64,000 nucleotides of DNA from Acidimicrobiia bacterium (lineage in GTDB: Bacteria; Actinomycetota; Acidimicrobiia; ATN3; PSLF01). Location: contig PSLF01000006.1 of NCBI GenBank assembly GCA_040289475.1, positions 1 to 64,000 on the forward strand, written 5' to 3'. Numbering within the stretch: the first letter of the stretch is position 1; each line of letters begins with the position of its first letter. Below the pieces are notes generated by a model that was not told where the DNA came from, made no database searches, and saw only the letters and a program-made list of their open reading frames with translations. This document shows positions 1-64,000 of the stretch, in pieces. The position numbers and the translations under genes are program-made.

Positions 1-6
1 GGAAAC

Positions 7-987
7 TTGCACAGGGCAATGGAACTGGGATCCCTCATAGAACCTCGCTCGCCTTACGAATGGCACTATGAAGTAGGAAGGACGCAAGCTGGGAAGGTAT
101 CTATTGCTCGCATCAAATCCATTGATTCTGCGAAGACAAGTTATCCGACAAGAAAAAGTAGGAACCGCACGTCGCCGGTGATATTTCTTCATGGACTCTC
201 AGCGACCAAATCTTCGATGCTCAATCCGTTCGTACACATGGCTCGCTCTACCGAAGTCCACGCGATCGACCTCCCAGGACACGGGGAATCGGACAAGCCC
301 CTCATAAGCTACACGCCGCTCTTTTTCGCCACCGAGCTTCTCCATTACATGGATGCCGAGGGCATCGAGAGGGCATCTCTCGTAGGCAACTCGTTAGGGG
401 GCCGGATAGCTCTCGAGGCTGCCGCACATTGGCCAGATCGCGTCGATCGGCTAGTCTTGTACGCACCCGCGATGGCGCCGATCAAGGACCGTACACTTAT
501 CCCACTTCTTCGTCTCGTGCCCTCGTATGTGGGAATGATCCCAGGCGTCTTCTCTCGGCGGCGAGCCGAGATCGTGGTCAACACTTTTCTCGGGAAGTCC
601 ACTCTTACAAGCCGGCCCTTGCTAGAGGCAGCCATCGACGACTTTTTGCGTATCTACAGCTCACCCTCTGCTCGGCAGGCTCTTTACAGCTCGCTTAGGG
701 GCTATCTTTTGGCTGAGCCGTTCGGCAAAAACGGTTTCTGGGACAGCCTAGAGCGAGTAGAGGCTCCGGCGCTGTTTATCTGGGGCCGACATGATCCGCT
801 CATCTCTTGGAAGTATTCGCGGGCCACGTCACGGTCCATAAGACACTCGGTTTCGGTCATATACGAGGATGGCGGCCACGTACCTCAGCTTGAGCACTCT
901 GAACGCACCAATAGAATTACTGAAGACTTTCTCTTGAGGGGAGTCATCCCCGACGATTCTCCACAACTCACGATCTGGCGGGGCTGA
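7..987 (+). CDS. alpha/beta-fold hydrolase
   Basis: Predicted cytoplasmic serine hydrolase of the alpha/beta superfamily; the substrate cannot be told. An HG oxyanion-type motif (FLHGLS) lies near residue 62, the nucleophile elbow GNSLGG at 127-132 gives Ser129, an acid candidate lies in WGRHDP, and the catalytic His is in DGGHVPQLEH near the C-terminus. This is the usual order for the fold. The frame is open to the window edge, so the gene may begin further left; TTG at 7 and ATG at 19 are the first starts visible. The next gene on the strand is an SCP2-like protein about 260 bases downstream. Esterase, epoxide hydrolase and C-C hydrolase are all possible. Confidence 0.85.
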   Translation: MHRAMELGSLIEPRSPYEWHYEVGRTQAGKVSIARIKSIDSAKTSYPTRKSRNRTSPVIFLHGLSATKSSMLNPFVHMARSTEVHAIDLPGHGESDKPLISYTPLFFATELLHYMDAEGIERASLVGNSLGGRIALEAAAHWPDRVDRLVLYAPAMAPIKDRTLIPLLRLVPSYVGMIPGVFSRRRAEIVVNTFLGKSTLTSRPLLEAAIDDFLRIYSSPSARQALYSSLRGYLLAEPFGKNGFWDSLERVEAPALFIWGRHDPLISWKYSRATSRSIRHSVSVIYEDGGHVPQLEHSERTNRITEDFLLRGVIPDDSPQLTIWRG

Positions 988-1247
988 CAATCCCCACAAA
1001 CGCTGCGAACCTCTCGCTCTCGCTAGCTTGTAAAGAGACAAAGCGACTATTATTTGCTACGCATCTCACCCGGGTGCTAGTAGCGTCCGCGATCACACGA
1101 GGATCACTATTTGCCCCGGAAGATGCTGTCAGAAAACGGAAGGCGTTTAGCTAGTGACCCTGCCCAGCACCTTAACTAACTAAAGACGTAGGTAAGGAAA
1201 CTGGGCTACAGGCGCGAGCTAACGGCGAGACCCTGAAAGGAGCGACA

Positions 1248-1670
1248 ATGGCAGACAAGTACGAGTTCCTATCCGACGGCTGGATCGAGGCTGTAAAAAA
1301 AATCACCGAGGAATCCTCCGGAGACGCTGCAGCGAGTGCAGCCGGTATTGATCTCAAGCTCAACCAGACTGTGACAGACGTTCCCGAGTCCGCCGGCGGC
1401 GGAGAGAAGAAGCTCCACATGGTCATCTCAGGCGGTAAGTTCGAGTGGGGGCTGGACCACATCGACAACGCCGATGCGACTATCATCACCGACTACGAGA
1501 CAGCAAAGCAGATTTTCGTGGCCAACGATCCCCAAGCGGGAATGCAGGCTTTCATGGCGGGAAAGCTGAGGATCGAGGGCGACATGACCAAGCTCATGGC
1601 TCTCCAGCAGGGAGGTGGTCCCATTGGTGGCGGTGAGATTGGGAAAAAGATTGCCGAGATTACGGCATGA
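1248..1670 (+). CDS. SCP2 sterol-binding-like domain protein
   Basis: Small (140 aa) soluble protein made almost entirely of one SCP2-type lipid-binding domain. The family binds sterols, fatty acyl-CoAs or other hydrophobic ligands, and in actinobacteria members often accompany lipid metabolism. The typical end of the domain is visible: a DYETAKQIF segment, then a GKLRIEGDMTKLMAL segment corresponding to the SCP2 G-K-x-x-x-x-G-D signature, followed by a glycine-rich tail. The ATG is preceded by the strong ribosome-binding site AAAGGAG with 5-6 base spacing, which fixes the start. It stands alone between an alpha/beta hydrolase and a secreted propeller gene, so its ligand cannot be inferred from neighbours. 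Confidence 0.85.
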   Translation: MADKYEFLSDGWIEAVKKITEESSGDAAASAAGIDLKLNQTVTDVPESAGGGEKKLHMVISGGKFEWGLDHIDNADATIITDYETAKQIFVANDPQAGMQAFMAGKLRIEGDMTKLMALQQGGGPIGGGEIGKKIAEITA

Positions 1671-2019
1671 GTCTGCCTAATCCTTAGCATCATCTGTATG
1701 CAGAAGTGGTAGCGGATGGCTGTTGAAGGCTCGGTGCCGAGAGGGGGCGGGGTTCTCTTGTAGCACAGGAGGATTTCCGCTCCCCGCTCTCGCAAAGCTC
1801 AACTCTAGAGCTCCATCCAGCTAGTGCAACCGCTCCATCGCCTCTGGTCCGATTGGGCCGCCTTTTCTTAGTAAAATCGCGCTATTTTCGCAGGATCTTG
1901 GAAACCGGACACAATTCACCCCTGGTAGATGCCGAACAATACGGGAGATGCCAGAGGACGTCTGAAGTCGAGGGAAACCACTGGCAGCAAATCAACTAGG
2001 CTAGGGGTGGTAGAAAGTC
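1671..2019. other. 349-base intergenic region without a recognised gene
   Basis: No convincing coding sequence on either strand. It contains GC-rich, partly complementary tracts around 1738-1792 (a GAGAGGGGGCGGGG tract and a downstream CCCCGCTCTC) that could form an imperfect stem after the SCP2-like gene, but no U-tract follows, so a terminator is not claimed. A weak purine-rich stretch (GGGGTGGTAGAAA) lies just before the GTG start of the propeller gene. Confidence 0.5.
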
Positions 2020-3640
2020 GTGAAGGTTGCACGACCATCGCTTAGGCATAGCTTCAACGTCCACCAGCTACTACGAATACCATCCGCAGTTGGGCTCTCG
2101 CTTATCGTTTCGCTGCTAACTCCCGTCACAGCGGCGGCATCTTGGGGAATTGTCGTTGGCACTGGCCCTACAGCGATAGCCGTCGATCCAGCAACCGGAT
2201 ACTCGTATGCAATATCCAACGATTGGACTCTAAAGACGATTGGCCCCGCCCCATCGTTTCAAGTGATGGCAACAGCGACTCTTACGCAACGTCCGAGCGA
2301 CATCGCTGTCGCTACGGCTTATGGAAAGGTATATGTCGCTGTGCCCAGGTCTCAGCTTGTCGCCGTGTTCAACACCAATGGCAACCCCATTGGCCAGATA
2401 GGTATGGGTAGGAAGAGCAAACCCACATTTCTCGCCATTGACCAAACAAAAGGACTTTTATATGTAGCGAACCAGCAGGAAAAACGGATTGCCATCGTAG
2501 ATATGGCGACGGATGCGGTTCTAAGTCGATATGCAGCCAACGTAGCTGCCGACGGTTTTGGATTTCATCCTACGCTGAGAAGAATCTACGTCTCTGACAT
2601 TCAGTCCCAGACTGTGCAAGCCTTTGACCCCGATACGGGAACACAAGTCGGGGTAGTCACGGTTCCGTCTGGAGCTTCACTTCTGTTTGTGGACGCAAAT
2701 AGAAACAGGCTCTATGTATCGCTGCCTGCTGTTCCAGCAGTTGCGGTACTCGATGCCTCTACTCTAGCGGTGTTAACAACGCTTCCCACGCCTACGGCCC
2801 CGACAGGCTTTGCGCTAGATGCCCTCAACGACAGGTTGGTCGTCAGCTATTCAGGTAGCTCGACAGTTGGCATTTGGGATGCCAACACCCTTACCGAACT
2901 GAAACGGGCGGCCGTTGGGCCAAGCCCAGCAGGATGTGCTTGGATTCCAGGTACGTCCACAGCGCTCGTCGCCAATAGTGGCTCTAACACGGTGACGGTC
3001 ATCGACACATTGGTAGGGGCGATAGTCGGAGTAGCTTCCACACTAGACAGGCCTGCCTCGGGCACTACTTTTTGACCCGACCACCGGGTATCTCTTTGTC
3101 AGTGGCATGTTTACCTCGAACCTTTTAGTTATCAACACCGCTACCAATTCGATCATTGACCGAATCCCCGTGGGCCCAGAGACGGCCGGGCTCGCGCTCG
3201 ACAACGCACGAGGCCTCCTCTATGTTGCGACCGAAAGCAGCAGCGAGGTAAAAGCAGTGAGTATTTCGTCCCGGACGATAGTGGCATCCACGACACTAGG
3301 CGGTAAGCCGCTCGGTGTCGCTTATTCTTCAAGTTCCGGGAGAGTTCTGGTGGCCAACTTTGATCTGGGCCAGGTGCACGTGTTGAATGGCGGTACTCTT
3401 ACCCCAGCAGGAAACATCACGTTTGGATGGCCTGTACACACGGTGAGAGCAGACGGAAATAGAATCTCCGTTGCTTCCTGGGAAGGAAGCTCCAACTGGG
3501 TTCTTGACGCTGGGTCTCTCGCCGTTCTAGAACAAAAAACATATCTTTCTCCCGTCGACTTTGCAATCGACGCCACCAATGGCTTCCTCTACCAGATTTC
3601 ATTTGAGACCAACACGGTGGTACGCGCGGTGCTCCCCTGA
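2020..3640 (+). pseudogene. secreted YVTN-type beta-propeller protein, frameshifted
   Basis: The gene encodes an exported repeat protein of the YVTN/NHL seven-bladed propeller type, which usually mediates binding or surface functions. Residues 1-40 form a signal peptide (basic start, hydrophobic core, PVTAAA cleavage region), followed by repeated ...VDPATGYSYA, FDPDTGTQVG, YVAN and VAVLD blade motifs. The first frame stops at 3075, while the next frame continues the same blade pattern (DPTTGYLFVSG) to 3640. Removing one T from the T5 run at 3069-3073 joins them exactly as ...GTTFDPTTGYLF, giving a protein of about 539 aa. This is therefore one gene with a +1 indel, either a real mutation or a sequencing error. 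The start is GTG. Confidence 0.8.
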
Positions 3641-3784
3641 AGTTGACTGCGATAGGCTCTCGCTCGCCTTTTCTGCGGAGACTCTCTCGTCCTCCAAATT
3701 GCCTCTCACCGGGCTTTGTGCGCGCCGTTCAGAGAGTACTTTTACAGCACGTCTCGGTGGATACGTAAAGCCGGGATAGACCCC

Positions 3785-3862
3785 TGGTCGGGACGGCGGG
3801 ATTTGAACCCGCGACCTCAGCGTCCCGAACGCTGCGCGCTAACCAAACTGCGCCACGTCCCG
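3785..3862 (-). tRNA. tRNA-Pro (anticodon CGG), CCA encoded
   Basis: On the minus strand the sequence folds as a canonical tRNA. The acceptor stem CGGGACG pairs with CGTCCCG. The anticodon loop TTCGGGA, with anticodon CGG, is closed by CAGCG/CGCTG. The T-arm GCGGG-TTCAAAT-CCCGC is complete. The discriminator A at 3788 is followed by an encoded CCA at 3785-3787. The CGG anticodon reads the proline codon CCG. It lies just downstream of the receiver-domain gene on the same strand. Confidence 0.95.
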
Positions 3863-3914
3863 CGGTTTTACACAGTAACCAGGTAAAAGCTTCTGTGGTA
3901 GCTCAATTCGTCCA

Positions 3915-4349
3915 TTAGCTGGTGCGAGGAGCGGTAATCGAGGCAGCCGCTGGACTGTTCGCCTTTCGACGGATAAGCCGCCGGACAGCCCGCTCTAAAG
4001 ATCCAGGCTCGAAGGGTTTTACTATCGCTTCGTCTGCTCCCATCTTCTTACAAATCCAAGAGTCGGCAGGCCTGTCTAGAAGGCAAAGGATCGGGGTAGA
4101 TGCCACTTTGTCGTCTAGCTCGTTTCTCACCTCGGCCACGACTGCCGGCGCGCCCATCGAGCCGATCTGCATGTCGACAAGCAATACCCCCACCTTACCC
4201 TCTATTACACTCCTGACCGCCTCGCGTCCCGAGTCGACAACCTCCATTTCATATTCGTCGCTTTCTAACTCCGAGGAGACGTCCTCTACTACCCAAGGAG
4301 AGTCGGTCGCCAGGAGTATGCGGGTTCTAGCCATCCTCCCCGTCCTCAT
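3915..4349 (-). CDS. receiver (CheY-like) domain protein
   Basis: Stand-alone response-regulator receiver domain without an output domain, so it probably acts by phosphorylation-dependent protein contact. The phosphoacceptor lies in LLVDMQ and the conserved lysine in VKPFEP, followed by a short basic tail. The acidic pocket is reduced to a single Asp (ATDSPW). I chose ATG 4349, giving a protein that starts just before the first beta strand. GTG at 4400 and ATG at 4334 are alternatives and none has an ideal ribosome-binding site. It is divergent from a STAS-domain gene about 215 bases away, a pairing typical of partner-switching or stress signalling. No histidine kinase is visible nearby. Confidence 0.8.
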   Translation of the reverse strand: MRTGRMARTRILLATDSPWVVEDVSSELESDEYEMEVVDSGREAVRSVIEGKVGVLLVDMQIGSMGAPAVVAEVRNELDDKVASTPILCLLDRPADSWICKKMGADEAIVKPFEPGSLERAVRRLIRRKANSPAAASITAPRTS

Positions 4350-4564
4350 CTCTCGCTTAGATGACTTCGTTGCGGGCAAATCGCTGGTATCAAGCTCCAC
4401 AGCCGCAGTTTTCTCCAGATCTGCTCGAAGCCTCCGGAGGTATCGAGTAAATTTCCCCAGCTACCCCGGGATCTACAAAGGGCTGCTCAAGAGAGATGCC
4501 AGCTTATCTCGGCGCCGGTGCACGCTCCAACACAAAGGCGTAAGATCTCTCTAGGGGTGTGAGT

Positions 4565-4984
4565 ATGTTCGCTTCGAGATTAGACTTCAAAGATGACAAT
4601 ACAATCATCTGGTCTTGCGTGGGTGCTCTCGACACTTACTCTGCTAGCCTCGCGAAGGCAGACGCAGCCTCTCTCCCTAGCTGTGAAACCCTCGTTGTAG
4701 ATCTCAGCAGATGCAGTTTCGTAGACAGCGGTGGACTCAGGATCGTAGAGGAAGCAGCTGCCAACTGTGATGCCACTAGGGTAGTGGTAAGAACCTGTAA
4801 TCCTGGCATTTGGGATCTCTTACGCATCGCTGGTTTGGACCGAATCTTCGAGGTAGAGATCGTCGATCCAGATGAGCTGGGAAGCCGCATAAGCAGGATG
4901 AGAACCGCCAGAGCTACCAAGGGAACCAGCTATATGCGCTCCGAGCCCTCGAGGATTGCACCTACGCCTCAGACTACGCGGTAG
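4565..4984 (+). CDS. STAS-domain anti-sigma-factor antagonist-like protein
   Basis: A 139-residue protein dominated by one STAS domain of the SpoIIAA/RsbV type. The phosphorylatable serine motif is intact (FVDSGGLRIVEEA), preceded by the LVVDLSRC strand. Family members bind anti-sigma kinases when dephosphorylated and so free a sigma factor. No anti-sigma kinase or sigma gene is adjacent, so the partner is unknown. ATG 4565 was chosen because AGGGGT at 4553-4558 gives 6-base spacing; the in-frame GTG at 4559 would abut that site. The C-terminal 35 residues (Arg/Ser/Thr/Pro-rich) look disordered. The divergent receiver protein may belong to the same signalling circuit. Confidence 0.85.
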   Translation: MFASRLDFKDDNTIIWSCVGALDTYSASLAKADAASLPSCETLVVDLSRCSFVDSGGLRIVEEAAANCDATRVVVRTCNPGIWDLLRIAGLDRIFEVEIVDPDELGSRISRMRTARATKGTSYMRSEPSRIAPTPQTTR

Positions 4985-5081
4985 ACGCTTTGAGCCGATG
5001 CGCGAATGCGCGTACGGGCATGGCTACGAGGCGTCCGGGAGAAGCTCAAGAGCGCACATACCTAGAACTAGAACGCACGCA

Positions 5082-6290
5082 TCAGGGAAACAGATACCAC
5101 TCAAGCTCTCGCAGGTCGGCCAAGTCAGCCACGTCGTGCGGAAGTACTGGCACCACGACAACTGGTGCCGGAGCACACAAGCCCGCTAGCTCCGCGAGGT
5201 TCTCCGCTTCTCCGTCAGAGATCGCGTCCAGCGTATGCAACACTTCATACGCCTTTGCCAAGCGACTGCTGGCCTCTCCCAACCCAGAAAGAGCCGAGGC
5301 CCTCCCAGTCGCTACCCCTACTTCCAGAGAAGAGAAACGGGGATGCATGCGATTGACAATTAGAGCAGAAATTTCGTGTCCCCCTTCCCGAAGTCGCCGG
5401 GCGAAATACGAGGACTCCTCTGCCGCATCCTTCCGAGGAGAAGAAACGAGAACGTATGCCGTCGTTTCTGCCCGCATGAGGGCCGAGACAGCACGTGCTC
5501 GTTCCTTGAAGCCATCGTACATCCCCTCAAAGGCAGAGAAGAACTCAGCAGCGTCGTCGATTACATTAGAGCCGATGGCCTTCGCTACCATCTTCATGAC
5601 CCCTCTGCCAGCCGCTCCCACAACTCGCAAATACACCCCGGTGGGCGCAAGGAAATACCTAAAAACCCGGGCATCCAAAAACGTGACGAGTCGCTGTGGA
5701 GCTTCCAAAAGGTCCAGAGCGTTCCGAGAAGGCGGGGTGTCCACAACGACCAGATCAAAGTGGTACGAGTTGGTTAGCTCGAACAACTTCTCCATCGCCA
5801 TGTACTCCTGGGTCCCGGAAAGAAACTCGGCGATGTTCTGGTAGAACCGGTTGGAGACTATTCGCTCAGCCTGCTCTTCACTCCGGGCGTACCTTTTGAC
5901 TAAAGCATCGAATGTAGCCTTGGCATCGAGCATGAGAGCGAAAAAGCGTCCACTGGCGTCTTCGTCTCTATCCGCGGCCCACTCTTGTCGAGGTATTTCG
6001 TGAGGATCGTTACTCAGCGTGGCAAGTCCCAGCGCGTTAGCGAGCCTACGGGCTGGGTCAACAGTCACCACACACGCGGTCGCTCCCTTGCGAGCAGCGT
6101 GTAGAGCAAGCGTCGCAGAGATCGATGTTTTCCCGACTCCTCCCGGCCCACACGTGAACACAACCCTCGAGTGCTGGACAAGTCGCTCCAAAGCCTCCAA
6201 TGGTCCGACAGTCTCGTCTCTGGGAATAATGTCGGAATGCGACGACAATCCTTCGCCAGTAGCCCCAGGCGCTACTGAATCCGTAATCAT
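5082..6290 (-). CDS. ArsA-like ATPase, second of a tandem pair
   Basis: P-loop ATPase of the ArsA/GET3 family. The deviant Walker A GPGGVGKTS lies at about residues 48-56, followed by the family motif CVVTVDPARRLANALGL and the switch segment LVVVDTPPSRNALDLL. The protein has 402 aa, one ATPase half per chain. Such single-domain proteins occur as adjacent pairs in actinobacteria; the mycobacterial counterparts, as I recall, form a hetero-complex rather than an arsenite pump. It follows the other ArsA-like gene by 37 bases on the same strand, so the two are very likely an operon. The start ATG has a strong upstream GGAGGGAGGTAGGG tract. No arsB or arsenic regulator is present, which argues against arsenic export. 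Confidence 0.85.
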   Translation of the reverse strand: MITDSVAPGATGEGLSSHSDIIPRDETVGPLEALERLVQHSRVVFTCGPGGVGKTSISATLALHAARKGATACVVTVDPARRLANALGLATLSNDPHEIPRQEWAADRDEDASGRFFALMLDAKATFDALVKRYARSEEQAERIVSNRFYQNIAEFLSGTQEYMAMEKLFELTNSYHFDLVVVDTPPSRNALDLLEAPQRLVTFLDARVFRYFLAPTGVYLRVVGAAGRGVMKMVAKAIGSNVIDDAAEFFSAFEGMYDGFKERARAVSALMRAETTAYVLVSSPRKDAAEESSYFARRLREGGHEISALIVNRMHPRFSSLEVGVATGRASALSGLGEASSRLAKAYEVLHTLDAISDGEAENLAELAGLCAPAPVVVVPVLPHDVADLADLRELEWYLFP

Positions 6291-6327
6291 CTTGGCCCTA
6301 CCTCCCTCCGGCCTTTTTCGCTCACTT

Positions 6328-7281
6328 CTAAACAGCTGCCTTTAGTCCGGAGACGATAGCTGAGGCCAAAACTTCTATCTCGGCCTGGGATACCTCGGTA
6401 GTGAATAAGAAAGGAAGCTCCACAGTAGGCAACCCTAGCTTCTCTGCGACCCTCGCCTTTTCTGCCTGTTGCATCCGGTACCTGTCAGCTAAGAACGCTG
6501 TCGCCGCAGCCATTCCCTCCGCTACCTCGACTTCGAGCTCTACCCCGATTTCTTTGGCGGCCTCCAAAAGTTCATCCGGCCGCAAAACCTCGCCAGGTGT
6601 CGGATAACATCCGTTAACGAAGACTACGCCCAGTCGACAGCCAGTGCGCTCGACGACCTTCTCTGCTGCCTCGATAGCCTCATTGACCGGAGTCTCCTCG
6701 GGAAGCGTCACAACATGCACGACAGTCAGCTCGTGGTCGCCCAAGAGATTGAGGACCTCCGTTGCCTGCTCGAAAAGGGGGCCCATCCTCACGGCGTTTT
6801 TTATACCGAGGGGAGATGACAGAAACGTCACCGCGTGTCCCGCAGCGGGAGGGTCCAATACGATCACATCGTAAGGTCGCTCGTACTTCCGGTTCCTATA
6901 CACGAGCTGTTTGACCTTGCCCAGAATTAGAACGTCTTTTATCCCTGGAATGGTGGTCGAGACATACTCCAGCAGCCCCGCCCTAACTAAATACTTCGAC
7001 AGCTTTAACATCGAGTGATCTTCGAGGTACTGGACGAGGGCCTCGTCTGGTTTGATGGTCCTGGCCCACAGATGAGGTCGAAGCAGGACCTCATCGTACC
7101 CTAGCGCACCGCGGGCGAACATCGCGCCTAGGCTGCTCTTTCCCTCTGTTTCGCAGATAAGGGTGTCGAGGCCACGATTGGAAGCTGCGGTGCCAAGCGC
7201 TGCAGCCACGGTGGTTTTGCCGACTCCACCCTTTCCAAGCAGTATGTGTAGGCGGGGTTGTAAAAACTCATCTATGTCCAT
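6328..7281 (-). CDS. ArsA-like ATPase, first of a tandem pair
   Basis: A 317-residue ArsA-family ATPase. From ATG 7281 the Walker A motif GKGGVGKTT falls at residues 16-24, where the family has it, so I prefer this start to a longer upstream frame. LDTLICETEGKSSLG and the VIVLDPPAAGHAVTFL switch region are intact. It begins only 16 bases from the divergent NfeD-like gene, so their promoters must overlap coding or 5' regions. Together with the following paralogue it probably forms a heterodimeric ATPase that acts at the membrane or on a client protein. The real substrate is unknown; arsenite is only the name-giving substrate of the family. Confidence 0.85.
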   Translation of the reverse strand: MDIDEFLQPRLHILLGKGGVGKTTVAAALGTAASNRGLDTLICETEGKSSLGAMFARGALGYDEVLLRPHLWARTIKPDEALVQYLEDHSMLKLSKYLVRAGLLEYVSTTIPGIKDVLILGKVKQLVYRNRKYERPYDVIVLDPPAAGHAVTFLSSPLGIKNAVRMGPLFEQATEVLNLLGDHELTVVHVVTLPEETPVNEAIEAAEKVVERTGCRLGVVFVNGCYPTPGEVLRPDELLEAAKEIGVELEVEVAEGMAAATAFLADRYRMQQAEKARVAEKLGLPTVELPFLFTTEVSQAEIEVLASAIVSGLKAAV

Positions 7282-7297
7282 AAGGAGAATGATAAAG

Positions 7298-8800
7298 GTG
7301 GCAGAGTCCGCCCGAAGAATGCGTCGGCATCCTATATTCGAAAAACCCTTGGCGTCAGCGTGCGTGCTTTGTGGCGCAGGGGTACTGGCCGTAATAGTTA
7401 TCCTCTCCTTCGAACCGCTCTCAGCTATTGCGCAGCCTTTGAAATCGCCCGTTGCTGAACTGCCAATTGAGGCGACGCAGTCGAATGCGGGCAAAACGGT
7501 GGGGTCTTCAGCTACTCAATCCGAGGGCTCTATCCACGTCGTCGGAGTCGAGGGCCCACTCGACGAGATCAACCGCCGCTTTTTGAGTCAGCGCCTTCAG
7601 GTGGCGGCGACTACCGGAGCTCAGTTGGTACTGGTGCAAATTGACTCGCCTGGGGTGCTAGGAGGTAGCTGGGATTCTATCCGGGAGCTCGTCGAAGGTA
7701 TCAGAAGCTCGCAAGTGCCGGTGGCCTTCTGGATAGGCCCCGCCGGCTCTAGTGTAGAGCGGGGCGCTTTTTGGCTGTATCTCGCAGGACACATAAAAGG
7801 CGTCTCTCCGGCATCGCAGGCGGGTTCAGCTCTCCCAGCTGAGCTGCGCCCTCCTAACGATGGCGAGACGCTACGTGCTGAGCGATCTTTCCTTGCTACT
7901 GCGTTTCCCGGACTTCCCGAATCTGTCTTCGAAACCACGCTGTCAGCAGAGGAACTCACGGTCACTGGATTGGCGGACTTTGTGGCTCCGACGCTCGGAG
8001 ATGCTATCGTCAGCTTAGACGGAATCAGCGTCACGGTCGCAGCTGCACGTGGGGAGAATCGAGTAAAGACGCTTCACACGGCCCAGGTCGTCACTCCCGA
8101 AATTGGCCCCCCCTCCAGACAACCCTCTGTCGAGATCCTTTTTTACAGGTTGGGTTTCTTTCAGCGGATCCTGCACTCATCGGCCGCGCCGCCCGTGGCC
8201 TACATGCTGATTTTGGCAGCCATCCTTCTCTTAGCCTTGGAGTTCTATACAGCGGGCATAGGCATCGTGGCATTGCTAGGGGGGATATGCCTGCTCATCG
8301 GCGGTTACGGCTTGGGAACGGCAGGGCCCAACTGGATTGCGCTCGCAGGACTTGGGGCATCCGTTCCCCTCTTTGCATCCGACATTCAAAAAGGTATCCG
8401 GTCGTTTGCCACGATCGGAGGAGTAGCAGCAACGGCTGTGGCACTTGCAGCAGCATCCTTCCAAGGCCCCCCAACACTGAGACTTCCGCTTTGGCTGTCT
8501 ATCCTTTTGGGCTCTGGCTACCTGATAGGGTGGCGGCTGGGCGTCGTGGTAATGGTGCGGACAAGATTTTGGGCACCTGTTATCGCCAGAGAAAAACTCA
8601 TTGGCGCAAAGGGCACTGTTAGGGATCCCCTCGACCCGCAAGGTGTCGTTGCCATAGAGGGAGGGAAATTTTCTGCAATATCAGCTAACGAAAACATCCC
8701 CAGGGGAGAGGAAGTTATAGTGTCGGGAATCTCTGGATGGAAGCTAGTGGTAGAAAAAGCAACAAATCTAAAAACAATGAGCGATTCTTCACAAGAATGA
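7298..8800 (+). CDS. NfeD-type membrane serine protease homologue
   Basis: About 500 aa with the long NfeD architecture. It has an N-terminal signal or membrane segment, a ClpP-class periplasmic domain (VVGVEGPLDEINRRFLSQRL, LVLVQIDSPGVLGG), then about four membrane spans (residues roughly 300-410), and a C-terminal OB-fold NfeD domain (GAKGTVRDPLDPQG...GEEVIVSG). Family members degrade hydrophobic protein segments and partner with stomatins, but no stomatin is adjacent. The usual small-residue nucleophile region reads GPAGSSVERGAF, so the catalytic serine is plausible but not certain. GTG 7298 sits 10 bases after AAGGAG (7282-7287); ATG 7289 is too close to it and ATG 7319 is an alternative. 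Confidence 0.8.
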   Translation: MAESARRMRRHPIFEKPLASACVLCGAGVLAVIVILSFEPLSAIAQPLKSPVAELPIEATQSNAGKTVGSSATQSEGSIHVVGVEGPLDEINRRFLSQRLQVAATTGAQLVLVQIDSPGVLGGSWDSIRELVEGIRSSQVPVAFWIGPAGSSVERGAFWLYLAGHIKGVSPASQAGSALPAELRPPNDGETLRAERSFLATAFPGLPESVFETTLSAEELTVTGLADFVAPTLGDAIVSLDGISVTVAAARGENRVKTLHTAQVVTPEIGPPSRQPSVEILFYRLGFFQRILHSSAAPPVAYMLILAAILLLALEFYTAGIGIVALLGGICLLIGGYGLGTAGPNWIALAGLGASVPLFASDIQKGIRSFATIGGVAATAVALAAASFQGPPTLRLPLWLSILLGSGYLIGWRLGVVVMVRTRFWAPVIAREKLIGAKGTVRDPLDPQGVVAIEGGKFSAISANENIPRGEEVIVSGISGWKLVVEKATNLKTMSDSSQE

Positions 8801-8962
8801 CGTCCTTGTAATTACACGTGTGTACTAAAAAAACTACCTTCTTCCTCTGGATTCCAAAGCGGCTATTTGATAGGCTTAGCTAACCCCGACAATCGCAAAT
8901 TACCAGCATATGGGGAGAGTTGGGGGTAAGCCTCACCGGGGGGAGGCGGTTATCCGGGTACT

Positions 8963-8990
8963 TTGACAACCGAAGTCCACACTTTATGTA
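8963..8990 (+). promoter_or_regulatory. candidate sigma70-type promoter for the WhiB gene
   Basis: A perfect TTGACA (8963-8968) is followed after 16 bases by TATGTA (8985-8990). Transcription would begin at about 8998, giving a short leader before ATG 9017. This also explains why the in-frame TTG at 8963 is unlikely to be a translation start: it lies inside the -35 element. The -10 matches the consensus only in part. Confidence 0.5.
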
Positions 8991-9016
8991 TGTGGATTGG
9001 ATTCGCGGAGAGGCAG

Positions 9017-9292
9017 ATGACAATTGGCAACAACTCACCAGAGGACTTCTGGCAAGCTAGAGCTGCATGTCGGGGGCAACACGCGTATTTGTTTTTTCCT
9101 CCGAATCACTTTGAACGGAAACACGAAAAACTACAGCGGGAAGCAGCTGCCAAAGCTATTTGCCGAACGTGCCCCGTGATTGACGAGTGTCGGGAATATG
9201 CCCTTGCAATAAGAGAACCCCACGGAATCTGGGGGGGACTAACCGAAGCAGAGCGCAAAGAAATTCTCGCTAAGCGCCACATCGCTAGCTGA
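9017..9292 (+). CDS. WhiB-family iron-sulfur regulator
   Basis: A 91-residue Wbl protein, a family restricted to actinobacteria and some of their phages. Four cysteines (18, 49, 52, 58) in the pattern C-x30-C-x2-C-x5-C bind a 4Fe-4S cluster, followed by the G-(I/V)-W-G-G turn (GIWGG, 70-74) and a basic C-terminal helix (EAERKEILAKRH) for DNA contact. Such proteins sense oxygen or nitric oxide and often bind the primary sigma factor. ATG 9017 was chosen because of GGAGAGG at 9007-9013 and the promoter just upstream. The neighbourhood (ArsA pair, NUDIX, MBL hydrolase) resembles the mycobacterial whiB4 locus, but subfamily assignment would need a tree. Confidence 0.92.
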   Translation: MTIGNNSPEDFWQARAACRGQHAYLFFPPNHFERKHEKLQREAAAKAICRTCPVIDECREYALAIREPHGIWGGLTEAERKEILAKRHIAS

Positions 9293-9667
9293 TCTTCGAC
9301 CTGATATACAACCGCCCCGCGGCCAACCTGTAGCTGGTAAAGGCCGACTGGGCTCGCCCCCGACTACCTGAAGCAAAGCGCTAGCCGCTTTACCTTTCGT
9401 CCAACTAGAGGTGCTCCAGGCATCGAAATGATGCAACAATTGTCCGGTCTGAATTTCACACCCACGATAAACCGAACAGGCCGACCCGGGACTGACTTCG
9501 GATGTCCGGAGCGTTGGGACCAGGAGCCTTGGGACCAATAGATCTTTGTACGAGGCTCCGCCCGAGAAACTTTTCCACTCTGGACCACGAGTTCGGAGTT
9601 AGGACTCGACGATACATAGAAACAATTCAACGACAGGGAAAGGTAACTCCGCCGAGAGCACTTTTAT
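9293..9667. other. 375-base intergenic region with a short direct repeat
   Basis: No gene recognised. It holds a 9-base direct repeat, TTGGGACCA at 9514-9522 and 9529-9537 (period 15; the flanking bases agree in part, GCGTTGGGACCAGGA versus GCCTTGGGACCAATA). Such phased repeats can be regulator sites, but nothing links it to a known factor. The rest, including the leader of the next gene, shows nothing clear. Confidence 0.45.
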
Positions 9668-10555
9668 ATGGCTGGAAACGACGAGTACCACCTTGAGTGG
9701 AAAACGTGCATAGTCGAAGGGCGAAAGGCCGCCTACGGGGAGGCTGGCGCCGGAGAACCCCTTCTATTCCTTCACGGATGGGGTTTAGGACAACACTCCT
9801 ACAAGCGAGCCATGAAACGCCTGTTGAGACTGGATGTTCGCGTTATTGCGCCTGCCCTTCCTGGCTTCGGAGGCACAGAGGACTTGCCAAAAGAAAGCTT
9901 TTCCATGGAGGGATACGGGGATTGGGTCGCTTCCTTTTTGCACGCCATCGGAGTGGTCGATCCCGTTATGGTCGTAGGCCACTCCTTTGGCGGCGGGGTG
10001 GCGATTTCGTTTGCCCACCGCCACACTTACAGCGTGCGCCTACTCGTCTTGGTCAACTCGATCGGTGGATCCGTATGGGCGCAAAAGGACTCCGTAGTCA
10101 AATCGATGAAAGAGCGACCCTTGTGGGACTGGGGTATACATTTCCCAGCAGACGTACTTCCCGTCCGACAGATTACGAAGGTGTTGCCCGTGATCCTGGA
10201 AGATGCCATCCCGAACCTCTTGCGAAATCCAATGGCTCTGTGGAAAGTAGGCAATTTGGCACGCCAAGCAGATCTCCGCAAAGAGCTCCAGGAGCTGAGA
10301 GATAAAAATGTGCCCCTAGTGATTCTTTGGGGGAAAGGAGACCGAATTATCACCCAGGAGGCCTTCGAGGACTTGTGTAGGGCAGCCAAGATCGAGGGGG
10401 ACGTGGTTTCGGGAGGACACACCTGGCTGTTAGCGGATCCCGATGCCTTTGGCGAAGTTATGACGAATGTTGTGGCGGTAGCCCGCGTCGCCAACCGAAT
10501 AAAGCCATCGAGCCAGAAAGCCAAAACAGGAGCAGCATCAACGTCCAGCATGTGA
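9668..10555 (+). CDS. alpha/beta-fold hydrolase
   Basis: A 295-residue alpha/beta hydrolase. The oxyanion motif FLHGWG lies at 35-40, the nucleophile elbow GHSFGGG at 104-110 gives Ser106, an acid candidate lies in WGKGDR, and the catalytic His is in SGGHTWLLADP. There is no signal peptide, so it is cytoplasmic. It starts at ATG 9668 with only a weak upstream ribosome-binding site. It precedes NUDIX and MBL-fold hydrolase genes on the same strand, a housekeeping-like hydrolase group. It is clearly different in sequence from the hydrolase at the left edge of the window. Substrate unknown. Confidence 0.85.
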   Translation: MAGNDEYHLEWKTCIVEGRKAAYGEAGAGEPLLFLHGWGLGQHSYKRAMKRLLRLDVRVIAPALPGFGGTEDLPKESFSMEGYGDWVASFLHAIGVVDPVMVVGHSFGGGVAISFAHRHTYSVRLLVLVNSIGGSVWAQKDSVVKSMKERPLWDWGIHFPADVLPVRQITKVLPVILEDAIPNLLRNPMALWKVGNLARQADLRKELQELRDKNVPLVILWGKGDRIITQEAFEDLCRAAKIEGDVVSGGHTWLLADPDAFGEVMTNVVAVARVANRIKPSSQKAKTGAASTSSM

Positions 10556-10612
10556 AACGACTGCCGGTCGACCATCCCATAGCTGATCACGTTCATTAGT
10601 GAGGAGAACTAG

Positions 10613-11467
10613 GTGAGCGATCCATCAAATTCGGTCCCAATTAGACCGGCCTCCACAGTTGTGATGCTAAGAAAGGCTCGGGTGCCGCCCTCTCCAGGGC
10701 CTCTCGAGACTGACGCCCGCGATGAGCCTTTCGAGGTGTTTATGGTACGGCGAAGCTTTCGGAGCGAATTCGTGGGTGGCGCATACGTGTTTCCGGGAGG
10801 TGCTGTGGACTCCTCCGACTCGGACCTCTCGGCCTTCTTCCTCGGGCTGAGCGATGAGGATGCCTCTGCCCGCCTTGCGCTCGATCACGGGGGCCTGCGG
10901 TGGTACGCAGCCGCTGCGAGAGAGCTTTTCGAGGAAGCCGGGGTTCTGCTAGCCGCACACGCCAATAGTGCTCCCATAGATCCGTCTTCGGACCCAGGTC
11001 TGGCATCACAGCTCGTCGAGTGGCGTAGGAGGCTCAACGCCAAGGAAGCGACCTTTGCCGATGTGCTAGAGGCACTGGGCGTCTTCCTCGACATCAACCA
11101 GCTTCACTTTTTCTCGCATTGGGTCACCCCGCCAGGACAGCCCAGGCGATACGACACAAGATTTTTTTTGTGCGAGATGCCCGCCGCGCAGAAACCTCTC
11201 CACGACGGGGTAGAGACCACCGACAGCCTTTGGATCACTCCTCGAGATGCCCTGCAGGCCGCAACAGAAGGAAGAATGACGATCATCTTCCCCACTCTAA
11301 AAAATTTGGAACTGCTAGCGTCGAGAGGGGGAATCAAACAAACTATTGCCTGGGCCAAGCAGCACACTCCCAGAGTCGTAAAGCCACGAGTCGCTATGGA
11401 GGAAGGCTTTGTCAGAATTCTGATCCCTGGAGATCCGGGGTACGAAGATGCCGAGGAAGTGAATTGA
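10613..11467 (+). CDS. NUDIX hydrolase, NUDT19-like long-insert type
   Basis: A 284-residue NUDIX hydrolase that should cleave a nucleoside diphosphate linked to another moiety, with Mg2+ bound by the Nudix helix. The helix is RELFEEAG (103-110). It is separated from the preceding FPGGAVD turn (60-66) by a long insertion, as in NUDT19-like and other CoA-diphosphatase-like members, rather than by the standard five-residue spacing. The start is GTG 10613 after GTGAGGAGAACTAG. It sits upstream of a LACTB2-like hydrolase; a NUDIX/MBL pair also occurs in the mycobacterial Rv3672c-Rv3677c area as I recall it. The exact substrate is open. Confidence 0.85.
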   Translation: MSDPSNSVPIRPASTVVMLRKARVPPSPGPLETDARDEPFEVFMVRRSFRSEFVGGAYVFPGGAVDSSDSDLSAFFLGLSDEDASARLALDHGGLRWYAAAARELFEEAGVLLAAHANSAPIDPSSDPGLASQLVEWRRRLNAKEATFADVLEALGVFLDINQLHFFSHWVTPPGQPRRYDTRFFLCEMPAAQKPLHDGVETTDSLWITPRDALQAATEGRMTIIFPTLKNLELLASRGGIKQTIAWAKQHTPRVVKPRVAMEEGFVRILIPGDPGYEDAEEVN

Positions 11468-11619
11468 TTTTCTCTCTACATCAAGACGCCACACATCAGG
11501 CGAGCCCACAACATCAACCCGATCAAGAGAATCTGGGTCGCATCCGTCAGGTACCGAATGGAACTGGACCGACCTGGGGGACTAGAGGAATACGCGGATG
11601 GAACGAGAGCAATCATCCT

Positions 11620-12459
11620 TTGGCTGCCTCCGTCCCTCAACAGGTAGGACCTGGGATCCTAAGAGTCTTGGCTCCTAACCCAGGCGTTATGACAGGTCCA
11701 GGAACCAACACGTACATAATCACCTCGTCAAGCGAGGCCGCGGTCGTGGATCCCGGGCCAGCAGATGCGCGTCATCTAGAAGCGATCGCCTCTGCTCTCG
11801 GAGGCCGCAAATGCACTGCAATCCTCTTGACCCACCATCACGTGGATCATGTCGAAGGAGCCTCGCGATTGGGAAAGCTTCTTGGCGCACCGCTGGCGGG
11901 GTACCCATCCAAGCTACAAGTGGACATTCATCTACATGACGGATCGTGCCTCACCGTTGGCGGCGAGCGCGACATAGTGGCGGTGCATACCCCAGGACAC
12001 GCCTCCGACCACCTCTGTTTTCTCATCTACTCGTCAGGCATAGTACTTACAGGTGATCACCTAATGGGGGGAAACACCTCTGTGATAGCCCCGCCGGATG
12101 GAAACATGGGCCAGTACGTCCGGTCTCTTCAAAAACTAAAAGACATGAATCCCCGCTATGCTCTTCCCGGTCATGGTCAGCCCTTACCTGATCCTATTGA
12201 AGCGATCGAGTGGTACGTTCAACATCGTATGGAGCGAGAAGCAGCAATCTTAGGAGTGCTCGCCTCCCAAATGAATAAGTGCTGGACGATCCAGGACATC
12301 GTGGAAGTCGTTTACAAAGATGTTCCGCCTTCTGCTCATAAAATCGCCCAGTACTCGGTCTGGGCCCACCTGCTCAAGCTAGAAGAAGAAGGGAGGGTAC
12401 GAGCACTTGGAGAAGAAGGTCTCCAATCCTTGTGGCAGCTCACCCAGAACCCGACTTAG
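11620..12459 (+). CDS. metallo-beta-lactamase-fold hydrolase, LACTB2-like
   Basis: A hydrolase of about 279 aa. The zinc motif HHHVDH lies at 72-77, followed by downstream metal ligands in TPGHASDH, TGDHLMGG and LPGHGQP. After the MBL domain comes a small winged-helix C-terminal domain (WTIQDIVEVV...VWAHLLKLEEEGRV), the layout of human LACTB2, an endoribonuclease. The frame is open far upstream, overlapping the NUDIX gene, but that part resembles nothing. Homologues begin just before V-L-A-P-N-P, so TTG 11620 is the likeliest start, with only a weak ribosome-binding site (CGAGAG). It overlaps the following cytochrome gene by 53 bases. Hydrolysis of RNA or of a thioester is possible. Confidence 0.8.
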   Translation: MAASVPQQVGPGILRVLAPNPGVMTGPGTNTYIITSSSEAAVVDPGPADARHLEAIASALGGRKCTAILLTHHHVDHVEGASRLGKLLGAPLAGYPSKLQVDIHLHDGSCLTVGGERDIVAVHTPGHASDHLCFLIYSSGIVLTGDHLMGGNTSVIAPPDGNMGQYVRSLQKLKDMNPRYALPGHGQPLPDPIEAIEWYVQHRMEREAAILGVLASQMNKCWTIQDIVEVVYKDVPPSAHKIAQYSVWAHLLKLEEEGRVRALGEEGLQSLWQLTQNPT

Positions 12460-12961
12460 CAGAGCGAGTAGGCGGCAAAGGCCCAAGGGCGGAGAGTCCG
12501 CCATACCTCACCTCTCCCCTGCTTCTATTGTTTTCCTGGGCGTGTTCTTTGCAACGGTAGCTGGAGTGGTGGCATGGCTCATTACCTATGGAGGCGTCAG
12601 CCCGCAAGAGCGTGCTCGCCGAGAAATAGAAAAGCCTATCGGGCCATTGCCAACTGGGGAGCCTCCTCCGATAGCTGCGGCTGGCCGTGTAATCTATGAA
12701 AGAAACTGCATGTCATGTCATGGGAGCCGCCTCTCTGGAGGAATCGCTCCCAGCTTGAGGGCCCGCCGATACGACTCATCCAGATGGACGGATCAGGACC
12801 TCGCGAACGTAATTTATGCAGGCTCGGGAAGCATGCCTGCCTTCAAAAACACGCTCTCCGGAGGCGAGATCGTAGCCGTGGTGAGCTACATTCGGTGGGA
12901 GCAGGGGCTGCCCCTTCCAGAGGGAGTCCGCAATCTACCTCCAGAGAGCATAACGCCGTAA
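12407..12961 (+). CDS. membrane-anchored class I cytochrome c
   Basis: A 184-residue protein with a Pro/Arg-rich N-terminus, one membrane span (about 40-61) and a periplasmic cytochrome c domain. The heme motif CMSCH is at 101-105 and the distal methionine is in GSMPAF (Met143). It probably carries single electrons to a terminal oxidase; heme A genes ctaA and ctaB lie about 22 kb away. TTG 12407 is supported by GGGAGGG at 12391-12397, 9 bases upstream, which puts the start inside the end of the MBL gene. No other ATG, GTG or TTG occurs in frame before the membrane span. The oxidase subunits themselves are not in this window. Confidence 0.85.
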   Translation: MEKKVSNPCGSSPRTRLSRASRRQRPKGGESAIPHLSPASIVFLGVFFATVAGVVAWLITYGGVSPQERARREIEKPIGPLPTGEPPPIAAAGRVIYERNCMSCHGSRLSGGIAPSLRARRYDSSRWTDQDLANVIYAGSGSMPAFKNTLSGGEIVAVVSYIRWEQGLPLPEGVRNLPPESITP

Positions 12962-12998
12962 CGATTTCGACCATTCAACCAGAGGGTAGGAGATAGCG

Positions 12999-13877
12999 TT
13001 GAGCGACCACCCCCACACATCTGAGGGCACCTCCGATCGCTCCTTGGAACCGGAGGGTGTTTTGGAGCTAGCCCCGTCCGAAGCCCAAGGACAAGAAAAG
13101 AGTAAACCTGAGATCCACCCTTCTTCGAGTCCGCCGTCCAATTCGTCAAAGCCATCGCTTCTAAAAACCCTTGCCTTTGTTTCACTGATTGTTTTCGTCT
13201 TCGTCGCAGTCGCCACAGCTACTGCGGTGGCAGTGATGGCCCGCAGAGGAACACTGACTCTTCCTTGGGAGAGCAGATCTCCTCGATCAACGGCGTCTCC
13301 GAGTGGATCTCCTTCTGGAACCGATACTGACGCGGCTCGCCCTCGTGTGCCTCCAACAGGGACCATCGGGACCCTAAGAGGTGGAGCGCCTCTCGGTGGA
13401 AACGAGAACCAGACAGGCGAATTCGAAAGCGAACTCGGATACATGACTCGGATTCCGCCAGGATGGACAGTGACTCAGAAGGCCAGAATAGGAAGCGCAG
13501 ACTCGGAGATCGACGTTTTTACCAACGGACGAGAGGGCGATGACTACGCTGTGATTCAGGTCTTGAGCCTGCAGTCTCCAGGCCTCGATCCATTGGCTGC
13601 AGCGTCCCAAGTAGCTACGAAAGCCTCTTCGCAGCAGGGATACTCGATCATGGTACAACCGCAAAAAACGAAATTCGCAAAATTCGATGCTGCGTCTTTT
13701 AGGGCATACGCTGTCCAGAGCGGCTTTCCCTTGATTGTAGAGGTGTACGTAGTCGCAGGACCGGAGGGTCAGTTGCTACAGGTTCAGTTCGCATCCAGCC
13801 TCGAGGGAATTATCAAGCAAGCATCCGCTTTCTCGGCTTTCCAGGAGCGATTCGAATTTGCATCCGTTCGACCCTGA
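12999..13877 (+). CDS. single-pass membrane protein with PsbP/DUF1795-like outer domain
   Basis: I do not recognise a named family with certainty. Residues 1-50 are hydrophilic and Ser/Glu/Pro-rich. About 50-77 form one strong membrane helix (LAFVSLIVFVFVAVATATAV). A low-complexity Ser/Gly/Pro linker follows, then a folded domain from about 145 to the end. That domain has the PsbP/LpqN/DUF1795-like pattern (RIPPGWTV..., a central ...FDAASFRAYAV..., and a final ...FQERFEFASVRP). TTG 12999 follows an AGGAG site at the usual distance. A similar architecture is encoded at 19341-20564. An outer-surface or lipid-related role is guesswork. Confidence 0.65.
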   Translation: MSDHPHTSEGTSDRSLEPEGVLELAPSEAQGQEKSKPEIHPSSSPPSNSSKPSLLKTLAFVSLIVFVFVAVATATAVAVMARRGTLTLPWESRSPRSTASPSGSPSGTDTDAARPRVPPTGTIGTLRGGAPLGGNENQTGEFESELGYMTRIPPGWTVTQKARIGSADSEIDVFTNGREGDDYAVIQVLSLQSPGLDPLAAASQVATKASSQQGYSIMVQPQKTKFAKFDAASFRAYAVQSGFPLIVEVYVVAGPEGQLLQVQFASSLEGIIKQASAFSAFQERFEFASVRP

Positions 13878-14008
13878 GAACTTCCGAGGCGACTGCCAGT
13901 CCTCGATTGCGATAGGCTATCTTTGGCTAGGACGGATGTGCCGCCGCAAAATTTCAACCGCTGAGGCTCGAAAACGGAGAGCGACCGAAAGTCTTCAAAG
14001 GAGAAATT

Positions 14009-15523
14009 ATGTCGGATTACAAGCTGTACATAGGAGGAGAGTGGGTAGAGGCGGAGAGCGGAAAGTCGTTCGAGACTATAGATCCCTCTACCGGAGAGCC
14101 CTTTGCCACAATTGCCAGAGGTGACAGGGCCGACGCTGCCAAAGCAATTGACGCGGCGTATGAATGTTTCCGTTCCGGAGTTTGGTCGAGCATGCCCGGC
14201 GCAAAGAGGGCAGACATACTTGATCAAATAGCCGACAACATCTCTAAGAACAGTCAAACTCTGGCGCAACTCGAGTCAAAAGACTCGGGGGGAACCATTC
14301 GCAAAGCGCAACTCGCCGACGTAACCGGGGCTTCTCAGGCATTTCAGTTTTTCGCCCGAATGGCGCGAGAAATCCCCGACATCGAACCACAGGAGCCATC
14401 CTCTATTCCTGTTCCATCGGATAACTACGTGCGACGGGAGCCCTATGGTGTCTGCTCGGGGATCGTGCCGTGGAACTTCCCTCTTCTGATGGCAGCTTGG
14501 AAGATTGCACCCGCCATAGCGGCCGGTAACACAGTGGTCTTGAAGCCAGCAAGCTACACTTCTATAACGGCTCTCGAGCTGGCAAAGCTCATCGACCAAA
14601 CAGATATTCCCAAAGGAGTTGTGAACGTTGTAGCCGGCCCCGGCGGAGCCGTCGGAGAAGAGCTGGCCTCCAACCCGAAGGTAGCAAAAGTTGCATTCAC
14701 GGGATCCACAGAGGTTGGGAGGCGCATCATGCAGCTCGCCTCGACGACGGTAAAGAAGTGCACATTGGAACTGGGCGGTAAATCCCCTGCCCTTGTCACA
14801 GACGACGCCGACCTCGATTTGGCTGCGTCGGGGGTCCTGTGGGGCACGTTCTTCCACTGTGGACAGGTCTGCGAGTCTGGTACTAGGGCGCTCGTGTATG
14901 AGTCGGTATATGACGAGTTTCTCTCGATGCTCGTGGACCGAGCTGGAAAGCTCAAGATCGGGCCGGCCGGCGACTTCTCCACGGATTTGGGGCCTCTGGT
15001 CTCTGCCCAGCAGCTAGAGACAGTTGAGCGCTACGTTTCCATTGGCAACAACGAAGGTGCCAAGCTAGTCTGTGGCGGAAAGCGAGCAGAGGTTCCGGGT
15101 CACGAGGGGGGCTACTACTACCAACCCACGATATTTGCGGACGTAGATAACAAGATGAAAATCGCCCAAGAGGAGATATTCGGGCCGGTTCTCTCGGTTA
15201 TCAAGGTCAGAGACGACGACCATGCTATAGAAGTCGCCAACGACTCCATCTATGGGCTCGCAGGCGCCGTGTGGTGTAGGGATCGGCAACGAGCCGAAAC
15301 CTTGGCGGCACGAATCGAGAGCGGAACGGTCTGGATCAACGACCACCATCTCATCAACGCCAAGTACCCCTTTGGGGGTTATAAGCAGAGCGGCATAGGG
15401 CGGGAGCTAGGCAAGTACGGGTACGATGAATATCGCCAGATAAAACACGTCCACATAGACAAGTCTGGAAACAAAAGTTCTCACATGCACTTTGGCGTGC
15501 TCTCTCCGACGCTTGTGCAGTAA
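14009..15523 (+). CDS. NAD(P)-dependent aldehyde dehydrogenase
   Basis: A 504-residue ALDH-superfamily enzyme oxidising an aldehyde to the acid. All key residues are present: Asn156 in PWNF, Glu254 in LELGGKSP, the nucleophile Cys288 in GQVCESG, and the GSTEVGR cofactor loop. The length is typical. The strong site AAAGGAG lies just before the ATG. A DUF779 gene follows 67 bases downstream. That pairing is common for acetaldehyde/ethanol-induced ALDHs of the ExaC/AldA type, suggesting small aliphatic aldehydes as substrate. Betaine-aldehyde-like specificity cannot be ruled out. Confidence 0.92.
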   Translation: MSDYKLYIGGEWVEAESGKSFETIDPSTGEPFATIARGDRADAAKAIDAAYECFRSGVWSSMPGAKRADILDQIADNISKNSQTLAQLESKDSGGTIRKAQLADVTGASQAFQFFARMAREIPDIEPQEPSSIPVPSDNYVRREPYGVCSGIVPWNFPLLMAAWKIAPAIAAGNTVVLKPASYTSITALELAKLIDQTDIPKGVVNVVAGPGGAVGEELASNPKVAKVAFTGSTEVGRRIMQLASTTVKKCTLELGGKSPALVTDDADLDLAASGVLWGTFFHCGQVCESGTRALVYESVYDEFLSMLVDRAGKLKIGPAGDFSTDLGPLVSAQQLETVERYVSIGNNEGAKLVCGGKRAEVPGHEGGYYYQPTIFADVDNKMKIAQEEIFGPVLSVIKVRDDDHAIEVANDSIYGLAGAVWCRDRQRAETLAARIESGTVWINDHHLINAKYPFGGYKQSGIGRELGKYGYDEYRQIKHVHIDKSGNKSSHMHFGVLSPTLVQ

Positions 15524-15590
15524 TACCGGGTGCGATCAAGATAGCGTTCCATCCCATGGATGCCGGCATCCGCAGCAGATCGGAGGTCGC

Positions 15591-15926
15591 ATGAAGGTAT
15601 CAGCTACCGACAAAGCCTTACGAGTGATAAATGAAGTCAAGTCCGTGCGATCGGGAAGGCTCGTGATCACCTTGGGAACTGGGTGTTGCGAGTCTACTGC
15701 TCCATTTCTATACGAGGACTTTGATCCGGGCCCTGACGCTAAAAAAGTCGGTGACATAGCTGGCGTTGAGGTGTATGCGCCTGGGTGGCTCGCCGACCTC
15801 TACGAGGGAGACGAGATGGTTATAGATGCCGATACCGAGGTGATTACGGAGAGTTTTAGCATAGAGACCGTGATCGACGCACGTCTCAAGCTAGAAATCC
15901 CGGAGCGAGAACTTCCCAAGCCCTGA
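15591..15926 (+). CDS. DUF779 family protein, partner of the aldehyde dehydrogenase
   Basis: A 111-residue protein of the DUF779 family, whose genes frequently sit directly after aldehyde or alcohol dehydrogenase genes; no enzymatic role is established. It contains the family's conserved GTGCCEST segment with a Cys pair and the APGWLADLYEGDEM segment. ATG 15591 is preceded by CGGAGGTCGC, an ideal ribosome-binding site, so the longer upstream frame is not used. The vicinal cysteines could bind a metal or serve redox purposes, but that is inference. Confidence 0.85.
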   Translation: MKVSATDKALRVINEVKSVRSGRLVITLGTGCCESTAPFLYEDFDPGPDAKKVGDIAGVEVYAPGWLADLYEGDEMVIDADTEVITESFSIETVIDARLKLEIPERELPKP

Positions 15927-15953
15927 TTTTTCCGCAGAACAATTTTCACTTTC

Positions 15954-16640
15954 GTGCCTGCACTGGAAGCAAAAGGGGTCCGCAAGGTCTATAGGGGCCT
16001 GGCTGAAGATGTGGAGGCCCTGAAGGGCATCGACCTATTGGTGGAGCCGGGCGAGTTCGTTGCTGTCATGGGTCCCTCTGGGTCCGGTAAAACAACTCTA
16101 CTCAACTGTCTCTCCGGCCTTGACACAATCGACGAGGGCCAGGTACGCGTGGAAGGAGTAGACATCCACGCGCTTTCGGACAAAGCGCTCTCCAAATTCC
16201 GCGCAATGAAAATTGGCTTTGTATTTCAGTCGTTCAACCTAATACCGGAGTTCAGTGCTGTCGAGAACGTAGAGCTTCCTCTACTGCTTGCAGGAAAGAG
16301 TCCGGCTGAAGCCCGCAAGTCGGCCGTGGCCATCTTGGAGAAATTGGGGATGTCAAAACGGCTCGGCCACAGACCATCGGAACTCTCTGGAGGAGAACAA
16401 CAGCGTGTGGCTATCGCACGTGCGCTTGTCAGCTCGCCCGCGATCGTATGGGCTGACGAGCCAACGGGGAACCTCGACTCCGAGAACTCCAAAGCCGTTC
16501 TCCGCCTGTTGCGCCATGCCAACTCAGAGGGACACACCGTGGTTATGGTGACTCACGACAGAGAGGTGGCATCGGTAGCAAAGCGCCTCGTGCAGATGCG
16601 AGACGGGCGAATTCTCTCCGACGAACCAATCACTCACTGA
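15954..16640 (+). CDS. ABC transporter ATP-binding protein, LolD/MacB type, without a permease
   Basis: A 228-residue ATPase subunit. Walker A GPSGSGKTT is at 40-48, the Q-loop in FVFQSFNL, the signature LSGGEQQR at 144-151, Walker B IVWADEP, and the H-loop VTHDRE. The spacing and the GNLDS stretch place it with the LolD/MacB/FtsE-like exporter or lipid-extrusion group. Start GTG 15954. No FtsX-like permease gene is adjacent: upstream is DUF779 and downstream a convergent mrp gene. It must therefore act with a permease encoded elsewhere. Confidence 0.9.
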   Translation: MPALEAKGVRKVYRGLAEDVEALKGIDLLVEPGEFVAVMGPSGSGKTTLLNCLSGLDTIDEGQVRVEGVDIHALSDKALSKFRAMKIGFVFQSFNLIPEFSAVENVELPLLLAGKSPAEARKSAVAILEKLGMSKRLGHRPSELSGGEQQRVAIARALVSSPAIVWADEPTGNLDSENSKAVLRLLRHANSEGHTVVMVTHDREVASVAKRLVQMRDGRILSDEPITH

Positions 16641-16746
16641 CTTAGCCCGCTCCGTCGGTTAGGTGCGTTCTCAAGCGCCACACGCGCCAAGTAAGCGAGC
16701 AGCACTCGACGGGATACGAAACGGATGTAGGCCGACTTGAGAGTAC

Positions 16747-17898
16747 CTAAACAGGTTTAACCGCAAGCTGGGACACGCGTGCTGTGCACGAAGAATCGTC
16801 TATTGGAACGAGTAGCTCACAACAGATTTTGTCGGCAATAGCAGTGATAGCTTTTGCGGCGGGCGAGTCCGGCTTTGACAAAACAAGCGGCTTTCCTGTG
16901 TCCGCCGCTTCCATCAGCGCCGGATCTAGAGGAACTTTGCCCAGCAGTGGAACTCCAAGATCGCCGGCCAGCCTCGATCCACCTCCGCTCCCAAAAATCT
17001 CGTACTCTGCCCCGTGCTCGCACACGAAAGCAGACATGTTCTCGACGACTCCTAAGATGTGAAGGTAAGACCGTCGTGCCATGTTGGCCGCTCTAGAAGC
17101 GACTTTCATTGCGCTTAGTTGGGGTGTCGTAACTACGACCACTTCTGCGTTCGGGAGCAACCTCGCCAATGCCATCTGGATGTCGCCTGTTCCAGGGGGG
17201 AGATCAACAACCATGTACTCCATGGCACCCCACCGCACATCCTTCAAGAACTGCTCGAAGGCGCGCGATAGGACGAGCCCTCGCCACATGAGCGCTCGAT
17301 CTTCACTCTCTACCAAAAGGCCAGTGGAGGCCAGCTTGATCGACCCTGTTCCCACCTCGAGGATGTGTGGGTGAATCTTTCCATCCTTGCCGCCCAACCT
17401 AGCCGACGCCCCCAACATCCTCGGAATCGAGAAACCCCATATGTCCGCATCGAGCAGTCCAACCGTGTATCCCCGGGACGCTAAAGAGCATGCTAGATTC
17501 ACCGACAGGGTCGACTTTCCTACCCCGCCCTTGCCGGAGGAGACCGCTATTACATGGCAAGATGGCGGCACCTCCGTCGCTTCCGGATTGTCATGACGCA
17601 GCTTCCGTACGCGGTCCATGACTATAGATCTTTCCTCGGGCGACATCTCGGCCATCACAACCTCAACCTCCCGCACGCCTTCGAGAGAGGCCACCCTTGA
17701 CTTGACGGCCTGCTCAATGGGCCCACGAAGAGGACATCCCGCTATTGTCAGGGCGACGCTTACGATAGCCTTTCCATCTTCTAGCTTCGCACCCTTGAAC
17801 ATGCCCGCCTCAACGATGTCCACTCCGAGCTCGGGGTCGACAACAGAGCGAAGCACATCCTTGACTTTTTCTCCGAAGCTAGCTTCTCGCTGTCCCAT
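16747..17898 (-). CDS. mrp: Mrp/NBP35-family iron-sulfur carrier ATPase with N-terminal MIP18 domain
   Basis: A 383-residue ParA-like ATPase that carries Fe-S clusters to apoproteins. The N-terminal DUF59/MIP18 domain (about 8-95, with DPELGVDIVEAG and the conserved Cys in IAGCPLRGP) is followed by Walker A SGKGGVGKST (121-130) and the VVDLPPGTGD switch. In many Mrp proteins a CxxC near ENMS holds the cluster. Here the site reads ENMSAFVCEHGAE, so the second Cys is missing, as I recall for several actinobacterial relatives. ATG 17898 has AGGAA upstream. It is divergent from a SufR-like regulator and close to an IscA-type gene, which supports a role in Fe-S assembly. Confidence 0.88.
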   Translation of the reverse strand: MGQREASFGEKVKDVLRSVVDPELGVDIVEAGMFKGAKLEDGKAIVSVALTIAGCPLRGPIEQAVKSRVASLEGVREVEVVMAEMSPEERSIVMDRVRKLRHDNPEATEVPPSCHVIAVSSGKGGVGKSTLSVNLACSLASRGYTVGLLDADIWGFSIPRMLGASARLGGKDGKIHPHILEVGTGSIKLASTGLLVESEDRALMWRGLVLSRAFEQFLKDVRWGAMEYMVVDLPPGTGDIQMALARLLPNAEVVVVTTPQLSAMKVASRAANMARRSYLHILGVVENMSAFVCEHGAEYEIFGSGGGSRLAGDLGVPLLGKVPLDPALMEAADTGKPLVLSKPDSPAAKAITAIADKICCELLVPIDDSSCTARVSQLAVKPV

Positions 17899-18006
17899 TG
17901 CTGTGCCGTTCCTGTCGCCTATGTCGATTGCAAGGTTGCGCTTGCGAGTTGACTCTGGTGTATCCCTTCTGGGCTTAGAACCCGACCGCACTCGTTCGCG
18001 GTTTGC

Positions 18007-18038
18007 TACAATAAATACAGGATATTCCGTGTAAATTT
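18007..18038 (+). promoter_or_regulatory. AT-rich divergent promoter region with dyad, candidate SufR-like operator
   Basis: Between mrp and the SufR-like gene lies TACAAT (18007-18012), a good -10 for the rightward gene. It abuts an imperfect dyad centred on GGATATTCC (18020-18028), with AAATACA on the left and TGTAAATTT on the right. The region is much more AT-rich than its surroundings. A regulator covering this site would touch the promoters of both genes. No database motif was consulted. Confidence 0.4.
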
Positions 18039-18059
18039 ATACTACGGCGCCGTCGAGGA

Positions 18060-18971
18060 GTGATCAAAAGGGAAGTGCCAACCAAAACCGCAGCCGAACA
18101 CACCCGATCGGAGGCATTCCGGGTACTAAAGGCCCTGGCAGATCAGACGCGCTTCGAGATCTACTGCCTCGTCCAAGCCTCTCCCACCCCTGTCTCGGTT
18201 CAGCAGATAGCTGAGAAGCTTGGGATCCACCCCAACACCGCCCGGCCACATCTTGACCGGCTGAAGGAGGCGGGACTCGTCGTGACGGAGCCAGAGCTCT
18301 CCGGAAAGGTCGGAAGGCCGATCCACCTTTACTCCGCGACCTCGTACCGGCCCACTGCATTGATTGGCGATAGGGTTCTGCGGATCCTGCGAGGAGTGAT
18401 TCGTGACACTCTCGCCGAGCTCATATCCGAGTACAGGGTGAGCCCTCAGGAAGCGTACGAGCTAGGCAAGATTTGGGGCCGCCAGATCCGAAAGAGCGCT
18501 GAAGGAGAGCGGCCTGCCAGTCAGCCTCCCCGGCGGGCAAAAAGCTCTCAGAATGTTCCACATGAGAGGAGCGTAACTCAGCTCCAACTGGGGCGGAGAT
18601 CCATGGCTGCCATTTCGGAAGATCTCGAGTTGCTGGGCTTTGAGCCTTCCGTTGAGGGTAGCGACGATGAACAAGTGGTCTTTTTTGGAGACTGCCCCTA
18701 TCGCGACTTGGCCCTTGCAGCGCCCGAGATCGTGTGTACGGTGCACAGGGCTATATGCGAGGAAAGTCTCGGCTCAGTTGGGGAGGGCATCAAAATAGCG
18801 CAGTTTCACTCAATTGAATCCGGTGAGCCGTGTCGAGCCATTCTCAAAGGGCCCGGACCCGATAGTTTCGTTTTACACTCCCGTACTGACGATGCAGAGA
18901 CGGTAAAATCACGTAAAAGGCGGAAGAATTCAGAGTTTTCCGACGGTTCGTCAAAGAAAAATGGGAGGTAG
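18060..18971 (+). CDS. SufR-like iron-sulfur winged-helix regulator
   Basis: A 303-residue repressor-type protein. Residues 15-100 form an ArsR/DeoR-like winged helix (RVLKALADQTRFEIYCLV, PVSVQQIAEKLGIHPNTARPH). The C-terminal part has a cysteine cluster, Cys212 (GDCPYRD), Cys226, His229, Cys233 and Cys258 (EPCRAIL), matching the pattern of SufR, which uses a cluster to sense iron-sulfur status and represses suf genes. The stop is followed within 4 bases by the IscA-type gene, so they are co-transcribed. It is divergent from mrp. GTG 18060 lies on the GAGGAG sequence, so the true start may be GTG 18075. A central Arg/Ser/Pro-rich linker (145-175) is unusual. Confidence 0.8.
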   Translation: MIKREVPTKTAAEHTRSEAFRVLKALADQTRFEIYCLVQASPTPVSVQQIAEKLGIHPNTARPHLDRLKEAGLVVTEPELSGKVGRPIHLYSATSYRPTALIGDRVLRILRGVIRDTLAELISEYRVSPQEAYELGKIWGRQIRKSAEGERPASQPPRRAKSSQNVPHERSVTQLQLGRRSMAAISEDLELLGFEPSVEGSDDEQVVFFGDCPYRDLALAAPEIVCTVHRAICEESLGSVGEGIKIAQFHSIESGEPCRAILKGPGPDSFVLHSRTDDAETVKSRKRRKNSEFSDGSSKKNGR

Positions 18972-18974
18972 GTG

Positions 18975-19295
18975 ATGATACTTCTCACCGAGCCTGCGGC
19001 CAGAAAAGTAAAAGAGCTGATGAGCCAGGAGGGTCGACCGGACCTGGCGCTGCGAGTAGCGGTGAGACCAGGTGGATGCTCGGGCTTTACCTATGAAATG
19101 TACTTCGATAGCGACATTGGCGAAGACGATGAGGTCGTTGAGGTACACGGCGTTAAGGTCGCCGTAGACAAGATAAGCTCCAAATTTCTAGACGGAGCAT
19201 CGCTGGATTACCGGGAAGGTCTAATGGATGCGGGCTTTACCTTGGACAACCCCAACGCGCAGCGAACCTGTGGCTGCGGACAATCATTCAGCTAG
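18975..19295 (+). CDS. HesB/IscA/ErpA-type Fe-S carrier
   Basis: A 106-residue A-type carrier that hands clusters to target enzymes. The three conserved cysteines are present: Cys35 in GGCSGF, and Cys99 and Cys101 in the C-terminal CGCGQSF. ATG 18975 was chosen because GGAGGT at 18964-18969 sits 5 bases upstream; the preceding GTG would be too close. The ribosome-binding site lies inside the end of the SufR-like gene, implying translational coupling. Together with mrp on the other side it forms a small Fe-S homeostasis group. Whether it works as ErpA or IscA cannot be told from sequence alone. Confidence 0.92.
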   Translation: MILLTEPAARKVKELMSQEGRPDLALRVAVRPGGCSGFTYEMYFDSDIGEDDEVVEVHGVKVAVDKISSKFLDGASLDYREGLMDAGFTLDNPNAQRTCGCGQSFS

Positions 19296-19340
19296 GGGTA
19301 AACCACCCTTGACATAGCCCGCCGAGCAACGTAGCGACTC

Positions 19341-20564
19341 TTAACGAGAGATAGGCTGGGCCGACCTCAGAATCCCCTCGACCTCCCTACGCTCGGAGTC
19401 CCACTGGTCTTGAGGAGCGGCATAAACCACGTAAACCACGCGATTGTTGAGCGGGACAACGGCTACCGCTTCATTGAAGTACTCTCCCGCCATCGACCGC
19501 TCGGCAACAAAACTCACACCCTTCGAGCCGAACACTTCCACTTCGCTACGCCCCTGCAGCCTGGTGTCGTTCGAGAGCGAATAGACCAAGGCCAGTTCCT
19601 GAGCATCATCCGCAGCGACCTGCGGAGACGAGGTGTCGGTGGCTACAGCTTTAGAGAGTATCGCTAGTCTAGTACTGTCTTTTACGAACACAAGCGAAGG
19701 CTCGGCTCCCCAGCTCAGAATCTTCGAAGTTACGACAAAGTAAGATGGCCACTCGGTGCTGGATCTCACATCTCGCCATCGGTCAGAGACCTCAAAGGAG
19801 AAACCGATCTTCTCTGCAGCATCACGGGTGGACTTGGGCCGCATCGACAGCCCCGCTACAACCAAACCAATGACGACCATGGCCACTCCGATGGCGACGA
19901 TACCCTGTATCCCCAGCTTCTCTCGAGCTCTACAGAGAGGCAAAACAAACCGATCGGGTACCCACTGGCGGATCCTCTGCGACCACGACAACTTCCCCTC
20001 CCATAGGACCGCCTCTCGACCCGTGTCTTCGGTTTTGCGATTCAGCAAGAATCGCTTTTTATACACAGCGGCCCGCTTGGGATGGGCTCTGTGTTCAGTC
20101 CGAGATCTGTGTCTTTTTAGCGGCGAAAGAATCGAGGCAGTGTTGGATTGCGTCTTTACGCGCTCCTCCTCGTCCAGATGGCTATCACCCAACTCAGATC
20201 GTCCTCCAGCAGGCGCCGAGTCACCTTCCAGGGCTCCAACTTCGGAAGGACTGCTAGAGGGTTCGCGCTTTCCAAACAGGGTTTTCGCCAGAATCGAGGG
20301 ATGCTTGCCACGGGCGATGCGCCTAGCATCGTCGCTGCTGCGTCGAGAACCCCTGGATTGCCCTCGCCTCCGGTATTCTCCTCGGCCCGTTACGATCCCG
20401 ACGAGCGGAGCATGGCACTCTCCGCAGATGACGGACACGGACGCGTTGTCAAAGCCGCACTCGGGGCAGACAACAGACCCGTTTTGCGAATCAGGCGCGC
20501 CTTTTTCTTCGTCTTTACCGGAGCCTTTGGGCACCGATAACCGCCCTTCTGAAGCAGAGCTCAC
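19341..20564 (-). CDS. zinc-ribbon single-pass membrane protein with PsbP/DUF1795-like outer domain
   Basis: A 407-residue protein of unknown function. A zinc ribbon near the N-terminus (Cys33, 36, 47, 50 in CPECG...CGEC) is followed by about 150 hydrophilic, charged residues and one membrane helix at about residue 217-240 (GIVAIGVAMVVIGLVVAGL). An outer domain of about 165 residues (FEVSDRWRDV... to the end) completes it. The outer domain has the same general plan as that of the protein at 12999-13877. The cytoplasmic ribbon and linker could sense or bind a partner, with the outer domain facing the wall; this is inference. GTG start, weak ribosome-binding site. Confidence 0.65.
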   Translation of the reverse strand: MSSASEGRLSVPKGSGKDEEKGAPDSQNGSVVCPECGFDNASVSVICGECHAPLVGIVTGRGEYRRRGQSRGSRRSSDDARRIARGKHPSILAKTLFGKREPSSSPSEVGALEGDSAPAGGRSELGDSHLDEEERVKTQSNTASILSPLKRHRSRTEHRAHPKRAAVYKKRFLLNRKTEDTGREAVLWEGKLSWSQRIRQWVPDRFVLPLCRAREKLGIQGIVAIGVAMVVIGLVVAGLSMRPKSTRDAAEKIGFSFEVSDRWRDVRSSTEWPSYFVVTSKILSWGAEPSLVFVKDSTRLAILSKAVATDTSSPQVAADDAQELALVYSLSNDTRLQGRSEVEVFGSKGVSFVAERSMAGEYFNEAVAVVPLNNRVVYVVYAAPQDQWDSERREVEGILRSAQPISR

Positions 20565-20704
20565 CCAAGTACCAAAAAATCAGCGGCTAACCTATCCAGC
20601 GTACTCGGCTTTGGAGTGGTAACTTCGTCAACCGGAACACTAGGCTCGCGCTGATTCCCGGAAGACTTACGAATATTGTTGTACGAAGATTAGAGGTCAC
20701 CACC

Positions 20705-21079
20705 ATGGCCCGCCTTTCGAGCGCAGTTCGGTTCAAGCTAAGAGTAATAACGATCGTAGGAGCTGTGTGGCTAGGCGTCGTACTCGCCATTATGTTGTGG
20801 CCGAAATTTCCGGTTGGAAACTGTCCAGACTCCCCACCGGACACAGCTTACGTATGTAGAGTGGGCTATAACGACGATTACGACCGTGCAGTGACCCGCA
20901 GAGACCTTCTTGTAGGCCTAGAGACGGGGATTTTGCTGGGAGTAGGAGCCATACTCTGGCTTCTTCAGCAGCCTGGAGAGACTCTCCTCTCTGGACGCCC
21001 TATAACCAGGCGACAGGCATCCACGCTCTCCAGCAATGAAAGCTCAAGAGTCCATATGTCCGAAAAGAATGACACATGA
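20705..21079 (+). CDS. small two-span membrane protein, hypothetical
   Basis: A 124-residue protein of no family I recognise. Two hydrophobic helices (about 15-32 and 69-88) flank an outer loop with two cysteines (GNCPDSPPDTAYVC) that may form a disulfide. The C-terminal tail is Ser/Arg-rich. The ATG has GAGGTCACCACC upstream. Its stop overlaps the start of the RidA gene by 4 bases (ATGA), so the two are translationally coupled. Confidence 0.7.
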   Translation: MARLSSAVRFKLRVITIVGAVWLGVVLAIMLWPKFPVGNCPDSPPDTAYVCRVGYNDDYDRAVTRRDLLVGLETGILLGVGAILWLLQQPGETLLSGRPITRRQASTLSSNESSRVHMSEKNDT

Positions 21080-21459
21080 ACAAGCGAACGATAAGCGTGC
21101 GTCTTCCCAAGGCTGGGCCGTACTCTCCGGGCGTGATAGCCGGAGACCTGGTCTTCGTCTCCGGTCAGGTCGGCTTTTCCCCTGCCACCGGCCGGCTCGT
21201 AGAAGGAGGGGTCGAAAAGGAGCTTCGTCAGGCATTTGCAAATGCCCAAGAAGTGCTCGCCGAGGCCCAATGCAAACTCTCGGACGTAGTTAAGGTCACA
21301 GTGTTTGTCACTGATTTATCGCAGTTTCCGGTAGTCAACAAGGTGTTCGAAGAGATCTTCCCATCTGAAGCCCCTGCCAGAACGACAGTAGAGGTCTCAG
21401 CATTGCCGTTGGGTGCCGCGGTGGAGGTGGATATCGTTGCGGCCATTCCCTCAGGATAA
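21076..21459 (+). CDS. RidA-family (YjgF/UK114) protein
   Basis: A 127-residue protein of the RidA family, which hydrolyses reactive enamine/imine intermediates from PLP enzymes and so protects metabolism. The family features GPYSPGVIAGDLVFVSGQ near the N-terminus, the VFVTDLSQF segment and the C-terminal PARTTVEVSALPLGAAVEVD are intact, including the Arg that contacts the carboxylate. The start overlaps the end of the preceding membrane-protein gene (ATGA). A RidA-like gene also sits by the mycobacterial ArsA/MBL locus as I recall, but here it is about 9 kb away. Confidence 0.9.
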   Translation: MNKRTISVRLPKAGPYSPGVIAGDLVFVSGQVGFSPATGRLVEGGVEKELRQAFANAQEVLAEAQCKLSDVVKVTVFVTDLSQFPVVNKVFEEIFPSEAPARTTVEVSALPLGAAVEVDIVAAIPSG

Positions 21460-21580
21460 GAGTGGTTGCCAACACAACGACGTAGCGGGGCCGGTACCAA
21501 GGAGGCCGGCCCCCAAATGGTACCCCCACGAAAACTCACATTAGGTGAAGGATACAAGGACTAGAGATGGGAGACGTCTA

Positions 21581-21724
21581 ATGGGACCGATTCTTGTAGT
21601 GATGTGGCTTGTTGTCGTGCTTCCGTGCGCTATCTTTGCGGCAGGATTTCTGGCGTCTAGTGCCCTTGAAGTCCTTATGCGCCGACTCGCTGGTACGGTC
21701 ACGGCATCCGAATCTCACAACTGA
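21581..21724 (+). CDS. 47-residue single-span membrane peptide
   Basis: A short open frame beginning MGPILVVMWLVVVLPCAIFA and ending ...VTASESHN. Most of it is one hydrophobic helix with a Cys near residue 16, followed by a basic turn (MRRLAG). GGGAGA lies about 5 bases before the ATG, and the stop is 12 bases before the MauE-like gene, so a two-gene operon is likely. No family is recognised. Small membrane partners of MauE/DoxX proteins are plausible but unproven. Confidence 0.55.
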   Translation: MGPILVVMWLVVVLPCAIFAAGFLASSALEVLMRRLAGTVTASESHN

Positions 21725-21736
21725 CCAAGAGCCAAC

Positions 21737-22171
21737 ATGAATTTGCTTGTAGGCGCAGCCCGCATTTTCCTGGGCTCGGTTCTGTTGGTAGCTGGAGTCG
21801 CCAAAGCCAGAGACAGAGAATCTTTCCGCAAAGCCGTAGTTTACTTCGGCGCTAATTCAGCTGCTATCCGCACGGCAGCGTCGTACGCGGTCCCCACATT
21901 CGAGATAGCCGTTGGCTTCATCCTAATAACAGGAATTGCGTGGCGTGCTGCCTCTGTCGCCGCAACGGGAGCCCTCGTGTCGTTCACCCTTGCTGTGGTA
22001 GTGCGTTTGGTTACGCAAGGCGAGGCGAAGTGTGCGTGCTTTGGATCGCTGCTCCGCAGCCGTATAGGCCCTGCCACTCTCGTGCGCAATCTCGTGCTGA
22101 TCTCGCTTGGGATCGTTGTTTTTCTCGCTGGGCCAGGAAGTCCAGTGATCAAACTCCCGGGGTCTTCGTAG
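21737..22171 (+). CDS. MauE/DoxX-like membrane protein
   Basis: A 144-residue, four-span membrane protein of the MauE type. It begins ARIFLGSVLLVAGVAK and carries the characteristic CACFG (Cys99, Cys101) in the loop after the third span. MauE is linked to disulfide and quinone-dependent redox steps in methylamine dehydrogenase maturation; members outside methylotrophs are thought to support thiol redox in the periplasm. No TlpA/DsbE gene is adjacent. The upstream 47-residue membrane peptide is probably co-transcribed. It converges with the GlnR-like gene, ending 9 bases from it. Confidence 0.8.
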   Translation: MNLLVGAARIFLGSVLLVAGVAKARDRESFRKAVVYFGANSAAIRTAASYAVPTFEIAVGFILITGIAWRAASVAATGALVSFTLAVVVRLVTQGEAKCACFGSLLRSRIGPATLVRNLVLISLGIVVFLAGPGSPVIKLPGSS

Positions 22172-22179
22172 CACTCACG

Positions 22180-22899
22180 TCAAGTCTGTGGCCGCCTTCC
22201 AGCAGTGGATCCTTGAGGGGAGGCTACCCCGCCCCATCGGACGTTACCGAACCGATACCCAACAGAACGAACGGTCTGGATCAAATTGGCGTGTTCTTCG
22301 CCAAGTTTTGCTCTAAGCCTCCTCACATGGACATCCACGGTCCTAGCTCCGCCGTAATAGTCATAGCCCCACACACGGTTCAAAAGCGTCTCTCTTGTGA
22401 AAACCTTTCCAGGATTGGAAGCAAAAAATCGCAGAAGCTCGTATTCCATGTAGGTGAGATCTAGAGGTCTTCCTGCTATGGCGGCCTGATATGTCTCGGT
22501 GTTGAGAGCGAGAGGTCCATAGGTGATGATCTCACTATCGCGGCTCTGGTTTTTGCGAGTCAAAAGAATCTTGATTCTTGAGTCAAGCTCATAAGGGTCC
22601 ACCGGAACGCACACGAATTCGTCGAACAGATCCGTTCTAGAGTGGAGCTCCGCAAGACGATCCCTCTCGGCCACCACCACAATCGACACGTTCATAAATT
22701 CATTTGCCCTCACGGATCTGCAGAATCCGAAAGCACCTTCGGCACTGGTTTCGACTATGCAAACTGAAAAGCTATCGCTATCCGTACTCGAGGAAACCTC
22801 GTCGAGAGAGGAAGCTGGAGTCCATGCTAGTCCTAAGTGCTCTAGCGCCTGTACGAGTGAGTTCATCGGCGTGCTGGGGTAAACAAGACAGGGTTCCAT
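22180..22899 (-). CDS. glnR: GlnR-like OmpR-type orphan regulator with non-canonical receiver
   Basis: A 239-residue regulator. The C-terminal winged helix (about 125-225) carries LDLTYMEYELLRFF, VFTRETLLNRVWGYDYYGG, RTVDVHVRRLRAKLG and SVGYRF, very close to what I recall of actinobacterial GlnR. The N-terminal receiver is degenerate: the phosphoacceptor position is Glu50 (CIVETS), the lysine of KPF is lost (CVPVDPYEL), and the acidic pocket is absent. It is therefore likely independent of a kinase, as GlnR is. It lies downstream of one glutamine synthetase gene on the same strand, with a second glnA 2.6 kb away. It should activate or repress ammonium assimilation genes under nitrogen limitation. 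A general OmpR-type regulator is the alternative. Confidence 0.8.
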   Translation of the reverse strand: MEPCLVYPSTPMNSLVQALEHLGLAWTPASSLDEVSSSTDSDSFSVCIVETSAEGAFGFCRSVRANEFMNVSIVVVAERDRLAELHSRTDLFDEFVCVPVDPYELDSRIKILLTRKNQSRDSEIITYGPLALNTETYQAAIAGRPLDLTYMEYELLRFFASNPGKVFTRETLLNRVWGYDYYGGARTVDVHVRRLRAKLGEEHANLIQTVRSVGYRFGNVRWGGVASPQGSTAGRRPQT

Positions 22900-22958
22900 T
22901 CCTCTAGAGCCTCTCGCTTCTGGTCGCTCCCAAAAGCTTACGTTTGCCGGCAGCTTTC

Positions 22959-22974
22959 GTTATCCCAGCGAAAC
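22959..22974 (+). promoter_or_regulatory. candidate GlnR box upstream of the GlnR-like gene
   Basis: GTTAT-CCCAGC-GAAAC matches the actinobacterial GlnR consensus gTnAc-n6-GaAAc at all but one defined position. It lies 60 bases before the GlnR-like start codon, where autoregulation could act. It consists of one pair of half-sites only. Confidence 0.5.
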
Positions 22975-23110
22975 AGCCGTTTCTTATCATCTGCACTCTG
23001 CGTCTGTGCTCGGCAACGGGGTACCGCTCCGCCCGCCGCGGTACTGCCCGCAACTCACACCTCTCCACACGCTCCAAGTTCGCGTCTTGCCCCCCGACGA
23101 GGTAATTCCG

Positions 23111-24463
23111 CTAAAGCAGGGGTAGATACCGCTCGATCTCGTACGGTGTCACCTGTGCTTTGTAGGCATCCCACTCTTCTTTTTTGTTTTTGATGAAAAA
23201 CTCGAAAACGTGCTCACCGAGACTCTCAGCAACAAGCTCGCTCTGCTCCATTTGCAGGACCGCTTCGTGGAGGTTTTCAGGAAGAGTTTCGATTCCCAAA
23301 GCCTTGCGTTCTTCATCCGACATCTCGTATATGTTGTCGGAAGCCTCGGGCGGCAACTCGTAGCCATCTTGTATCCCCTTTAGTCCAGCAGCGAGCATCA
23401 CCGAGAAGGCCAGATACGGATTGCACGCCGGATCCGGAGAACGAAACTCAATCCTGCACGAACCTTGCTTTCCCTCTTTGAATACCGGAACACGCACTAG
23501 GGCCGAGCGATTCTGACGCCCCCAACAGATGTAAACAGGGGCTTCGTAACCGGGAACTAGGCGCTTGTACGAGTTGACCCACTGATTGGTGACCGCAGTG
23601 ATTTCTGCTGCATGCCTCAGCAAGCCAGCAATGAATCCCTTTGCAACGTTTGAGAGGCTATACTCGTCGGACACGTCATAGAAGGCGTTCTTATCACCCT
23701 CGAAGAGGGACAAGTGTGTGTGCATCCCACTTCCGTTTACCCCCTCTATTGGCTTTGGCATAAAGGTCGCGTAGTAGCCATGCTCCATCGCCACTTCTTT
23801 GACAGTGAGCCTGTAGGTCATCACCGCATCAGCCATAGTAAGTGCGTCGGTATAGCGAAGGTCTATCTCGTGCTGGCTAGGGGAAACTTCGTGATGTGAA
23901 AAGACCACAGGAATTCCCAACTGTTCCAAAGCGAGAATTGTTTTTCTTCGGAAATCCCTAGCTACGTCGTGGGGTGTCAAGTCGAAGTAGCCGCCGTTGT
24001 CCAGCAACTCTGGCGCCTTCGAGCTTTTGAAGTAAAAAAACTCCAGTTCCGGCCCCACATAGAAAGTGAATCCCATCTCCGCTGCCTTGGCGAGGTTTCG
24101 TCGAAGTACGTACCGAGGATCGCCGACAAAAGGCTCGCCGTCCACCGAGTAGATGTCGCAAAAAATCCGGGCCACCCCGTTCTCTTCGGGCCTCCAGGGC
24201 AGAATCGCGAACGTCGACGGGTCGGGGCGGGCGATCATGTCAGCTTCTTGAACCCGACTGAAACCGTCAATCGCAGACCCGTCAAATGTGATCCCTTCCT
24301 CGAATGCTTTTTCAAGCTCCTCGGGCGTTATGGCAAAACTTTTCAAGAACCCGAGAACGTCGGTAAACCACAAGCGGATGAAACGGATACCCCGCTCCTC
24401 CACCGTGCGAAGGACATACTCTTCCTGGCGATCTATTGGCTCTAAAGCCCCAGCTGTCTCCAT
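23111..24463 (-). CDS. glutamine synthetase type I, GlnA2-like
   Basis: A 450-residue GS-I enzyme condensing glutamate and ammonia with ATP. The Gly-rich substrate loop FDGSAIDGF, metal ligands GPELEFFYF and HHEVSPSQHEIDL, ATP loop FMPKPIEGVNGSGMH and the NRSALVRVP and IEFRSPDPACNPYLA segments are all present. The C-terminus lacks the adenylylation tyrosine context (LYDLPPEE) seen in the second GS, so it should not be controlled that way. GAGGAG lies 7 bases before the ATG. A candidate GlnR box lies 83-98 bases upstream. Relatives named GlnA2 have low or specialised activity in actinobacteria, so a polyamine or other gamma-glutamyl substrate is possible. Confidence 0.9.
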   Translation of the reverse strand: METAGALEPIDRQEEYVLRTVEERGIRFIRLWFTDVLGFLKSFAITPEELEKAFEEGITFDGSAIDGFSRVQEADMIARPDPSTFAILPWRPEENGVARIFCDIYSVDGEPFVGDPRYVLRRNLAKAAEMGFTFYVGPELEFFYFKSSKAPELLDNGGYFDLTPHDVARDFRRKTILALEQLGIPVVFSHHEVSPSQHEIDLRYTDALTMADAVMTYRLTVKEVAMEHGYYATFMPKPIEGVNGSGMHTHLSLFEGDKNAFYDVSDEYSLSNVAKGFIAGLLRHAAEITAVTNQWVNSYKRLVPGYEAPVYICWGRQNRSALVRVPVFKEGKQGSCRIEFRSPDPACNPYLAFSVMLAAGLKGIQDGYELPPEASDNIYEMSDEERKALGIETLPENLHEAVLQMEQSELVAESLGEHVFEFFIKNKKEEWDAYKAQVTPYEIERYLPLL

Positions 24464-24825
24464 CTTCAGCTCCTCGCAAACTTCCTAATTCATATGCTGC
24501 ACCGGGGGAGTCGTCCCTTCCCCCGATGCAGTCTCGCATCCCTTTGTTACCTCATTGTTTCAAACATGAGCGTTTTTCTAACTAAGCAAGGAAAAGCTTT
24601 AGAGTTCGAGATGCACGGCCCTACTTTCCCTTCTGGATTGGCAAAACTGCATTCGTCAAGAAGCATAACTGCTTGCTCTATGAGGTGTACGGGGCAGCTT
24701 CCCTAGCGAACCTGTGATGCCCAGATAGATGAATAGACACAAATGTCGCTAAAGTTGATCATGACGACTTATAAACACCTGTGGTTTGAACCAGCCTACA
24801 GAAGAGACCATCCAAAAGCTGCACA
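24464..24825. other. 362-base divergent intergenic region (glnA2-like and pyrE)
   Basis: No gene is recognised here. It should hold the divergent promoters for the glutamine synthetase on the left and pyrE on the right. It contains the candidate GlnR box listed separately and moderately AT-rich DNA between 24555 and 24800. No riboswitch-like or attenuator structure was identified in the pyrE leader. Confidence 0.5.
24546..24561 (-). promoter_or_regulatory. candidate GlnR box upstream of the GlnA2-like gene
   Basis: Read on the minus strand the site is GAAAC-AATGAG-GTAAC: both GlnR half-sites in perfect form with 6-base spacing, but in the order GaAAc-n6-gTnAc. That order occurs as the middle of a four-part GlnR site; flanking half-sites are not recognisable here. 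It lies 83-98 bases before the start codon. Confidence 0.5.
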
Positions 24826-25407
24826 GTGGGTAACCCTATAGCCAACCCAACAGACACGACCGATCTCGCGGATCGAATACTCAAAGTCTCCCTCCGCTAT
24901 GGTGACTTCGTGCTCTCTTCGGGGAGGAGATCTCGCTACTACGTAGACAAATATGCGTTTTTGTGCGATCCACAGTTGTTGAGGGAAGTGGCATCAGCAC
25001 TGCTCGAGCGAGTGCCGCCTGAGACCGAAAGGATTGCAGCTGTAGAAGGTGGTGCCGGGCTACTGGTCACAGCAATGAGCCTGGAATCTGGCATTCCTTT
25101 CCTCATAGTGCGCAAGGGGCGAAAGGGCTACGGTCCGGACAACTGGCTAGAGGGTGACTGGCACCCACAGATGCCCGTAGTACTCGTGGAAGACATTGTC
25201 ACCACAGGAGCGCAGATGGCAGCAGCTGCTCAAGCACTGGCCGCCGGCGATCTCCACATACTGAGGCTGTTATGTGTCGTCAACAGAGGCGAGACCACCG
25301 GCTTTGCCAGTGAAATTGACTGCATCGTACGGCTCAGTAGCGACGACGATGTGGTGATGTCTATGTACCCTCCTCCGGAACACACGACTTCGAAGACCCG
25401 ACGTTGA
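24826..25407 (+). CDS. pyrE: orotate phosphoribosyltransferase
   Basis: A 193-residue enzyme joining orotate to PRPP in de novo pyrimidine synthesis. The PRPP-binding motif VVLVEDIVTTGAQ is at 118-130, SSGRRSRYYVDKY matches the N-terminal substrate loop, and VRKGRKGYG is the flexible catalytic loop with its lysines. GTG start 24826. It lies between two glutamine synthetase genes; glutamine feeds pyrimidine synthesis, but no other pyr gene is here. The 80-base gap to the next glnA contains that gene's candidate GlnR sites. Confidence 0.93.
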   Translation: MGNPIANPTDTTDLADRILKVSLRYGDFVLSSGRRSRYYVDKYAFLCDPQLLREVASALLERVPPETERIAAVEGGAGLLVTAMSLESGIPFLIVRKGRKGYGPDNWLEGDWHPQMPVVLVEDIVTTGAQMAAAAQALAAGDLHILRLLCVVNRGETTGFASEIDCIVRLSSDDDVVMSMYPPPEHTTSKTRR

Positions 25408-25408
25408 T

Positions 25409-25446
25409 TTAACACTCCTGTCACATTGAGGCAACCAATATGAAAT
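25409..25446 (+). promoter_or_regulatory. candidate extended GlnR site upstream of glnA
   Basis: Four half-site-like pentamers are spaced exactly 6 bases apart: TTAAC (25409), GTCAC (25420), GCAAC (25431), GAAAT (25442). The central pair GTCAC-n6-GCAAC fits gTnAc-n6-GaAAc with one mismatch. The block ends 42 bases before the glnA start codon. Confidence 0.55.
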
Positions 25447-25487
25447 GAGAGGATGTCACGCTCTTCTAGTCGCTTAAAGGAGGCAGA

Positions 25488-26903
25488 TTGAATCGCGAAG
25501 AAATACTTCGAATGATTGGGGAAGAGGGAATCGAGATCGTAGACCTTCGATTCTGTGACGTGCCAGGACTCATGCAGCACTTCTCACTTCCTCCAGAGGT
25601 GATCAGGGAGAGCGCCTTCGAAGAAGGCATCGGCTTCGACGGCTCTTCTATTCGGGGATACCAGGAGATCCAAGAGTCGGACATGATTCTCATCCCTGAC
25701 CCGGACTCTGCGTACCTAGACCCATTTACTAAGCACAAAACGCTTGCCATCAACTGCTTCGTCCGGGACCCGGTCACCTCCGAACCCTACACGCGGGACC
25801 CCCGTTACATCGCGCACAAGGCCGAGGCGTACTTACGGAGCTCGGGCATAGCCGATCAGGCCTTCTTCGGGCCGGAGGCCGAGTTCTACATCTTCGACGA
25901 CATCCGCTTCGATCAGAACCAGCACTCAGGTTATTACTACATCGACGCTGTCGAAGGAGTCTGGAACAGCGGCGCAGAGGAGAATCCCAACCTTGGATAC
26001 AAGCCCCGGTACAAAGAGGGGTATTTCCCTGTCCCACCAATGGATCATTACCAGGACCTCCGCTCTGAAATGGTCCTAACGATGAAACAATGTGGGATTG
26101 ATGTCGAGGTACACCACCATGAAGTCGGAACTGCTGGTCAGGCGGAGATCGACATCCGCTTCGACACCCTTCTGCGCACAGCGGACAAGGTCATGCTGTA
26201 CAAGTACATCGTCAAAAACGTGGCCAGACGGCACCAAAAGACTGCAACCTTCATGCCAAAACCTATTTTCGAAGACAACGGGTCAGGTATGCACACCCAC
26301 CAAAGTCTCTGGCGCAACGGCGAAAACTTGTTCTGGGACGAGTCCGGATATGCACAAATATCCGACGTCGCTCGCTGGTACATTGGCGGCCTGCTCGCAC
26401 ACGCGCCGGCAATTCTGGCGTTCGCGGCACCTACAACGAACAGCTATAAGAGGCTTGTTCCAGGCTACGAGGCACCGGTCAACCTCGTATATTCTCAGCG
26501 AAACCGGTCGGCCGCGTGCCGAATCCCCCTATATTCCCGAAATCCCAAGGCGAAGCGAGTCGAGTTTCGGTGCCCGGACCCATCTTGCAACCCATACCTG
26601 GCCTTCTCGGCAATGCTCATGGCCGGGCTAGACGGGATAAACAACAAAATCGAGCCTCCTGACCCCGTTGACAAGGACCTCTACGACCTTCCCCCCGAGG
26701 AGCTTGCGGGCATTCCCCAGGTACCTGGAAGCCTCGGCGAGGCTTTGAAAAGCCTCGAGAACGACCACGACTTCCTGTTGGAAGGGGGGGTGTTTACTCA
26801 GGACCTTATCGATACCTGGATAGAGTTCAAAACAGAACGGGAACTTCAGGAAGTCAACCTCCGACCCCATCCCTGGGAGTTCTACCTCTACTACGACATC
26901 TAG
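25488..26903 (+). CDS. glnA: glutamine synthetase type I, adenylylation-type GlnA
   Basis: A 471-residue GS-I beta-type enzyme, probably the main ammonium-assimilating synthetase. It has [61 protein letters not shown] and [15 protein letters not shown]. The C-terminal [10 protein letters not shown] is the classical adenylylation site with its tyrosine, so GlnE control is expected. TTG 25488 follows AAAGGAGG by 4 bases, and homologues start at the same point. A four-part GlnR-like site lies just upstream and a strong terminator just downstream, so it is probably monocistronic. Confidence 0.95.
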
Positions 26904-26987
26904 CTTCTGGGCAGGCGCGTAGAAGGCCAGGATGCCACACTTAAGAAAGTGCCGCATCCTCCAGCATTGACAGCCTACCGACGCAAG

Positions 26988-27020
26988 AAAAAGCCCGGGC
27001 AAAGTGGCCCGGGCTTTTTC
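26988..27020 (+). terminator. intrinsic terminator after glnA
   Basis: An 8-bp GC stem, GCCCGGGC (26993-27000) with its copy at 27007-27014 and loop AAAGTG, is flanked by A5 and T5, so the stem can extend to 13 bp. The T-run at 27015-27019 completes a textbook rho-independent terminator. The A-run also makes it usable from the other strand. Confidence 0.9.
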
Positions 27021-27114
27021 AGTTAGGGGGCTCCACCTATAGCTGTACTTGTTCATAAAGAAATAGCTAGCTTGAAATAGGCGTCCGTTTGTAGTGGCCA
27101 GAAAAGGGGTCGGA

Positions 27115-28356
27115 ATGAGCAATTTAGGCTGGACTCCCCCTCAATTTCCCGAAAGTTTTATGTGGGGCACAGCTGCGTCGTCGACTCAGTGCGAAGGAGC
27201 AGCCCCAGCCTCGAACTGGGCAACATGGGAAAAGTTGGGAAAGGCCCCGCCTTCTCGAGACGGGTCCGGGTTCTGGACGCGCTACAGCGAAGACTTCGCC
27301 TTGTTGAAACAACTGGGCCTCGATCACCACAGGATGTCTCTTGAGTGGGCCAGAATTGAGCCGCGGCCAAACGAGCGAGATCCCGAGGCCATCAAGCACT
27401 ACTCCCAGGTGCTACAAGCAGCCCGCCGGGAAGGTATACATGTATGGATATGCCTCCATCACTTCACCCTCCCTCAGTGGTTCGAAAACTTGGGGGGATT
27501 TCGCAACCCAACTGCAAGAGCTGAACATTGGGTGCGTCACGTAGCATTCGTTGCGGAGCAATTCGGCGACGCGGCTTTCGGCTGGATGCCGATAAATGAG
27601 CCGATGGCGTACACGACCGCGGCATTTCTTTTTGGGTTTTTCCCTCCGGGCAAGCAAGGGTTTGATTCGTTTGCAGAGGCGACGGTGGCGATATTCGAGG
27701 CGTGGGCAGAGGCCTCCAATCTGCTGTCGGGAACGGGCCCGGTGGCTACGATCCACAACCTATCCCCGGTCATTCCTCTAGGCGACGATTCGTCCGCCAC
27801 CGACACTGCCCGTTTGATCGATTCAGTCTCATGGGGCGTTCCTATTGCCGCCTTTAGAGATGGAATCGTGGCGCTTCCCGGGCGTAAGCCTGTCGAGATA
27901 AACGGAGTACAGGGCTCAGCTGATTATTTTGGCTTCTCCTACTACAACGCAATAGGAGTCTCTGCAAAGGAGAACGGGATCGGACTTCTCGGATATGTCA
28001 CTACGTATCCACCCGGATCTCCCCCAGGTCCTCTCGGATACCACCCCTGGGCAGATGGTATAGCGATGGTCTTCGACCGCCTGCGACAAGAGCTCCCCGG
28101 GACTCCCTTGTTGGTCGCGGAAAATGGAATAGGGACGACCGATGATGGTGTGCGGGCGCAGTTTCTCATGCGTTCACTGGAGATTGTTGGCCGCAAGATC
28201 GATGAGGGAACACCGGTGGCTGGCTACTTTCACTGGACCTCTGTCGACAACTACGAGTGGCTTCACGGTTTCGAAGTTCCTTTTGGCATAATAAGCCGCG
28301 ATCGACGCGTAAAGCCCAGTGCGCACATCCTGAGAGCTGCTGCCATTGGACACTGA
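27115..28356 (+). CDS. family 1 glycoside hydrolase (beta-glucosidase type)
   Basis: A 413-residue GH1 enzyme. FPESFMWGTAASSTQ opens the barrel, the acid/base is Glu162 in INEP and the nucleophile is Glu336 in AENG, and WTSVDNYEWLHGF is the C-terminal aglycone-side signature. There is no signal peptide, so it is intracellular and likely acts on imported beta-linked disaccharides. ATG 27115 is supported by AAAAGGGGTCGG; GTG 27094 lies in the same frame. It is followed directly by a GH13 glucosidase, forming a two-gene sugar-breakdown unit. No transporter or regulator is linked. Confidence 0.92.
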   Translation: MSNLGWTPPQFPESFMWGTAASSTQCEGAAPASNWATWEKLGKAPPSRDGSGFWTRYSEDFALLKQLGLDHHRMSLEWARIEPRPNERDPEAIKHYSQVLQAARREGIHVWICLHHFTLPQWFENLGGFRNPTARAEHWVRHVAFVAEQFGDAAFGWMPINEPMAYTTAAFLFGFFPPGKQGFDSFAEATVAIFEAWAEASNLLSGTGPVATIHNLSPVIPLGDDSSATDTARLIDSVSWGVPIAAFRDGIVALPGRKPVEINGVQGSADYFGFSYYNAIGVSAKENGIGLLGYVTTYPPGSPPGPLGYHPWADGIAMVFDRLRQELPGTPLLVAENGIGTTDDGVRAQFLMRSLEIVGRKIDEGTPVAGYFHWTSVDNYEWLHGFEVPFGIISRDRRVKPSAHILRAAAIGH

Positions 28357-28411
28357 ATTCCACGACAATTCTTTGAACCCGAGGCATAAAACCAGCACAG
28401 CGAAGCCCGCC

Positions 28412-29977
28412 ATGAGCCCTCGGCATAGCGCGGACCCGGATGCCTGGTGGCGTGAGGGCGTACTGTATCAGATCTATCCCCGTAGCTTTTTCGATGCTTC
28501 CGGAGACGGAGTGGGTGACCTTGAGGGCATCCTCACGAAGCTCGATTACTTAGACAACTTGGGGATTTCTGGCATTTGGCTTTCCCCCGTGTATCCGTCA
28601 CCAATGAGGGATTTCGGCTACGACATCTCCGATTACCTGAACATCGACCCACTCTTCGGAGACCTGACAATCTTCGACCGCCTCGTATCGGAGCTCCACG
28701 CCCGGGGCATTAGACTCATCATGGATCTTGTACCCAATCACACCTCTAACAAGCACCCCTGGTTCAAAGAGGCATCAAGCTCTAGAAAAAGCCCAATGCG
28801 TGGATATTACATATGGGCGGATCCCGCCCCCGATGGAGGGCCTCCCAACAACTGGAAAGCGGCGTTCGGCGGAAGCGCTTGGACTTTCCACCCCGAGACA
28901 GGGCAGTACTACCTTCACTCTTTTCTTCCAGAACAGCCAGACCTCGACTGGAAGAACCCTCGCATTAGAGAGGAGTTCAAGGAGATAATGCGATTCTGGT
29001 TCGATCGGGGTGTAGATGGCTTCCGCATAGACGTTGTTCATATGCTCGCCAAGGACCCGACACTCTCTGATGACCCTCCCAGCAATCCTTTGGCTCACGT
29101 GTTGTACAGGCCGGAAGTTCACGAGTACGTAAAAGACTTCAGGCGGGTTGCCGACGAATACGAAGGTCGTATGCTCGTCGGCGAAACCTTCGTCTTCGAT
29201 ATCGAATATCTTCTCGAGTTTTACGGCAATGGGAGAGACGAACTGCATCTCGCCTTCAACTTTCCTTTTGCGCTTTGTGGATGGAACGCCAGATTCATGT
29301 CCAAAACCCTTGAGATCACGCTCGACAAGATCCCGCCAGGTGCCCGACCGTGCTTTATGTTCTCAAACCACGATCTACCGCGGCACGCTCTTCGATTCGG
29401 AGAGGGGTCCATAAAACCAGCGTGCCTTCTTCTTTTGACAATTCCTGGAACCCCGTTTTTATACATGGGTGAAGAGCTAGGAATGTTGGGAAATCCTCCG
29501 CCTGTCGAACAGAGGCTTGACCCCGGGGGAAGAGATGGGGCTAGAACTCCGTTTCACTGGAACTCATCGGCAAACGCTGGATTCTGTGCACCCGATGTGC
29601 GTCCGTGGCTCCCGGTGAGCGAAGAGTACGAGACAGTAAATGTAGAGACCGAAGAGGGGGATCCCCACTCGGTGCTCTCCCTTTACAGACGCGCCATTGC
29701 CTTTCGCAACCAATCCGAAGCACTAAGACTCGGTGACTACTCGCTGCTCCGAAGCGACGATCGACTGTGGGTATTTAGGCGATGGACTCGCTCGGAAGAG
29801 GTAATCGTTGCAGTCAACATGTCAGCCGACAAGGCCAAAGTCGACCTTCCCAAAAGTTTCGAAGGACACGTCGCTATCTCAACCGATCTCGCAAGCCTGC
29901 CAGAAAGCAGGCTCGTGTCGGCATCTCTTTTCCTCCCCGGTAATAGTGCAGTGGTTCTGAAGCGGCACACTCACTGA
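28412..29977 (+). CDS. family 13 alpha-glucosidase (oligo-1,6-glucosidase/maltase group)
   Basis: A GH13 enzyme of about 521 aa. It contains the YQIYPRSFFDASGDGVGDL start typical of the subfamily, DLVPNHTS (region I), GFRIDVVHML (region II with the nucleophile Asp), GETFVF (acid/base Glu) and FSNHDLPR (region IV Asp). No signal peptide, so cytoplasmic, acting on short alpha-glucosides such as maltose or isomaltose. ATG 28412 gives the standard N-terminus. TTG 28346, inside the end of the GH1 gene, is an alternative that would couple translation. Trehalose synthase is less likely, since the typical C-terminal extension is missing. Confidence 0.9.
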   Translation: MSPRHSADPDAWWREGVLYQIYPRSFFDASGDGVGDLEGILTKLDYLDNLGISGIWLSPVYPSPMRDFGYDISDYLNIDPLFGDLTIFDRLVSELHARGIRLIMDLVPNHTSNKHPWFKEASSSRKSPMRGYYIWADPAPDGGPPNNWKAAFGGSAWTFHPETGQYYLHSFLPEQPDLDWKNPRIREEFKEIMRFWFDRGVDGFRIDVVHMLAKDPTLSDDPPSNPLAHVLYRPEVHEYVKDFRRVADEYEGRMLVGETFVFDIEYLLEFYGNGRDELHLAFNFPFALCGWNARFMSKTLEITLDKIPPGARPCFMFSNHDLPRHALRFGEGSIKPACLLLLTIPGTPFLYMGEELGMLGNPPPVEQRLDPGGRDGARTPFHWNSSANAGFCAPDVRPWLPVSEEYETVNVETEEGDPHSVLSLYRRAIAFRNQSEALRLGDYSLLRSDDRLWVFRRWTRSEEVIVAVNMSADKAKVDLPKSFEGHVAISTDLASLPESRLVSASLFLPGNSAVVLKRHTH

Positions 29978-29994
29978 GATCCGGACATCTATCA

Positions 29995-32112
29995 TCACGA
30001 TTTAGGAACACCAGGTGACGGAGAAAGAACCACGTTGGCTCTGGGGGACGGGGGTGGTGAGGGAGTCACCGCGGGAGTCATAGTAGGCGTAACTCCTTCG
30101 AATGATCCCGGAGAAACAGTTGGGTGGGCCTCCGTCTGCTGGGGTGGAACAGGGCACTCTTCTCGTTCGGTCGGTACTACCGACTCTGGGAGAGTGACCC
30201 ACGCACCGTCGGAACAGAACTCCCCTGAAAGCTTGCCGCTCTCCAAGGAGATCCGCACAGGCCTCATCTCCTCTCCGGGGCCTGGAAACTCTCCGCCAGA
30301 AAATACTGAAGCGGCAAAAGCCATGTAGTTTCGCCAGATCCAAGCTGGATAAGTTCCACCTGCGACTCTTACCCCGTGAACCGAGTACATAGGTACCAGG
30401 GCATCCGGATACCCCACCCACACCGCTGTAGAAAGTCTCGGCGTATAACCGACGAACCAAGCATCCGTAAAGTTCTCTGCAGTACCAGTTTTACCTCCTA
30501 CTCGTATTCCAGGGATTCGTGCCCCTCGTCCGGTCCCTCTGGCTACTGAGTCTTGGAGGATTGCGGACGCCAACCAGGCCACGCCGGGTGGTAGTACCAG
30601 CGATGACGGGGACTCCATAGACAGACGCCTTCCGCCGGGGAACTCCACATACTCGACGGCGATTGGATTCCTTCGCACTCCGCCGGTGGCAAAAGGGACA
30701 AAAGCCGATGCCATCTCAAGCACCGACACACCGTTTTTCGTTCCCCCCAAAACCACCGCGGGGTTTGACTCCAGCCCAGTGGATATGCCCATGTCATAAG
30801 CAGTCGACACTACCGATGACGCACCAACTCTGAACACTAGATCGGCGAAGGCAGCGTTGATCGAATAAACTGTCGCATCCCACAAGCTCACACTTCCCCC
30901 ACCACCTCTGTCATAGTTGTGAACGTGCCACAATTCCCCAGTGGGCAAACTGAACACACGGGGCGTACCATCCAACCTCGTCTGTGGGGGCACCCTTGCA
31001 CGCAAAGCCGCCACTAGTCCAAAAGCCTTGAAAGTGGAGCCGGCTTGCCGGCGAGCATCAGTAGCTAAGTTGAACTGGCGTTTAGAAAAATCTCGCCCCC
31101 CGACCATTGCCACGATGTGGCCGTTCGATACATCGATCGAGATGAGGCCAGTCTCCGGATCTCCATCGGATCCTAGCGCTGAACGAGCCGCGGCTTCTGC
31201 AGCATCCTGCAGCTGTGGGACTATCGTCGTCTTTACTACCAGCCCGCCCCTATAAAGTTGAGTGGCACGGGCTTCTTCGTCGGCCCCGAGACGCGGATCG
31301 CTCAGCAGTCCTTGACGAACGAATTCGACGAAGTAGGGGTACCTGTAGGACGGATCGCCGCGCTGGGCTACCACCCCCAGTGGCTCCCTCTTGGCTGCCT
31401 CGGCAACATTTCGCTCTATATAACCCCGGCTCGCCAACTCCTCTAATACGAGGTTTCTACGATCGAAGGCAGTTCTGGGAGCGGCAACTGGGTTGTACGT
31501 TTGGGGAGCGCGAATTATCCCCGCTAATAGAGCAGCCTGAGAGAGAGAAATTTCCTCTACTCCTTTGCCGAAGTAGTACCGAGATGCGGCCTCGACGCCA
31601 AAAGCCCCGTTCCCCAAATACACCGAATTCAAGTACTCAGCTAAGATTTCGTCCTTAGACATTTCGCGTTCGAGCTTCGCAGCCACAGCTGCCTCTCTAA
31701 TCTTTTGTTCTGCGGTTCTCGGGAGTGTGGGAAAGTATGTGTTTTTTACGTACTGCTCAGTGATCGTAGATCCCCCTTGGTGAATATCGTCGGCTGCGAT
31801 GTTGCGCGCCATCGCCCTTGCCGCCGATGCGATGTCGTATCCCCTGTGGGTGTAGAAACGACGATCTTCTATAACGATGACCGCCTGTTTGAGCCGGAGC
31901 GGAATGCGCTCTATCGGAAGCGCGGTTCTTCTTTCGCTAAAGAACACTGCGATCTGGCTGCCGTCGGCAGCCAATACCCTAGTCGCCTGCCCTAACACCG
32001 CGGGACTAGGTAGGGACACTCCGTCGAACGAGAAAGGGGTGATGCCCGCCACGCAGCCCGATGCCAAAAACACAAAGGACAACGCAAGAGCTGCGACGGC
32101 TCGGTTGGGCAT
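29995..32112 (-). CDS. class A penicillin-binding protein with lipoprotein-like N-terminus
   Basis: A 705-residue bifunctional peptidoglycan synthase. The glycosyltransferase domain (about 60-230) has the catalytic Glu82 in IEDRRFYTHRG and GGSTITEQYVKN. The transpeptidase domain has STFK (359-362), SIN and KTGT in GGKTGTAEN. The C-terminus is Pro/Ser/Thr-rich. The N-terminus is a short hydrophobic stretch ending LASGC (Cys20), which looks like a lipobox instead of the usual longer anchor. ATG 32112 was chosen because AAAGG precedes it; the long upstream extension would run through the divergent mscS promoter. ATG 32151 is possible. Dyads in the shared upstream region may control it. Confidence 0.88.
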   Translation of the reverse strand: MPNRAVAALALSFVFLASGCVAGITPFSFDGVSLPSPAVLGQATRVLAADGSQIAVFFSERRTALPIERIPLRLKQAVIVIEDRRFYTHRGYDIASAARAMARNIAADDIHQGGSTITEQYVKNTYFPTLPRTAEQKIREAAVAAKLEREMSKDEILAEYLNSVYLGNGAFGVEAASRYYFGKGVEEISLSQAALLAGIIRAPQTYNPVAAPRTAFDRRNLVLEELASRGYIERNVAEAAKREPLGVVAQRGDPSYRYPYFVEFVRQGLLSDPRLGADEEARATQLYRGGLVVKTTIVPQLQDAAEAAARSALGSDGDPETGLISIDVSNGHIVAMVGGRDFSKRQFNLATDARRQAGSTFKAFGLVAALRARVPPQTRLDGTPRVFSLPTGELWHVHNYDRGGGGSVSLWDATVYSINAAFADLVFRVGASSVVSTAYDMGISTGLESNPAVVLGGTKNGVSVLEMASAFVPFATGGVRRNPIAVEYVEFPGGRRLSMESPSSLVLPPGVAWLASAILQDSVARGTGRGARIPGIRVGGKTGTAENFTDAWFVGYTPRLSTAVWVGYPDALVPMYSVHGVRVAGGTYPAWIWRNYMAFAASVFSGGEFPGPGEEMRPVRISLESGKLSGEFCSDGAWVTLPESVVPTEREECPVPPQQTEAHPTVSPGSFEGVTPTMTPAVTPSPPPSPRANVVLSPSPGVPKS

Positions 32113-32178
32113 AACCTTTACACACAAGACCTTTTCGTTCCTGGCGAGCATGGCAAATTCAAGGTGGACAATCGCGGA

Positions 32179-32229
32179 TACCCCACAAGTACTTTGGGGG
32201 TACATAGATGCTTTATCTACACGATAAAG
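32179..32229. promoter_or_regulatory. two dyad elements between the PBP and mscS genes
   Basis: Site 1 is a 24-base near-palindrome, TACCCCACAAGT/ACTTTGGGGGTA (32179-32202), with 10 of 12 positions symmetric. Site 2 is a perfect 7-bp inverted repeat, CTTTATC-TACAC-GATAAAG (32211-32229). Both lie in the 142-base gap between divergent genes. Neither is followed by a T-run, so operator sites are more likely than terminators. Confidence 0.45.
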
Positions 32230-32254
32230 GGTTAAACAGTAATAGTCAGCGTTG

Positions 32255-33094
32255 ATGAGTGGGGTTAGCGAAGTGGTTTCCCGCATTCTAGCGTGGTTAT
32301 CGGGACCGGGCTTGTACGCGCTTTTGGTCATTGCAGGAGCGTTCGTGACGGAGCGCTTGGCGCGAATTGCCATCAGAAGGATCTCCCGGCGATTCGCTTC
32401 TCCAGGCGAAACAGAAGGCGAACGCGAAAAAAGGACACGCGCTCTGGCAAGCGTTCTTTCTGGTACGGTGAGCGTCGCTGTCTACGTGATAGCGCTGGTC
32501 TCTATCCTCGATAGGTTTGGCCTACGAACTGGGTCGTTGTTGGCTTCGCTAGGGGTTCTAGGACTCGCTGTAGGCTTCGGCGCGCAAACATTGATACGAG
32601 ACTTGATAGCTGGTTTTTTCATGCTAGCCGAGGGACAGCTCGCAATTGGCGACACCGTCCGCTTGCATACAGCGAGCGGACAAGTAAAAGGCACCGTCGA
32701 AAGGCAAGGTCTGCGAACTACAGTCGTGCGAGGCGCCGAAGGCGAGGCCCAGATAATTCCCAATGGGGAAATCAGGTTTGTTTCCAACTACTCGAAAGAA
32801 TGGTCCAAGGCGGTAGTTGACATCGTCACCGATCCTCTGTCTGCACCAGAGGTAGGCAGCATAATGGATTCGGTGGCGCGCGGCTTGGCCCAAGAGCCAG
32901 AGTGGTCCGCGTCTTTTTTGGAAACTCCCGAATACCTAGGAGTCGAGGAAATCGAGAAAGACAGCGTAACGCTTCGACTCGTAGCCCGTGTTATTCCCTC
33001 CAGTCGAGCCGCCATTACGAGAGAGATCCGACGCAGGATACTCGAGGAGATGGCCTCGCGAGGATTGAGCGCTTCGACGACCGCTAGCGAATGA
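32255..33094 (+). CDS. MscS-family mechanosensitive channel
   Basis: A 279-residue small-conductance channel that releases solutes on osmotic downshift. Two membrane spans (about 15-35 and 65-90) precede the pore helix region SLGVLGLAVGFGAQTLIRDLIAGFFMLAEGQLAIGD, the family signature. Then comes the beta domain (GTVERQGLRTTVV, IIPNGEIRFVSNYSKEW) and the cytoplasmic cage. ATG 32255 or the adjacent TTG 32252; no strong ribosome-binding site. It is divergent from a cell-wall synthase gene, which would fit joint envelope-stress control. Confidence 0.92.
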   Translation: MSGVSEVVSRILAWLSGPGLYALLVIAGAFVTERLARIAIRRISRRFASPGETEGEREKRTRALASVLSGTVSVAVYVIALVSILDRFGLRTGSLLASLGVLGLAVGFGAQTLIRDLIAGFFMLAEGQLAIGDTVRLHTASGQVKGTVERQGLRTTVVRGAEGEAQIIPNGEIRFVSNYSKEWSKAVVDIVTDPLSAPEVGSIMDSVARGLAQEPEWSASFLETPEYLGVEEIEKDSVTLRLVARVIPSSRAAITREIRRRILEEMASRGLSASTTASE

Positions 33095-33119
33095 ACGCAG
33101 GTTGTGATTAGATAAAAAT

Positions 33120-33518
33120 ATGTTTGAAAGTACCCCCGATCAAGCCGTCGAGTTTCTCGGCAAGACCTACGCGTTAGAAGAAGTTGCCATAGAGCCCGCT
33201 TTGGAATCCGCTCGACATCTCGTCGTGAAAGCTGCACCTCGCCTGGAGCTCAGATGGTCCGAGCTTGATCCTTCTTTTTTCTCAAAAGACCGAGCGGCGT
33301 ACGACCTTCGGAGGCCCGAAGATGCTCCTACAGTCGCCAGTATCCAAGTGGACGGTTACGAATATCCGATAGTCGAGGCTACGGTGCACTGTGTGCGCCA
33401 GGGAAGCTCACTGCTTTTTGTACTCGAAGGCACCGCCGAGTCCGTAGAGTACGAGGGATGTGACGAGGTCGCCAAGCTCGTGCCATTCAGGGCAAAGTTC
33501 TTTTTGCGCGAGGAATAG
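33120..33518 (+). CDS. hypothetical protein, 132 aa
   Basis: I do not recognise a family. It is a soluble, acidic protein rich in Glu, Leu and Val with alternating beta-like patterns (ASIQVDGYEYPIVEATVHC, SLLFVLEGTAESVEYEG). No signal peptide, membrane span or metal motif is seen. It starts 26 bases after mscS with no ribosome-binding site before the ATG (GATTAGATAAAAATATG). The mRNA might be leaderless from a TAGATA -10 at 33109-33114, or the protein might be made by read-through translation from mscS. It converges with the thioredoxin-like gene. Confidence 0.6.
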   Translation: MFESTPDQAVEFLGKTYALEEVAIEPALESARHLVVKAAPRLELRWSELDPSFFSKDRAAYDLRRPEDAPTVASIQVDGYEYPIVEATVHCVRQGSSLLFVLEGTAESVEYEGCDEVAKLVPFRAKFFLREE

Positions 33519-33530
33519 AACCCATTGGAG

Positions 33531-34460
33531 TCATTCAGCCGCTCTAGCCTCTTCTAGGGAGCGCAAGAGTTGGCTGGGTAAAAACGGTCCTTCGAAACGG
33601 TCGTACACGTATCCCTTCGGAGTCACTACGAAAGTCATCGGCTCGGTAGGCAGCCTCCAATCATGAACTGCTTGTACATATGTTTCATCAGAGGGATCCC
33701 GAGGTTTCTCGTACACGTCTACATGAATGTAATAAGCCCCTGGATCCAGCACCTTAGCCTTCTTGAGCTGTTCGAGGGCTGGACCGCAAACAGCGCTTCT
33801 ACAACGGAGTGGCGTTGCAAACATCACCACGACAGGAACTCCCGAGCCAATCACTTCATCGAGGCTGTGAGCGTACAGATCTGGGTCCGGCTCGAAATCG
33901 GAAGTGACCCTGGTGAAATCTCCCCCTTCAGAGGCGAGAGTTTTGGTGTGGGATCTGGGAGCTGGTTCGCCCCGAGAGGGGGCCTGTGACTTCTCCGCTA
34001 CTACGGCTACGGTCGGGACAGGTTGAACTGGTAAGCCTCCAGGCTCCGGGTTAGTAAAGCGCACCAATAAATCCCAAGTCCCTGGAACAGGGAAAGTCAC
34101 TCGAGTGCCATATACTCCCCTTCCCTCTTGGCTCGTTTCGATAAAAGGGGCATCGGCGGTAAAAGCCGCTCCATTGACATGTGGAGCCTCTTCCCGTTGC
34201 CCGTGGCGACGAGCCTCGATCGTTGCCGTCGACTCTTTGCTCCCCCTAAAGCTCCCGTCAGACCCTCTCACCGCGAGAACCAAGAAGTTAGTTCCTATAG
34301 CGAGATCGCTGTTTACGACAAAGACATCAAAGGTAGTGTCTTTGGGCGCTTCTTGCGGTCGTATACGACTCTCCCGGCCGAACCCACTATCTGACGAACA
34401 AGTCGATAGCAGTACCGCCACCACGCATAGCGCTAGAGGAGTAATCGGTAATCGCTTCAA
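33531..34460 (-). CDS. exported thioredoxin-like protein with CX4C motif, beside heme A genes
   Basis: A 309-residue secreted protein. The N-terminus is a lipoprotein-like signal ending LLSTC (Cys21; Thr at -1 is atypical). Residues about 40-155 form a beta-sandwich-like domain (TFDVFVVNSDLAIGTNFLVL...TWDLLVRFTNPEPGG). A linker follows, then a thioredoxin fold (200-305) whose active site reads TPLRCRSAVCGP, a CX4C pair (Cys220, Cys225) rather than CXXC. It is divergent from ctaA-ctaB, so a role in cytochrome oxidase maturation, such as copper delivery or thiol reduction like Sco or TlpA, is plausible. The spacing differs from Sco's CXXXC and no Sco-type metal His was identified, so this remains inference. 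Confidence 0.7.
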   Translation of the reverse strand: MKRLPITPLALCVVAVLLSTCSSDSGFGRESRIRPQEAPKDTTFDVFVVNSDLAIGTNFLVLAVRGSDGSFRGSKESTATIEARRHGQREEAPHVNGAAFTADAPFIETSQEGRGVYGTRVTFPVPGTWDLLVRFTNPEPGGLPVQPVPTVAVVAEKSQAPSRGEPAPRSHTKTLASEGGDFTRVTSDFEPDPDLYAHSLDEVIGSGVPVVVMFATPLRCRSAVCGPALEQLKKAKVLDPGAYYIHVDVYEKPRDPSDETYVQAVHDWRLPTEPMTFVVTPKGYVYDRFEGPFLPSQLLRSLEEARAAE

Positions 34461-34612
34461 AAACTTCCTTTCTGTAATTTCTCAACCCTCTTTGTCGCTC
34501 ACCATGTTGTGGCAATTGCGAGGCCGATTAGGTGCGGGCGACAATCGTAATGCAACCTGGACTTTAGTTTTAGTCGGAATGTTTGGCACTGTCTACCTAA
34601 CGGAGCGACGCA

Positions 34613-35650
34613 TTGCGAATATTTAGAAAGCTGGCGGTGTCATCCTCCATTGCGGTAGGATTGCCCATTCTGCTTGGAGGCATCGTTCGAGCGACGGGGT
34701 CAGGCGATGCATGTCCTGACTGGCCCAAGTGTTTTGGTAGATGGCTCCCGCCCGCAAACTACCACGCTATTCTCGAGTACTCGCACAGGCTTGCTGCGGC
34801 GATTGCAGGGATATTTCTTTTGGGCCTCGCGCTGGCACTTCTGGCCAATGCTCAAGCACGAACACGGCCGTCCCTCACCGTTCCAGCTGGAGTAGCTTTC
34901 GCGCTGCTTATCTTCCAGAGTTACTTGGGAAAACTAGTCGTGGAGAGGGCTCTTTCGCCTGCGCTAGTCACTGTTCATTTAGGTACTGCCCTTTTGTTAC
35001 AGGCGACAGTGACTGTAGCTGCTGTCAACGCGTTCTACGTTCCCGAGATTTTTTTTTCGGCCGCAAGTACACCGTCGCACGGGACGGAGGACGACATAGG
35101 TCTCGCGCAGCATGCTGCCCAGCGAGCTAGCAACGGGCGCTCTGACAAACGCAATCCTATCCGGCCGACACGCAGGTACCCTGCTGGGCTCGCGATATTG
35201 GCTGCCGCTAGTGTCTTTGCGGTGATTCTCGTGGGAGCTTATATGAGAGCGGAAGGCGCACAGCTAGCTTTCTCTGATTGGCCGCTCATGGCAGGCCGTA
35301 TATTTCCTTCCCTTGACACCGAGGCTCGACGAATCCACTTCGCCCACAGGATCGCCGCGTTAGCGGCCGCCGTTCCAGTCGTGTGGCTAGCAGTGCGTAC
35401 CACATCGCTCCGCCCTCGAATAGGCAAGATGGTGGCATTTGCGCATCTAGCTGCTGGGGCTTACATCCTTCAGTCACTAGCCGGCGCTGCTATTGTTCTT
35501 ACCGACCTTTCGCAATGGTCGAGGGCGGTACATGTGGCTCTTGCGTCCTTGGCGTTTGTGTCGTCGATAGCGACGGCAGCCATATCTGTGAACGAAGCAA
35601 GAATTGTCCCATTAGAGGAATCTAGTGATGCTCAGGTTCAATCTGCATGA
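34613..35650 (+). CDS. ctaA: heme A synthase, CtaA/COX15 family
   Basis: A 345-residue, eight-span membrane enzyme that oxidises the C8 methyl of heme O to give heme A. GGIVRATGSGDACPDWPKCFG marks the first outer loop with its cysteine pair. Heme-ligand histidines lie in LEYSHRLAA, VTVHLGTA, HFAHRIAAL and RAVHVALAS. A hydrophilic insert (about 150-185) splits the two halves. TTG 34613 follows GGAGCG. It overlaps ctaB by 4 bases (ATGA), so they are translationally coupled. Presence of heme A genes implies an aa3-type terminal oxidase and aerobic respiration. Confidence 0.92.
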   Translation: MRIFRKLAVSSSIAVGLPILLGGIVRATGSGDACPDWPKCFGRWLPPANYHAILEYSHRLAAAIAGIFLLGLALALLANAQARTRPSLTVPAGVAFALLIFQSYLGKLVVERALSPALVTVHLGTALLLQATVTVAAVNAFYVPEIFFSAASTPSHGTEDDIGLAQHAAQRASNGRSDKRNPIRPTRRYPAGLAILAAASVFAVILVGAYMRAEGAQLAFSDWPLMAGRIFPSLDTEARRIHFAHRIAALAAAVPVVWLAVRTTSLRPRIGKMVAFAHLAAGAYILQSLAGAAIVLTDLSQWSRAVHVALASLAFVSSIATAAISVNEARIVPLEESSDAQVQSA

Positions 35651-36666
35651 GTACCGAGACTAGTACCCACCAACCCGCAAATCCTTACCCCCTCGACGAC
35701 AACGTGTCGGGCGATACGGGTTTCCGAGAGCAAAAGTCCGTCTTAGCGAGCCGAGTGAGCGAGGTCCTACACGCTTACCTCGCTCTGACAAAGCCGCGTA
35801 TCATCGAGCTTCTTCTAATAACAACGGTTCCTGCTATGGTGGCGGCTCAGCGGGGGATACCTCGCCTCGAAAGTATCGTGGCTACAGTACTTGGCGGAAC
35901 ACTCTCCGCAGGCGGAGCAAATGCCATCAACAACTACTTTGACAGAGACATTGACGAACGGATGGCTCGAACCCAGCGCCGCCCCTTACCCTCCCACAAA
36001 ATCATTCCTCGTGACGCATTGGTCTTTGGGATAGTGCTCGGGACCGCGGGCTTTTTGGTATTAGGAGCTTTCACTAACTGGCTAGCTGCGTTCCTTGCAA
36101 CGGCTGCTTTGGTTTTCTATGTAGTCGTCTACACTCTGATCCTCAAACGTCGCACTCCGCAGAACATAGTCATCGGAGGAGCCGCCGGCGGTGTCCCCGC
36201 GCTTGTCGGTTGGGCAGCCGTCAGGGGAAGGATCGAGGTTCCAGCAGTGGTGCTTTTCTTTCTCGTATTCTACTGGACACCGCCACATTTCTGGGCCCTA
36301 GCGATCAAGTACAAAGATGACTACGAGGCCGCAGAGATTCCAATGCTTCCGGTTACACGGGGAATTTCGCACACCGCCAGTCAGATCTTGCTTTATTCCT
36401 GGCTCACCGTGGCTACTTCGCTGTTGTACTTTGCTGTTGGGGGAGCGGGGGTCGTATACCTCGTGAGCGCATCCGTGCTCGGAGGCGAGCTAGTAAGGAG
36501 AGCATATGCGCTCAGGCGCTTGACGTATTCTGCTGGACATTCTGGCTCGGGCCATCTATTGCTCTTGGCCTCGGGACTTTTCAAGTACTCCAATGTCTAT
36601 TTGGCTTTGCTTTCGGCCGCGATCATAGTCGATGTGCTTGCTGGTGCACCCCGGGTGGCCGGCTAG
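35647..36666 (+). CDS. ctaB: protoheme IX farnesyltransferase (heme O synthase)
   Basis: A 339-residue UbiA-family membrane prenyltransferase converting heme B to heme O, the substrate of CtaA. The prenyl-diphosphate motif is NAINNYFDRDIDERMARTQ, with the second Asp-rich loop in the YKDDYEAAEIPMLP region. About eight spans are predicted. The ATG overlaps the ctaA stop. The N-terminal 45 residues are hydrophilic. Convergent with the NRAMP-type gene. Confidence 0.95.
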   Translation: MSTETSTHQPANPYPLDDNVSGDTGFREQKSVLASRVSEVLHAYLALTKPRIIELLLITTVPAMVAAQRGIPRLESIVATVLGGTLSAGGANAINNYFDRDIDERMARTQRRPLPSHKIIPRDALVFGIVLGTAGFLVLGAFTNWLAAFLATAALVFYVVVYTLILKRRTPQNIVIGGAAGGVPALVGWAAVRGRIEVPAVVLFFLVFYWTPPHFWALAIKYKDDYEAAEIPMLPVTRGISHTASQILLYSWLTVATSLLYFAVGGAGVVYLVSASVLGGELVRRAYALRRLTYSAGHSGSGHLLLLASGLFKYSNVYLALLSAAIIVDVLAGAPRVAG

Positions 36667-36724
36667 TTCCCTTCAAACCGTGCAAGGTCAGGCAAGCACA
36701 CGCTACCTTTTAGCGCTACGAGCC

Positions 36725-38051
36725 TCAATCGCTGAGGGAGAAGATCCCCGAAGCTAAACCAGCGGCAAACATGATCCCTGTACCCAACCAAAGCCACAAC
36801 TTGGAGAGCCCGCCCGATACCTTATCGCCCATGAGATCTTTAGAGGACGCTAAAAGGTTGATAAGCAGCATGAGCGGTGGCGCTGCGAAGCCATTTGCTA
36901 CCGCTGACCAATAAAGGGCCTTTACTGCAGGAAGACCGAGGAGGTTCATAGCCACACCCCCCACGACTCCTGCAACTATGATTCCGTAAAACGCAGGGGC
37001 CTCGTGCACTGGGCGAGACAACCCCTCCTCCCAGCCAAGTGCATCGGCCAGTGCATAAGCGGACGATCCGGCTAGTACCGGCACAGCCAGAAGACCTGTC
37101 CCGATTATTCCTAAAGCGAACAGTAGCGAGGAAAAGTTCCCCGCGATAGGACGCAAAGCCTCGGCAGCCTGAGTTGCCGTAGCGATATCGGTCACACCCG
37201 ACTTGTTGAGACTCGCCCCAGCTGCGTAAATGATGCACATGGCGACCAGAACTCCTGCCCCCATGCCGGAGGCTACGTCGGCTCGCATCTCCGAGATTCC
37301 CCGGTACTTTTGGTTTTCTCTGGTAGTCTCAGCGGCATTCTGTTCGCGCTCTTCTTCGACCTCTTCGGCGTTTTGCCAGAAAAAAAGGTAGGGGGAAATC
37401 GTAGTTCCGAAAATCGCCGTAATAGCCACCAGCGAGGCTGTAGTGAAGCCCAGACTCGGCTTCACCGCCGCTTTGACTGCGTCGAGCAGCTCGGACCTCA
37501 CGACTAGCGCGACGCCCACACAGGAAAAGATGGAAAACGCTAGCCATTTCAGGATTTTCTCGTAGGTTCTGTACCGGAACCGCAACTCCAAGAAGAGGAT
37601 CGCTCCGCCGAACAAAATCACTCCCCCCCCAGCGGGGTACAGGTACCTCGAACCCCAGGGACTCTGCCATCGCTCCTATGTCAGCTGCGATGTTGAACGT
37701 GTTAGCAAATACCACGAGGGCTATCGCCCCTAGCAAGACTGGTTTGGAATATCGTTCTCGAACAAGCGTCGAAAGTCCCTTCTGGGTGGCTATAGCCAGC
37801 CTGGCGGTTGCCTCTTGCACAGCCACAGCGAACGGGTAGCAGAGAAGAAGAACCCAAAGATACCGAAACCCGAAAGCGGCACCAACTTGACTGTATGTCC
37901 CGATGCCACTAGGGTCATCGTCCGCGGCGCCGGTGACCATTCCGGGACCTATTTTGCGAAATACCCCAAATCCCCGAAATTTAGGGTGCAGTCCGCTGTG
38001 AACGTTTTTGGAAAAAGACTTGTCAGACACATGCCCTCCGTTCTGGATCAC
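36725..38051 (-). pseudogene. NRAMP-family metal transporter interrupted at a G8 run
   Basis: Together the two overlapping frames encode one NRAMP transporter of about 442 aa with around 11 spans. The first part (38051 down to about 37630) ends ...VPRWGG and the second (from about 37620 to 36725) starts VILFGGAILFLELRFRY. Deleting one G from the G8 tract (C8 on the plus strand, 37623-37630) joins them cleanly. TM1 carries DDDPSGIGTYSQ instead of the canonical DPGN, and TM6 reads FGTTISPYLFFWQ without the metal-binding Met, so metal choice may differ. The start GTG 38051 overlaps the M16 gene stop (GTGA); GTG 38030 after GGAGGG is the alternative. Sequencing error, pseudogene and slippage switching are all possible. 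Confidence 0.8.
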
Positions 38052-39451
38052 TTCTCGACATGGAGAAGCTCGCCCAGTACTCTTCGGAGAGACCGCTCCG
38101 TCCTCGCTGCATCGCCGACAAGTACGACAACTGCCTTAGATCTGTCAAAATAGCGGCACCCAGCCTCATAAATCTCGTCGGGAGATAGAGACCACAATCG
38201 CCTTTTCAGCTCTCTCAAGTACCTCTCGTTCAGGCCAGCATCGAACAGCGAGTCGAGGCTAGCTGCGATACCGCCGTAAGTGTCGAGAGAGATAGCTGTA
38301 GCCCCTAGCAGGTAGCGTCGCGCTGCTTCGATCTCTTGAGGATCGGGCGGTGCTGCGCGCATTTTGTCTATCTCGTAGAAAATCTCGACCAACGCCGGCG
38401 CTGTAACATCGGTCGCAACGTCGGTTGCAACTGTCACTGTTGAAAGTTTGCGCTTGTGCGAGATCGAGCTGGAGATGCCGTAAGCGTAGCCCTTGCTCTC
38501 TCTGACGTTCTCCACCAACCGTGAAGAGAAATATCCACCGAATACAGTGTTGGCCACCAAGAAAGCGTGATATATCGGGTCGGTTCGCGACGGTGAAGGC
38601 ATGGCCACACGAATAGTCGTCTGAACCGACCCCGGCCTGTCCACAAGAATCGCATTTGCAGTGAAGTTCGGCTTCGGGCGCTTGGGATCTGGGGGCGGAC
38701 GACGACCCCAGTTTCGTCTGGGCCCAGCCGTGTCTTCGAAGTATCCCCGGATCAAGCGATCTACCTTGGCATGGGACAGGTTAGAGACCACCACAAATCG
38801 CCCACCACAAGCACGGAACAATCGCTGGTGCAATTTGCGGATGTCATCTCGCCTAACGGTCAACACAGCCTCAGGCAAAGGAGTAGGGTTGCCGTAGGGG
38901 TGATCTCCGAACAGAACTTGCCTCAAGCGGTCTCGTGCGACGGTGGAAGGTTGCGCCCGCGCCACCGACAGATCTTGCATCACGCGGGATCTGGAAACCT
39001 CGACCTCAACTTGGGGATACTCGGCAGAAAAAATCACCTCGCCGACGAGCTCCAAAACGCGCTCGAACTCCGAAGCCGGCCCGCTCGCTGACACAATCGT
39101 CCCATCTAGGCCTACACCGCATGACAGAGCGGATCCCATGCGCTGGAGTGAGCGAGAGATCTCCTCGGAGGTCATCTCAGATGTTCCGCCGAGAAATGTC
39201 GAGGACAGCATACGTGGCAAAGGGCTTCCTCGAGGCTCAACAGCCGACCCGGCAGCGAGATGCAGGCGAAGCTCAAAGTAGGGAATCTCGCCTCCTCGAG
39301 CGGTGACAATGTCAAAACCCAACTCGTCGCTGGCTGCCCTCCGGACGGGACCAAGCTCTATCTCGTCGATCTGAACTGGCGATGGGATCTTTGTAGCTGT
39401 ACTACCAGCTTTTACAAACTCGGTGACCGCCTCTCGTCGGACACCTCTCAT
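38048..39451 (-). CDS. M16-family peptidase homologue, non-catalytic subunit type
   Basis: A 467-residue M16 protein lacking the HxxEH zinc motif; the corresponding stretch reads LHLAAGSAVEPRG. It retains the C-terminal family segment FGGYFSSRLVENVRESKGYAYGI with the Arg/Tyr pair that binds substrate in partner subunits. This is the alpha-subunit role of mitochondrial processing peptidase-like heterodimers. ATG 39451 overlaps the stop of the active subunit gene (ATGA) and has AAAGGA upstream, so I reject the longer frame to 39565. It probably pairs with the gene just upstream. Confidence 0.85.
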   Translation of the reverse strand: MRGVRREAVTEFVKAGSTATKIPSPVQIDEIELGPVRRAASDELGFDIVTARGGEIPYFELRLHLAAGSAVEPRGSPLPRMLSSTFLGGTSEMTSEEISRSLQRMGSALSCGVGLDGTIVSASGPASEFERVLELVGEVIFSAEYPQVEVEVSRSRVMQDLSVARAQPSTVARDRLRQVLFGDHPYGNPTPLPEAVLTVRRDDIRKLHQRLFRACGGRFVVVSNLSHAKVDRLIRGYFEDTAGPRRNWGRRPPPDPKRPKPNFTANAILVDRPGSVQTTIRVAMPSPSRTDPIYHAFLVANTVFGGYFSSRLVENVRESKGYAYGISSSISHKRKLSTVTVATDVATDVTAPALVEIFYEIDKMRAAPPDPQEIEAARRYLLGATAISLDTYGGIAASLDSLFDAGLNERYLRELKRRLWSLSPDEIYEAGCRYFDRSKAVVVLVGDAARTERSLRRVLGELLHVEK

Positions 39452-40779
39452 GAGGCGAGGTCCTTTCTGCCCAATGACTCCGTAGGTCCTGGGCCACTTC
39501 CTGGATGCCACTCTAAAATCGCTCTTCCGCTCGAGCGCAGCCACTTCCCCACAGCGTCCGAGCACTTTTCCGGAGATGTGTGATCTTCTATCTCAAGGAT
39601 GCGCTCCAACACGCGAGCATCTCCGTGTATAAGCTCCAGGCTCGCAACGAGCATGGCCCTTGCAAGGCAGGAGTCGAGGCTCCTCAAAAGCTGCGACCTA
39701 CCCGATGCCTTGACAGCGTAGATTTCTTCCTCGTCGAATCCCTCTCTCCCAACCATCTCTACTACCTCGTCGAAACAGTCAATCAGCGCGTTGGTGTAGG
39801 AGAGGTCCTTGTAAACGAAACTGAACTGAGCCATCGAGGGATCTCTGCATTCGTACGCATGCCCTGCCAGACCTAGATGCGAAGACACCGACGTAGCCAA
39901 GCCCTTGTCTTTCACGAGCGACCTATAAAGCCGTGATGCTCGCCCTTTTGTGAGCGCCTCCAGAGCGATTCCCAATGCAACGTACTCGTCCAAAGAAGTC
40001 TGAGGATTTGGAACCCTGAAACCCAGCGCAAGGGCTGGCTCCGGAGCCTTTGGATCCACATGCACGCGCCTTCGGGGGCGCTTTGGAATCGGCTCCGAGA
40101 GGTCTGGGGGCGAAACCCTCGCTCTGTCGGGAATTTCCTCGAAATAATGGCGAACGAGGCGGGTTGCAGATCGCACCTCCTCGATTCTTCCAGCTACCGC
40201 CAGCACCGCATTGGACGGCGTGTAGTAGGTCTCGAAGAATTTAGCCGCGTCCTCTACTCGAGCCGCCTCTAAATCCCGAAAGTCCCCGTATGAGTTGTGA
40301 CCGTTTTCGAATTTTCGAAACATTGTCATGGGCAGGTACAACCACGGAAATCCGCCGTAAGGACGATTCAAGACGTTCAGGCGCACCTCCTCTTTGACCA
40401 CGTCTACCTGGTTTCTCAGGTTGTCTTCATCCAGGCGGATGCCTGCCATGCGATCCGCTTCGAGAAATAGCCCCAGCTCCAGAGCCCCAGGAGGGAGCAG
40501 TTCAAAGTAGTTCGTGAAATCGTCGTGAGTGCTTCCATTGAAAGTACCCCCGTTCCCTTGTACAAGCCTGAAATGAGCAAGCTTCTCGAGGTGCTGGGAG
40601 CCCTGGAACATTAGGTGTTCGAAAAGATGTGCGAAGCCAGTTTTCCCTTTTGTCTCGGAGCGGAATCCGACGCCGTAGTAGACAGCGATCGCAACCGCCG
40701 TGCTAGAGGGGTCGGGAGCCAGTACGACACGTAACCCGTTGTCGAGGACGAAACGTTTTACTTCGACGCTAGGCCGCAT
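39448..40779 (-). CDS. M16-family zinc peptidase, catalytic subunit
   Basis: A 443-residue metallopeptidase. The inverted zinc motif HLFEH is at 51-55, with the third ligand Glu in VVKEEVRL (about 130). The R/Y region typical of the second half is weaker than in its partner, consistent with division of labour in a heterodimer. The protein has no signal peptide, so it is probably cytoplasmic and degrades or processes peptides. AGGTGA lies directly before the ATG. It is translationally coupled to the non-catalytic subunit. Confidence 0.9.
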   Translation of the reverse strand: MRPSVEVKRFVLDNGLRVVLAPDPSSTAVAIAVYYGVGFRSETKGKTGFAHLFEHLMFQGSQHLEKLAHFRLVQGNGGTFNGSTHDDFTNYFELLPPGALELGLFLEADRMAGIRLDEDNLRNQVDVVKEEVRLNVLNRPYGGFPWLYLPMTMFRKFENGHNSYGDFRDLEAARVEDAAKFFETYYTPSNAVLAVAGRIEEVRSATRLVRHYFEEIPDRARVSPPDLSEPIPKRPRRRVHVDPKAPEPALALGFRVPNPQTSLDEYVALGIALEALTKGRASRLYRSLVKDKGLATSVSSHLGLAGHAYECRDPSMAQFSFVYKDLSYTNALIDCFDEVVEMVGREGFDEEEIYAVKASGRSQLLRSLDSCLARAMLVASLELIHGDARVLERILEIEDHTSPEKCSDAVGKWLRSSGRAILEWHPGSGPGPTESLGRKDLAS

Positions 40780-40855
40780 TCACCTGGCACCAAAGATCTT
40801 GAAATCTGCTGCTACCGAGACGTGGGGATTGAAGCGAGGGGCGAGGCCTCAAGTG

Positions 40856-40927
40856 CGCCCTCGGCAGGACTCGAACCTGCGCACCCGGCTCCGGAGGCCG
40901 GTGCTCTATCCTCTGAGCTACGAGGGC
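40856..40927 (-). tRNA. tRNA-Arg (anticodon CCG)
   Basis: Minus-strand cloverleaf: acceptor GCCCTCG/CGAGGGC, D-stem GCTC/GAGC, anticodon stem CCGGC/GCCGG with loop CTCCGGA (anticodon CCG), and T-arm GCAGG-TTCGAGT-CCTGC. The discriminator is G. CCA is not encoded (the next bases read CAC), unlike the tRNA-Pro in this window. It reads the arginine codon CGG. Confidence 0.95.
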
Positions 40928-41140
40928 TTCACACCGATTTCTTGGTTGGCCATCGAAGCAATGATGGCCGAACGCATTCGCTGTGTGCATCTCATATCCT
41001 GCTTGTCTCAATGACATTTTCGGAGGTCAATCTTTTTCGGTTATTTATGCCCATGTAGCGTAGTAAATGGTACTTGTCGCGAGGCATCGCAATAGGCAAT
41101 ACATCGCGGCAGCAACCCGTTCGCGTCGATACTTGAACCA

Positions 41141-41539
41141 ATGGAATCCGACTCGAAAACCGCCCCACTCGTCTTGGTGGTCGAAGACGACCCCGATGTC
41201 GCGCGCTTGATCCAGCTCGAGCTAGAGCTGGAGGGGTACAGGGTATCCCTCGCTAGCACCGGATCCGCGGGGCTCGACCTTGCCCGACAGCTGCAGCCGG
41301 ATGTCCTCATAATCGATGGGATGCTTCCCGAGCTAGGTGGCTTTCACGTTCTACAGCGCCTCAAGTCCGAGGATGTCACTTCTCATATTCCCGTGATTTA
41401 TATATCGGCGCGATCCAACCCAGAAGAGGCTCGCCAAGCAGTCGAATCCGGGGCTGCTAAGTACTTCTCGAAGCCCTTTGAGCCCGCCGAGCTGATCAGC
41501 TCCATCAAATCAATCCTGTCCGGCAGAGGAAGTACCTGA
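41141..41539 (+). CDS. CheY-like single-domain response regulator
   Basis: A 132-residue receiver domain with every conserved residue: the acidic pair EDD (15-17), phosphoacceptor Asp59 in LIIDGMLPE, Ser89 in YISA and Lys111 in SKPFEP. With no output domain, it must signal by binding another protein. No kinase is nearby, and a tRNA gene and an acyl-CoA dehydrogenase flank it. Unlike the receiver protein near 4 kb it is fully canonical and should be phosphorylated. Confidence 0.92.
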   Translation: MESDSKTAPLVLVVEDDPDVARLIQLELELEGYRVSLASTGSAGLDLARQLQPDVLIIDGMLPELGGFHVLQRLKSEDVTSHIPVIYISARSNPEEARQAVESGAAKYFSKPFEPAELISSIKSILSGRGST

Positions 41540-41635
41540 GTTGTTCGGGATCGCTACGCTTTCGAGCCCAGTAGTCATCGCTTTCCAAGCGAATCAATAC
41601 GTATTTGGAGTTTTCCCCCAGCTGCGATCGCTGCA

Positions 41636-41657
41636 GCTGCGAGTCTCAGCTCGCAGC
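41636..41657. terminator. possible bidirectional hairpin between convergent genes
   Basis: A perfect 8-bp stem, GCTGCGAG with CTCGCAGC and loop TCTCAG, lies between the receiver gene and the convergent acyl-CoA dehydrogenase gene and covers the latter's stop codon. There is no T-run, so it would be a weak or factor-dependent terminator. Confidence 0.3.
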
Positions 41658-42899
41658 GAGGGTTCCGTGGGGAATGTCTTTGAAAGGAAGATCCTTGTCC
41701 ACCCTGGGCTCTTTGGGAAGCCCCAAGACCCGCTCGCCGATAAGATTGCGCAAAATCTCGTCGGTGCCTCCAGCGATCTTCATTCCTGGATATGACAACA
41801 TCAGCATCGACCATCTGCCGCCGTCCGGGGCATCGTTGCCGATCAAAGCTCCCGCTGGACCTGCAGCCCGGGTAGCGAGGGCAGCTTCTAGAGCCAAAAA
41901 CTTAACGAGAAGAAGTTTGCCGATGGATCCCTCCGGTCCTGGAGGTCTACCCTGTGACAGAGCCGTTAGATTCCGGTATCCGGTGTACTTCATCACACTG
42001 GCCAGCTCATATAGACGGGCAAATTCTTGGCGGATCAAGGAGTCCTCAGAAGCCGGCTTTCCCATGTACTCGATTTTTTTGAGGTAATCCATGAGGCGCT
42101 TGATTCCACCCCCGCCCCCTCCGGTTCCAATAGCCACACGCTCGTTCATGAGAGTGGTAACAGCCACTCGCCATCCGTCGTTCATTTTTCCGATGATGTT
42201 CTCTTTTGGAACGCGCACGTTGTCGAAGAACACTTCGTTGAAGTTAGCGCCCCCGGTCATCTGCCGCAACGGTTTGACCTCTATTCCCGGGGTCTCCATG
42301 TCAACGACGATGAAGGTGATCCCTTTATGCTTGGGAACATTCACATCGGTCCGGACTGTCATAATTCCCCACTTAGAGTAGTGTGCGCCCGACGTCCAGA
42401 CTTTTTGGCCATTAACCACTAGCTCGTCACCGTCCAGAACAGCCCTTGTCGTAATTCCCGCTGCATCCGAGCCAGCAGCAGGCTCCGAGAACAACTGGCA
42501 CCATATCTCCCTACCCTCGAGCATCGGTGGGAGCCACTTTTTCTTCTGCTCCTCGGTTCCATGAGTGATGATCGTAGGCCCGGCCATACCGATTCCGATG
42601 AGGAACACGCTTTCTGGCGCCCGATACTTTTGGACCTCTTGATTCCAGATGACTTCATGTATAGGACCTAGGCCTCGCCCTCCGTACTCCTTCGGCCACC
42701 TCAATCCGGCCCAACCCGCGTCATACTTTTTTTTCTGCCACGCCCTCGCCTCTTGAAGAACTGCCGTTTCATCGCGGTCCTCGAAAAGCTCGGCTGCGCC
42801 TTCCTCTTCGTCTTCGGCTTTTCTCTCCGCATTAGCCTCCAGCCATGCCCTGACCTCGGCGCGAAAAGCTGCTTCTTCGGGAGTGTCGTTCAGATCCAC
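41646..42899 (-). CDS. acyl-CoA dehydrogenase
   Basis: A 417-residue FAD enzyme oxidising an acyl-CoA to the enoyl-CoA. It has the N-terminal helical domain, LFSEPAAGSDAAGITTRA and NGQKVWTSGAHYSKW in the central domain, and the C-terminal YPGMKIAGGTDEILRNLIGERVLGLPKEP typical of actinobacterial FadE-type enzymes. ATG is at the right end of the gene, which is not linked to other beta-oxidation genes. Chain-length preference cannot be read from sequence. A role in branched-chain or steroid side-chain breakdown, common for this subgroup, is possible. Confidence 0.92.
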   Translation of the reverse strand: MDLNDTPEEAAFRAEVRAWLEANAERKAEDEEEGAAELFEDRDETAVLQEARAWQKKKYDAGWAGLRWPKEYGGRGLGPIHEVIWNQEVQKYRAPESVFLIGIGMAGPTIITHGTEEQKKKWLPPMLEGREIWCQLFSEPAAGSDAAGITTRAVLDGDELVVNGQKVWTSGAHYSKWGIMTVRTDVNVPKHKGITFIVVDMETPGIEVKPLRQMTGGANFNEVFFDNVRVPKENIIGKMNDGWRVAVTTLMNERVAIGTGGGGGGIKRLMDYLKKIEYMGKPASEDSLIRQEFARLYELASVMKYTGYRNLTALSQGRPPGPEGSIGKLLLVKFLALEAALATRAAGPAGALIGNDAPDGGRWSMLMLSYPGMKIAGGTDEILRNLIGERVLGLPKEPRVDKDLPFKDIPHGTLAAS

Positions 42900-43154
42900 T
42901 TTTTCACCTCTGGAGTCGAATCCAACTGCCTCTCATCCACGTCACACTCAGCCGATCGCCGCGACGCTCAATCGCGAACCGTACTGGTAGTTTCACAGCT
43001 GTAGCTTAACCGCCATTCAAGGGTCATGCTCAAGGTAACCCTTACCAAGCTGCCAATGCAGTGTGCATTTTGCGATGACTTTGTCGGTGAAGAGTCGAGA
43101 GAAAGTCCAAATGGAGCGGCTTACCATAAGACCTAACGGTAGGCTCGTTGTAAC

Positions 43155-44945
43155 GTGGCCCCGTTTCGCCAGACCCTCAGAGAAAGCATTGAATCAGCGC
43201 TGGTTGCGATACTCCGAGAGAGGAGCGCCTCGCGAGGGGCTCCTTTTGCTCGGGGAGGTCGCGCCGCGCCGACTAAGGATTCCTACGACGATAGTCCGGC
43301 ACTTCACAATGAGACTTTCGGGATCGAGGTAGAGATAGAGCGGCCACGCATACCCGAGCACGGCGACTTTTCCTGCAACATCGCCTTGGTAATGGCAAAG
43401 CAAGTGTCGATGTCACCAAGAGAACTGGCCGCTGCTGTGGCGGAGCGATTGGATCTACCCGCTCAATTTGTATCGCTTGAAGTGGCAGGCCCGGGATTTT
43501 TGAACTTCAAGCTGGATCCCGAAGCGTGGGCATCGGTAGTCGAAGAGGTTCTCGAAGCCGGGTCCCGCTACGGCGCCGCAATCAATCCCTCCCCTGAACA
43601 CGTCAACATTGAGTTCGTCTCGGCCAATCCCACCGGACCTATGCACCTCGGTCATGCCCGCTGGGCAGCTTGGGGAGATGCACTAGCCAGGCTTCTAGAG
43701 ACCGCAGGGCACAAAGTGACCCGCGAGTTTTACATAAACGACGCTGGAAACCAGATAACTCTACTCGGAAAAACCATCGCGGCTTACTACCTGCGTGCTT
43801 TCGGGGGAGATGCAGAACCGCCAGAGGATGGCTACAAGGGAAGCTACATTCAGGATCTTGCCCAAGATCTCGTTAGCGAGGTAGGCAGAGCATGGGTTGG
43901 CCACCCTCGAGAACAACTCATTGCGATGTGTGGCGAGTGGGGAGCTGATCGCCTGTTGGAGGAAATCAGGGGCCAACTAGAGTCTATCGGGGTGCGTTTC
44001 GATGTTTGGACGTCCGAAAAATCGCTCAGGGAAAGCGGGAGCGTTTCTGCGACTTTGGAGGAGCTCCGCAAGCGAGACTTCGCCTACGAGGCTGAGGGGG
44101 CTGTTTGGTTTCGCAGCAGCAAGCTGGGAGATCAAAAGGACCGCGTATTGGTAAAGAGCGATGGACAGCCTACATATTTGGCCGTCGACATCGCCTACCA
44201 CGTCGACAAGTACAAGAGGGGATTCGACAGGTTCATTGATATCTGGGGAGCCGATCACGCCGGGCATGTGCCCAAGCTCAGGTACGCTCTTGAAGCGCTT
44301 GGATACGACCCACGCCGTCTTGAGGTAATTCTCGGTCAGTTAGTTAGCATCTCGAGAGCTGGCGAGCCAGTGAGAATGTCGAAACGATCAGGTGACTTAT
44401 ACACTTTCGAAGAACTAGTAGAAGAGCTCGGGCCTGATGCCGCCCGTTTCCACTTCCTAATGCAAGGACCTGACAGCGCTCTTCACCTGGATCTCGAAAA
44501 AGCGGTCGCGCACTCATTGGACAACCCCGTCTACTACGTACAGTACGCCCACGCAAGAATCTGCTCAATACTCCATAAAGCCCGTGACGCAGGCTTGAAA
44601 CATCCGATACCGGAAATGGCGAAGGCGGCTCCTTTGTCGTCGAAAGAAGAGATCGCTGTGCTCAAACGATTGGAGGAATACCCTTACCTTACGTCCGAGG
44701 CTGCATCAGCGCGGGCACCGCATAAGCTGGCGAACTGGGCCAGAGAGCTGGCAGCGGAGTTTCATGCGTTCTACCAATCGCTAAGAGTGCTTCAGGCCGA
44801 CAGCGAAGAACTGACCAAAGCACGACTTGCTTTAGTTGCGGCCTGCAGGCAAGCTTTGGCTAACTGCCTGTCAATACTAGGGGTGAGAGCCCCAGAACGC
44901 ATGGAAAAGCTAGACGATTCCGATCGCTCTGCGGACGAAGATTAG
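43155..44945 (+). CDS. argS: arginyl-tRNA synthetase
   Basis: A 596-residue class I synthetase that charges tRNA-Arg. The HIGH motif appears as HLGH in NPTGPMHLGHARWAAWGD, the KMSKS loop as RMSKRSGD, and the C-terminal DALR-type anticodon domain is complete. GTG 43155 is the first start giving the Arg_S N-domain. It heads a long rightward gene series (argS, lysA, CDGSH, hom, thrC) in the same order as I recall in mycobacteria, apart from the CDGSH gene. A tRNA-Arg gene lies about 2 kb upstream on the other strand. Confidence 0.95.
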   Translation: MAPFRQTLRESIESALVAILRERSASRGAPFARGGRAAPTKDSYDDSPALHNETFGIEVEIERPRIPEHGDFSCNIALVMAKQVSMSPRELAAAVAERLDLPAQFVSLEVAGPGFLNFKLDPEAWASVVEEVLEAGSRYGAAINPSPEHVNIEFVSANPTGPMHLGHARWAAWGDALARLLETAGHKVTREFYINDAGNQITLLGKTIAAYYLRAFGGDAEPPEDGYKGSYIQDLAQDLVSEVGRAWVGHPREQLIAMCGEWGADRLLEEIRGQLESIGVRFDVWTSEKSLRESGSVSATLEELRKRDFAYEAEGAVWFRSSKLGDQKDRVLVKSDGQPTYLAVDIAYHVDKYKRGFDRFIDIWGADHAGHVPKLRYALEALGYDPRRLEVILGQLVSISRAGEPVRMSKRSGDLYTFEELVEELGPDAARFHFLMQGPDSALHLDLEKAVAHSLDNPVYYVQYAHARICSILHKARDAGLKHPIPEMAKAAPLSSKEEIAVLKRLEEYPYLTSEAASARAPHKLANWARELAAEFHAFYQSLRVLQADSEELTKARLALVAACRQALANCLSILGVRAPERMEKLDDSDRSADED

Positions 44946-44973
44946 CTCTCGCTCGATCTCCCGGAGGAAACCG

Positions 44974-46317
44974 TTGGACGCTTTTTCCGCCCTTGAATCA
45001 ATTCTGCCTGCATCAGCGAGGAAAACCCCCGAAGGACACCTTGAGGTCGGCGGTGTCGACCTCGTTTCCCTTGCCTCAGAGTTCGGAACCCCGCTCTACG
45101 TCTACGACGCTGACCACCTGAAGCAAATGTGTGCGCGCTACATTACTGCGTTTCAATCTAAGTCTCCCCCCCATGGAAGGGTGGTATACGCCTCCAAAGC
45201 TTTTCCGGCAGTAGCAATGATAAGACTAGCTCTGGGTTCTGGACTCGGCATCGACGTAGCGGGGCCAGGTGAACTTTACGCAGCGCTACAAGCAGGAGCG
45301 GACGGTTCTGAGATCTATTTTCATGGTAACGCCAAGTCCCATCAGGAAATATCGATGGGGATACAAGCAGGCGTAGGCAGATTCGTCGTCGACAACATCC
45401 ATGAGTTGTACAAGATTGAGGAAGTCCTGTCGTCGTGCGAACAACACAGGACGAGCAGACAGCGCCAAAAGGTTTTAATTCGCATAACTCCGGGAATAGA
45501 AGCTCACACACACGAATTCATCAACACCGGCCACCTCGACTCTAAGTTCGGTTTCTACCTCTCCGACGGATCCGCAGAAGCCGCCCTCAAGGAGGCCGCC
45601 TCCTGCCGAAACATCGAGCCAGTTGGAATTCATCTCCATATCGGATCACAAATACTTGAACTCGAACCGTTTGCCGAAGCAGCCCGAGTGGCTGTGGAGT
45701 TTATGGCGACGATAAGGCACAAACTCTCTATCGCACTTGAGGAAGTGAACTTTGGAGGGGGACTGGGAGCCACCTACACGCCCGCCGACGATCCTCCGTC
45801 GGTCGAAGATTACGCAGCATGCCTCAAGAACGCCGTGAAAGAATCGTGTGAAGCTAGCGGTCTTCCTCTCCCAGTGGTGGTAGTAGAGCCCGGACGCTCG
45901 ATCACTGCAAACGCCGGGCTGACTCTCTATACCGTCCAGAGCGTCAAGAGGACTCCAACTGGTCGCACCTACGTAGCCGTCGATGGCGGAATGTCCGACA
46001 ATCTCAGACCGATGTTGTACGGAGCCACCTACCATGCCTTGATTGCTAACAAGCTGAATGAAGACCACAGCCTCCAAGCGACACTCGCTGGGAAACACTG
46101 TGAGTCAGGAGATGTTTTGATAGACCGAGCGTCCATGGCAACTTCGGTGGACGCCGGCGACATCGTCGCCACCCCGGCTACAGGCGCTTACGGCTGGTCG
46201 ATGTCGAGCAACTACAACGGGCAGCCGCGGGCAGCCATTGTATTTGTCGAATCCGGAAAAGCTGAGCTGGTTGTGGAGCGTGAGTCTATCGATGATCTAC
46301 TACGACTCCAGCACTGA
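44974..46317 (+). CDS. lysA: diaminopimelate decarboxylase
   Basis: A 447-residue PLP enzyme making lysine from meso-diaminopimelate. The PLP lysine is Lys75 in VVYASKAF. Other signatures are HGNAKSHQEI, GIHLHIGSQI, FGGGLGATY and EPGRSITANAGLTLY, and the C-terminal CESGDVL carries the catalytic Cys of the dimer partner. TTG 44974 is preceded by CCGGAGGAAACCG. It is 29 bases after argS, so the two are one transcript. Confidence 0.95.
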   Translation: MDAFSALESILPASARKTPEGHLEVGGVDLVSLASEFGTPLYVYDADHLKQMCARYITAFQSKSPPHGRVVYASKAFPAVAMIRLALGSGLGIDVAGPGELYAALQAGADGSEIYFHGNAKSHQEISMGIQAGVGRFVVDNIHELYKIEEVLSSCEQHRTSRQRQKVLIRITPGIEAHTHEFINTGHLDSKFGFYLSDGSAEAALKEAASCRNIEPVGIHLHIGSQILELEPFAEAARVAVEFMATIRHKLSIALEEVNFGGGLGATYTPADDPPSVEDYAACLKNAVKESCEASGLPLPVVVVEPGRSITANAGLTLYTVQSVKRTPTGRTYVAVDGGMSDNLRPMLYGATYHALIANKLNEDHSLQATLAGKHCESGDVLIDRASMATSVDAGDIVATPATGAYGWSMSSNYNGQPRAAIVFVESGKAELVVERESIDDLLRLQH

Positions 46318-46395
46318 CGTGTAAAAACGCTGAGACTAAAAAAGACCCAGGCAACACACGAGAATAGATCAAAAAAGCTAAGAAAGGAGGCAAGC

Positions 46396-46635
46396 ATGGA
46401 AGGCGAAGCGCGAGACTCCGTCCCAGAAGTCAAGATCCATGTGCGACGAAATGGCCCATACTTCGTTGAAGGCCGCGTCGGGCTACTGGATTCAGATGGC
46501 AACGAGTTCACCACCGAGGACAAAACTTGGTTGTGCCGATGCGGGCACTCAGAGAACAAACCGTTCTGCGATGGCAGTCACAAAAAGATCGGATTTCAGA
46601 GCGAGGTAAAAGCCGTAGCCGAGAGCGACAGTTGA
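46396..46635 (+). CDS. CDGSH iron-sulfur domain protein
   Basis: A 79-residue protein with one CDGSH motif, CRCGHSENKPFCDGSH, holding a redox-active 2Fe-2S cluster with three Cys and one His. Such small proteins serve in electron transfer or cluster transfer. AAAGGAGG is upstream of the ATG. It sits inside the amino-acid operon between lysA and hom, with gaps of 78 and 49 bases, an unusual place. Its link to threonine or lysine synthesis is unclear. Confidence 0.92.
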   Translation: MEGEARDSVPEVKIHVRRNGPYFVEGRVGLLDSDGNEFTTEDKTWLCRCGHSENKPFCDGSHKKIGFQSEVKAVAESDS

Positions 46636-46684
46636 TGTCTGCTTCCGCGGCGTCTCGTACTACAAGACTTCCTCCAGAGACCCT

Positions 46685-48022
46685 ATGACCTCCGAAGACG
46701 ACAGACCAGTTGCTAAGGTTATGTCCCCAAAGGTCGATCCGGTGCGGATTGGCTTGCTGGGATGTGGGATTGTTGGATCCGCGGTCTGTCGCCAGCTCCA
46801 GGACAACGGAGACGCCATCGCCAGGCGTACCGGCATGCGACTAGAACTAGGAGCCATAGCGGTGCGCAGTCTCGCAAAGGACAGAGACTGCTCTGTCCCC
46901 AAATCGCTTTTCACTACAGATCCAGCCTCAGTGGTGTCCGATCCTGATATTCACGTCGTCGTCGAGGTAATTGGCGGTATCGAGCCAGCCCGCACACTGA
47001 TCCTTGAAGCATTGCAATCCGGGAAGCCCGTGGTAACGGCTAACAAGGAACTAATTTCGACGCTTGGTTCCGAATTGTTCCGAGCAGCAGCCTCCACAGG
47101 GACAGATCTCCTCTTTGAGGCCGCTGTGGGAGGTGGCATTCCTATCATCCGTCCCCTAAGAGACAGTCTGGCCGGTGAAAGCGTCGCCAGAGTCGTGGGA
47201 ATCTTGAACGGAACTACCAACTTCGTACTAACCCGAATGTGGGAGGAGGGGAGGTCTCTTCACGACGCTGTAGCCGAAGCGCAGGAGCTCGGATATGCCG
47301 AGCGCGACCCGAGTGCTGACATAGAGGGCTACGACGCCGCGGCAAAAACTGCGATCCTTGCTAGCATCGCTTTCGACACCCGGATCACTCAGGGCGACGT
47401 GTACAGAGAAGGTATTTCGCGCATCACCCCCTCCGACATGAAATTCGCGGACAGGCTAGGTTACGTAATAAAGCTTCTTTCGATAGCCGAGCTGTCGGGG
47501 GGTGAAGTGCAAGCCCGAGTTCATCCCAGCATGATTCCAAAGAGCCACCCTCTGGCATCGGTCAGAGATTCTTTCAATGCGATATTTGTCGAGGGCGAAC
47601 ACGTCGGCGAACTCATGTTCTTCGGGCGGGGAGCAGGAGGCGGGCCGACGGCGACTAGCGTCCTCGCCGACATACTCGAAGCAGCCCGACATTTGCGCTT
47701 CGGAGGCCAGGCTCCCTCTGTCGACTCCACTAGAAAGCTTCCTATCCGCAGCTTCGACGAGACGTGCACACAGTACTACCTTCTCCTGGAAGTCGTCGAT
47801 CGGCCTGGTGTCTTGGCCAAGATTGCTTCATGCTTCGGAGCCCACGGAGTATCGATAGCTTCGGTATGGCAAGAAGGACATGGGGAGGCAGCGCAGCTAG
47901 TCATAGTGACACACACAGCTCGAGAGAAAGACTTTCAAGCAACATTGCACGACCTCAAGGCTTTAGACGTGGTCTCTGGCGTGATCTCGGTTCTCAGGGT
48001 CGAAGACGAGGAGGGGGGATGA
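46685..48022 (+). CDS. hom: homoserine dehydrogenase
   Basis: A 445-residue NAD(P)-dependent enzyme reducing aspartate semialdehyde to homoserine. The Rossmann motif IGLLGCGIVGSAV lies near residue 20. VTANKELIS, GGGIPIIRPLRDSL, GILNGTTNFVLTRM and ERDPSADIEGYDAAAK are family signatures. The C-terminal 85 residues form an ACT domain (YYLLLEVVDRPGVLAKIA), so feedback by threonine is expected. No aspartokinase is fused. It is followed by thrC with a 64-base gap. Confidence 0.95.
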   Translation: MTSEDDRPVAKVMSPKVDPVRIGLLGCGIVGSAVCRQLQDNGDAIARRTGMRLELGAIAVRSLAKDRDCSVPKSLFTTDPASVVSDPDIHVVVEVIGGIEPARTLILEALQSGKPVVTANKELISTLGSELFRAAASTGTDLLFEAAVGGGIPIIRPLRDSLAGESVARVVGILNGTTNFVLTRMWEEGRSLHDAVAEAQELGYAERDPSADIEGYDAAAKTAILASIAFDTRITQGDVYREGISRITPSDMKFADRLGYVIKLLSIAELSGGEVQARVHPSMIPKSHPLASVRDSFNAIFVEGEHVGELMFFGRGAGGGPTATSVLADILEAARHLRFGGQAPSVDSTRKLPIRSFDETCTQYYLLLEVVDRPGVLAKIASCFGAHGVSIASVWQEGHGEAAQLVIVTHTAREKDFQATLHDLKALDVVSGVISVLRVEDEEGG

Positions 48023-48086
48023 CGCTTCGTGCGCCGGATTCGTTTTCGTCAGGCCATCGACGTAACTCGAACCGCGAGGAGCCAAG

Positions 48087-49145
48087 ATGAATGCGACCCC
48101 CTGGAAAGGGGTGATCGAGGCTTACCGGGATTTCCTTCCGGTTGGTAAATCGACCCCAGTGGTGACACTCGGGGAAGGAAACACTCCACTAGTGCATGCC
48201 AAAAAACTTTCCTCGATGGTTTCAGCGGAGGTCTTTCTCAAGCTTGAAGGAGCTAATCCCACCGGATCTTTCAAGGACCGGGGAATGACAATGGCAATAT
48301 CGAAGGCCGCAGAAGAAGGATCCAAAGCCGTGATCTGCGCCAGTACGGGCAACACCTCTGCCTCGGCAGCTGCGTATGCTACACGCGCAGGAATGAGTTC
48401 GGCTGTACTGATTCCGGCAGGCAAGATCGCTCTTGGAAAGCTCGCCCAAGCACTGATCCATGGAGCAAAAGTTCTCGCTATAAAAGGCAATTTCGACGCT
48501 GCATTGGGCATAGCGAAGCAAGTCGCCCACACGTACCCCGTCACGCTGGTCAACTCCGTGAACCCTTTTAGGATCGAGGGACAGAAAACTGGCGCGTTCG
48601 AGGTGTGCGACTGTTTAGGCGATGCACCCGACTACCACTGCATACCGGTGGGAAACGCAGGAAACATTTCCGCTTACTGGAAGGGATACCTCGAGTATGT
48701 AGAAGCAGGCAGGGCGAAGCGGCGCCCTAGGATGTTCGGATTTCAAGCAGCTGGAGCGGCTCCGCTGGTGCTGGGTGAGCCTGTCTCCAATCCCGAGACA
48801 GTTGCGACCGCCATTAGAATAGGCAACCCTGCTTCCTGGAACACCGCCGTAGAAGCTGCCCGAAGCTCTAAGGGTGGTTTCTGGGCAGTCACCGACGAAG
48901 AGATCCTCTCAGCGTACCGCCTTCTCGCTGACACCGAAGGAGTGTTCTGCGAACCTGCATCTGCAGCCGCCGTCGCCGGTTTACTCCAAAGAGCGGACCG
49001 GGGCCATATAGAGAAGGGAAAGTGCGTGGTTTGCATCCTGACTGGAGCAGGCCTCAAGGATCCCGACCGGGCGATCGCCGAGTCGGCTAGGGTAACGAGC
49101 TTAGAACCCAAAGTCGACGCCGTCGTCGAAGCCCTCGGGCTTTGA
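48087..49145 (+). CDS. thrC: threonine synthase
   Basis: A 352-residue PLP enzyme converting O-phosphohomoserine to threonine. The PLP lysine is Lys63 in GSFKDRGM, the phosphate loop is in [13 protein letters not shown], and [15 protein letters not shown] is the conserved Asn loop. It is of the short bacterial/archaeal type. It requires phosphohomoserine, yet no GHMP-type thrB follows it. Instead the apgM-family gene sits in the position of thrB, 42 bases downstream. Confidence 0.95.
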
Positions 49146-49187
49146 GGCATTCTCACGCAAGCAATCATCGATGGGAGTACCGGAATC

Positions 49188-50375
49188 ATGAAATATCTCT
49201 GCATAATCCCAGACGGTCTGGCAGATGAGCCGTTGGAAGAACTCAACGGGCGCACTCCCATGGAGGCAGCCAGCACTCCCCACATTGACGATTGGGCAGC
49301 GAGAGCCCAGATTGGCCTCGCCCGTAACGTACCCGATGGGCTTAAACCAGGTTCCGACGTGGCAATCATGTCGATCGTAGGCCTGGATCCTCGCAAGCAC
49401 TACTCTGGGAGAGCCCCGATCGAGGCGGCTGCGATGGGAGTACCCCTAGGAGAGGGAGAGGTCGCTTACCGCTGCAACTTCGTGACTGTTGAAAACAGAG
49501 TAATGAAAGACTTCTCCGCTGGACACATAAGTAGCAATGAGGCAGCCGCCCTCATAGAGGATCTCAACCGTTACTTTGACGGAGAAGCCAGGTTTTATGC
49601 GGGCGTCAGTTATAGAAACATCTGCGTACTCGACGACTCGTACTCCGAGGCGGAATGTACGCCCCCGCACGACCTAACTGACAAAGAGGTGTTGCTCCCG
49701 GTGGGCCCGGCTGCGTCCAAGCTCATAGAAATCATGGACAGATCGAGACAGATATTGGCAGAACATCCTATTAACGAGGCTCGCAGAGCAAAAGGTCAGC
49801 TTCCTGCCACACAGATTTGGCTTTGGGGACAAGGGAAAATCCCTAGTGTAGAGCCTTTCGTCAATCGTTATGGCATGTCCGGCGCACTGATTACTGCCGT
49901 AGATCTGGTACGGGGTCTAGGGGTGTTGACAGGACTGGAAGTAGTAGAGGTGCCGGGTGCCACCGGATACTACGACACCAATTACAGAGGAAAAGCCGAG
50001 TATGCCCTCGAATCTCTCGAGCGACACCCCTTCTGTCTGGTACACATAGAAGCCACGGACGAAGCAGGGCACGAGGGATCCTATGCCCGCAAAATCGAGG
50101 TTTACGAAGCCATCGACGAACAGATCGTGGCGACACTACAATCAGGCCTCGAAGGCGAAGAGTACAGGGTGCTCGTCGTGCCGGATCACCCTACACCGGT
50201 GAAAGCCAAAACGCATACCTCTTCGCCGGTTCCGTTTCTGATCTTCGACACGCGGCGCGCCAACCAGGGGGGCGCTGCCTCCGCCACCTTGACGTTTTCC
50301 GAGCGGGGAGCTGCCCAAGATGGTCGATCCCCTATCGAAGGTCACGAGCTCCTCGGGCGTTTGTTCGACAGGTGA
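49188..50375 (+). CDS. ApgM-family phosphoglycerate mutase or alternative homoserine kinase
   Basis: A 395-residue member of the alkaline-phosphatase superfamily related to archaeal cofactor-independent phosphoglycerate mutase. Metal and catalytic residues are visible: IIPDGLAD, GSDVAIMSIVGLDP with the nucleophile Ser, HIEATDEAGHEG and VVPDHPTP. A branch of this family found in hom-thrC operons without thrB is annotated as a proposed homoserine kinase (TIGR02535), and this gene occupies exactly the thrB slot. But the next two genes use 2-phosphoglycerate to make cDPG, so supplying 2-PG from 3-PG is the competing role. Both functions fit the context; sequence inspection alone does not separate them. 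Confidence 0.8.
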   Translation: MKYLCIIPDGLADEPLEELNGRTPMEAASTPHIDDWAARAQIGLARNVPDGLKPGSDVAIMSIVGLDPRKHYSGRAPIEAAAMGVPLGEGEVAYRCNFVTVENRVMKDFSAGHISSNEAAALIEDLNRYFDGEARFYAGVSYRNICVLDDSYSEAECTPPHDLTDKEVLLPVGPAASKLIEIMDRSRQILAEHPINEARRAKGQLPATQIWLWGQGKIPSVEPFVNRYGMSGALITAVDLVRGLGVLTGLEVVEVPGATGYYDTNYRGKAEYALESLERHPFCLVHIEATDEAGHEGSYARKIEVYEAIDEQIVATLQSGLEGEEYRVLVVPDHPTPVKAKTHTSSPVPFLIFDTRRANQGGAASATLTFSERGAAQDGRSPIEGHELLGRLFDR

Positions 50376-50406
50376 AACCTATTGACTTCATATTCTCCCG
50401 ACTCCA

Positions 50407-51792
50407 GTGAACGGTGCTCGACCTAAAAAGATCCTCTTGGTGGTCGACGGCGAGCATTCGCCTTCTGTGGTCGAATCCGCTATTGAAGCTCTGGAAAACG
50501 CTAATTCGAAGGTAGTTGCCCTCGTGTGGGCAGGCGGTACGGAAAAGGCCGATCCAAGCCGCTATCCGCTCGATATCCCCGTAGTAAGCACAGATTCGGT
50601 TGCTGAAAGCCTGGTCTCAGCCATTGCCGAGTACTTCCCCGAAGAAATCGTTGATCTCTCCGACGACCCTATCATCACCCAGGCCAGAAGGGAACAGCTT
50701 GTGGCAGTCGCAGCATCGAAGAAAGTGACTTACGTCGGGCCTGGATACCGTTTCGAAGCCCCAACGAGATTGCGACTTTCTACGCTGCCGACTGTTGCAG
50801 TGATAGGAACTGGCAAGCGAACGGGAAAGACAGCTGTATGTGCTCAACTCGCCCGCCTATTGACCGAAAACGGGGCTCCGCCTCTCATAGTCACTATGGG
50901 CAGAGGAGGACCTAAAAAGCCCGTGTATATCCCTCCGAAAACGATCCCAGCCGATCCCATTGCTCTTATACAAATGGCAAACGAAGGATTGCACGCCGCA
51001 TCCGACTACATAGAAGATGCTCTGTTTACCGGTCTTCCCACTATTGGCGCATGGCGTTGCGGGGGCGGAATCTTAGGAGAGGCCGGACCAAATGCGGTCG
51101 AAGACGCCGTCCGCCTTGCGCAGGAAAAGGCTGCCGAGTCCAAATCCCAGCTGCTGCTCCTTGAGGGCAGCGGCGCTTCCATCCCGCCAGTGCATGCGGA
51201 TGCCACGGTCACAGTAGTCCCTTGGGAAGCCTTCGAGAAAGCCTCCGGTGAACTGCCGCATCCATTCAAAGGTTTCGGCCTCTATCGCCTCCTCATCGCC
51301 GATGCCTTGGTCGTTACAGGCTGTCCTACAGGACTCGACCCGGAGAGAGAACGCGTTCGCATCAGCAAGATCTACGAGTGGAAAACAGACATAGAGGTTG
51401 TCCTTACCGTTTTCGATCTGACACCGGTGGAGCCTATCAAGGGCCGCACGATTGCTCTCGCTACGACTGCCTCTAAAAAAGTCGCCGGCGTTGTTGCAAA
51501 ACAACTCGAAGCCGAGCACGGAGCGCGGGTTGCTGGCGTCTCTGTTAACCTTTCCAGACCCGATCGACTCTCGGAAGACCTTTCCCGGCTCCTTCCGCAA
51601 GTCGATGTATTAGTAACAGAACTAAAAGCGAGAGCCGTGGACGTGGCGGCCCGGCAGGCTGTAGCCTCTGGAGTCGAGGTGATCTTCGCCGAGAATCGTC
51701 CTCGTTCGTTGGTCGAGGGTGACCAATTAGCCAGCCTATCGCGACGCCTTCTGGACCTCGCACGAAAGCGCTTCGAGGCTAGGGAGGAGTAG
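50407..51792 (+). CDS. cpgS: cyclic 2,3-diphosphoglycerate synthetase homologue
   Basis: A 461-residue protein matching, in length and pattern, the cyclic 2,3-diphosphoglycerate synthetase of methanogens, which closes 2,3-diphosphoglycerate into the cyclic anhydride with ATP. The N-terminal domain starts KKILLVVDGEHSPSVVESAI. The P-loop GTGKRTGKTAV lies at about 134-144, followed by VTMGRGGPKKP, LLLLEGSGASIPP and TGCPTGLDPERERVRI. It abuts the 2-phosphoglycerate kinase gene with no gap, so the two enzymes of the pathway are co-translated. Start ATG is 32 bases after the apgM-like gene... the codon used is GTG 50407. Rare in bacteria to my knowledge; the identity rests on remembered family features. 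Confidence 0.82.
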   Translation: MNGARPKKILLVVDGEHSPSVVESAIEALENANSKVVALVWAGGTEKADPSRYPLDIPVVSTDSVAESLVSAIAEYFPEEIVDLSDDPIITQARREQLVAVAASKKVTYVGPGYRFEAPTRLRLSTLPTVAVIGTGKRTGKTAVCAQLARLLTENGAPPLIVTMGRGGPKKPVYIPPKTIPADPIALIQMANEGLHAASDYIEDALFTGLPTIGAWRCGGGILGEAGPNAVEDAVRLAQEKAAESKSQLLLLEGSGASIPPVHADATVTVVPWEAFEKASGELPHPFKGFGLYRLLIADALVVTGCPTGLDPERERVRISKIYEWKTDIEVVLTVFDLTPVEPIKGRTIALATTASKKVAGVVAKQLEAEHGARVAGVSVNLSRPDRLSEDLSRLLPQVDVLVTELKARAVDVAARQAVASGVEVIFAENRPRSLVEGDQLASLSRRLLDLARKRFEAREE

Positions 51793-52866
51793 GTGGATTC
51801 TTCTCGCCGTCCCAACCTCATCGTCGTAACGGCACCCGGAAACGAGCTGCCCTACTCGAGAGGACTCACAGCCACATCCATCATGGGGAGCGGTTTGTCA
51901 CCCGAGAAAGCCTATGCTGTCGCCGAAGCCGTTTATCAAAGACTGCTCGGATCGGGAACCACCAAAATTTCCGCTGACGAGCTAGAGGTCGTTATAGCGG
52001 ACATCCTAGCAGACCTGGCCGGAGAACATTATGCGGAAAACTACCGGCGTTGGACCCGAGTTGGGAGGCTAGACAAGCCGCTTGTCATCCTCATTGGGGG
52101 TGCTACTGGGGTAGGAAAGTCTACGGTTGCTTCGCTGTTGGCATCTCGGCTGGGCATTACTAGAGTGATTCCTACCGACGCAGTACGCGAGGTGATGAGA
52201 GGTATGCTGACCAAGGAGCTTATGCCCACGCTCCATACGTCCAGTTTTACAGCCGAAGCATCCATTACCCAGCCCCTTCCACGCTCAGCTGACAAGGCCA
52301 TCATTGGGTTCAGAGAGCAAGTCCAGGTAGTTGGTGTAGGCATCAATGCTCTTATTCGAAGAGCTGTGATCGAAAAGACCAACGTCATCATTGAAGGTGC
52401 CCACTGCTGTCCCGGATTTATCGAGGTTCCCCGCTCTGAAGACGCAGTTGCCGTCCACCTAGTCATTGCCATAGACAGCGAACGTCTCCACCGTAGCCAC
52501 TTTGCGTTCAGGTCTAGGGAGAGCGGTAGGCGCCCTGCCGAGCACTATCTCCACCACTTCTCGAACATCCGAAAGATTCAAAGATACATCCGGAATCTCG
52601 CTCTTCGATCGGGGGTTGCTGTGATAGAGAGTTATGATGTTGAAGGGACAGTTACTGCGTGCATGGATCTAATCCTCGAAAGGGTCACCCTAGCAGCTAA
52701 AAGCTCTGCGAGTTCGGCCAAGATGAGTGGGGTCCCAGACAGTGGCGAGTCGATGCGTCGTGCAACCCTGCCCCACAGCAAGATCTCAGCCGTTGGAGGA
52801 AGCGAGGGGGAAGCATCCGATAACATGCCTCGCCTCTCTAGCCGTTTGGAACGCCCAGGCGGATAA
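51793..52866 (+). CDS. 2-phosphoglycerate kinase with N-terminal ATP-cone
   Basis: A 357-residue kinase expected to convert 2-phosphoglycerate to 2,3-diphosphoglycerate, the step before cyclisation. An ATP-cone-like domain (VVTAPGNELPYSRGLTATSI, about 10-85) precedes a P-loop kinase domain with GGATGVGKST (102-111), IPTDAVREVMRG and VIIEGAHCCPGF, as in archaeal 2-phosphoglycerate kinases. The ATP-cone suggests allosteric control by nucleotide, linking solute synthesis to energy state (inference). GTG 51793 directly follows the stop of the synthetase gene, with AGGGAGGAG overlapping that gene's end. The C-terminal 50 residues are Ser-rich and look disordered. Confidence 0.82.
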   Translation: MDSSRRPNLIVVTAPGNELPYSRGLTATSIMGSGLSPEKAYAVAEAVYQRLLGSGTTKISADELEVVIADILADLAGEHYAENYRRWTRVGRLDKPLVILIGGATGVGKSTVASLLASRLGITRVIPTDAVREVMRGMLTKELMPTLHTSSFTAEASITQPLPRSADKAIIGFREQVQVVGVGINALIRRAVIEKTNVIIEGAHCCPGFIEVPRSEDAVAVHLVIAIDSERLHRSHFAFRSRESGRRPAEHYLHHFSNIRKIQRYIRNLALRSGVAVIESYDVEGTVTACMDLILERVTLAAKSSASSAKMSGVPDSGESMRRATLPHSKISAVGGSEGEASDNMPRLSSRLERPGG

Positions 52867-52899
52867 CAGTTGGGAAAGGCTTTAGTCTAGGAGGTCGAG

Positions 52900-53559
52900 A
52901 TGAAACTTTTTCTAGATACGGCAAGCATAGACGAGATAAAAGAGGCTGCAGCCACCGGGGTCCTGAGCGGCGTCACTACAAACCCCACGCTTGCATCGAG
53001 AGAGAAAATGGAGTTCAGATCAATGATCTCCGAGATCTGCTCCATAGTGAGCGGCCCGGTTTCTGCAGAGTGTGTAGGAAAGACCCGCGATGAGATGCTC
53101 GAGGAAGCACGGTCCCTCGCCGAAATTGCGGAAAACGTGGTCGTAAAAATGCCCATGGGGGAAGAGGGTGTAGCGGCGTGCGCCAAGGCGTCGGCAGAGG
53201 GGATCAAGGTAAACATGACCTTGGTCTTCTCACCCAACCAAGCGATTCTTGCCGCAGAGGCTGGGGCGTACTTTTGCAGTGCGTTTCTTGGCAGAATAGA
53301 TGACATTGGATGGCATGGAATGGATGTCCTGGCAGAAATTGTTGAGATCTATGCCAACCAGGGATATACTACGAAGGTTCTCGCAGCCAGTCTCAGGCAT
53401 CCTCTCCACGTAACAGAAGCGGCCAGGTTGGGCGCGGACATCGCCACAATGCCTTTCGAAGTTTTCAAGAAGATGTTCAAGCATCCTCTCACAGACATTG
53501 GAGCGGAGAGGTTCTTGCAAGATTGGGAGAAGTATCAGCGGGCTATAACAGGAGCCTGA
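52900..53559 (+). CDS. tal: short transaldolase / fructose-6-phosphate aldolase-like
   Basis: A 219-residue (beta/alpha)8 enzyme of the short TalC/MipB class. MKLFLDTASIDEIKE and GVTTNPTLASRE open the barrel, the Schiff-base lysine is Lys83 in VVVKMPMG, and the C-terminal half holds GRIDDIGWHGM and the short tail. As a transaldolase it shifts dihydroxyacetone units between sugar phosphates in the pentose phosphate pathway. GGAGGTCGAG precedes the ATG. It follows the cDPG genes by 33 bases, so a shared transcript is likely; both draw on triose and glycerate phosphates. Confidence 0.93.
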   Translation: MKLFLDTASIDEIKEAAATGVLSGVTTNPTLASREKMEFRSMISEICSIVSGPVSAECVGKTRDEMLEEARSLAEIAENVVVKMPMGEEGVAACAKASAEGIKVNMTLVFSPNQAILAAEAGAYFCSAFLGRIDDIGWHGMDVLAEIVEIYANQGYTTKVLAASLRHPLHVTEAARLGADIATMPFEVFKKMFKHPLTDIGAERFLQDWEKYQRAITGA

Positions 53560-53694
53560 CGACTCCAGCTGTGCCGTTGTCTCCCTCAGCCGTACCGCGG
53601 CTATTGCTGCGCTCGAGCGAGGGCCAGCATGTAGGTTGCGGGCTGTCCACAACTGCACACTGAGAATCCACGACTGCCAGATAGGAATCTACCG

Positions 53695-55029
53695 ATGACT
53701 CAAACTGACACCGATACCGTCGAAGAACAGGCAGCGGCCGAACGCGAATCCGATGAAGCAATCTCATCGGGGGAGAGCCTTGAAGAGGAAGGCTTTTCCG
53801 AGACTAGTGGCGAGCGTCGGCCCACCACCCAAGCTCGCAAAAGTAGGGGAAAGCAAAAGCGAAACCAGGAGCGTGGCGCCCAGAGAGAGGTTAGGGACGA
53901 GCCCGCAGCGACAGTATCCGGGGTTCTAGACATCTTGCCCGAAGGATATGGATTTTTACGAGCCACCGGATATCTTCCCGGCGACAAGGACGTCTACGTC
54001 TCGCTGAGTCAGATTCGCAGGTTTCAGTTGCGAAGGGGGGACTTCGTTCAGGGAGCGGTTAGACCTCCCAAAGATGCGGAGAAGTACCCCGCATTGCTGC
54101 GGATAGACTCTATAAACGAGAGAGATCCGGAGGAAGCTCGGCAGCGGCCTCGCTTCGAGGACCTCACCCCCCTGTTTCCAACCGAGCGCCTCACCCTGGA
54201 GCTAAAAGGATCCAAAAACGACATTACCCAGCGGATTATTGATCTCGTGGCTCCAATAGGGAAGGGTCAGCGAGGGCTGATCGTGTCTCCTCCTAAAGCC
54301 GGAAAGACGACGATCATGAAACTGATCGCACAGTCGATCACCATTAACAATCCAGAGGTTTATCTCATGGTCCTTCTCGTCGACGAGCGACCCGAAGAGG
54401 TCACAGATATGGTGAGGTCAGTGGAGGGAGAGGTCGTCTCTTCTACCTTCGACCGGCCAGTCGAGGAGCACACCCAGGTGGCCGAGTTGGCACTGGAAAG
54501 AGCCAAGCGCTTGGTCGAGCAGGGACGCGACGTCGTGATAATTCTCGACGGCATTACCCGACTAGCAAGGGCATACAACCTGGCTACGCCTGCTTCCGGA
54601 AGAGTACTGTCTGGAGGCGTCGACTCAACAGCCCTGTACCCGCCTAAAAAGTTCTTCGGGGCAGCGCGCAACATTGAAGAGGGAGGTTCGCTGACTATAC
54701 TTGCCACCGCCCTCATCGAAACGGGCTCGAAAATGGACGAGGTAATCTTCGAAGAGTTCAAGGGTACCGGCAATATGGAGCTGAGGCTCGACCGCAAGCT
54801 CGCTGACAAGCGTATTTTCCCAGCCATAGACATAGAGGGGTCGGGAACTCGGCACGAGGAGTTGTTATTCGACAAGAACGAGCTGGCTCAGGTGTGGAAG
54901 CTAAGGCGGGTATTGGCTGGTTTGGACTCTGGGGCCGCCCTAGAGCTGTTGATCGACAAGATCAAAGCCACAGCGTCTAACGCTGACTTTCTGGCGGAGA
55001 TCGCCAAGTCAACCTTGCCTGCTGCATGA
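53695..55029 (+). CDS. rho: transcription termination factor Rho
   Basis: A 444-residue hexameric RNA helicase ending transcription at rut sites. A charged, poorly ordered N-terminal segment (1-65) is followed by the RNA-binding cold-shock-like domain ([20 protein letters not shown]). The ATPase domain has PPKAGKTT (P-loop), [13 protein letters not shown] and [13 protein letters not shown]. The N-terminal insert is much shorter than in mycobacteria or Micrococcus. Its place after the threonine genes is the conserved actinobacterial order. Confidence 0.96.
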
Positions 55030-55100
55030 TTAGTGTTCCCTAGGACTTCTCGAGGAGAAGCGTCCATCTCCTCAACCGGCGAGCGGGAAAGGTGTAGGTA

Positions 55101-55352
55101 ATGAAACAAGGCATTCATCCTGAATACGTAGTGGCCACCGTGGTGTGTTCGTGCGGAAATCGATTTGAGACACGCTCGACCCGTTCCGAAATCCACGTCG
55201 AACTATGCTCGGAGTGTCATCCCTTTTACACCGGCAAGCAAAAGCTCGTGGATACAGGTGGTAGGGTGGAGCGGTTCAGGCGTCAAGCAGCTAAAACTTC
55301 GAGGCTTCAACGACAGATCCAGAAACGGAAGGAGGCTCGGGAGGCCCCCTAG
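55101..55352 (+). CDS. rpmE: 50S ribosomal protein L31
   Basis: An 83-residue ribosomal protein of the zinc-containing L31 type. MKQGIHPEY is the usual start and the four zinc cysteines are present (Cys16 and 18 in CSCG, Cys36 and 39 in CSECH), as is [10 protein letters not shown] 20-residue basic tail ([20 protein letters not shown]) is a little longer than usual. It follows rho in the conserved order. Confidence 0.96.
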
Positions 55353-55417
55353 CGAGTTGTCACCTAGAAGAGTCTCGCGTTATGGCGATCCGCTAGCGAA
55401 CCTGGAGCAGATGGCAG

Positions 55418-56431
55418 GTGGAGGCCCGATCTGATCGCCCCTTTCTGGCCCTCTTGCTGCAGACCCCAGGCTCCGAACCCCGCCTCGGAGGGCAGGCTGT
55501 TATAGAAGGTGTCATGATGCGGGATCCAACTGGATGGGCAGTTGCAGTACGGGCACCCGATGGGACCATCAAAAAGCGCCTGGAGAGGCGGCCGTCGTTC
55601 CAGTCCACTCACCGCTGGGCTAGAATTCCGATTTTGAGAGGGGCCGTGGCTCTCGTGGAGTCGCTGGCTATCGGGTTTTCGGCGCTCAGCTGGTCGGCGG
55701 ACGTGTTCGCCTCGACTCAATCGGGCAAACCAGTCCGCAAACAAGAGACTGGGAGCGGAGCAGTTTCGATGGCGGCCGCAATTACCTTCGCTGTCGCTCT
55801 CTTTGTTGTCATCCCTGCGGTTCTCACAAGGGTCGCGCTAGCGCAAGTCGTGAAGGGCCCTTTCGCTCTATCCGTAGCAGAGGGACTCTTGCGCGTAATA
55901 ATTCTGGTCGGTTACATCCTCGCAATTTCGCGTATCCCAGAGGTTAGGCGGGTTTTCGAGTACCACGGCGCCGAGCACCAAACGATCGCGGCTTACGAAA
56001 ACAGCGAGCCTCTGGTGGTAGAGCGAATCTCGGAGTACTCGACGAAACACCCCCGATGTGGAACGAGCTTTTTGCTTACGGTGATGATAGTCACAATCGC
56101 AGTCTTTTCGGTGATCCGTGGCACACTTCCATTTTCGTTGCAGATCGCAGCCCGCATTCTTCTCCTGCCGCTGGTGGCTGGAATCTCCTATGAGTTGATA
56201 AGAGCAGGCTGGGCCCTCAGAGACCGAACCCTGGCTAAATACCTCATGCTGCCGGGACTCGCCCTTCAAGCAATCACAACTCGGCAACCCGACAGCTCTC
56301 AAATAGAAGTGGCGGTCGCGGCGCTTAGAGTTCTCGTTGGAGAGAACGGTGATAGAAAGCAGTCGGAATCCCACAACGGCTTTGTCGTCGGGAGCCGACA
56401 AGAAAATCAATCACTCGAGTCTGAAGACTAG
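55418..56431 (+). CDS. DUF1385 membrane protein, YqhQ-like
   Basis: A 337-residue DUF1385 protein. GGQAVIEGVMMRDPTGWAVA is the conserved N-terminal signature, RIPILRGAVALVESL begins the membrane part, and EYHGAEHQTIAAYE plus KHPRCGTSFLL are the conserved His/Cys motifs, suggesting a metal site. About four spans. Its biochemical role is unknown, but the gene regularly sits between rpmE and prfA. GTG 55418 with a GGCAGGTG context. The last 21 bases overlap the convergent GH3 gene. Confidence 0.9.
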   Translation: MEARSDRPFLALLLQTPGSEPRLGGQAVIEGVMMRDPTGWAVAVRAPDGTIKKRLERRPSFQSTHRWARIPILRGAVALVESLAIGFSALSWSADVFASTQSGKPVRKQETGSGAVSMAAAITFAVALFVVIPAVLTRVALAQVVKGPFALSVAEGLLRVIILVGYILAISRIPEVRRVFEYHGAEHQTIAAYENSEPLVVERISEYSTKHPRCGTSFLLTVMIVTIAVFSVIRGTLPFSLQIAARILLLPLVAGISYELIRAGWALRDRTLAKYLMLPGLALQAITTRQPDSSQIEVAVAALRVLVGENGDRKQSESHNGFVVGSRQENQSLESED

Positions 56432-59047
56432 TCTCGATCGGATGTCTCGACTGGAGAATCCCAACAGAATCTCGTAGTGCTTCGAGGGTGCCACGAAATC
56501 ACGCGCACCGGTGTCAAAGTAGCTGAAATCCCTACTCTCCAGCGGGATCTGTACCTGGGCAGCGTCTCCGGGGTCTAGCTCTATCCGCACGAAGCCCTTT
56601 AGTTCTTTTTCTGGACGGGAAATACTGCTCTGTGGATCTCTCACATAAACTTGGAGCACCTCGGCTCCCCTGCGGCGTCCACGGTTTTCAAGGGTGGCTT
56701 GTACCATAGCTACTTGAGGACCAAAGTATGTCCCAGTCGCTGGGAAACTCTTATCGACAGCGCTTTTCTGGCTAGCCGTTAGAGGTCGTTGTGACTGGGA
56801 ATCTCCGGACGTCAACTGCAAAATCTTGCAGTCGATGATTTCGATCTGTCCATAGCTGAGACCGTGGCCGAAACAGAACAACGGCTCTATCTTCCTTGTG
56901 TCGAAATAACGGTAGCCCGTGAATACACGGTCTGTGTAGAACACGTTCTCACCCTCGGGTTGGAGTCCCGGGTAGACAGCACAGTCTTCGATCCTCTTGG
57001 GAATAGAAAAGGGAAGCTTGCCGCCGGGTGTGGCATTTCCGAAGATAACATCAGCTAAGGCGTTGCCGAACTCCTCGCCAGGAAACAGGGCCATGAGCGC
57101 TGCTGCAACCCTTTCTATCCAGGGCATTTCGACTGCCGATCCGCAGTTCGCAACTACGATGCATCTTGGATTTGCAGCGGCGACTGCCTTTATGAGCTCG
57201 TCCTGGTCTCCCGGGAGAGCCATTGATTCTTTGTCGAATCCTTCGCTCTCCCACTCGGGACCAGTTCCACAAAAAACGAGGGCCACGTCGGCCCAGGCGG
57301 CAAGTTCTACTGCTTCCCCCAGTCCTGGATGACGCTCTGCCTTTTCGAGTCCAAAATGTACTAAGGTGACGGGGGTCTGAGTCGGGAGTGATTGCTCAAA
57401 GGTAGGATCCCTAGTGAACTCCACATTCACAGAGTACTCCCGGCCAGCCTCTAGAACAACAACCGAGCGCCTCTCTCTGGTGGTAGCTCCGAACATCGAC
57501 CCGCCCGGCACTGGAGCCGTCCAGTTGTCTACGATCTCGACTCCGTCGAGTAACACTTTCGAGCGGCCGCTTGCAGCGACGGCGAACACGTACTCGCCAG
57601 AGCTGGGCACCTGCAGCGTGCCACGCCATCGCGCTCCAAACGGCCTGTCGAGTGAAAAGCCTTCTGGGAGTCCCGCCCACGCTATCGAGGCGTGCTGGGC
57701 AGCTTCCGAACGAACGGGATTTCCCGAAAGTTGAGCATCCTCGAAGTACTCGACGACAAAGCGCGAGCCCACCTCGTCAAGAGGCTTGAAAAATGACGGG
57801 TCCGCAGAGGGGATTTGGCTTTTTGGCTCCCACGCTCGGGCATACCGAATTTCTATTCCGCCGGTCGAATCAACTCCAAGAGCGCGAGCGCGTTCTGTGA
57901 TTGCTTCGAGTGGCGTGGAAACTGCGTGTGGCCTCACCTGCGCGCTGCCCCCGCCTTGGATTGCGGGCTCCTCAGCGTAGGCACCTATGACAGCCAACCG
58001 ACGGAGATTCGCTGAATCAAGGGGAAGGACACCTTCGTTCTTCAACAGAACGAGAGACTTAGCCGCTGCCTCCCGAGCGAGCTTGCGGTGAGCGGGCGAA
58101 TCCTCGCTCCCCTCTGGATCTCCGGGCTTGGCTACTGGAGCTCCCGAAAGCTGGATCGATCTAACCATACGAGCTACTCGAGTTGCTGCTTGCCTGACTA
58201 CGCTCTCTGGCACCGAACCGTTTTGTACCGATGCGGCAAGATGCGGACCCATGTGTCTTGGTGGTCCTGGCATCTCCAAATCGAGTCCGGCTTTTACCGC
58301 GGCTGGGCCGTTGTGAACTGCCCCCCAGTCGGAAATTACGACACCGTCGAAGCCCCACTCATCTCTTAGGATATTCGTCAACAACCTGCGGTGCTCGCTG
58401 CAGAAGACTCCATTCAGGCGATTGTAAGCAGCCATGACAGCTTGTACCCTCGCCGTCTTGACTGCCGCCTCAAAGGGAAGCAAATAGATCTCTCGTAGAG
58501 TCCGTTCGTCCACTACGGAACTCGCCGTCATGCGATGGGTCTCGTACTCATTACACACGAAGTGCTTGATACAGGCTGCGACCCCCTCCGATTGAACTCC
58601 CTCGACGAATGCGACTGCCATGACGGCAGTAAGGTAAGGATCTTCAGAAAAACACTCGAAATTTCGGCCAGCTAACGGAGAACGCTGAATGTTCACAGTC
58701 GGGGCGAGAAGCACACCGGCCAGCTTCGACTTGGCCTCGATGGCTAGAGCCTTCCCAATACGGTACACAAGATCTATATCCCACGTGGCTGCTTGCCCAG
58801 CACCACAGGGGAAACACGTAGATCTCGAGGTCCCGAAAATCTCGCCTCTAGCACCATTGGGGCCATCGGTCATCCGTACCGATGGCAATCCCACTGATTC
58901 GACCGGTGTCGTATGCCACATGTCGACACCACCGGTCAGAGCACATACTTCTTCAATACCTACTCGCTCCAAATCGGAACCTTGAACCGCTCGGCTTTTC
59001 CATCCCGGGTCTAGCTCTGCTGGGGCTCTTTCGTCTTTACCGCTCAT
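56411..59047 (-). CDS. family 3 glycoside hydrolase with PA14 domain (beta-glucosidase type)
   Basis: An 878-residue GH3 enzyme. The barrel domain has TDGPNGARGE, ACIKHFVCNEYE and the nucleophile Asp in GFDGVVISDWGAV. After the first part of the alpha/beta sandwich comes an inserted PA14 carbohydrate-binding domain (about 425-570; FVVEYFEDAQLSG...GRSKVLLDGVEIVDNW), then the rest of the sandwich (VALVFCGTGPEWESEGFDK) and a fibronectin III-like C-terminal domain. No signal peptide is visible, so it is intracellular unless exported otherwise. It lies on the opposite strand within the otherwise conserved rpmE-yqhQ-prfA order, next to AT-rich DNA, which points to later insertion. Confidence 0.92.
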   Translation of the reverse strand: MSGKDERAPAELDPGWKSRAVQGSDLERVGIEEVCALTGGVDMWHTTPVESVGLPSVRMTDGPNGARGEIFGTSRSTCFPCGAGQAATWDIDLVYRIGKALAIEAKSKLAGVLLAPTVNIQRSPLAGRNFECFSEDPYLTAVMAVAFVEGVQSEGVAACIKHFVCNEYETHRMTASSVVDERTLREIYLLPFEAAVKTARVQAVMAAYNRLNGVFCSEHRRLLTNILRDEWGFDGVVISDWGAVHNGPAAVKAGLDLEMPGPPRHMGPHLAASVQNGSVPESVVRQAATRVARMVRSIQLSGAPVAKPGDPEGSEDSPAHRKLAREAAAKSLVLLKNEGVLPLDSANLRRLAVIGAYAEEPAIQGGGSAQVRPHAVSTPLEAITERARALGVDSTGGIEIRYARAWEPKSQIPSADPSFFKPLDEVGSRFVVEYFEDAQLSGNPVRSEAAQHASIAWAGLPEGFSLDRPFGARWRGTLQVPSSGEYVFAVAASGRSKVLLDGVEIVDNWTAPVPGGSMFGATTRERRSVVVLEAGREYSVNVEFTRDPTFEQSLPTQTPVTLVHFGLEKAERHPGLGEAVELAAWADVALVFCGTGPEWESEGFDKESMALPGDQDELIKAVAAANPRCIVVANCGSAVEMPWIERVAAALMALFPGEEFGNALADVIFGNATPGGKLPFSIPKRIEDCAVYPGLQPEGENVFYTDRVFTGYRYFDTRKIEPLFCFGHGLSYGQIEIIDCKILQLTSGDSQSQRPLTASQKSAVDKSFPATGTYFGPQVAMVQATLENRGRRRGAEVLQVYVRDPQSSISRPEKELKGFVRIELDPGDAAQVQIPLESRDFSYFDTGARDFVAPSKHYEILLGFSSRDIRSRLVFRLE

Positions 59048-59661
59048 GTCCTACCCCTATGTATTTCGTTTCCAAACCAGTTATCAATGCAGTTCGATCA
59101 CGAGGGGGCGACTGCACGACTAAATCATGCAGTGCTAAACTCCAAAACACTGATCATATTCTCGATCCATTTGTGCAATTGCAAACTGAGAGTTTAAATA
59201 AGGCAAAACCCATAGCAAAATTGGCACACCACTACTTGGGCATGCTAGCTCCGCATATCGGATAAAAACCCATTAGCCCATGCGAATAATTAGCATTTAT
59301 AAATGCTCTAAGTAACCGACATGCTAAATTCTAGAACGATGCACACACATCGTTATTATCACTTTCGTGACAGATTAATCTGCAGGCCAAAAACATGCTT
59401 GAAATTGGGTTTTCAGCTTGCTATCAATGACCAAACATATGAACTCGCTTATGCCTTACTTCAACCATGATTTTTTAATTGAATATTACCGATTATGCCT
59501 CGAAACTTCAGTTAAGAGCTCGCTCGAGCTGCGATCAATGGAACACGGCTGAGCCAGCCGTCGTTTGTAAACTAGGCCGGCGTGTTGGGAAACGATCCGT
59601 TATAACCGGCAGTGTTAGTAGGCGTTTATCCTTTACTTCAGTACTTTTGGGGCCAGGGCGC
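59048..59661. other. 614-base AT-rich intergenic region between GH3 and prfA
   Basis: The stretch 59060-59510 is clearly AT-richer than the rest of the window and has no credible gene. An open frame running into prfA from 59479 shows no resemblance to RF1 before its ATG at 59662. It contains three palindromes: TGCAATTGCA (59174-59183), AGCATTTATAAATGCT (59292-59307) and CAGATTAATCTG (59371-59382). It should hold the GH3 promoter on the left and the prfA promoter on the right. Confidence 0.6.
59292..59307. promoter_or_regulatory. perfect 16-base palindrome, candidate operator
   Basis: AGCATTTATAAATGCT equals its own reverse complement over 16 bases. It lies about 245 bases upstream of the GH3 start and 355 before prfA in AT-rich DNA. 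A LacI-type operator would normally centre on CG, so the cognate factor is unknown. Confidence 0.4.
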
Positions 59662-60735
59662 ATGGATCTGATCTCACGATTGGAGGAGCTGGAAAGAAAG
59701 CATGAAGAGCTCGAGAGGGAGCTGGCCTCTCCCGAGCTTACCAAGGATCGCGCGCGATTAGCCGAAGTGGCCCGCAAACATGCCGAACTGCAACCAGTCG
59801 TAGATAAGTTCTCTCGTTACCGTCAGACCTATCAAGATATCGAAGCGGCCAAAGAGCTGCTGAGCACCGAGGAGGACCCCAAGGAGAGAGAGTACCTCAA
59901 GGAAGAAATAGCGAGAGAAGAACGGGCTCTCGAAGATTTAGAAGCACAGCTCCGTCGGCTTTTGTTACCCAAGGACGAAGCCGATGAAAGGGACGTAATA
60001 GTGGAGATCCGGGGTGCGGCTGGAGGTGACGAAGCAAAGCTGTTCGCTGGGGATCTTTTTCGTATGTACGAACGGTATGCCGAGTCAAAAGGGTGGAGCA
60101 CCGAGATTTTGTCTTCCTCTCCTAATGAAATCGGTGGTTACAACGAGATCATCTTCGCGGTCAAGGGACCCGGCGCTTATAGACGGCTAAAACACGAGGC
60201 TGGCACACACAGAGTGCAGCGGGTTCCAGTGACAGAGTCGTCCGGGAGGATACACACCTCGACAGCAACAGTCGCCGTTCTCCCTGAGGCAGAGGAGGTC
60301 GAGGTTGAAATAGACCCGAAAGATATTCGAATCGACGTGTTCAGGTCGAGCGGCCCCGGAGGACAGTCGGTCAACACGACAGACTCAGCAGTGCGCATCA
60401 TACACCTGCCCACAGGAATCGTGGTCAGCTGTCAAGACGAGAAGAGTCAGATACAAAACCGCGATCGCGCTATGCGGATACTTCGATCTCGATTGTTGGC
60501 TCTAGAGCGCCGAAAGCAGGAAGAAAAAACCGCTGAAGAGAGACGAGCGCAGATCCGTCGGGGGGACCGTTCCGAGAAGGTGCGAACGTATAATTTTCCC
60601 CAAAACCGGGTAACGGACCACCGCATAGGCAAAAGCATCCACGACATCCAGAAGGTCATGGCAGGGGATCTCGACTTCTTCATAGACTCCCTCCTCGAGC
60701 TCGAACAGGCCGAGCTGCTTGCATCGGTCGAGTGA
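59662..60735 (+). CDS. prfA: peptide chain release factor 1
   Basis: A 357-residue RF1 releasing peptides at UAA and UAG. The coiled N-terminal domain (1-105) is followed by the decoding motif PVT (189-191 in [14 protein letters not shown]) and the catalytic GGQ (233-235 in [10 protein letters not shown]). The C-terminal [19 protein letters not shown] is complete. ATG 59662 with CCAGGGCGC upstream gives the standard start; the open frame extends 61 codons further left but shows no homology. It heads prfA-prmC-tsaC. Confidence 0.96.
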
Positions 60736-60836
60736 GCCCGGATATGCGATATTGGCCCCCGGCCGGCAATCCATTTCGTCGCCCCGAGTGTCACAATCGT
60801 GCATAAGAGAGCATTGAGACAGAGACCGAGGACACC

Positions 60837-61940
60837 ATGGCCCGAGTAACCACAAAACAGCTACGTGAAAAAGCTTTTGGGCCGTTGGACTCTTGCGTCT
60901 GGGCTGAACTCGTTTCCGAAGCTACCAGGCAGCTAAAAACGGCTGGTGTCCACTCCCCTAGACGAGATGCCGAGGAGCTCGCGGCTCATGTCTTGGGAAT
61001 TTCGCTCTCAAGGCTGGCACTACATTTTCGCCAAGTCGCATCCTGTGCAGAGCGTTCTACCTATTTCGAGTACGTCGCCCAGCGGAAGAGACGCGTGCCG
61101 CTGCAACTACTGACAGGCGTAGCGGGATTTCGACGAATCGAATTACGGCTACGTAGAGGCGTTTTCATACCGCGGCCGGAAACAGAAATTCTCGTCGAGG
61201 TTGCCTTGGACCACATTCGGAGACACTGTCGTAGCCGAGTGGCGCGGGTACTGGATCTTGGGACCGGATCGGGTGCTATTGCTTTATCTATTGCTTCCGA
61301 GGCCGAACACTGCGAGGTCGTAGCGACTGACATCTCCGAACACGCCCTCAGGTGCGCAAAGCGAAACGCTGAGCGGATGGGGCTCGTAGAACGGGTGTCT
61401 TTCGTCGCTTGTAGCTGGATATCGGCTTTCCGCGAGTATCTAGAACAACCCTTCGACGTAATCGTGTCCAATCCCCCCTATATTCCCTCAAATGCCATCG
61501 AAGCCCTGGAGCCCGAAGTCAGGCAGTACGATCCACCCGCAGCACTCGACGGTGGAGGAGACGGCCTCCGGTACCTGCGGTACTTGCTATGTGTAACTCC
61601 CCGGTTGCTTACTCCCACCGGCATGGTCGCATTGGAAATCGGCGCTGATCAGGCCGACAGGATCACAAAAGATCCCGCCCTCGCAGAGCAACTTCTGCGC
61701 CATCGGATGAAACTTGCGCCCCCCGTCTACGACCTCCAAGGGCGGCCAAGAGTGATCGTAGCATCGAAGCTGCATGCTGAGTTTGTGAACGCTAGGCATC
61801 TGAGCGCCGTTCCCGCCGCCGCAGGGCTAACCACTCACATGGCTTGTATTGGCTATCAGAGAACTGGTTCGCCTTGGGTTCCGAGGGACGGAACCGGAGA
61901 GCTTGAGAACAACATAGGGTCAGACGGAAGTTGCAGATGA
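60837..61940 (+). CDS. prmC: release factor glutamine methyltransferase, with extra C-terminal tail
   Basis: A 367-residue SAM-dependent enzyme methylating the glutamine of the GGQ motif in release factors, fitting its place after prfA. It has an N-terminal helical domain, DLGTGSGAIAL (SAM site, 140-150) and the catalytic NPPY (212-215). Usual length is near 280-290; here about 50-60 extra residues follow the family end (GRPRVIVASK), without recognisable domain. The stop overlaps the tsaC start by 4 bases (ATGA). The ATG has GAGGACACC upstream. Confidence 0.93.
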   Translation: MARVTTKQLREKAFGPLDSCVWAELVSEATRQLKTAGVHSPRRDAEELAAHVLGISLSRLALHFRQVASCAERSTYFEYVAQRKRRVPLQLLTGVAGFRRIELRLRRGVFIPRPETEILVEVALDHIRRHCRSRVARVLDLGTGSGAIALSIASEAEHCEVVATDISEHALRCAKRNAERMGLVERVSFVACSWISAFREYLEQPFDVIVSNPPYIPSNAIEALEPEVRQYDPPAALDGGGDGLRYLRYLLCVTPRLLTPTGMVALEIGADQADRITKDPALAEQLLRHRMKLAPPVYDLQGRPRVIVASKLHAEFVNARHLSAVPAAAGLTTHMACIGYQRTGSPWVPRDGTGELENNIGSDGSCR

Positions 61941-62569
61941 CCACTCGAGACGTTGCGATCCAGGTACTTACGGACCCTCCCGACCCAGCTCTTGTCGAGC
62001 AGGTCGTAAATATTCTTTTAAAAGGCGGCGTGGCTGTCCTGCCCACCGACACCGTGTACGGTCTGTGCGCTGCTGCCGAATCGGAGGCCGGCGTACGCCG
62101 TGTCTTCGAACTAAAAGGACGAGATACTTCGAAAGCTCTACCAGTCTTTGTTGGGAATCTTTCTCAGGCACGAGCCGTGGCTGAGCTCAATATTGAGGCG
62201 GAGAGATTGGCCTCCGTTTTTTGGCCAGGGGCTCTGACATTGATATTGAAGCGGCGCCCCGGGATCGCTTGGAACTTGGGCGGTGACCCGCACACGATCG
62301 GCATCCGGTGGCCACAATCGAGGTTTGTCTCAGAGATCTGCCTCAGGGCAGGACCCATAACTTCGACGAGTGCCAATGCATCCGGAGCTCCCGAGGCCAA
62401 AACGGTTACCGAAGCAGTAGAGGCTTTCGGATCCCGAGTAGATTTGTACGTCGACGGTGGGCCATCCCCCACCGAAGTTCCCTCTACCGTAGTCAGCCTC
62501 GTTTCCGATCCTCAAATCTTGAGGGAAGGGGCAATCTCCGCCGCGGAATTCCTTGGCAAACTCAGATGA
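61937..62569 (+). CDS. tsaC: threonylcarbamoyl-AMP synthase
   Basis: A 210-residue TsaC/Sua5 enzyme making threonylcarbamoyl-adenylate from threonine, bicarbonate and ATP for the t6A37 modification of tRNAs. GGVAVLPTDTVYGLCA, ELKGRDTSKALPVFVG, FWPGALTLILKR and TSTSANASGAPEA are family signatures. It is the short TsaC type without a separate Sua5 domain. ATG 61937 overlaps the prmC stop, with GGAAG upstream. Confidence 0.94.
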   Translation: MTTRDVAIQVLTDPPDPALVEQVVNILLKGGVAVLPTDTVYGLCAAAESEAGVRRVFELKGRDTSKALPVFVGNLSQARAVAELNIEAERLASVFWPGALTLILKRRPGIAWNLGGDPHTIGIRWPQSRFVSEICLRAGPITSTSANASGAPEAKTVTEAVEAFGSRVDLYVDGGPSPTEVPSTVVSLVSDPQILREGAISAAEFLGKLR

Positions 62570-62578
62570 GCGAGGACG

Positions 62579-63439
62579 ATGCCCGAAGATAGCCACAAGA
62601 CGGAACTGCCGCTCGACCGAACCCGGGGCGCGGCAGCTAAAAGCCATATGCTTAGACGTCTAGCGATAGGTGGTGTAGTTATCGGAACCGCCATCGTGGC
62701 CGTGTTGGCATCGTCGCGCCTCGCCGGCACTAAGTCTGTGCCCCCCTCCTCAGATGAGACGGGCTTCCAGCCTCCCGGTGCTCTCATAGTTGCGCCTGAA
62801 GAAAGAAGTGCGACCGATCCACTAGCGATAACCACTTACAACGCTATTGCGGCCCAGGTAGCCAGCGACACCATCGGGATCTTTGCCTTTCCCGAGTCAC
62901 TCACGCCTACCTCAGTGCTTTCCCGCACGAACGAACATGGAGTCCCCCAGACATTCCTGGTGCTGGAAGTTCGAAAAGGGTGGGCACGGGTTATGTTGCC
63001 GGGACCACCAAATGGTTCCACTGGGTGGATACGCACCTCAGAGGTTAACTTCTACGGAGTCGAGCACGTAGTGCGAGTACGCCTGGCGTCCAAGCGACTT
63101 GAGGTCTGGGAGAGAGGCAGGCTCGCTTTTTCGTTTCCAGCCGGCATAGGACGAAAGAACACCCCTACACCGGGAGGAAGATACTACATAAAAGAACTCC
63201 TCCAACCAACGGATCCCGCGGGGCCATGGGGCAGTTACGCTTTTGGGCTCAATGGCTACTCCAACTCGGTATACGGTCCCGATGGAGAGCCACAGGTGAT
63301 TGGAATCCACGGTACCAACGAGCCCGACTCTGTAGGCAAGGAAGTATCTGCCGGCTGTGTCCGCCTTCGCAACGAAGACATCGAAAAGCTCGTAGGTCTT
63401 CTACCTCTTGGGACTCCGGTTGAGATAATGGAGGATTGA
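62579..63439 (+). CDS. membrane-anchored L,D-transpeptidase (YkuD)
   Basis: A 286-residue cell-wall enzyme forming or exchanging meso-DAP-linked peptide bridges. A short cytoplasmic start, one membrane helix (about 25-47) and a Ser/Pro linker precede an SH3-like stretch. Then comes the YkuD domain with IGIHGTNEP and the catalytic Cys260 in SAGCVRL. ATG 62579 follows GAGGACG, 9 bases after tsaC. With the penicillin-binding protein near 30 kb it shows both 4-3 and 3-3 cross-linking capacity. An ECF-sigma-like gene starts 30 bases downstream. Confidence 0.92.
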   Translation: MPEDSHKTELPLDRTRGAAAKSHMLRRLAIGGVVIGTAIVAVLASSRLAGTKSVPPSSDETGFQPPGALIVAPEERSATDPLAITTYNAIAAQVASDTIGIFAFPESLTPTSVLSRTNEHGVPQTFLVLEVRKGWARVMLPGPPNGSTGWIRTSEVNFYGVEHVVRVRLASKRLEVWERGRLAFSFPAGIGRKNTPTPGGRYYIKELLQPTDPAGPWGSYAFGLNGYSNSVYGPDGEPQVIGIHGTNEPDSVGKEVSAGCVRLRNEDIEKLVGLLPLGTPVEIMED

Positions 63440-63469
63440 TATCGCGTCGCCTACCAAACACCTTTTATC

Positions 63470-64000
63470 GTGCAAGCGGACCGCTCCGAATCCGAACCTT
63501 CATCGGAAAACTCGGGCAAGCCCGACATCGTCGAGCTCGCCATGAACAGGGACCCCGACGCTCTGGGCACCCTCTATGACGTTTTATATCCCCCCCTCTT
63601 TAGGCTTCTATTCTTCTCTACGAGAGACACTACCGTCGCTGAGCAAATAGCAGATGCCGTAGTTCCCACGGTCCTTGCATCCGTACCTCATGCACAAGCC
63701 GACGCCCCTTCATTGCGAGCATGGATGATGTCGGTTGCGTGGGCTCTGCTCGAACGTGACTATAAACAGGCCCTTCCATCTGTGGGACATCATCTCCCCC
63801 CGCACTTTCTGGACGAGGCCACAACCCAAACGCTTGAGTATCGACAGTCAGCTGACGAGCTGGCCGCAGCCATTCGCCAATTACCCCCCTTCTGGCAGAA
63901 CTACGTCGTGTTGCGATTTATCTCCGGACTGACCAGAAGCGAGGTAGTGTTTGTCTTGGGGAAGCCTTCCTCCGACGTCGCGGCGATGGAGACCGAGGCT
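63470..64000 (+). CDS. ECF-type sigma factor-like protein, 3' end cut by window
   Basis: The frame from GTG 63470 stays open for 177 codons to the window edge. It contains a sigma-2-like region (VELAMNRDPDALGTLYDVLYP, then a helical stretch ending in SLRAWMMSVAWALLERDY). After a linker comes a sigma-4-like helix-turn-helix (AIRQLPPFWQNYVVLRFISGLTRSEVVFVLG). This is the layout of an extracytoplasmic-function sigma factor, though several core residues of region 2 are divergent. It follows an L,D-transpeptidase gene, so control of envelope genes is plausible. The C-terminus and any anti-sigma gene lie outside the window. Confidence 0.7.
   Translation, partial: MQADRSESEPSSENSGKPDIVELAMNRDPDALGTLYDVLYPPLFRLLFFSTRDTTVAEQIADAVVPTVLASVPHAQADAPSLRAWMMSVAWALLERDYKQALPSVGHHLPPHFLDEATTQTLEYRQSADELAAAIRQLPPFWQNYVVLRFISGLTRSEVVFVLGKPSSDVAAMETEA

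Follow-up and report, generated by a model that had tools for sequence, protein, structure and literature searches.

Two abutting genes of an Acidimicrobiia bacterium as predicted enzymes of bacterial cyclic 2,3-diphosphoglycerate synthesis

A gene pair at positions 50407-52866 of an Acidimicrobiia contig probably encodes, with a likelihood that we put at roughly three in four, both enzymes needed to make cyclic 2,3-diphosphoglycerate (cDPG), drawing 2-phosphoglycerate (2-PG) from general metabolism and, in Actinomycetota, usually accompanied by a putative turnover phosphoesterase. This is a known kind of pathway with a new member, in a domain (Bacteria) without prior description of it. The assignment draws on observed homology, catalytic residues, gene order, and co-occurrence. 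The window, meaning the whole stretch of 64,000 nucleotides that was analyzed, comes from a 24-contig assembly, and we know of no culture of the organism. The parts of the locus are as follows.

44974..46317, + strand: diaminopimelate decarboxylase, lysA, operon context (TIGR01048, 456 bits; cut-off 297.9)
46685..48022, + strand: homoserine dehydrogenase, hom, operon context (PRK06349, 544 bits; cut-off 205)
48087..49145, + strand: threonine synthase, thrC, operon context (Pfam PALP, 239 bits; aligned as thrC across conserved loci)
49188..50375, + strand: ApgM-superfamily protein of the TIGR02535 group, 395 aa (TIGR02535, 498.5 bits; PRK04200, 505.5 bits; slot shared with ThrB)
50407..51792, + strand: cyclic 2,3-diphosphoglycerate synthetase homologue (cDPGS), 461 aa, GTG start (phmmer against the PDB; active-site residues)
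51777..51795, + strand: cDPGS/2PGK junction, read from the sequence as GGGAGGAG immediately 5' of the junction, the TAG stop of cDPGS, and the GTG start of 2PGK
51793..52866, + strand: 2-phosphoglycerate kinase (2PGK) family protein, 357 aa (PRK04220, AlphaFold, Foldseek)
52900..53559, + strand: fructose-6-phosphate aldolase/transaldolase, TalC family (TIGR00875, 277.5 bits; cut-off 245.95)
53695..55029, + strand: transcription terminator Rho (synteny; in Actinomycetota, the conserved gene bounding the cluster downstream)

The first-pass annotation had described three contiguous rightward genes starting at 49188, the last two abutting, and these coordinates proved exact. The TAG stop of cDPGS and the GTG start of 2PGK adjoin with no nucleotide between them, an arrangement in which the two genes are likely to be translationally coupled.

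The best PDB match of cDPGS was the Methanothermus fervidus enzyme (8ork/8oru): residues 6-435 of 461 aligned with residues 4-434 of 8ork in a phmmer search (E ~9e-74), and a third structure, 9sxb, matched with E 9e-67. The homology is full-length and includes the N-terminal domain confined to cyclic 2,3-diphosphoglycerate synthetase, which upholds the earlier naming of this gene. In the M. fervidus enzyme, 2,3-diphosphoglycerate (2,3-DPG) and ADP are contacted by E45, K46, K145, R146, K149, and K406 (PMC10690619), corresponding to E46, K47, K137, R138, K141, and K407 of the window protein. All six residues are present together with the Walker A motif, and they are invariant in 79-80 of 80 homologues. 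An unrelated P-loop family was rejected, as DUF1611, AAA_26, CbiA, and KamB remained below their own cut-offs and covered the P-loop region or scattered stretches only.

The top two NCBIfam models for the downstream gene were both 2-phosphoglycerate kinase models, PRK04220 (300 bits, E 2e-89) and PRK12337 (294.5 bits), with scores under the curated cut-offs of 343 and 603, respectively; the next unrelated model, PRK12338, reached 148 bits, about half of the PRK04220 score. The AlphaFold model (mean pLDDT 85.7) showed a confident ATP-cone-like N-terminal domain (residues about 11-90) ahead of a P-loop kinase domain (about 95-311) and a disordered tail (317-357), and its top Foldseek matches were nucleoside-monophosphate, gluconate, and shikimate kinases. 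The P-loop reads GATGVGKS; the family alignment keeps its G, G, K, and S without exception. The Pfam ATP-cone match was weak, at 18.4-21.1 bits where the cut-off is 25.8. The ATP-cone-like domain is nevertheless a feature of this kinase family, because the modeled domain is confident and its conserved residues are common to 42 of 42 aligned members. The annotation as a 2-phosphoglycerate kinase with an ATP-cone agrees with the best-matching family and the domain architecture, but neither label passed its curated cut-off. Matches as strong as those of the synthetase and the kinase lie well outside what chance would give.

An alignment-based scan of genome contigs yielded 419 relatives; a single-protein scan, whose six patterns were lineage-specific, gave none. 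Among 397 Actinomycetota genomes, cDPGS was detected in 200, 2PGK in 199, and both in 195, leaving five genomes with cDPGS only and four with 2PGK only. The corresponding Fisher p of about 1e-101 ignores shared ancestry, as do our other Fisher values, and overstates independence, although the gene order is nonetheless kept. Where sequence was available, 2PGK lay within 500 bp downstream of cDPGS at 41 of 42 Actinomycetota loci, and likewise at 11 of 12 loci from haloarchaea, Thermoplasmata, Cloacimonadota, Aminicenantes, and others. The pair is common in several Actinomycetota lineages and is not a one-off. The Actinomycetota synthetases form one well-supported group, set off from the archaeal ones by a 99/99 branch, and a recent transfer from methanogens was rejected on this basis. 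An old, co-inherited unit between threonine genes and rho is the best explanation for the pair in Actinomycetota. At the locus of Streptomyces sp. WAC 01529, a cultured carrier, the gene context gave no clear functional partner apart from 2PGK. The TalC-family transaldolase is a conserved neighbor of the pair in 24 Actinomycetota loci; its earlier placement in a shared carbon-phosphate neighborhood was right as to position, but nothing ties it functionally to the pair.

Several of these features could also be read as a paralogous pathway, in which bacterial relatives of the two enzymes yield some other cyclic pyrophosphate or phosphorylated hydroxy-acid, perhaps linked to threonine metabolism by operon position. 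The window synthetase shares only 35-36% identity with the archaeal synthetases. Its branch in the tree is long (1.32 changes per column), which makes a shift of substrate possible. The sub-threshold kinase scores and the location of the pair beside hom-thrC-thrB/apgM point the same way. However, the reported 2,3-DPG-contacting residues are invariant, and in Thermoplasmata, haloarchaea, Cloacimonadota, and Aminicenantes the pair has no threonine genes around it, while two other Acidimicrobiia genomes hold it beside ftsK and pyruvate dehydrogenase genes instead. We consider this alternative unlikely, at around one chance in six.

The distribution within Acidimicrobiia is patchy, with cDPGS in 9 of 148 genomes, as might be seen if the genes were relics or supported trace production of which the organism makes no meaningful use. 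Against this, the frames are intact, the catalytic residues are invariant, the gene order is kept, and the two genes are jointly present or absent: full-length 2PGK was found in eight of the nine cDPGS genomes (in the ninth, a contig end truncates it) and in one of the 139 others. This reading is very improbable.

The gene at 49188-50375 was correctly placed in the ApgM superfamily, but its proposed role as a mutase feeding 2-PG to the kinase did not survive. Judging from family score and context, it most likely encodes a threonine-pathway enzyme, the homoserine kinase, and has no part in cDPG synthesis. It lies in the lysA-hom-thrC operon and exceeds the cut-offs of both TIGR02535, "proposed homoserine kinase" (446.3 bits), and PRK04200 (426 bits). 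No ThrB above cut-off was found in the genome, where the three weak matches were interpreted as IspE, a sugar kinase, and GalK. Nor is the gene the sole or best mutase candidate, since a separate glycolytic-type phosphoglycerate mutase (PRK04135, 476.5 bits; cut-off 468) is encoded at G000:C1:268936-270039. Furthermore, ThrB and ApgM alternate in one slot among the relatives (ThrB at 21 loci, ApgM at 12, both at none), and cDPGS-2PGK is retained where ThrB replaces ApgM. The gene resembles Bacteroides BT2402 in its score, its threonine operon, and the lack of ThrB elsewhere; genetics in Bacteroides thetaiotaomicron tie TIGR02535 to threonine need, with the caveat that an E. coli thrB mutant was not rescued by complementation, a failure that GapMind reports for BT2402, and that the activity of the family itself is unproven (PMC7311316). 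A three-gene module with ApgM as the 2-PG supplier, suggested by its position directly upstream and by the PRK04200 model, which also names cofactor-independent phosphoglycerate mutase, is accordingly the least probable reading. This also clears up a misleading annotation, since the "phosphoglycerate mutase" next to the pair almost certainly acts in the threonine pathway.

Under the preferred assignment of the pair to cDPG synthesis, we infer the activities, the product, and the physiological role as follows. The kinase would convert 2-PG and ATP to 2,3-DPG, with 2-PG coming from general glycolysis or gluconeogenesis and not from the neighboring ApgM gene. The synthetase would use a second ATP to form a 2-pyrophosphate intermediate, whose attack by the 3-phosphate would close the ring and release phosphate, as has been suggested for M. 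fervidus cDPGS (PMC10690619). Both enzymes are encoded together in this one genome. Of the "complete pathway" of three genes initially suggested, the pair stands; synthesis takes two genes, and the third pathway-linked gene, a metallophosphoesterase detected in the same genome (E 3.7e-106), is located outside the window.

This metallophosphoesterase was detected in 193 of the 200 cDPGS-carrying Actinomycetota genomes versus 5 of the 197 others, and its gene often adjoins the pair. Its closest solved relatives are the class III phosphodiesterases Rv0805 and GpdQ, with which it shares the metal-binding positions; it is only about 20% identical to them and carries a distinct invariant motif (GRER...DAGD). 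Methanothermobacter membranes reportedly have a cDPG-hydrolyzing (or 2,3-DPG phosphatase) activity, to which, as far as we know, no gene has been assigned. We propose the metallophosphoesterase as a concrete, testable candidate for the missing cDPG-degrading enzyme. By hydrolyzing cDPG or 2,3-DPG, it would complete a cycle of synthesis and breakdown, as would fit a solute or a phosphate or energy reserve. More tentatively, and with somewhat less than even odds, the full cycle, with 2PGK and cDPGS making cDPG and the metallophosphoesterase degrading it as a dedicated cDPG hydrolase or 2,3-DPG phosphatase, might be an old and widespread Actinomycetota trait, mesophilic soil lineages included. 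If so, cDPG would serve more generally, as a reserve of phosphate or carbon or against stress, rather than to protect archaea from heat.

cDPG is sought after as an extremolyte. If bacteria do make it, we would have to revise where the compound occurs, whether it is tied to heat as supposed, and which hosts and enzymes to choose for producing it; mesophilic bacterial cDPG enzymes would be new biocatalysts. The compound has been stated to be exclusively archaeal, or restricted to hyperthermophilic methanogens (PMC10690619), and the literature searched contained no biochemical or metabolite evidence of cDPG in any bacterium. A cDPG synthetase has been predicted from genomes outside the methanogens, in Ca. 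Nitrosocaldus cavascurensis and the AOA ancestor; these are archaeal thermophiles, and the passages concerned mention the synthetase and no kinase (PMC5797428, PMC7554672). The M. fervidus-type pathway is similar to the window pair in having both enzymes, with an end-to-end synthetase alignment, the same active-site residues, and the same kinase family. The window pair differs in being bacterial, divergent in sequence as noted above, and adjacent and abutting between threonine genes and rho, whereas none of 19 Methanobacteriaceae loci with sequence had 2PGK adjoining cDPGS. Unlike the M. fervidus-type pathway, the Actinomycetota pair is also often accompanied by the metallophosphoesterase.

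The first-pass annotation had read three consecutive genes as a complete pathway to cyclic 2,3-diphosphoglycerate (cDPG), and all three were confirmed on the forward strand, at coordinates agreeing with its own:

49188-50375, forward strand: ApgM-superfamily gene, matching TIGR02535 and PRK04200
50407-51792, forward strand: full-length homologue of cDPG synthetase (cDPGS), by phmmer against the PDB
51793-52866, forward strand: 2-phosphoglycerate kinase (2PGK) family protein, by best NCBIfam models and predicted structure

The phmmer search with the synthetase returned two M. fervidus cDPGS entries (E ~9e-74) and a third entry (9e-67), with no other PDB match at E < 1, bearing out its identification. 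In the M. fervidus crystal structure, K145, R146, K149, and K406 surround 2,3-DPG and ADP, and E45 and K46 are contributed to this site by the other subunit (PMC10690619). All six methanogen active-site residues, a check named in the annotation, are present in the window protein as K137, R138, K141, K407, E46, and K47. Among 80 fetched homologues, E45, K46, K145, R146, and K149 (M. fervidus numbering) were invariant, and K406 was conserved in all 79 covering that position.

The synthetase and kinase genes abut as described, their junction reading GGGAGGAG, then a TAG stop followed without a gap by the GTG start. The kinase product, modelled as a P-loop kinase, scored best against both NCBIfam 2PGK models (300 and 294 bits vs. 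148 for the next family), although both scores fall under the curated cut-offs. A full-length 2PGK relative (E 9e-62; contig C1, 2937732-2938622) was observed in G002, a genome of the same class without cDPGS, and family matches also occurred in the Thermus composti and Deinobacterium controls, so 2,3-DPG from this family may serve another use.

The window pair is one instance of a wider pattern. Among Actinomycetota loci, 41 of 42 have the 2PGK start <500 bp from the cDPGS match end; the same holds for 11 of 12 loci from non-methanogen archaea or other bacteria, but for none of 19 from Methanobacteriaceae. Many Actinomycetota lineages conserve the order hom-thrC-(thrB or apgM)-cDPGS-2PGK-(talC)-rho. 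At one Acidimicrobiia locus (L094, 7001-13300), an insertion of ~4 kb separates cDPGS from 2PGK. Within this class, cDPGS was found in 9 of 148 genomes drawn, eight with a full-length 2PGK and the ninth stopping at a contig edge; one further genome had 2PGK without cDPGS. Across 397 Actinomycetota genomes, a draw spaced over groups in which the roughly half bearing cDPGS is not a census frequency, 200 contained cDPGS, 199 2PGK, and 195 both. The shared number came from direct comparison of the genome lists, and the association was assessed by a Fisher test, whose significance is inflated by genome relatedness. A search of 84,980 species genomes for two conserved peptide patterns yielded 419 confirmed relatives. 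The subset of 80 that was retained included Actinomycetota, Methanobacteriaceae, haloarchaea, Thermoplasmata, Methanonatronarchaeia, Cloacimonadota, Aminicenantes, Mcinerneyibacteriota, Neomarinimicrobiota, and a Streptomyces. In an unrooted tree of 89 synthetases, a branch supported at 99/99 has every Actinomycetota cDPGS on the same side, which argues for an old actinobacterial gene rather than a recent acquisition from methanogens. The window synthetase forms a long branch adjoining two others of its class (98/92).

The ApgM-superfamily protein, proposed to feed 2-PG to the kinase, exceeds the cut-offs of both TIGR02535 (proposed homoserine kinase) and PRK04200 (phosphoglycerate mutase). 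Its gene lies directly downstream of lysA, hom, and thrC. A profile search of the window's genome found no ThrB above cut-off, its three weak GHMP matches being IspE, a sugar kinase, and a galactokinase as judged from their sequences; no GpmI exceeded cut-off either. A second ApgM-superfamily protein (268936-270039 on contig C1 of the same genome) exceeds the cut-off of the mutase model PRK04135. Where a named Actinomycetota locus has both cDPGS and thrC (37 loci), the stretch separating the two genes contains a GHMP-type thrB in 21 (three verified with TIGR00191), apgM in 12, neither in four, and never both. ApgM and ThrB thus substitute for one another in this slot, and the window gene is most likely a homoserine kinase. 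The activity of the TIGR02535 family is debated (PMC7311316), and the alternation within one operon slot provides strong comparative support for homoserine kinase. A role in supplying 2-PG is accordingly not supported, given the lysA-hom-thrC context, the lack of a ThrB above cut-off, and the separate PRK04135 protein; the two-gene synthesis reading stands and the three-gene module does not.

Elsewhere in the window, an NRAMP-like metal-ion transporter (36725-38051) seems split across two overlapping frames near C and A runs, possibly by a frameshift or sequencing error, and two glutamine synthetase-like genes (23111-24463 and 25488-26903) lie on opposite strands ~1 kb apart.

Methanothermobacter is known to possess a membrane-bound hydrolase of cDPG (PMC1224877). 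Clustering of frames neighbouring cDPGS identified a metallophosphoesterase family:

L100, 6177-6983: family member at a cDPGS locus
L056, 6128-6979: the same, another locus
L037, 9666-11153: the same, another locus
23 further loci: family members

In 19 Actinomycetota loci its gene immediately precedes cDPGS; in Thermoplasmata, Cloacimonadota, Aminicenantes, and Mcinerneyibacterium it sits on the downstream side, with a gene for a CBS-domain protein in between. In the first three of these lineages, a two-domain form accompanies the CBS-domain protein. At E < 1e-60, leaving out weaker matches to general phosphoesterases, 193 of the 200 genomes with cDPGS had the metallophosphoesterase vs. 5 of the 197 others (Fisher test). 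The window's genome carries one copy (E 3.7e-106), outside the window. In the actinobacterial family f47, 2PGK is divergent (E ~1e-70) and phosphoesterase copies are mostly several, up to five.

Literature found describes cDPG as exclusive to methanogens, with genome-based predictions of cDPGS in a thermophilic ammonia-oxidising archaeon. The link between cDPG and heat was already weakened by its reported accumulation in Methanobrevibacter smithii. Apart from its engineered production in Thermus, we found no literature report of cDPG in bacteria. Coverage of subscription journals was sparse, so an earlier report is possible, and database annotations may already bear the name. cDPG production by these bacteria is predicted from their genes, which would constitute a pathway of known type in a domain where it is undescribed. 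By profile and by fold, the co-occurring metallophosphoesterase is closest to Rv0805 and GpdQ; D14, H16, D47, N78, H147, H184, and H186 (first-row numbering), which we take to be the superfamily metal ligands, are invariant in 21 sequences. Given its co-occurrence with cDPGS, this likeness in fold and metal site, and a Methanothermobacter hydrolase for which we know of no gene, we propose it as a candidate cDPG hydrolase or 2,3-DPG phosphatase, offering a testable candidate for the missing step of cDPG degradation.
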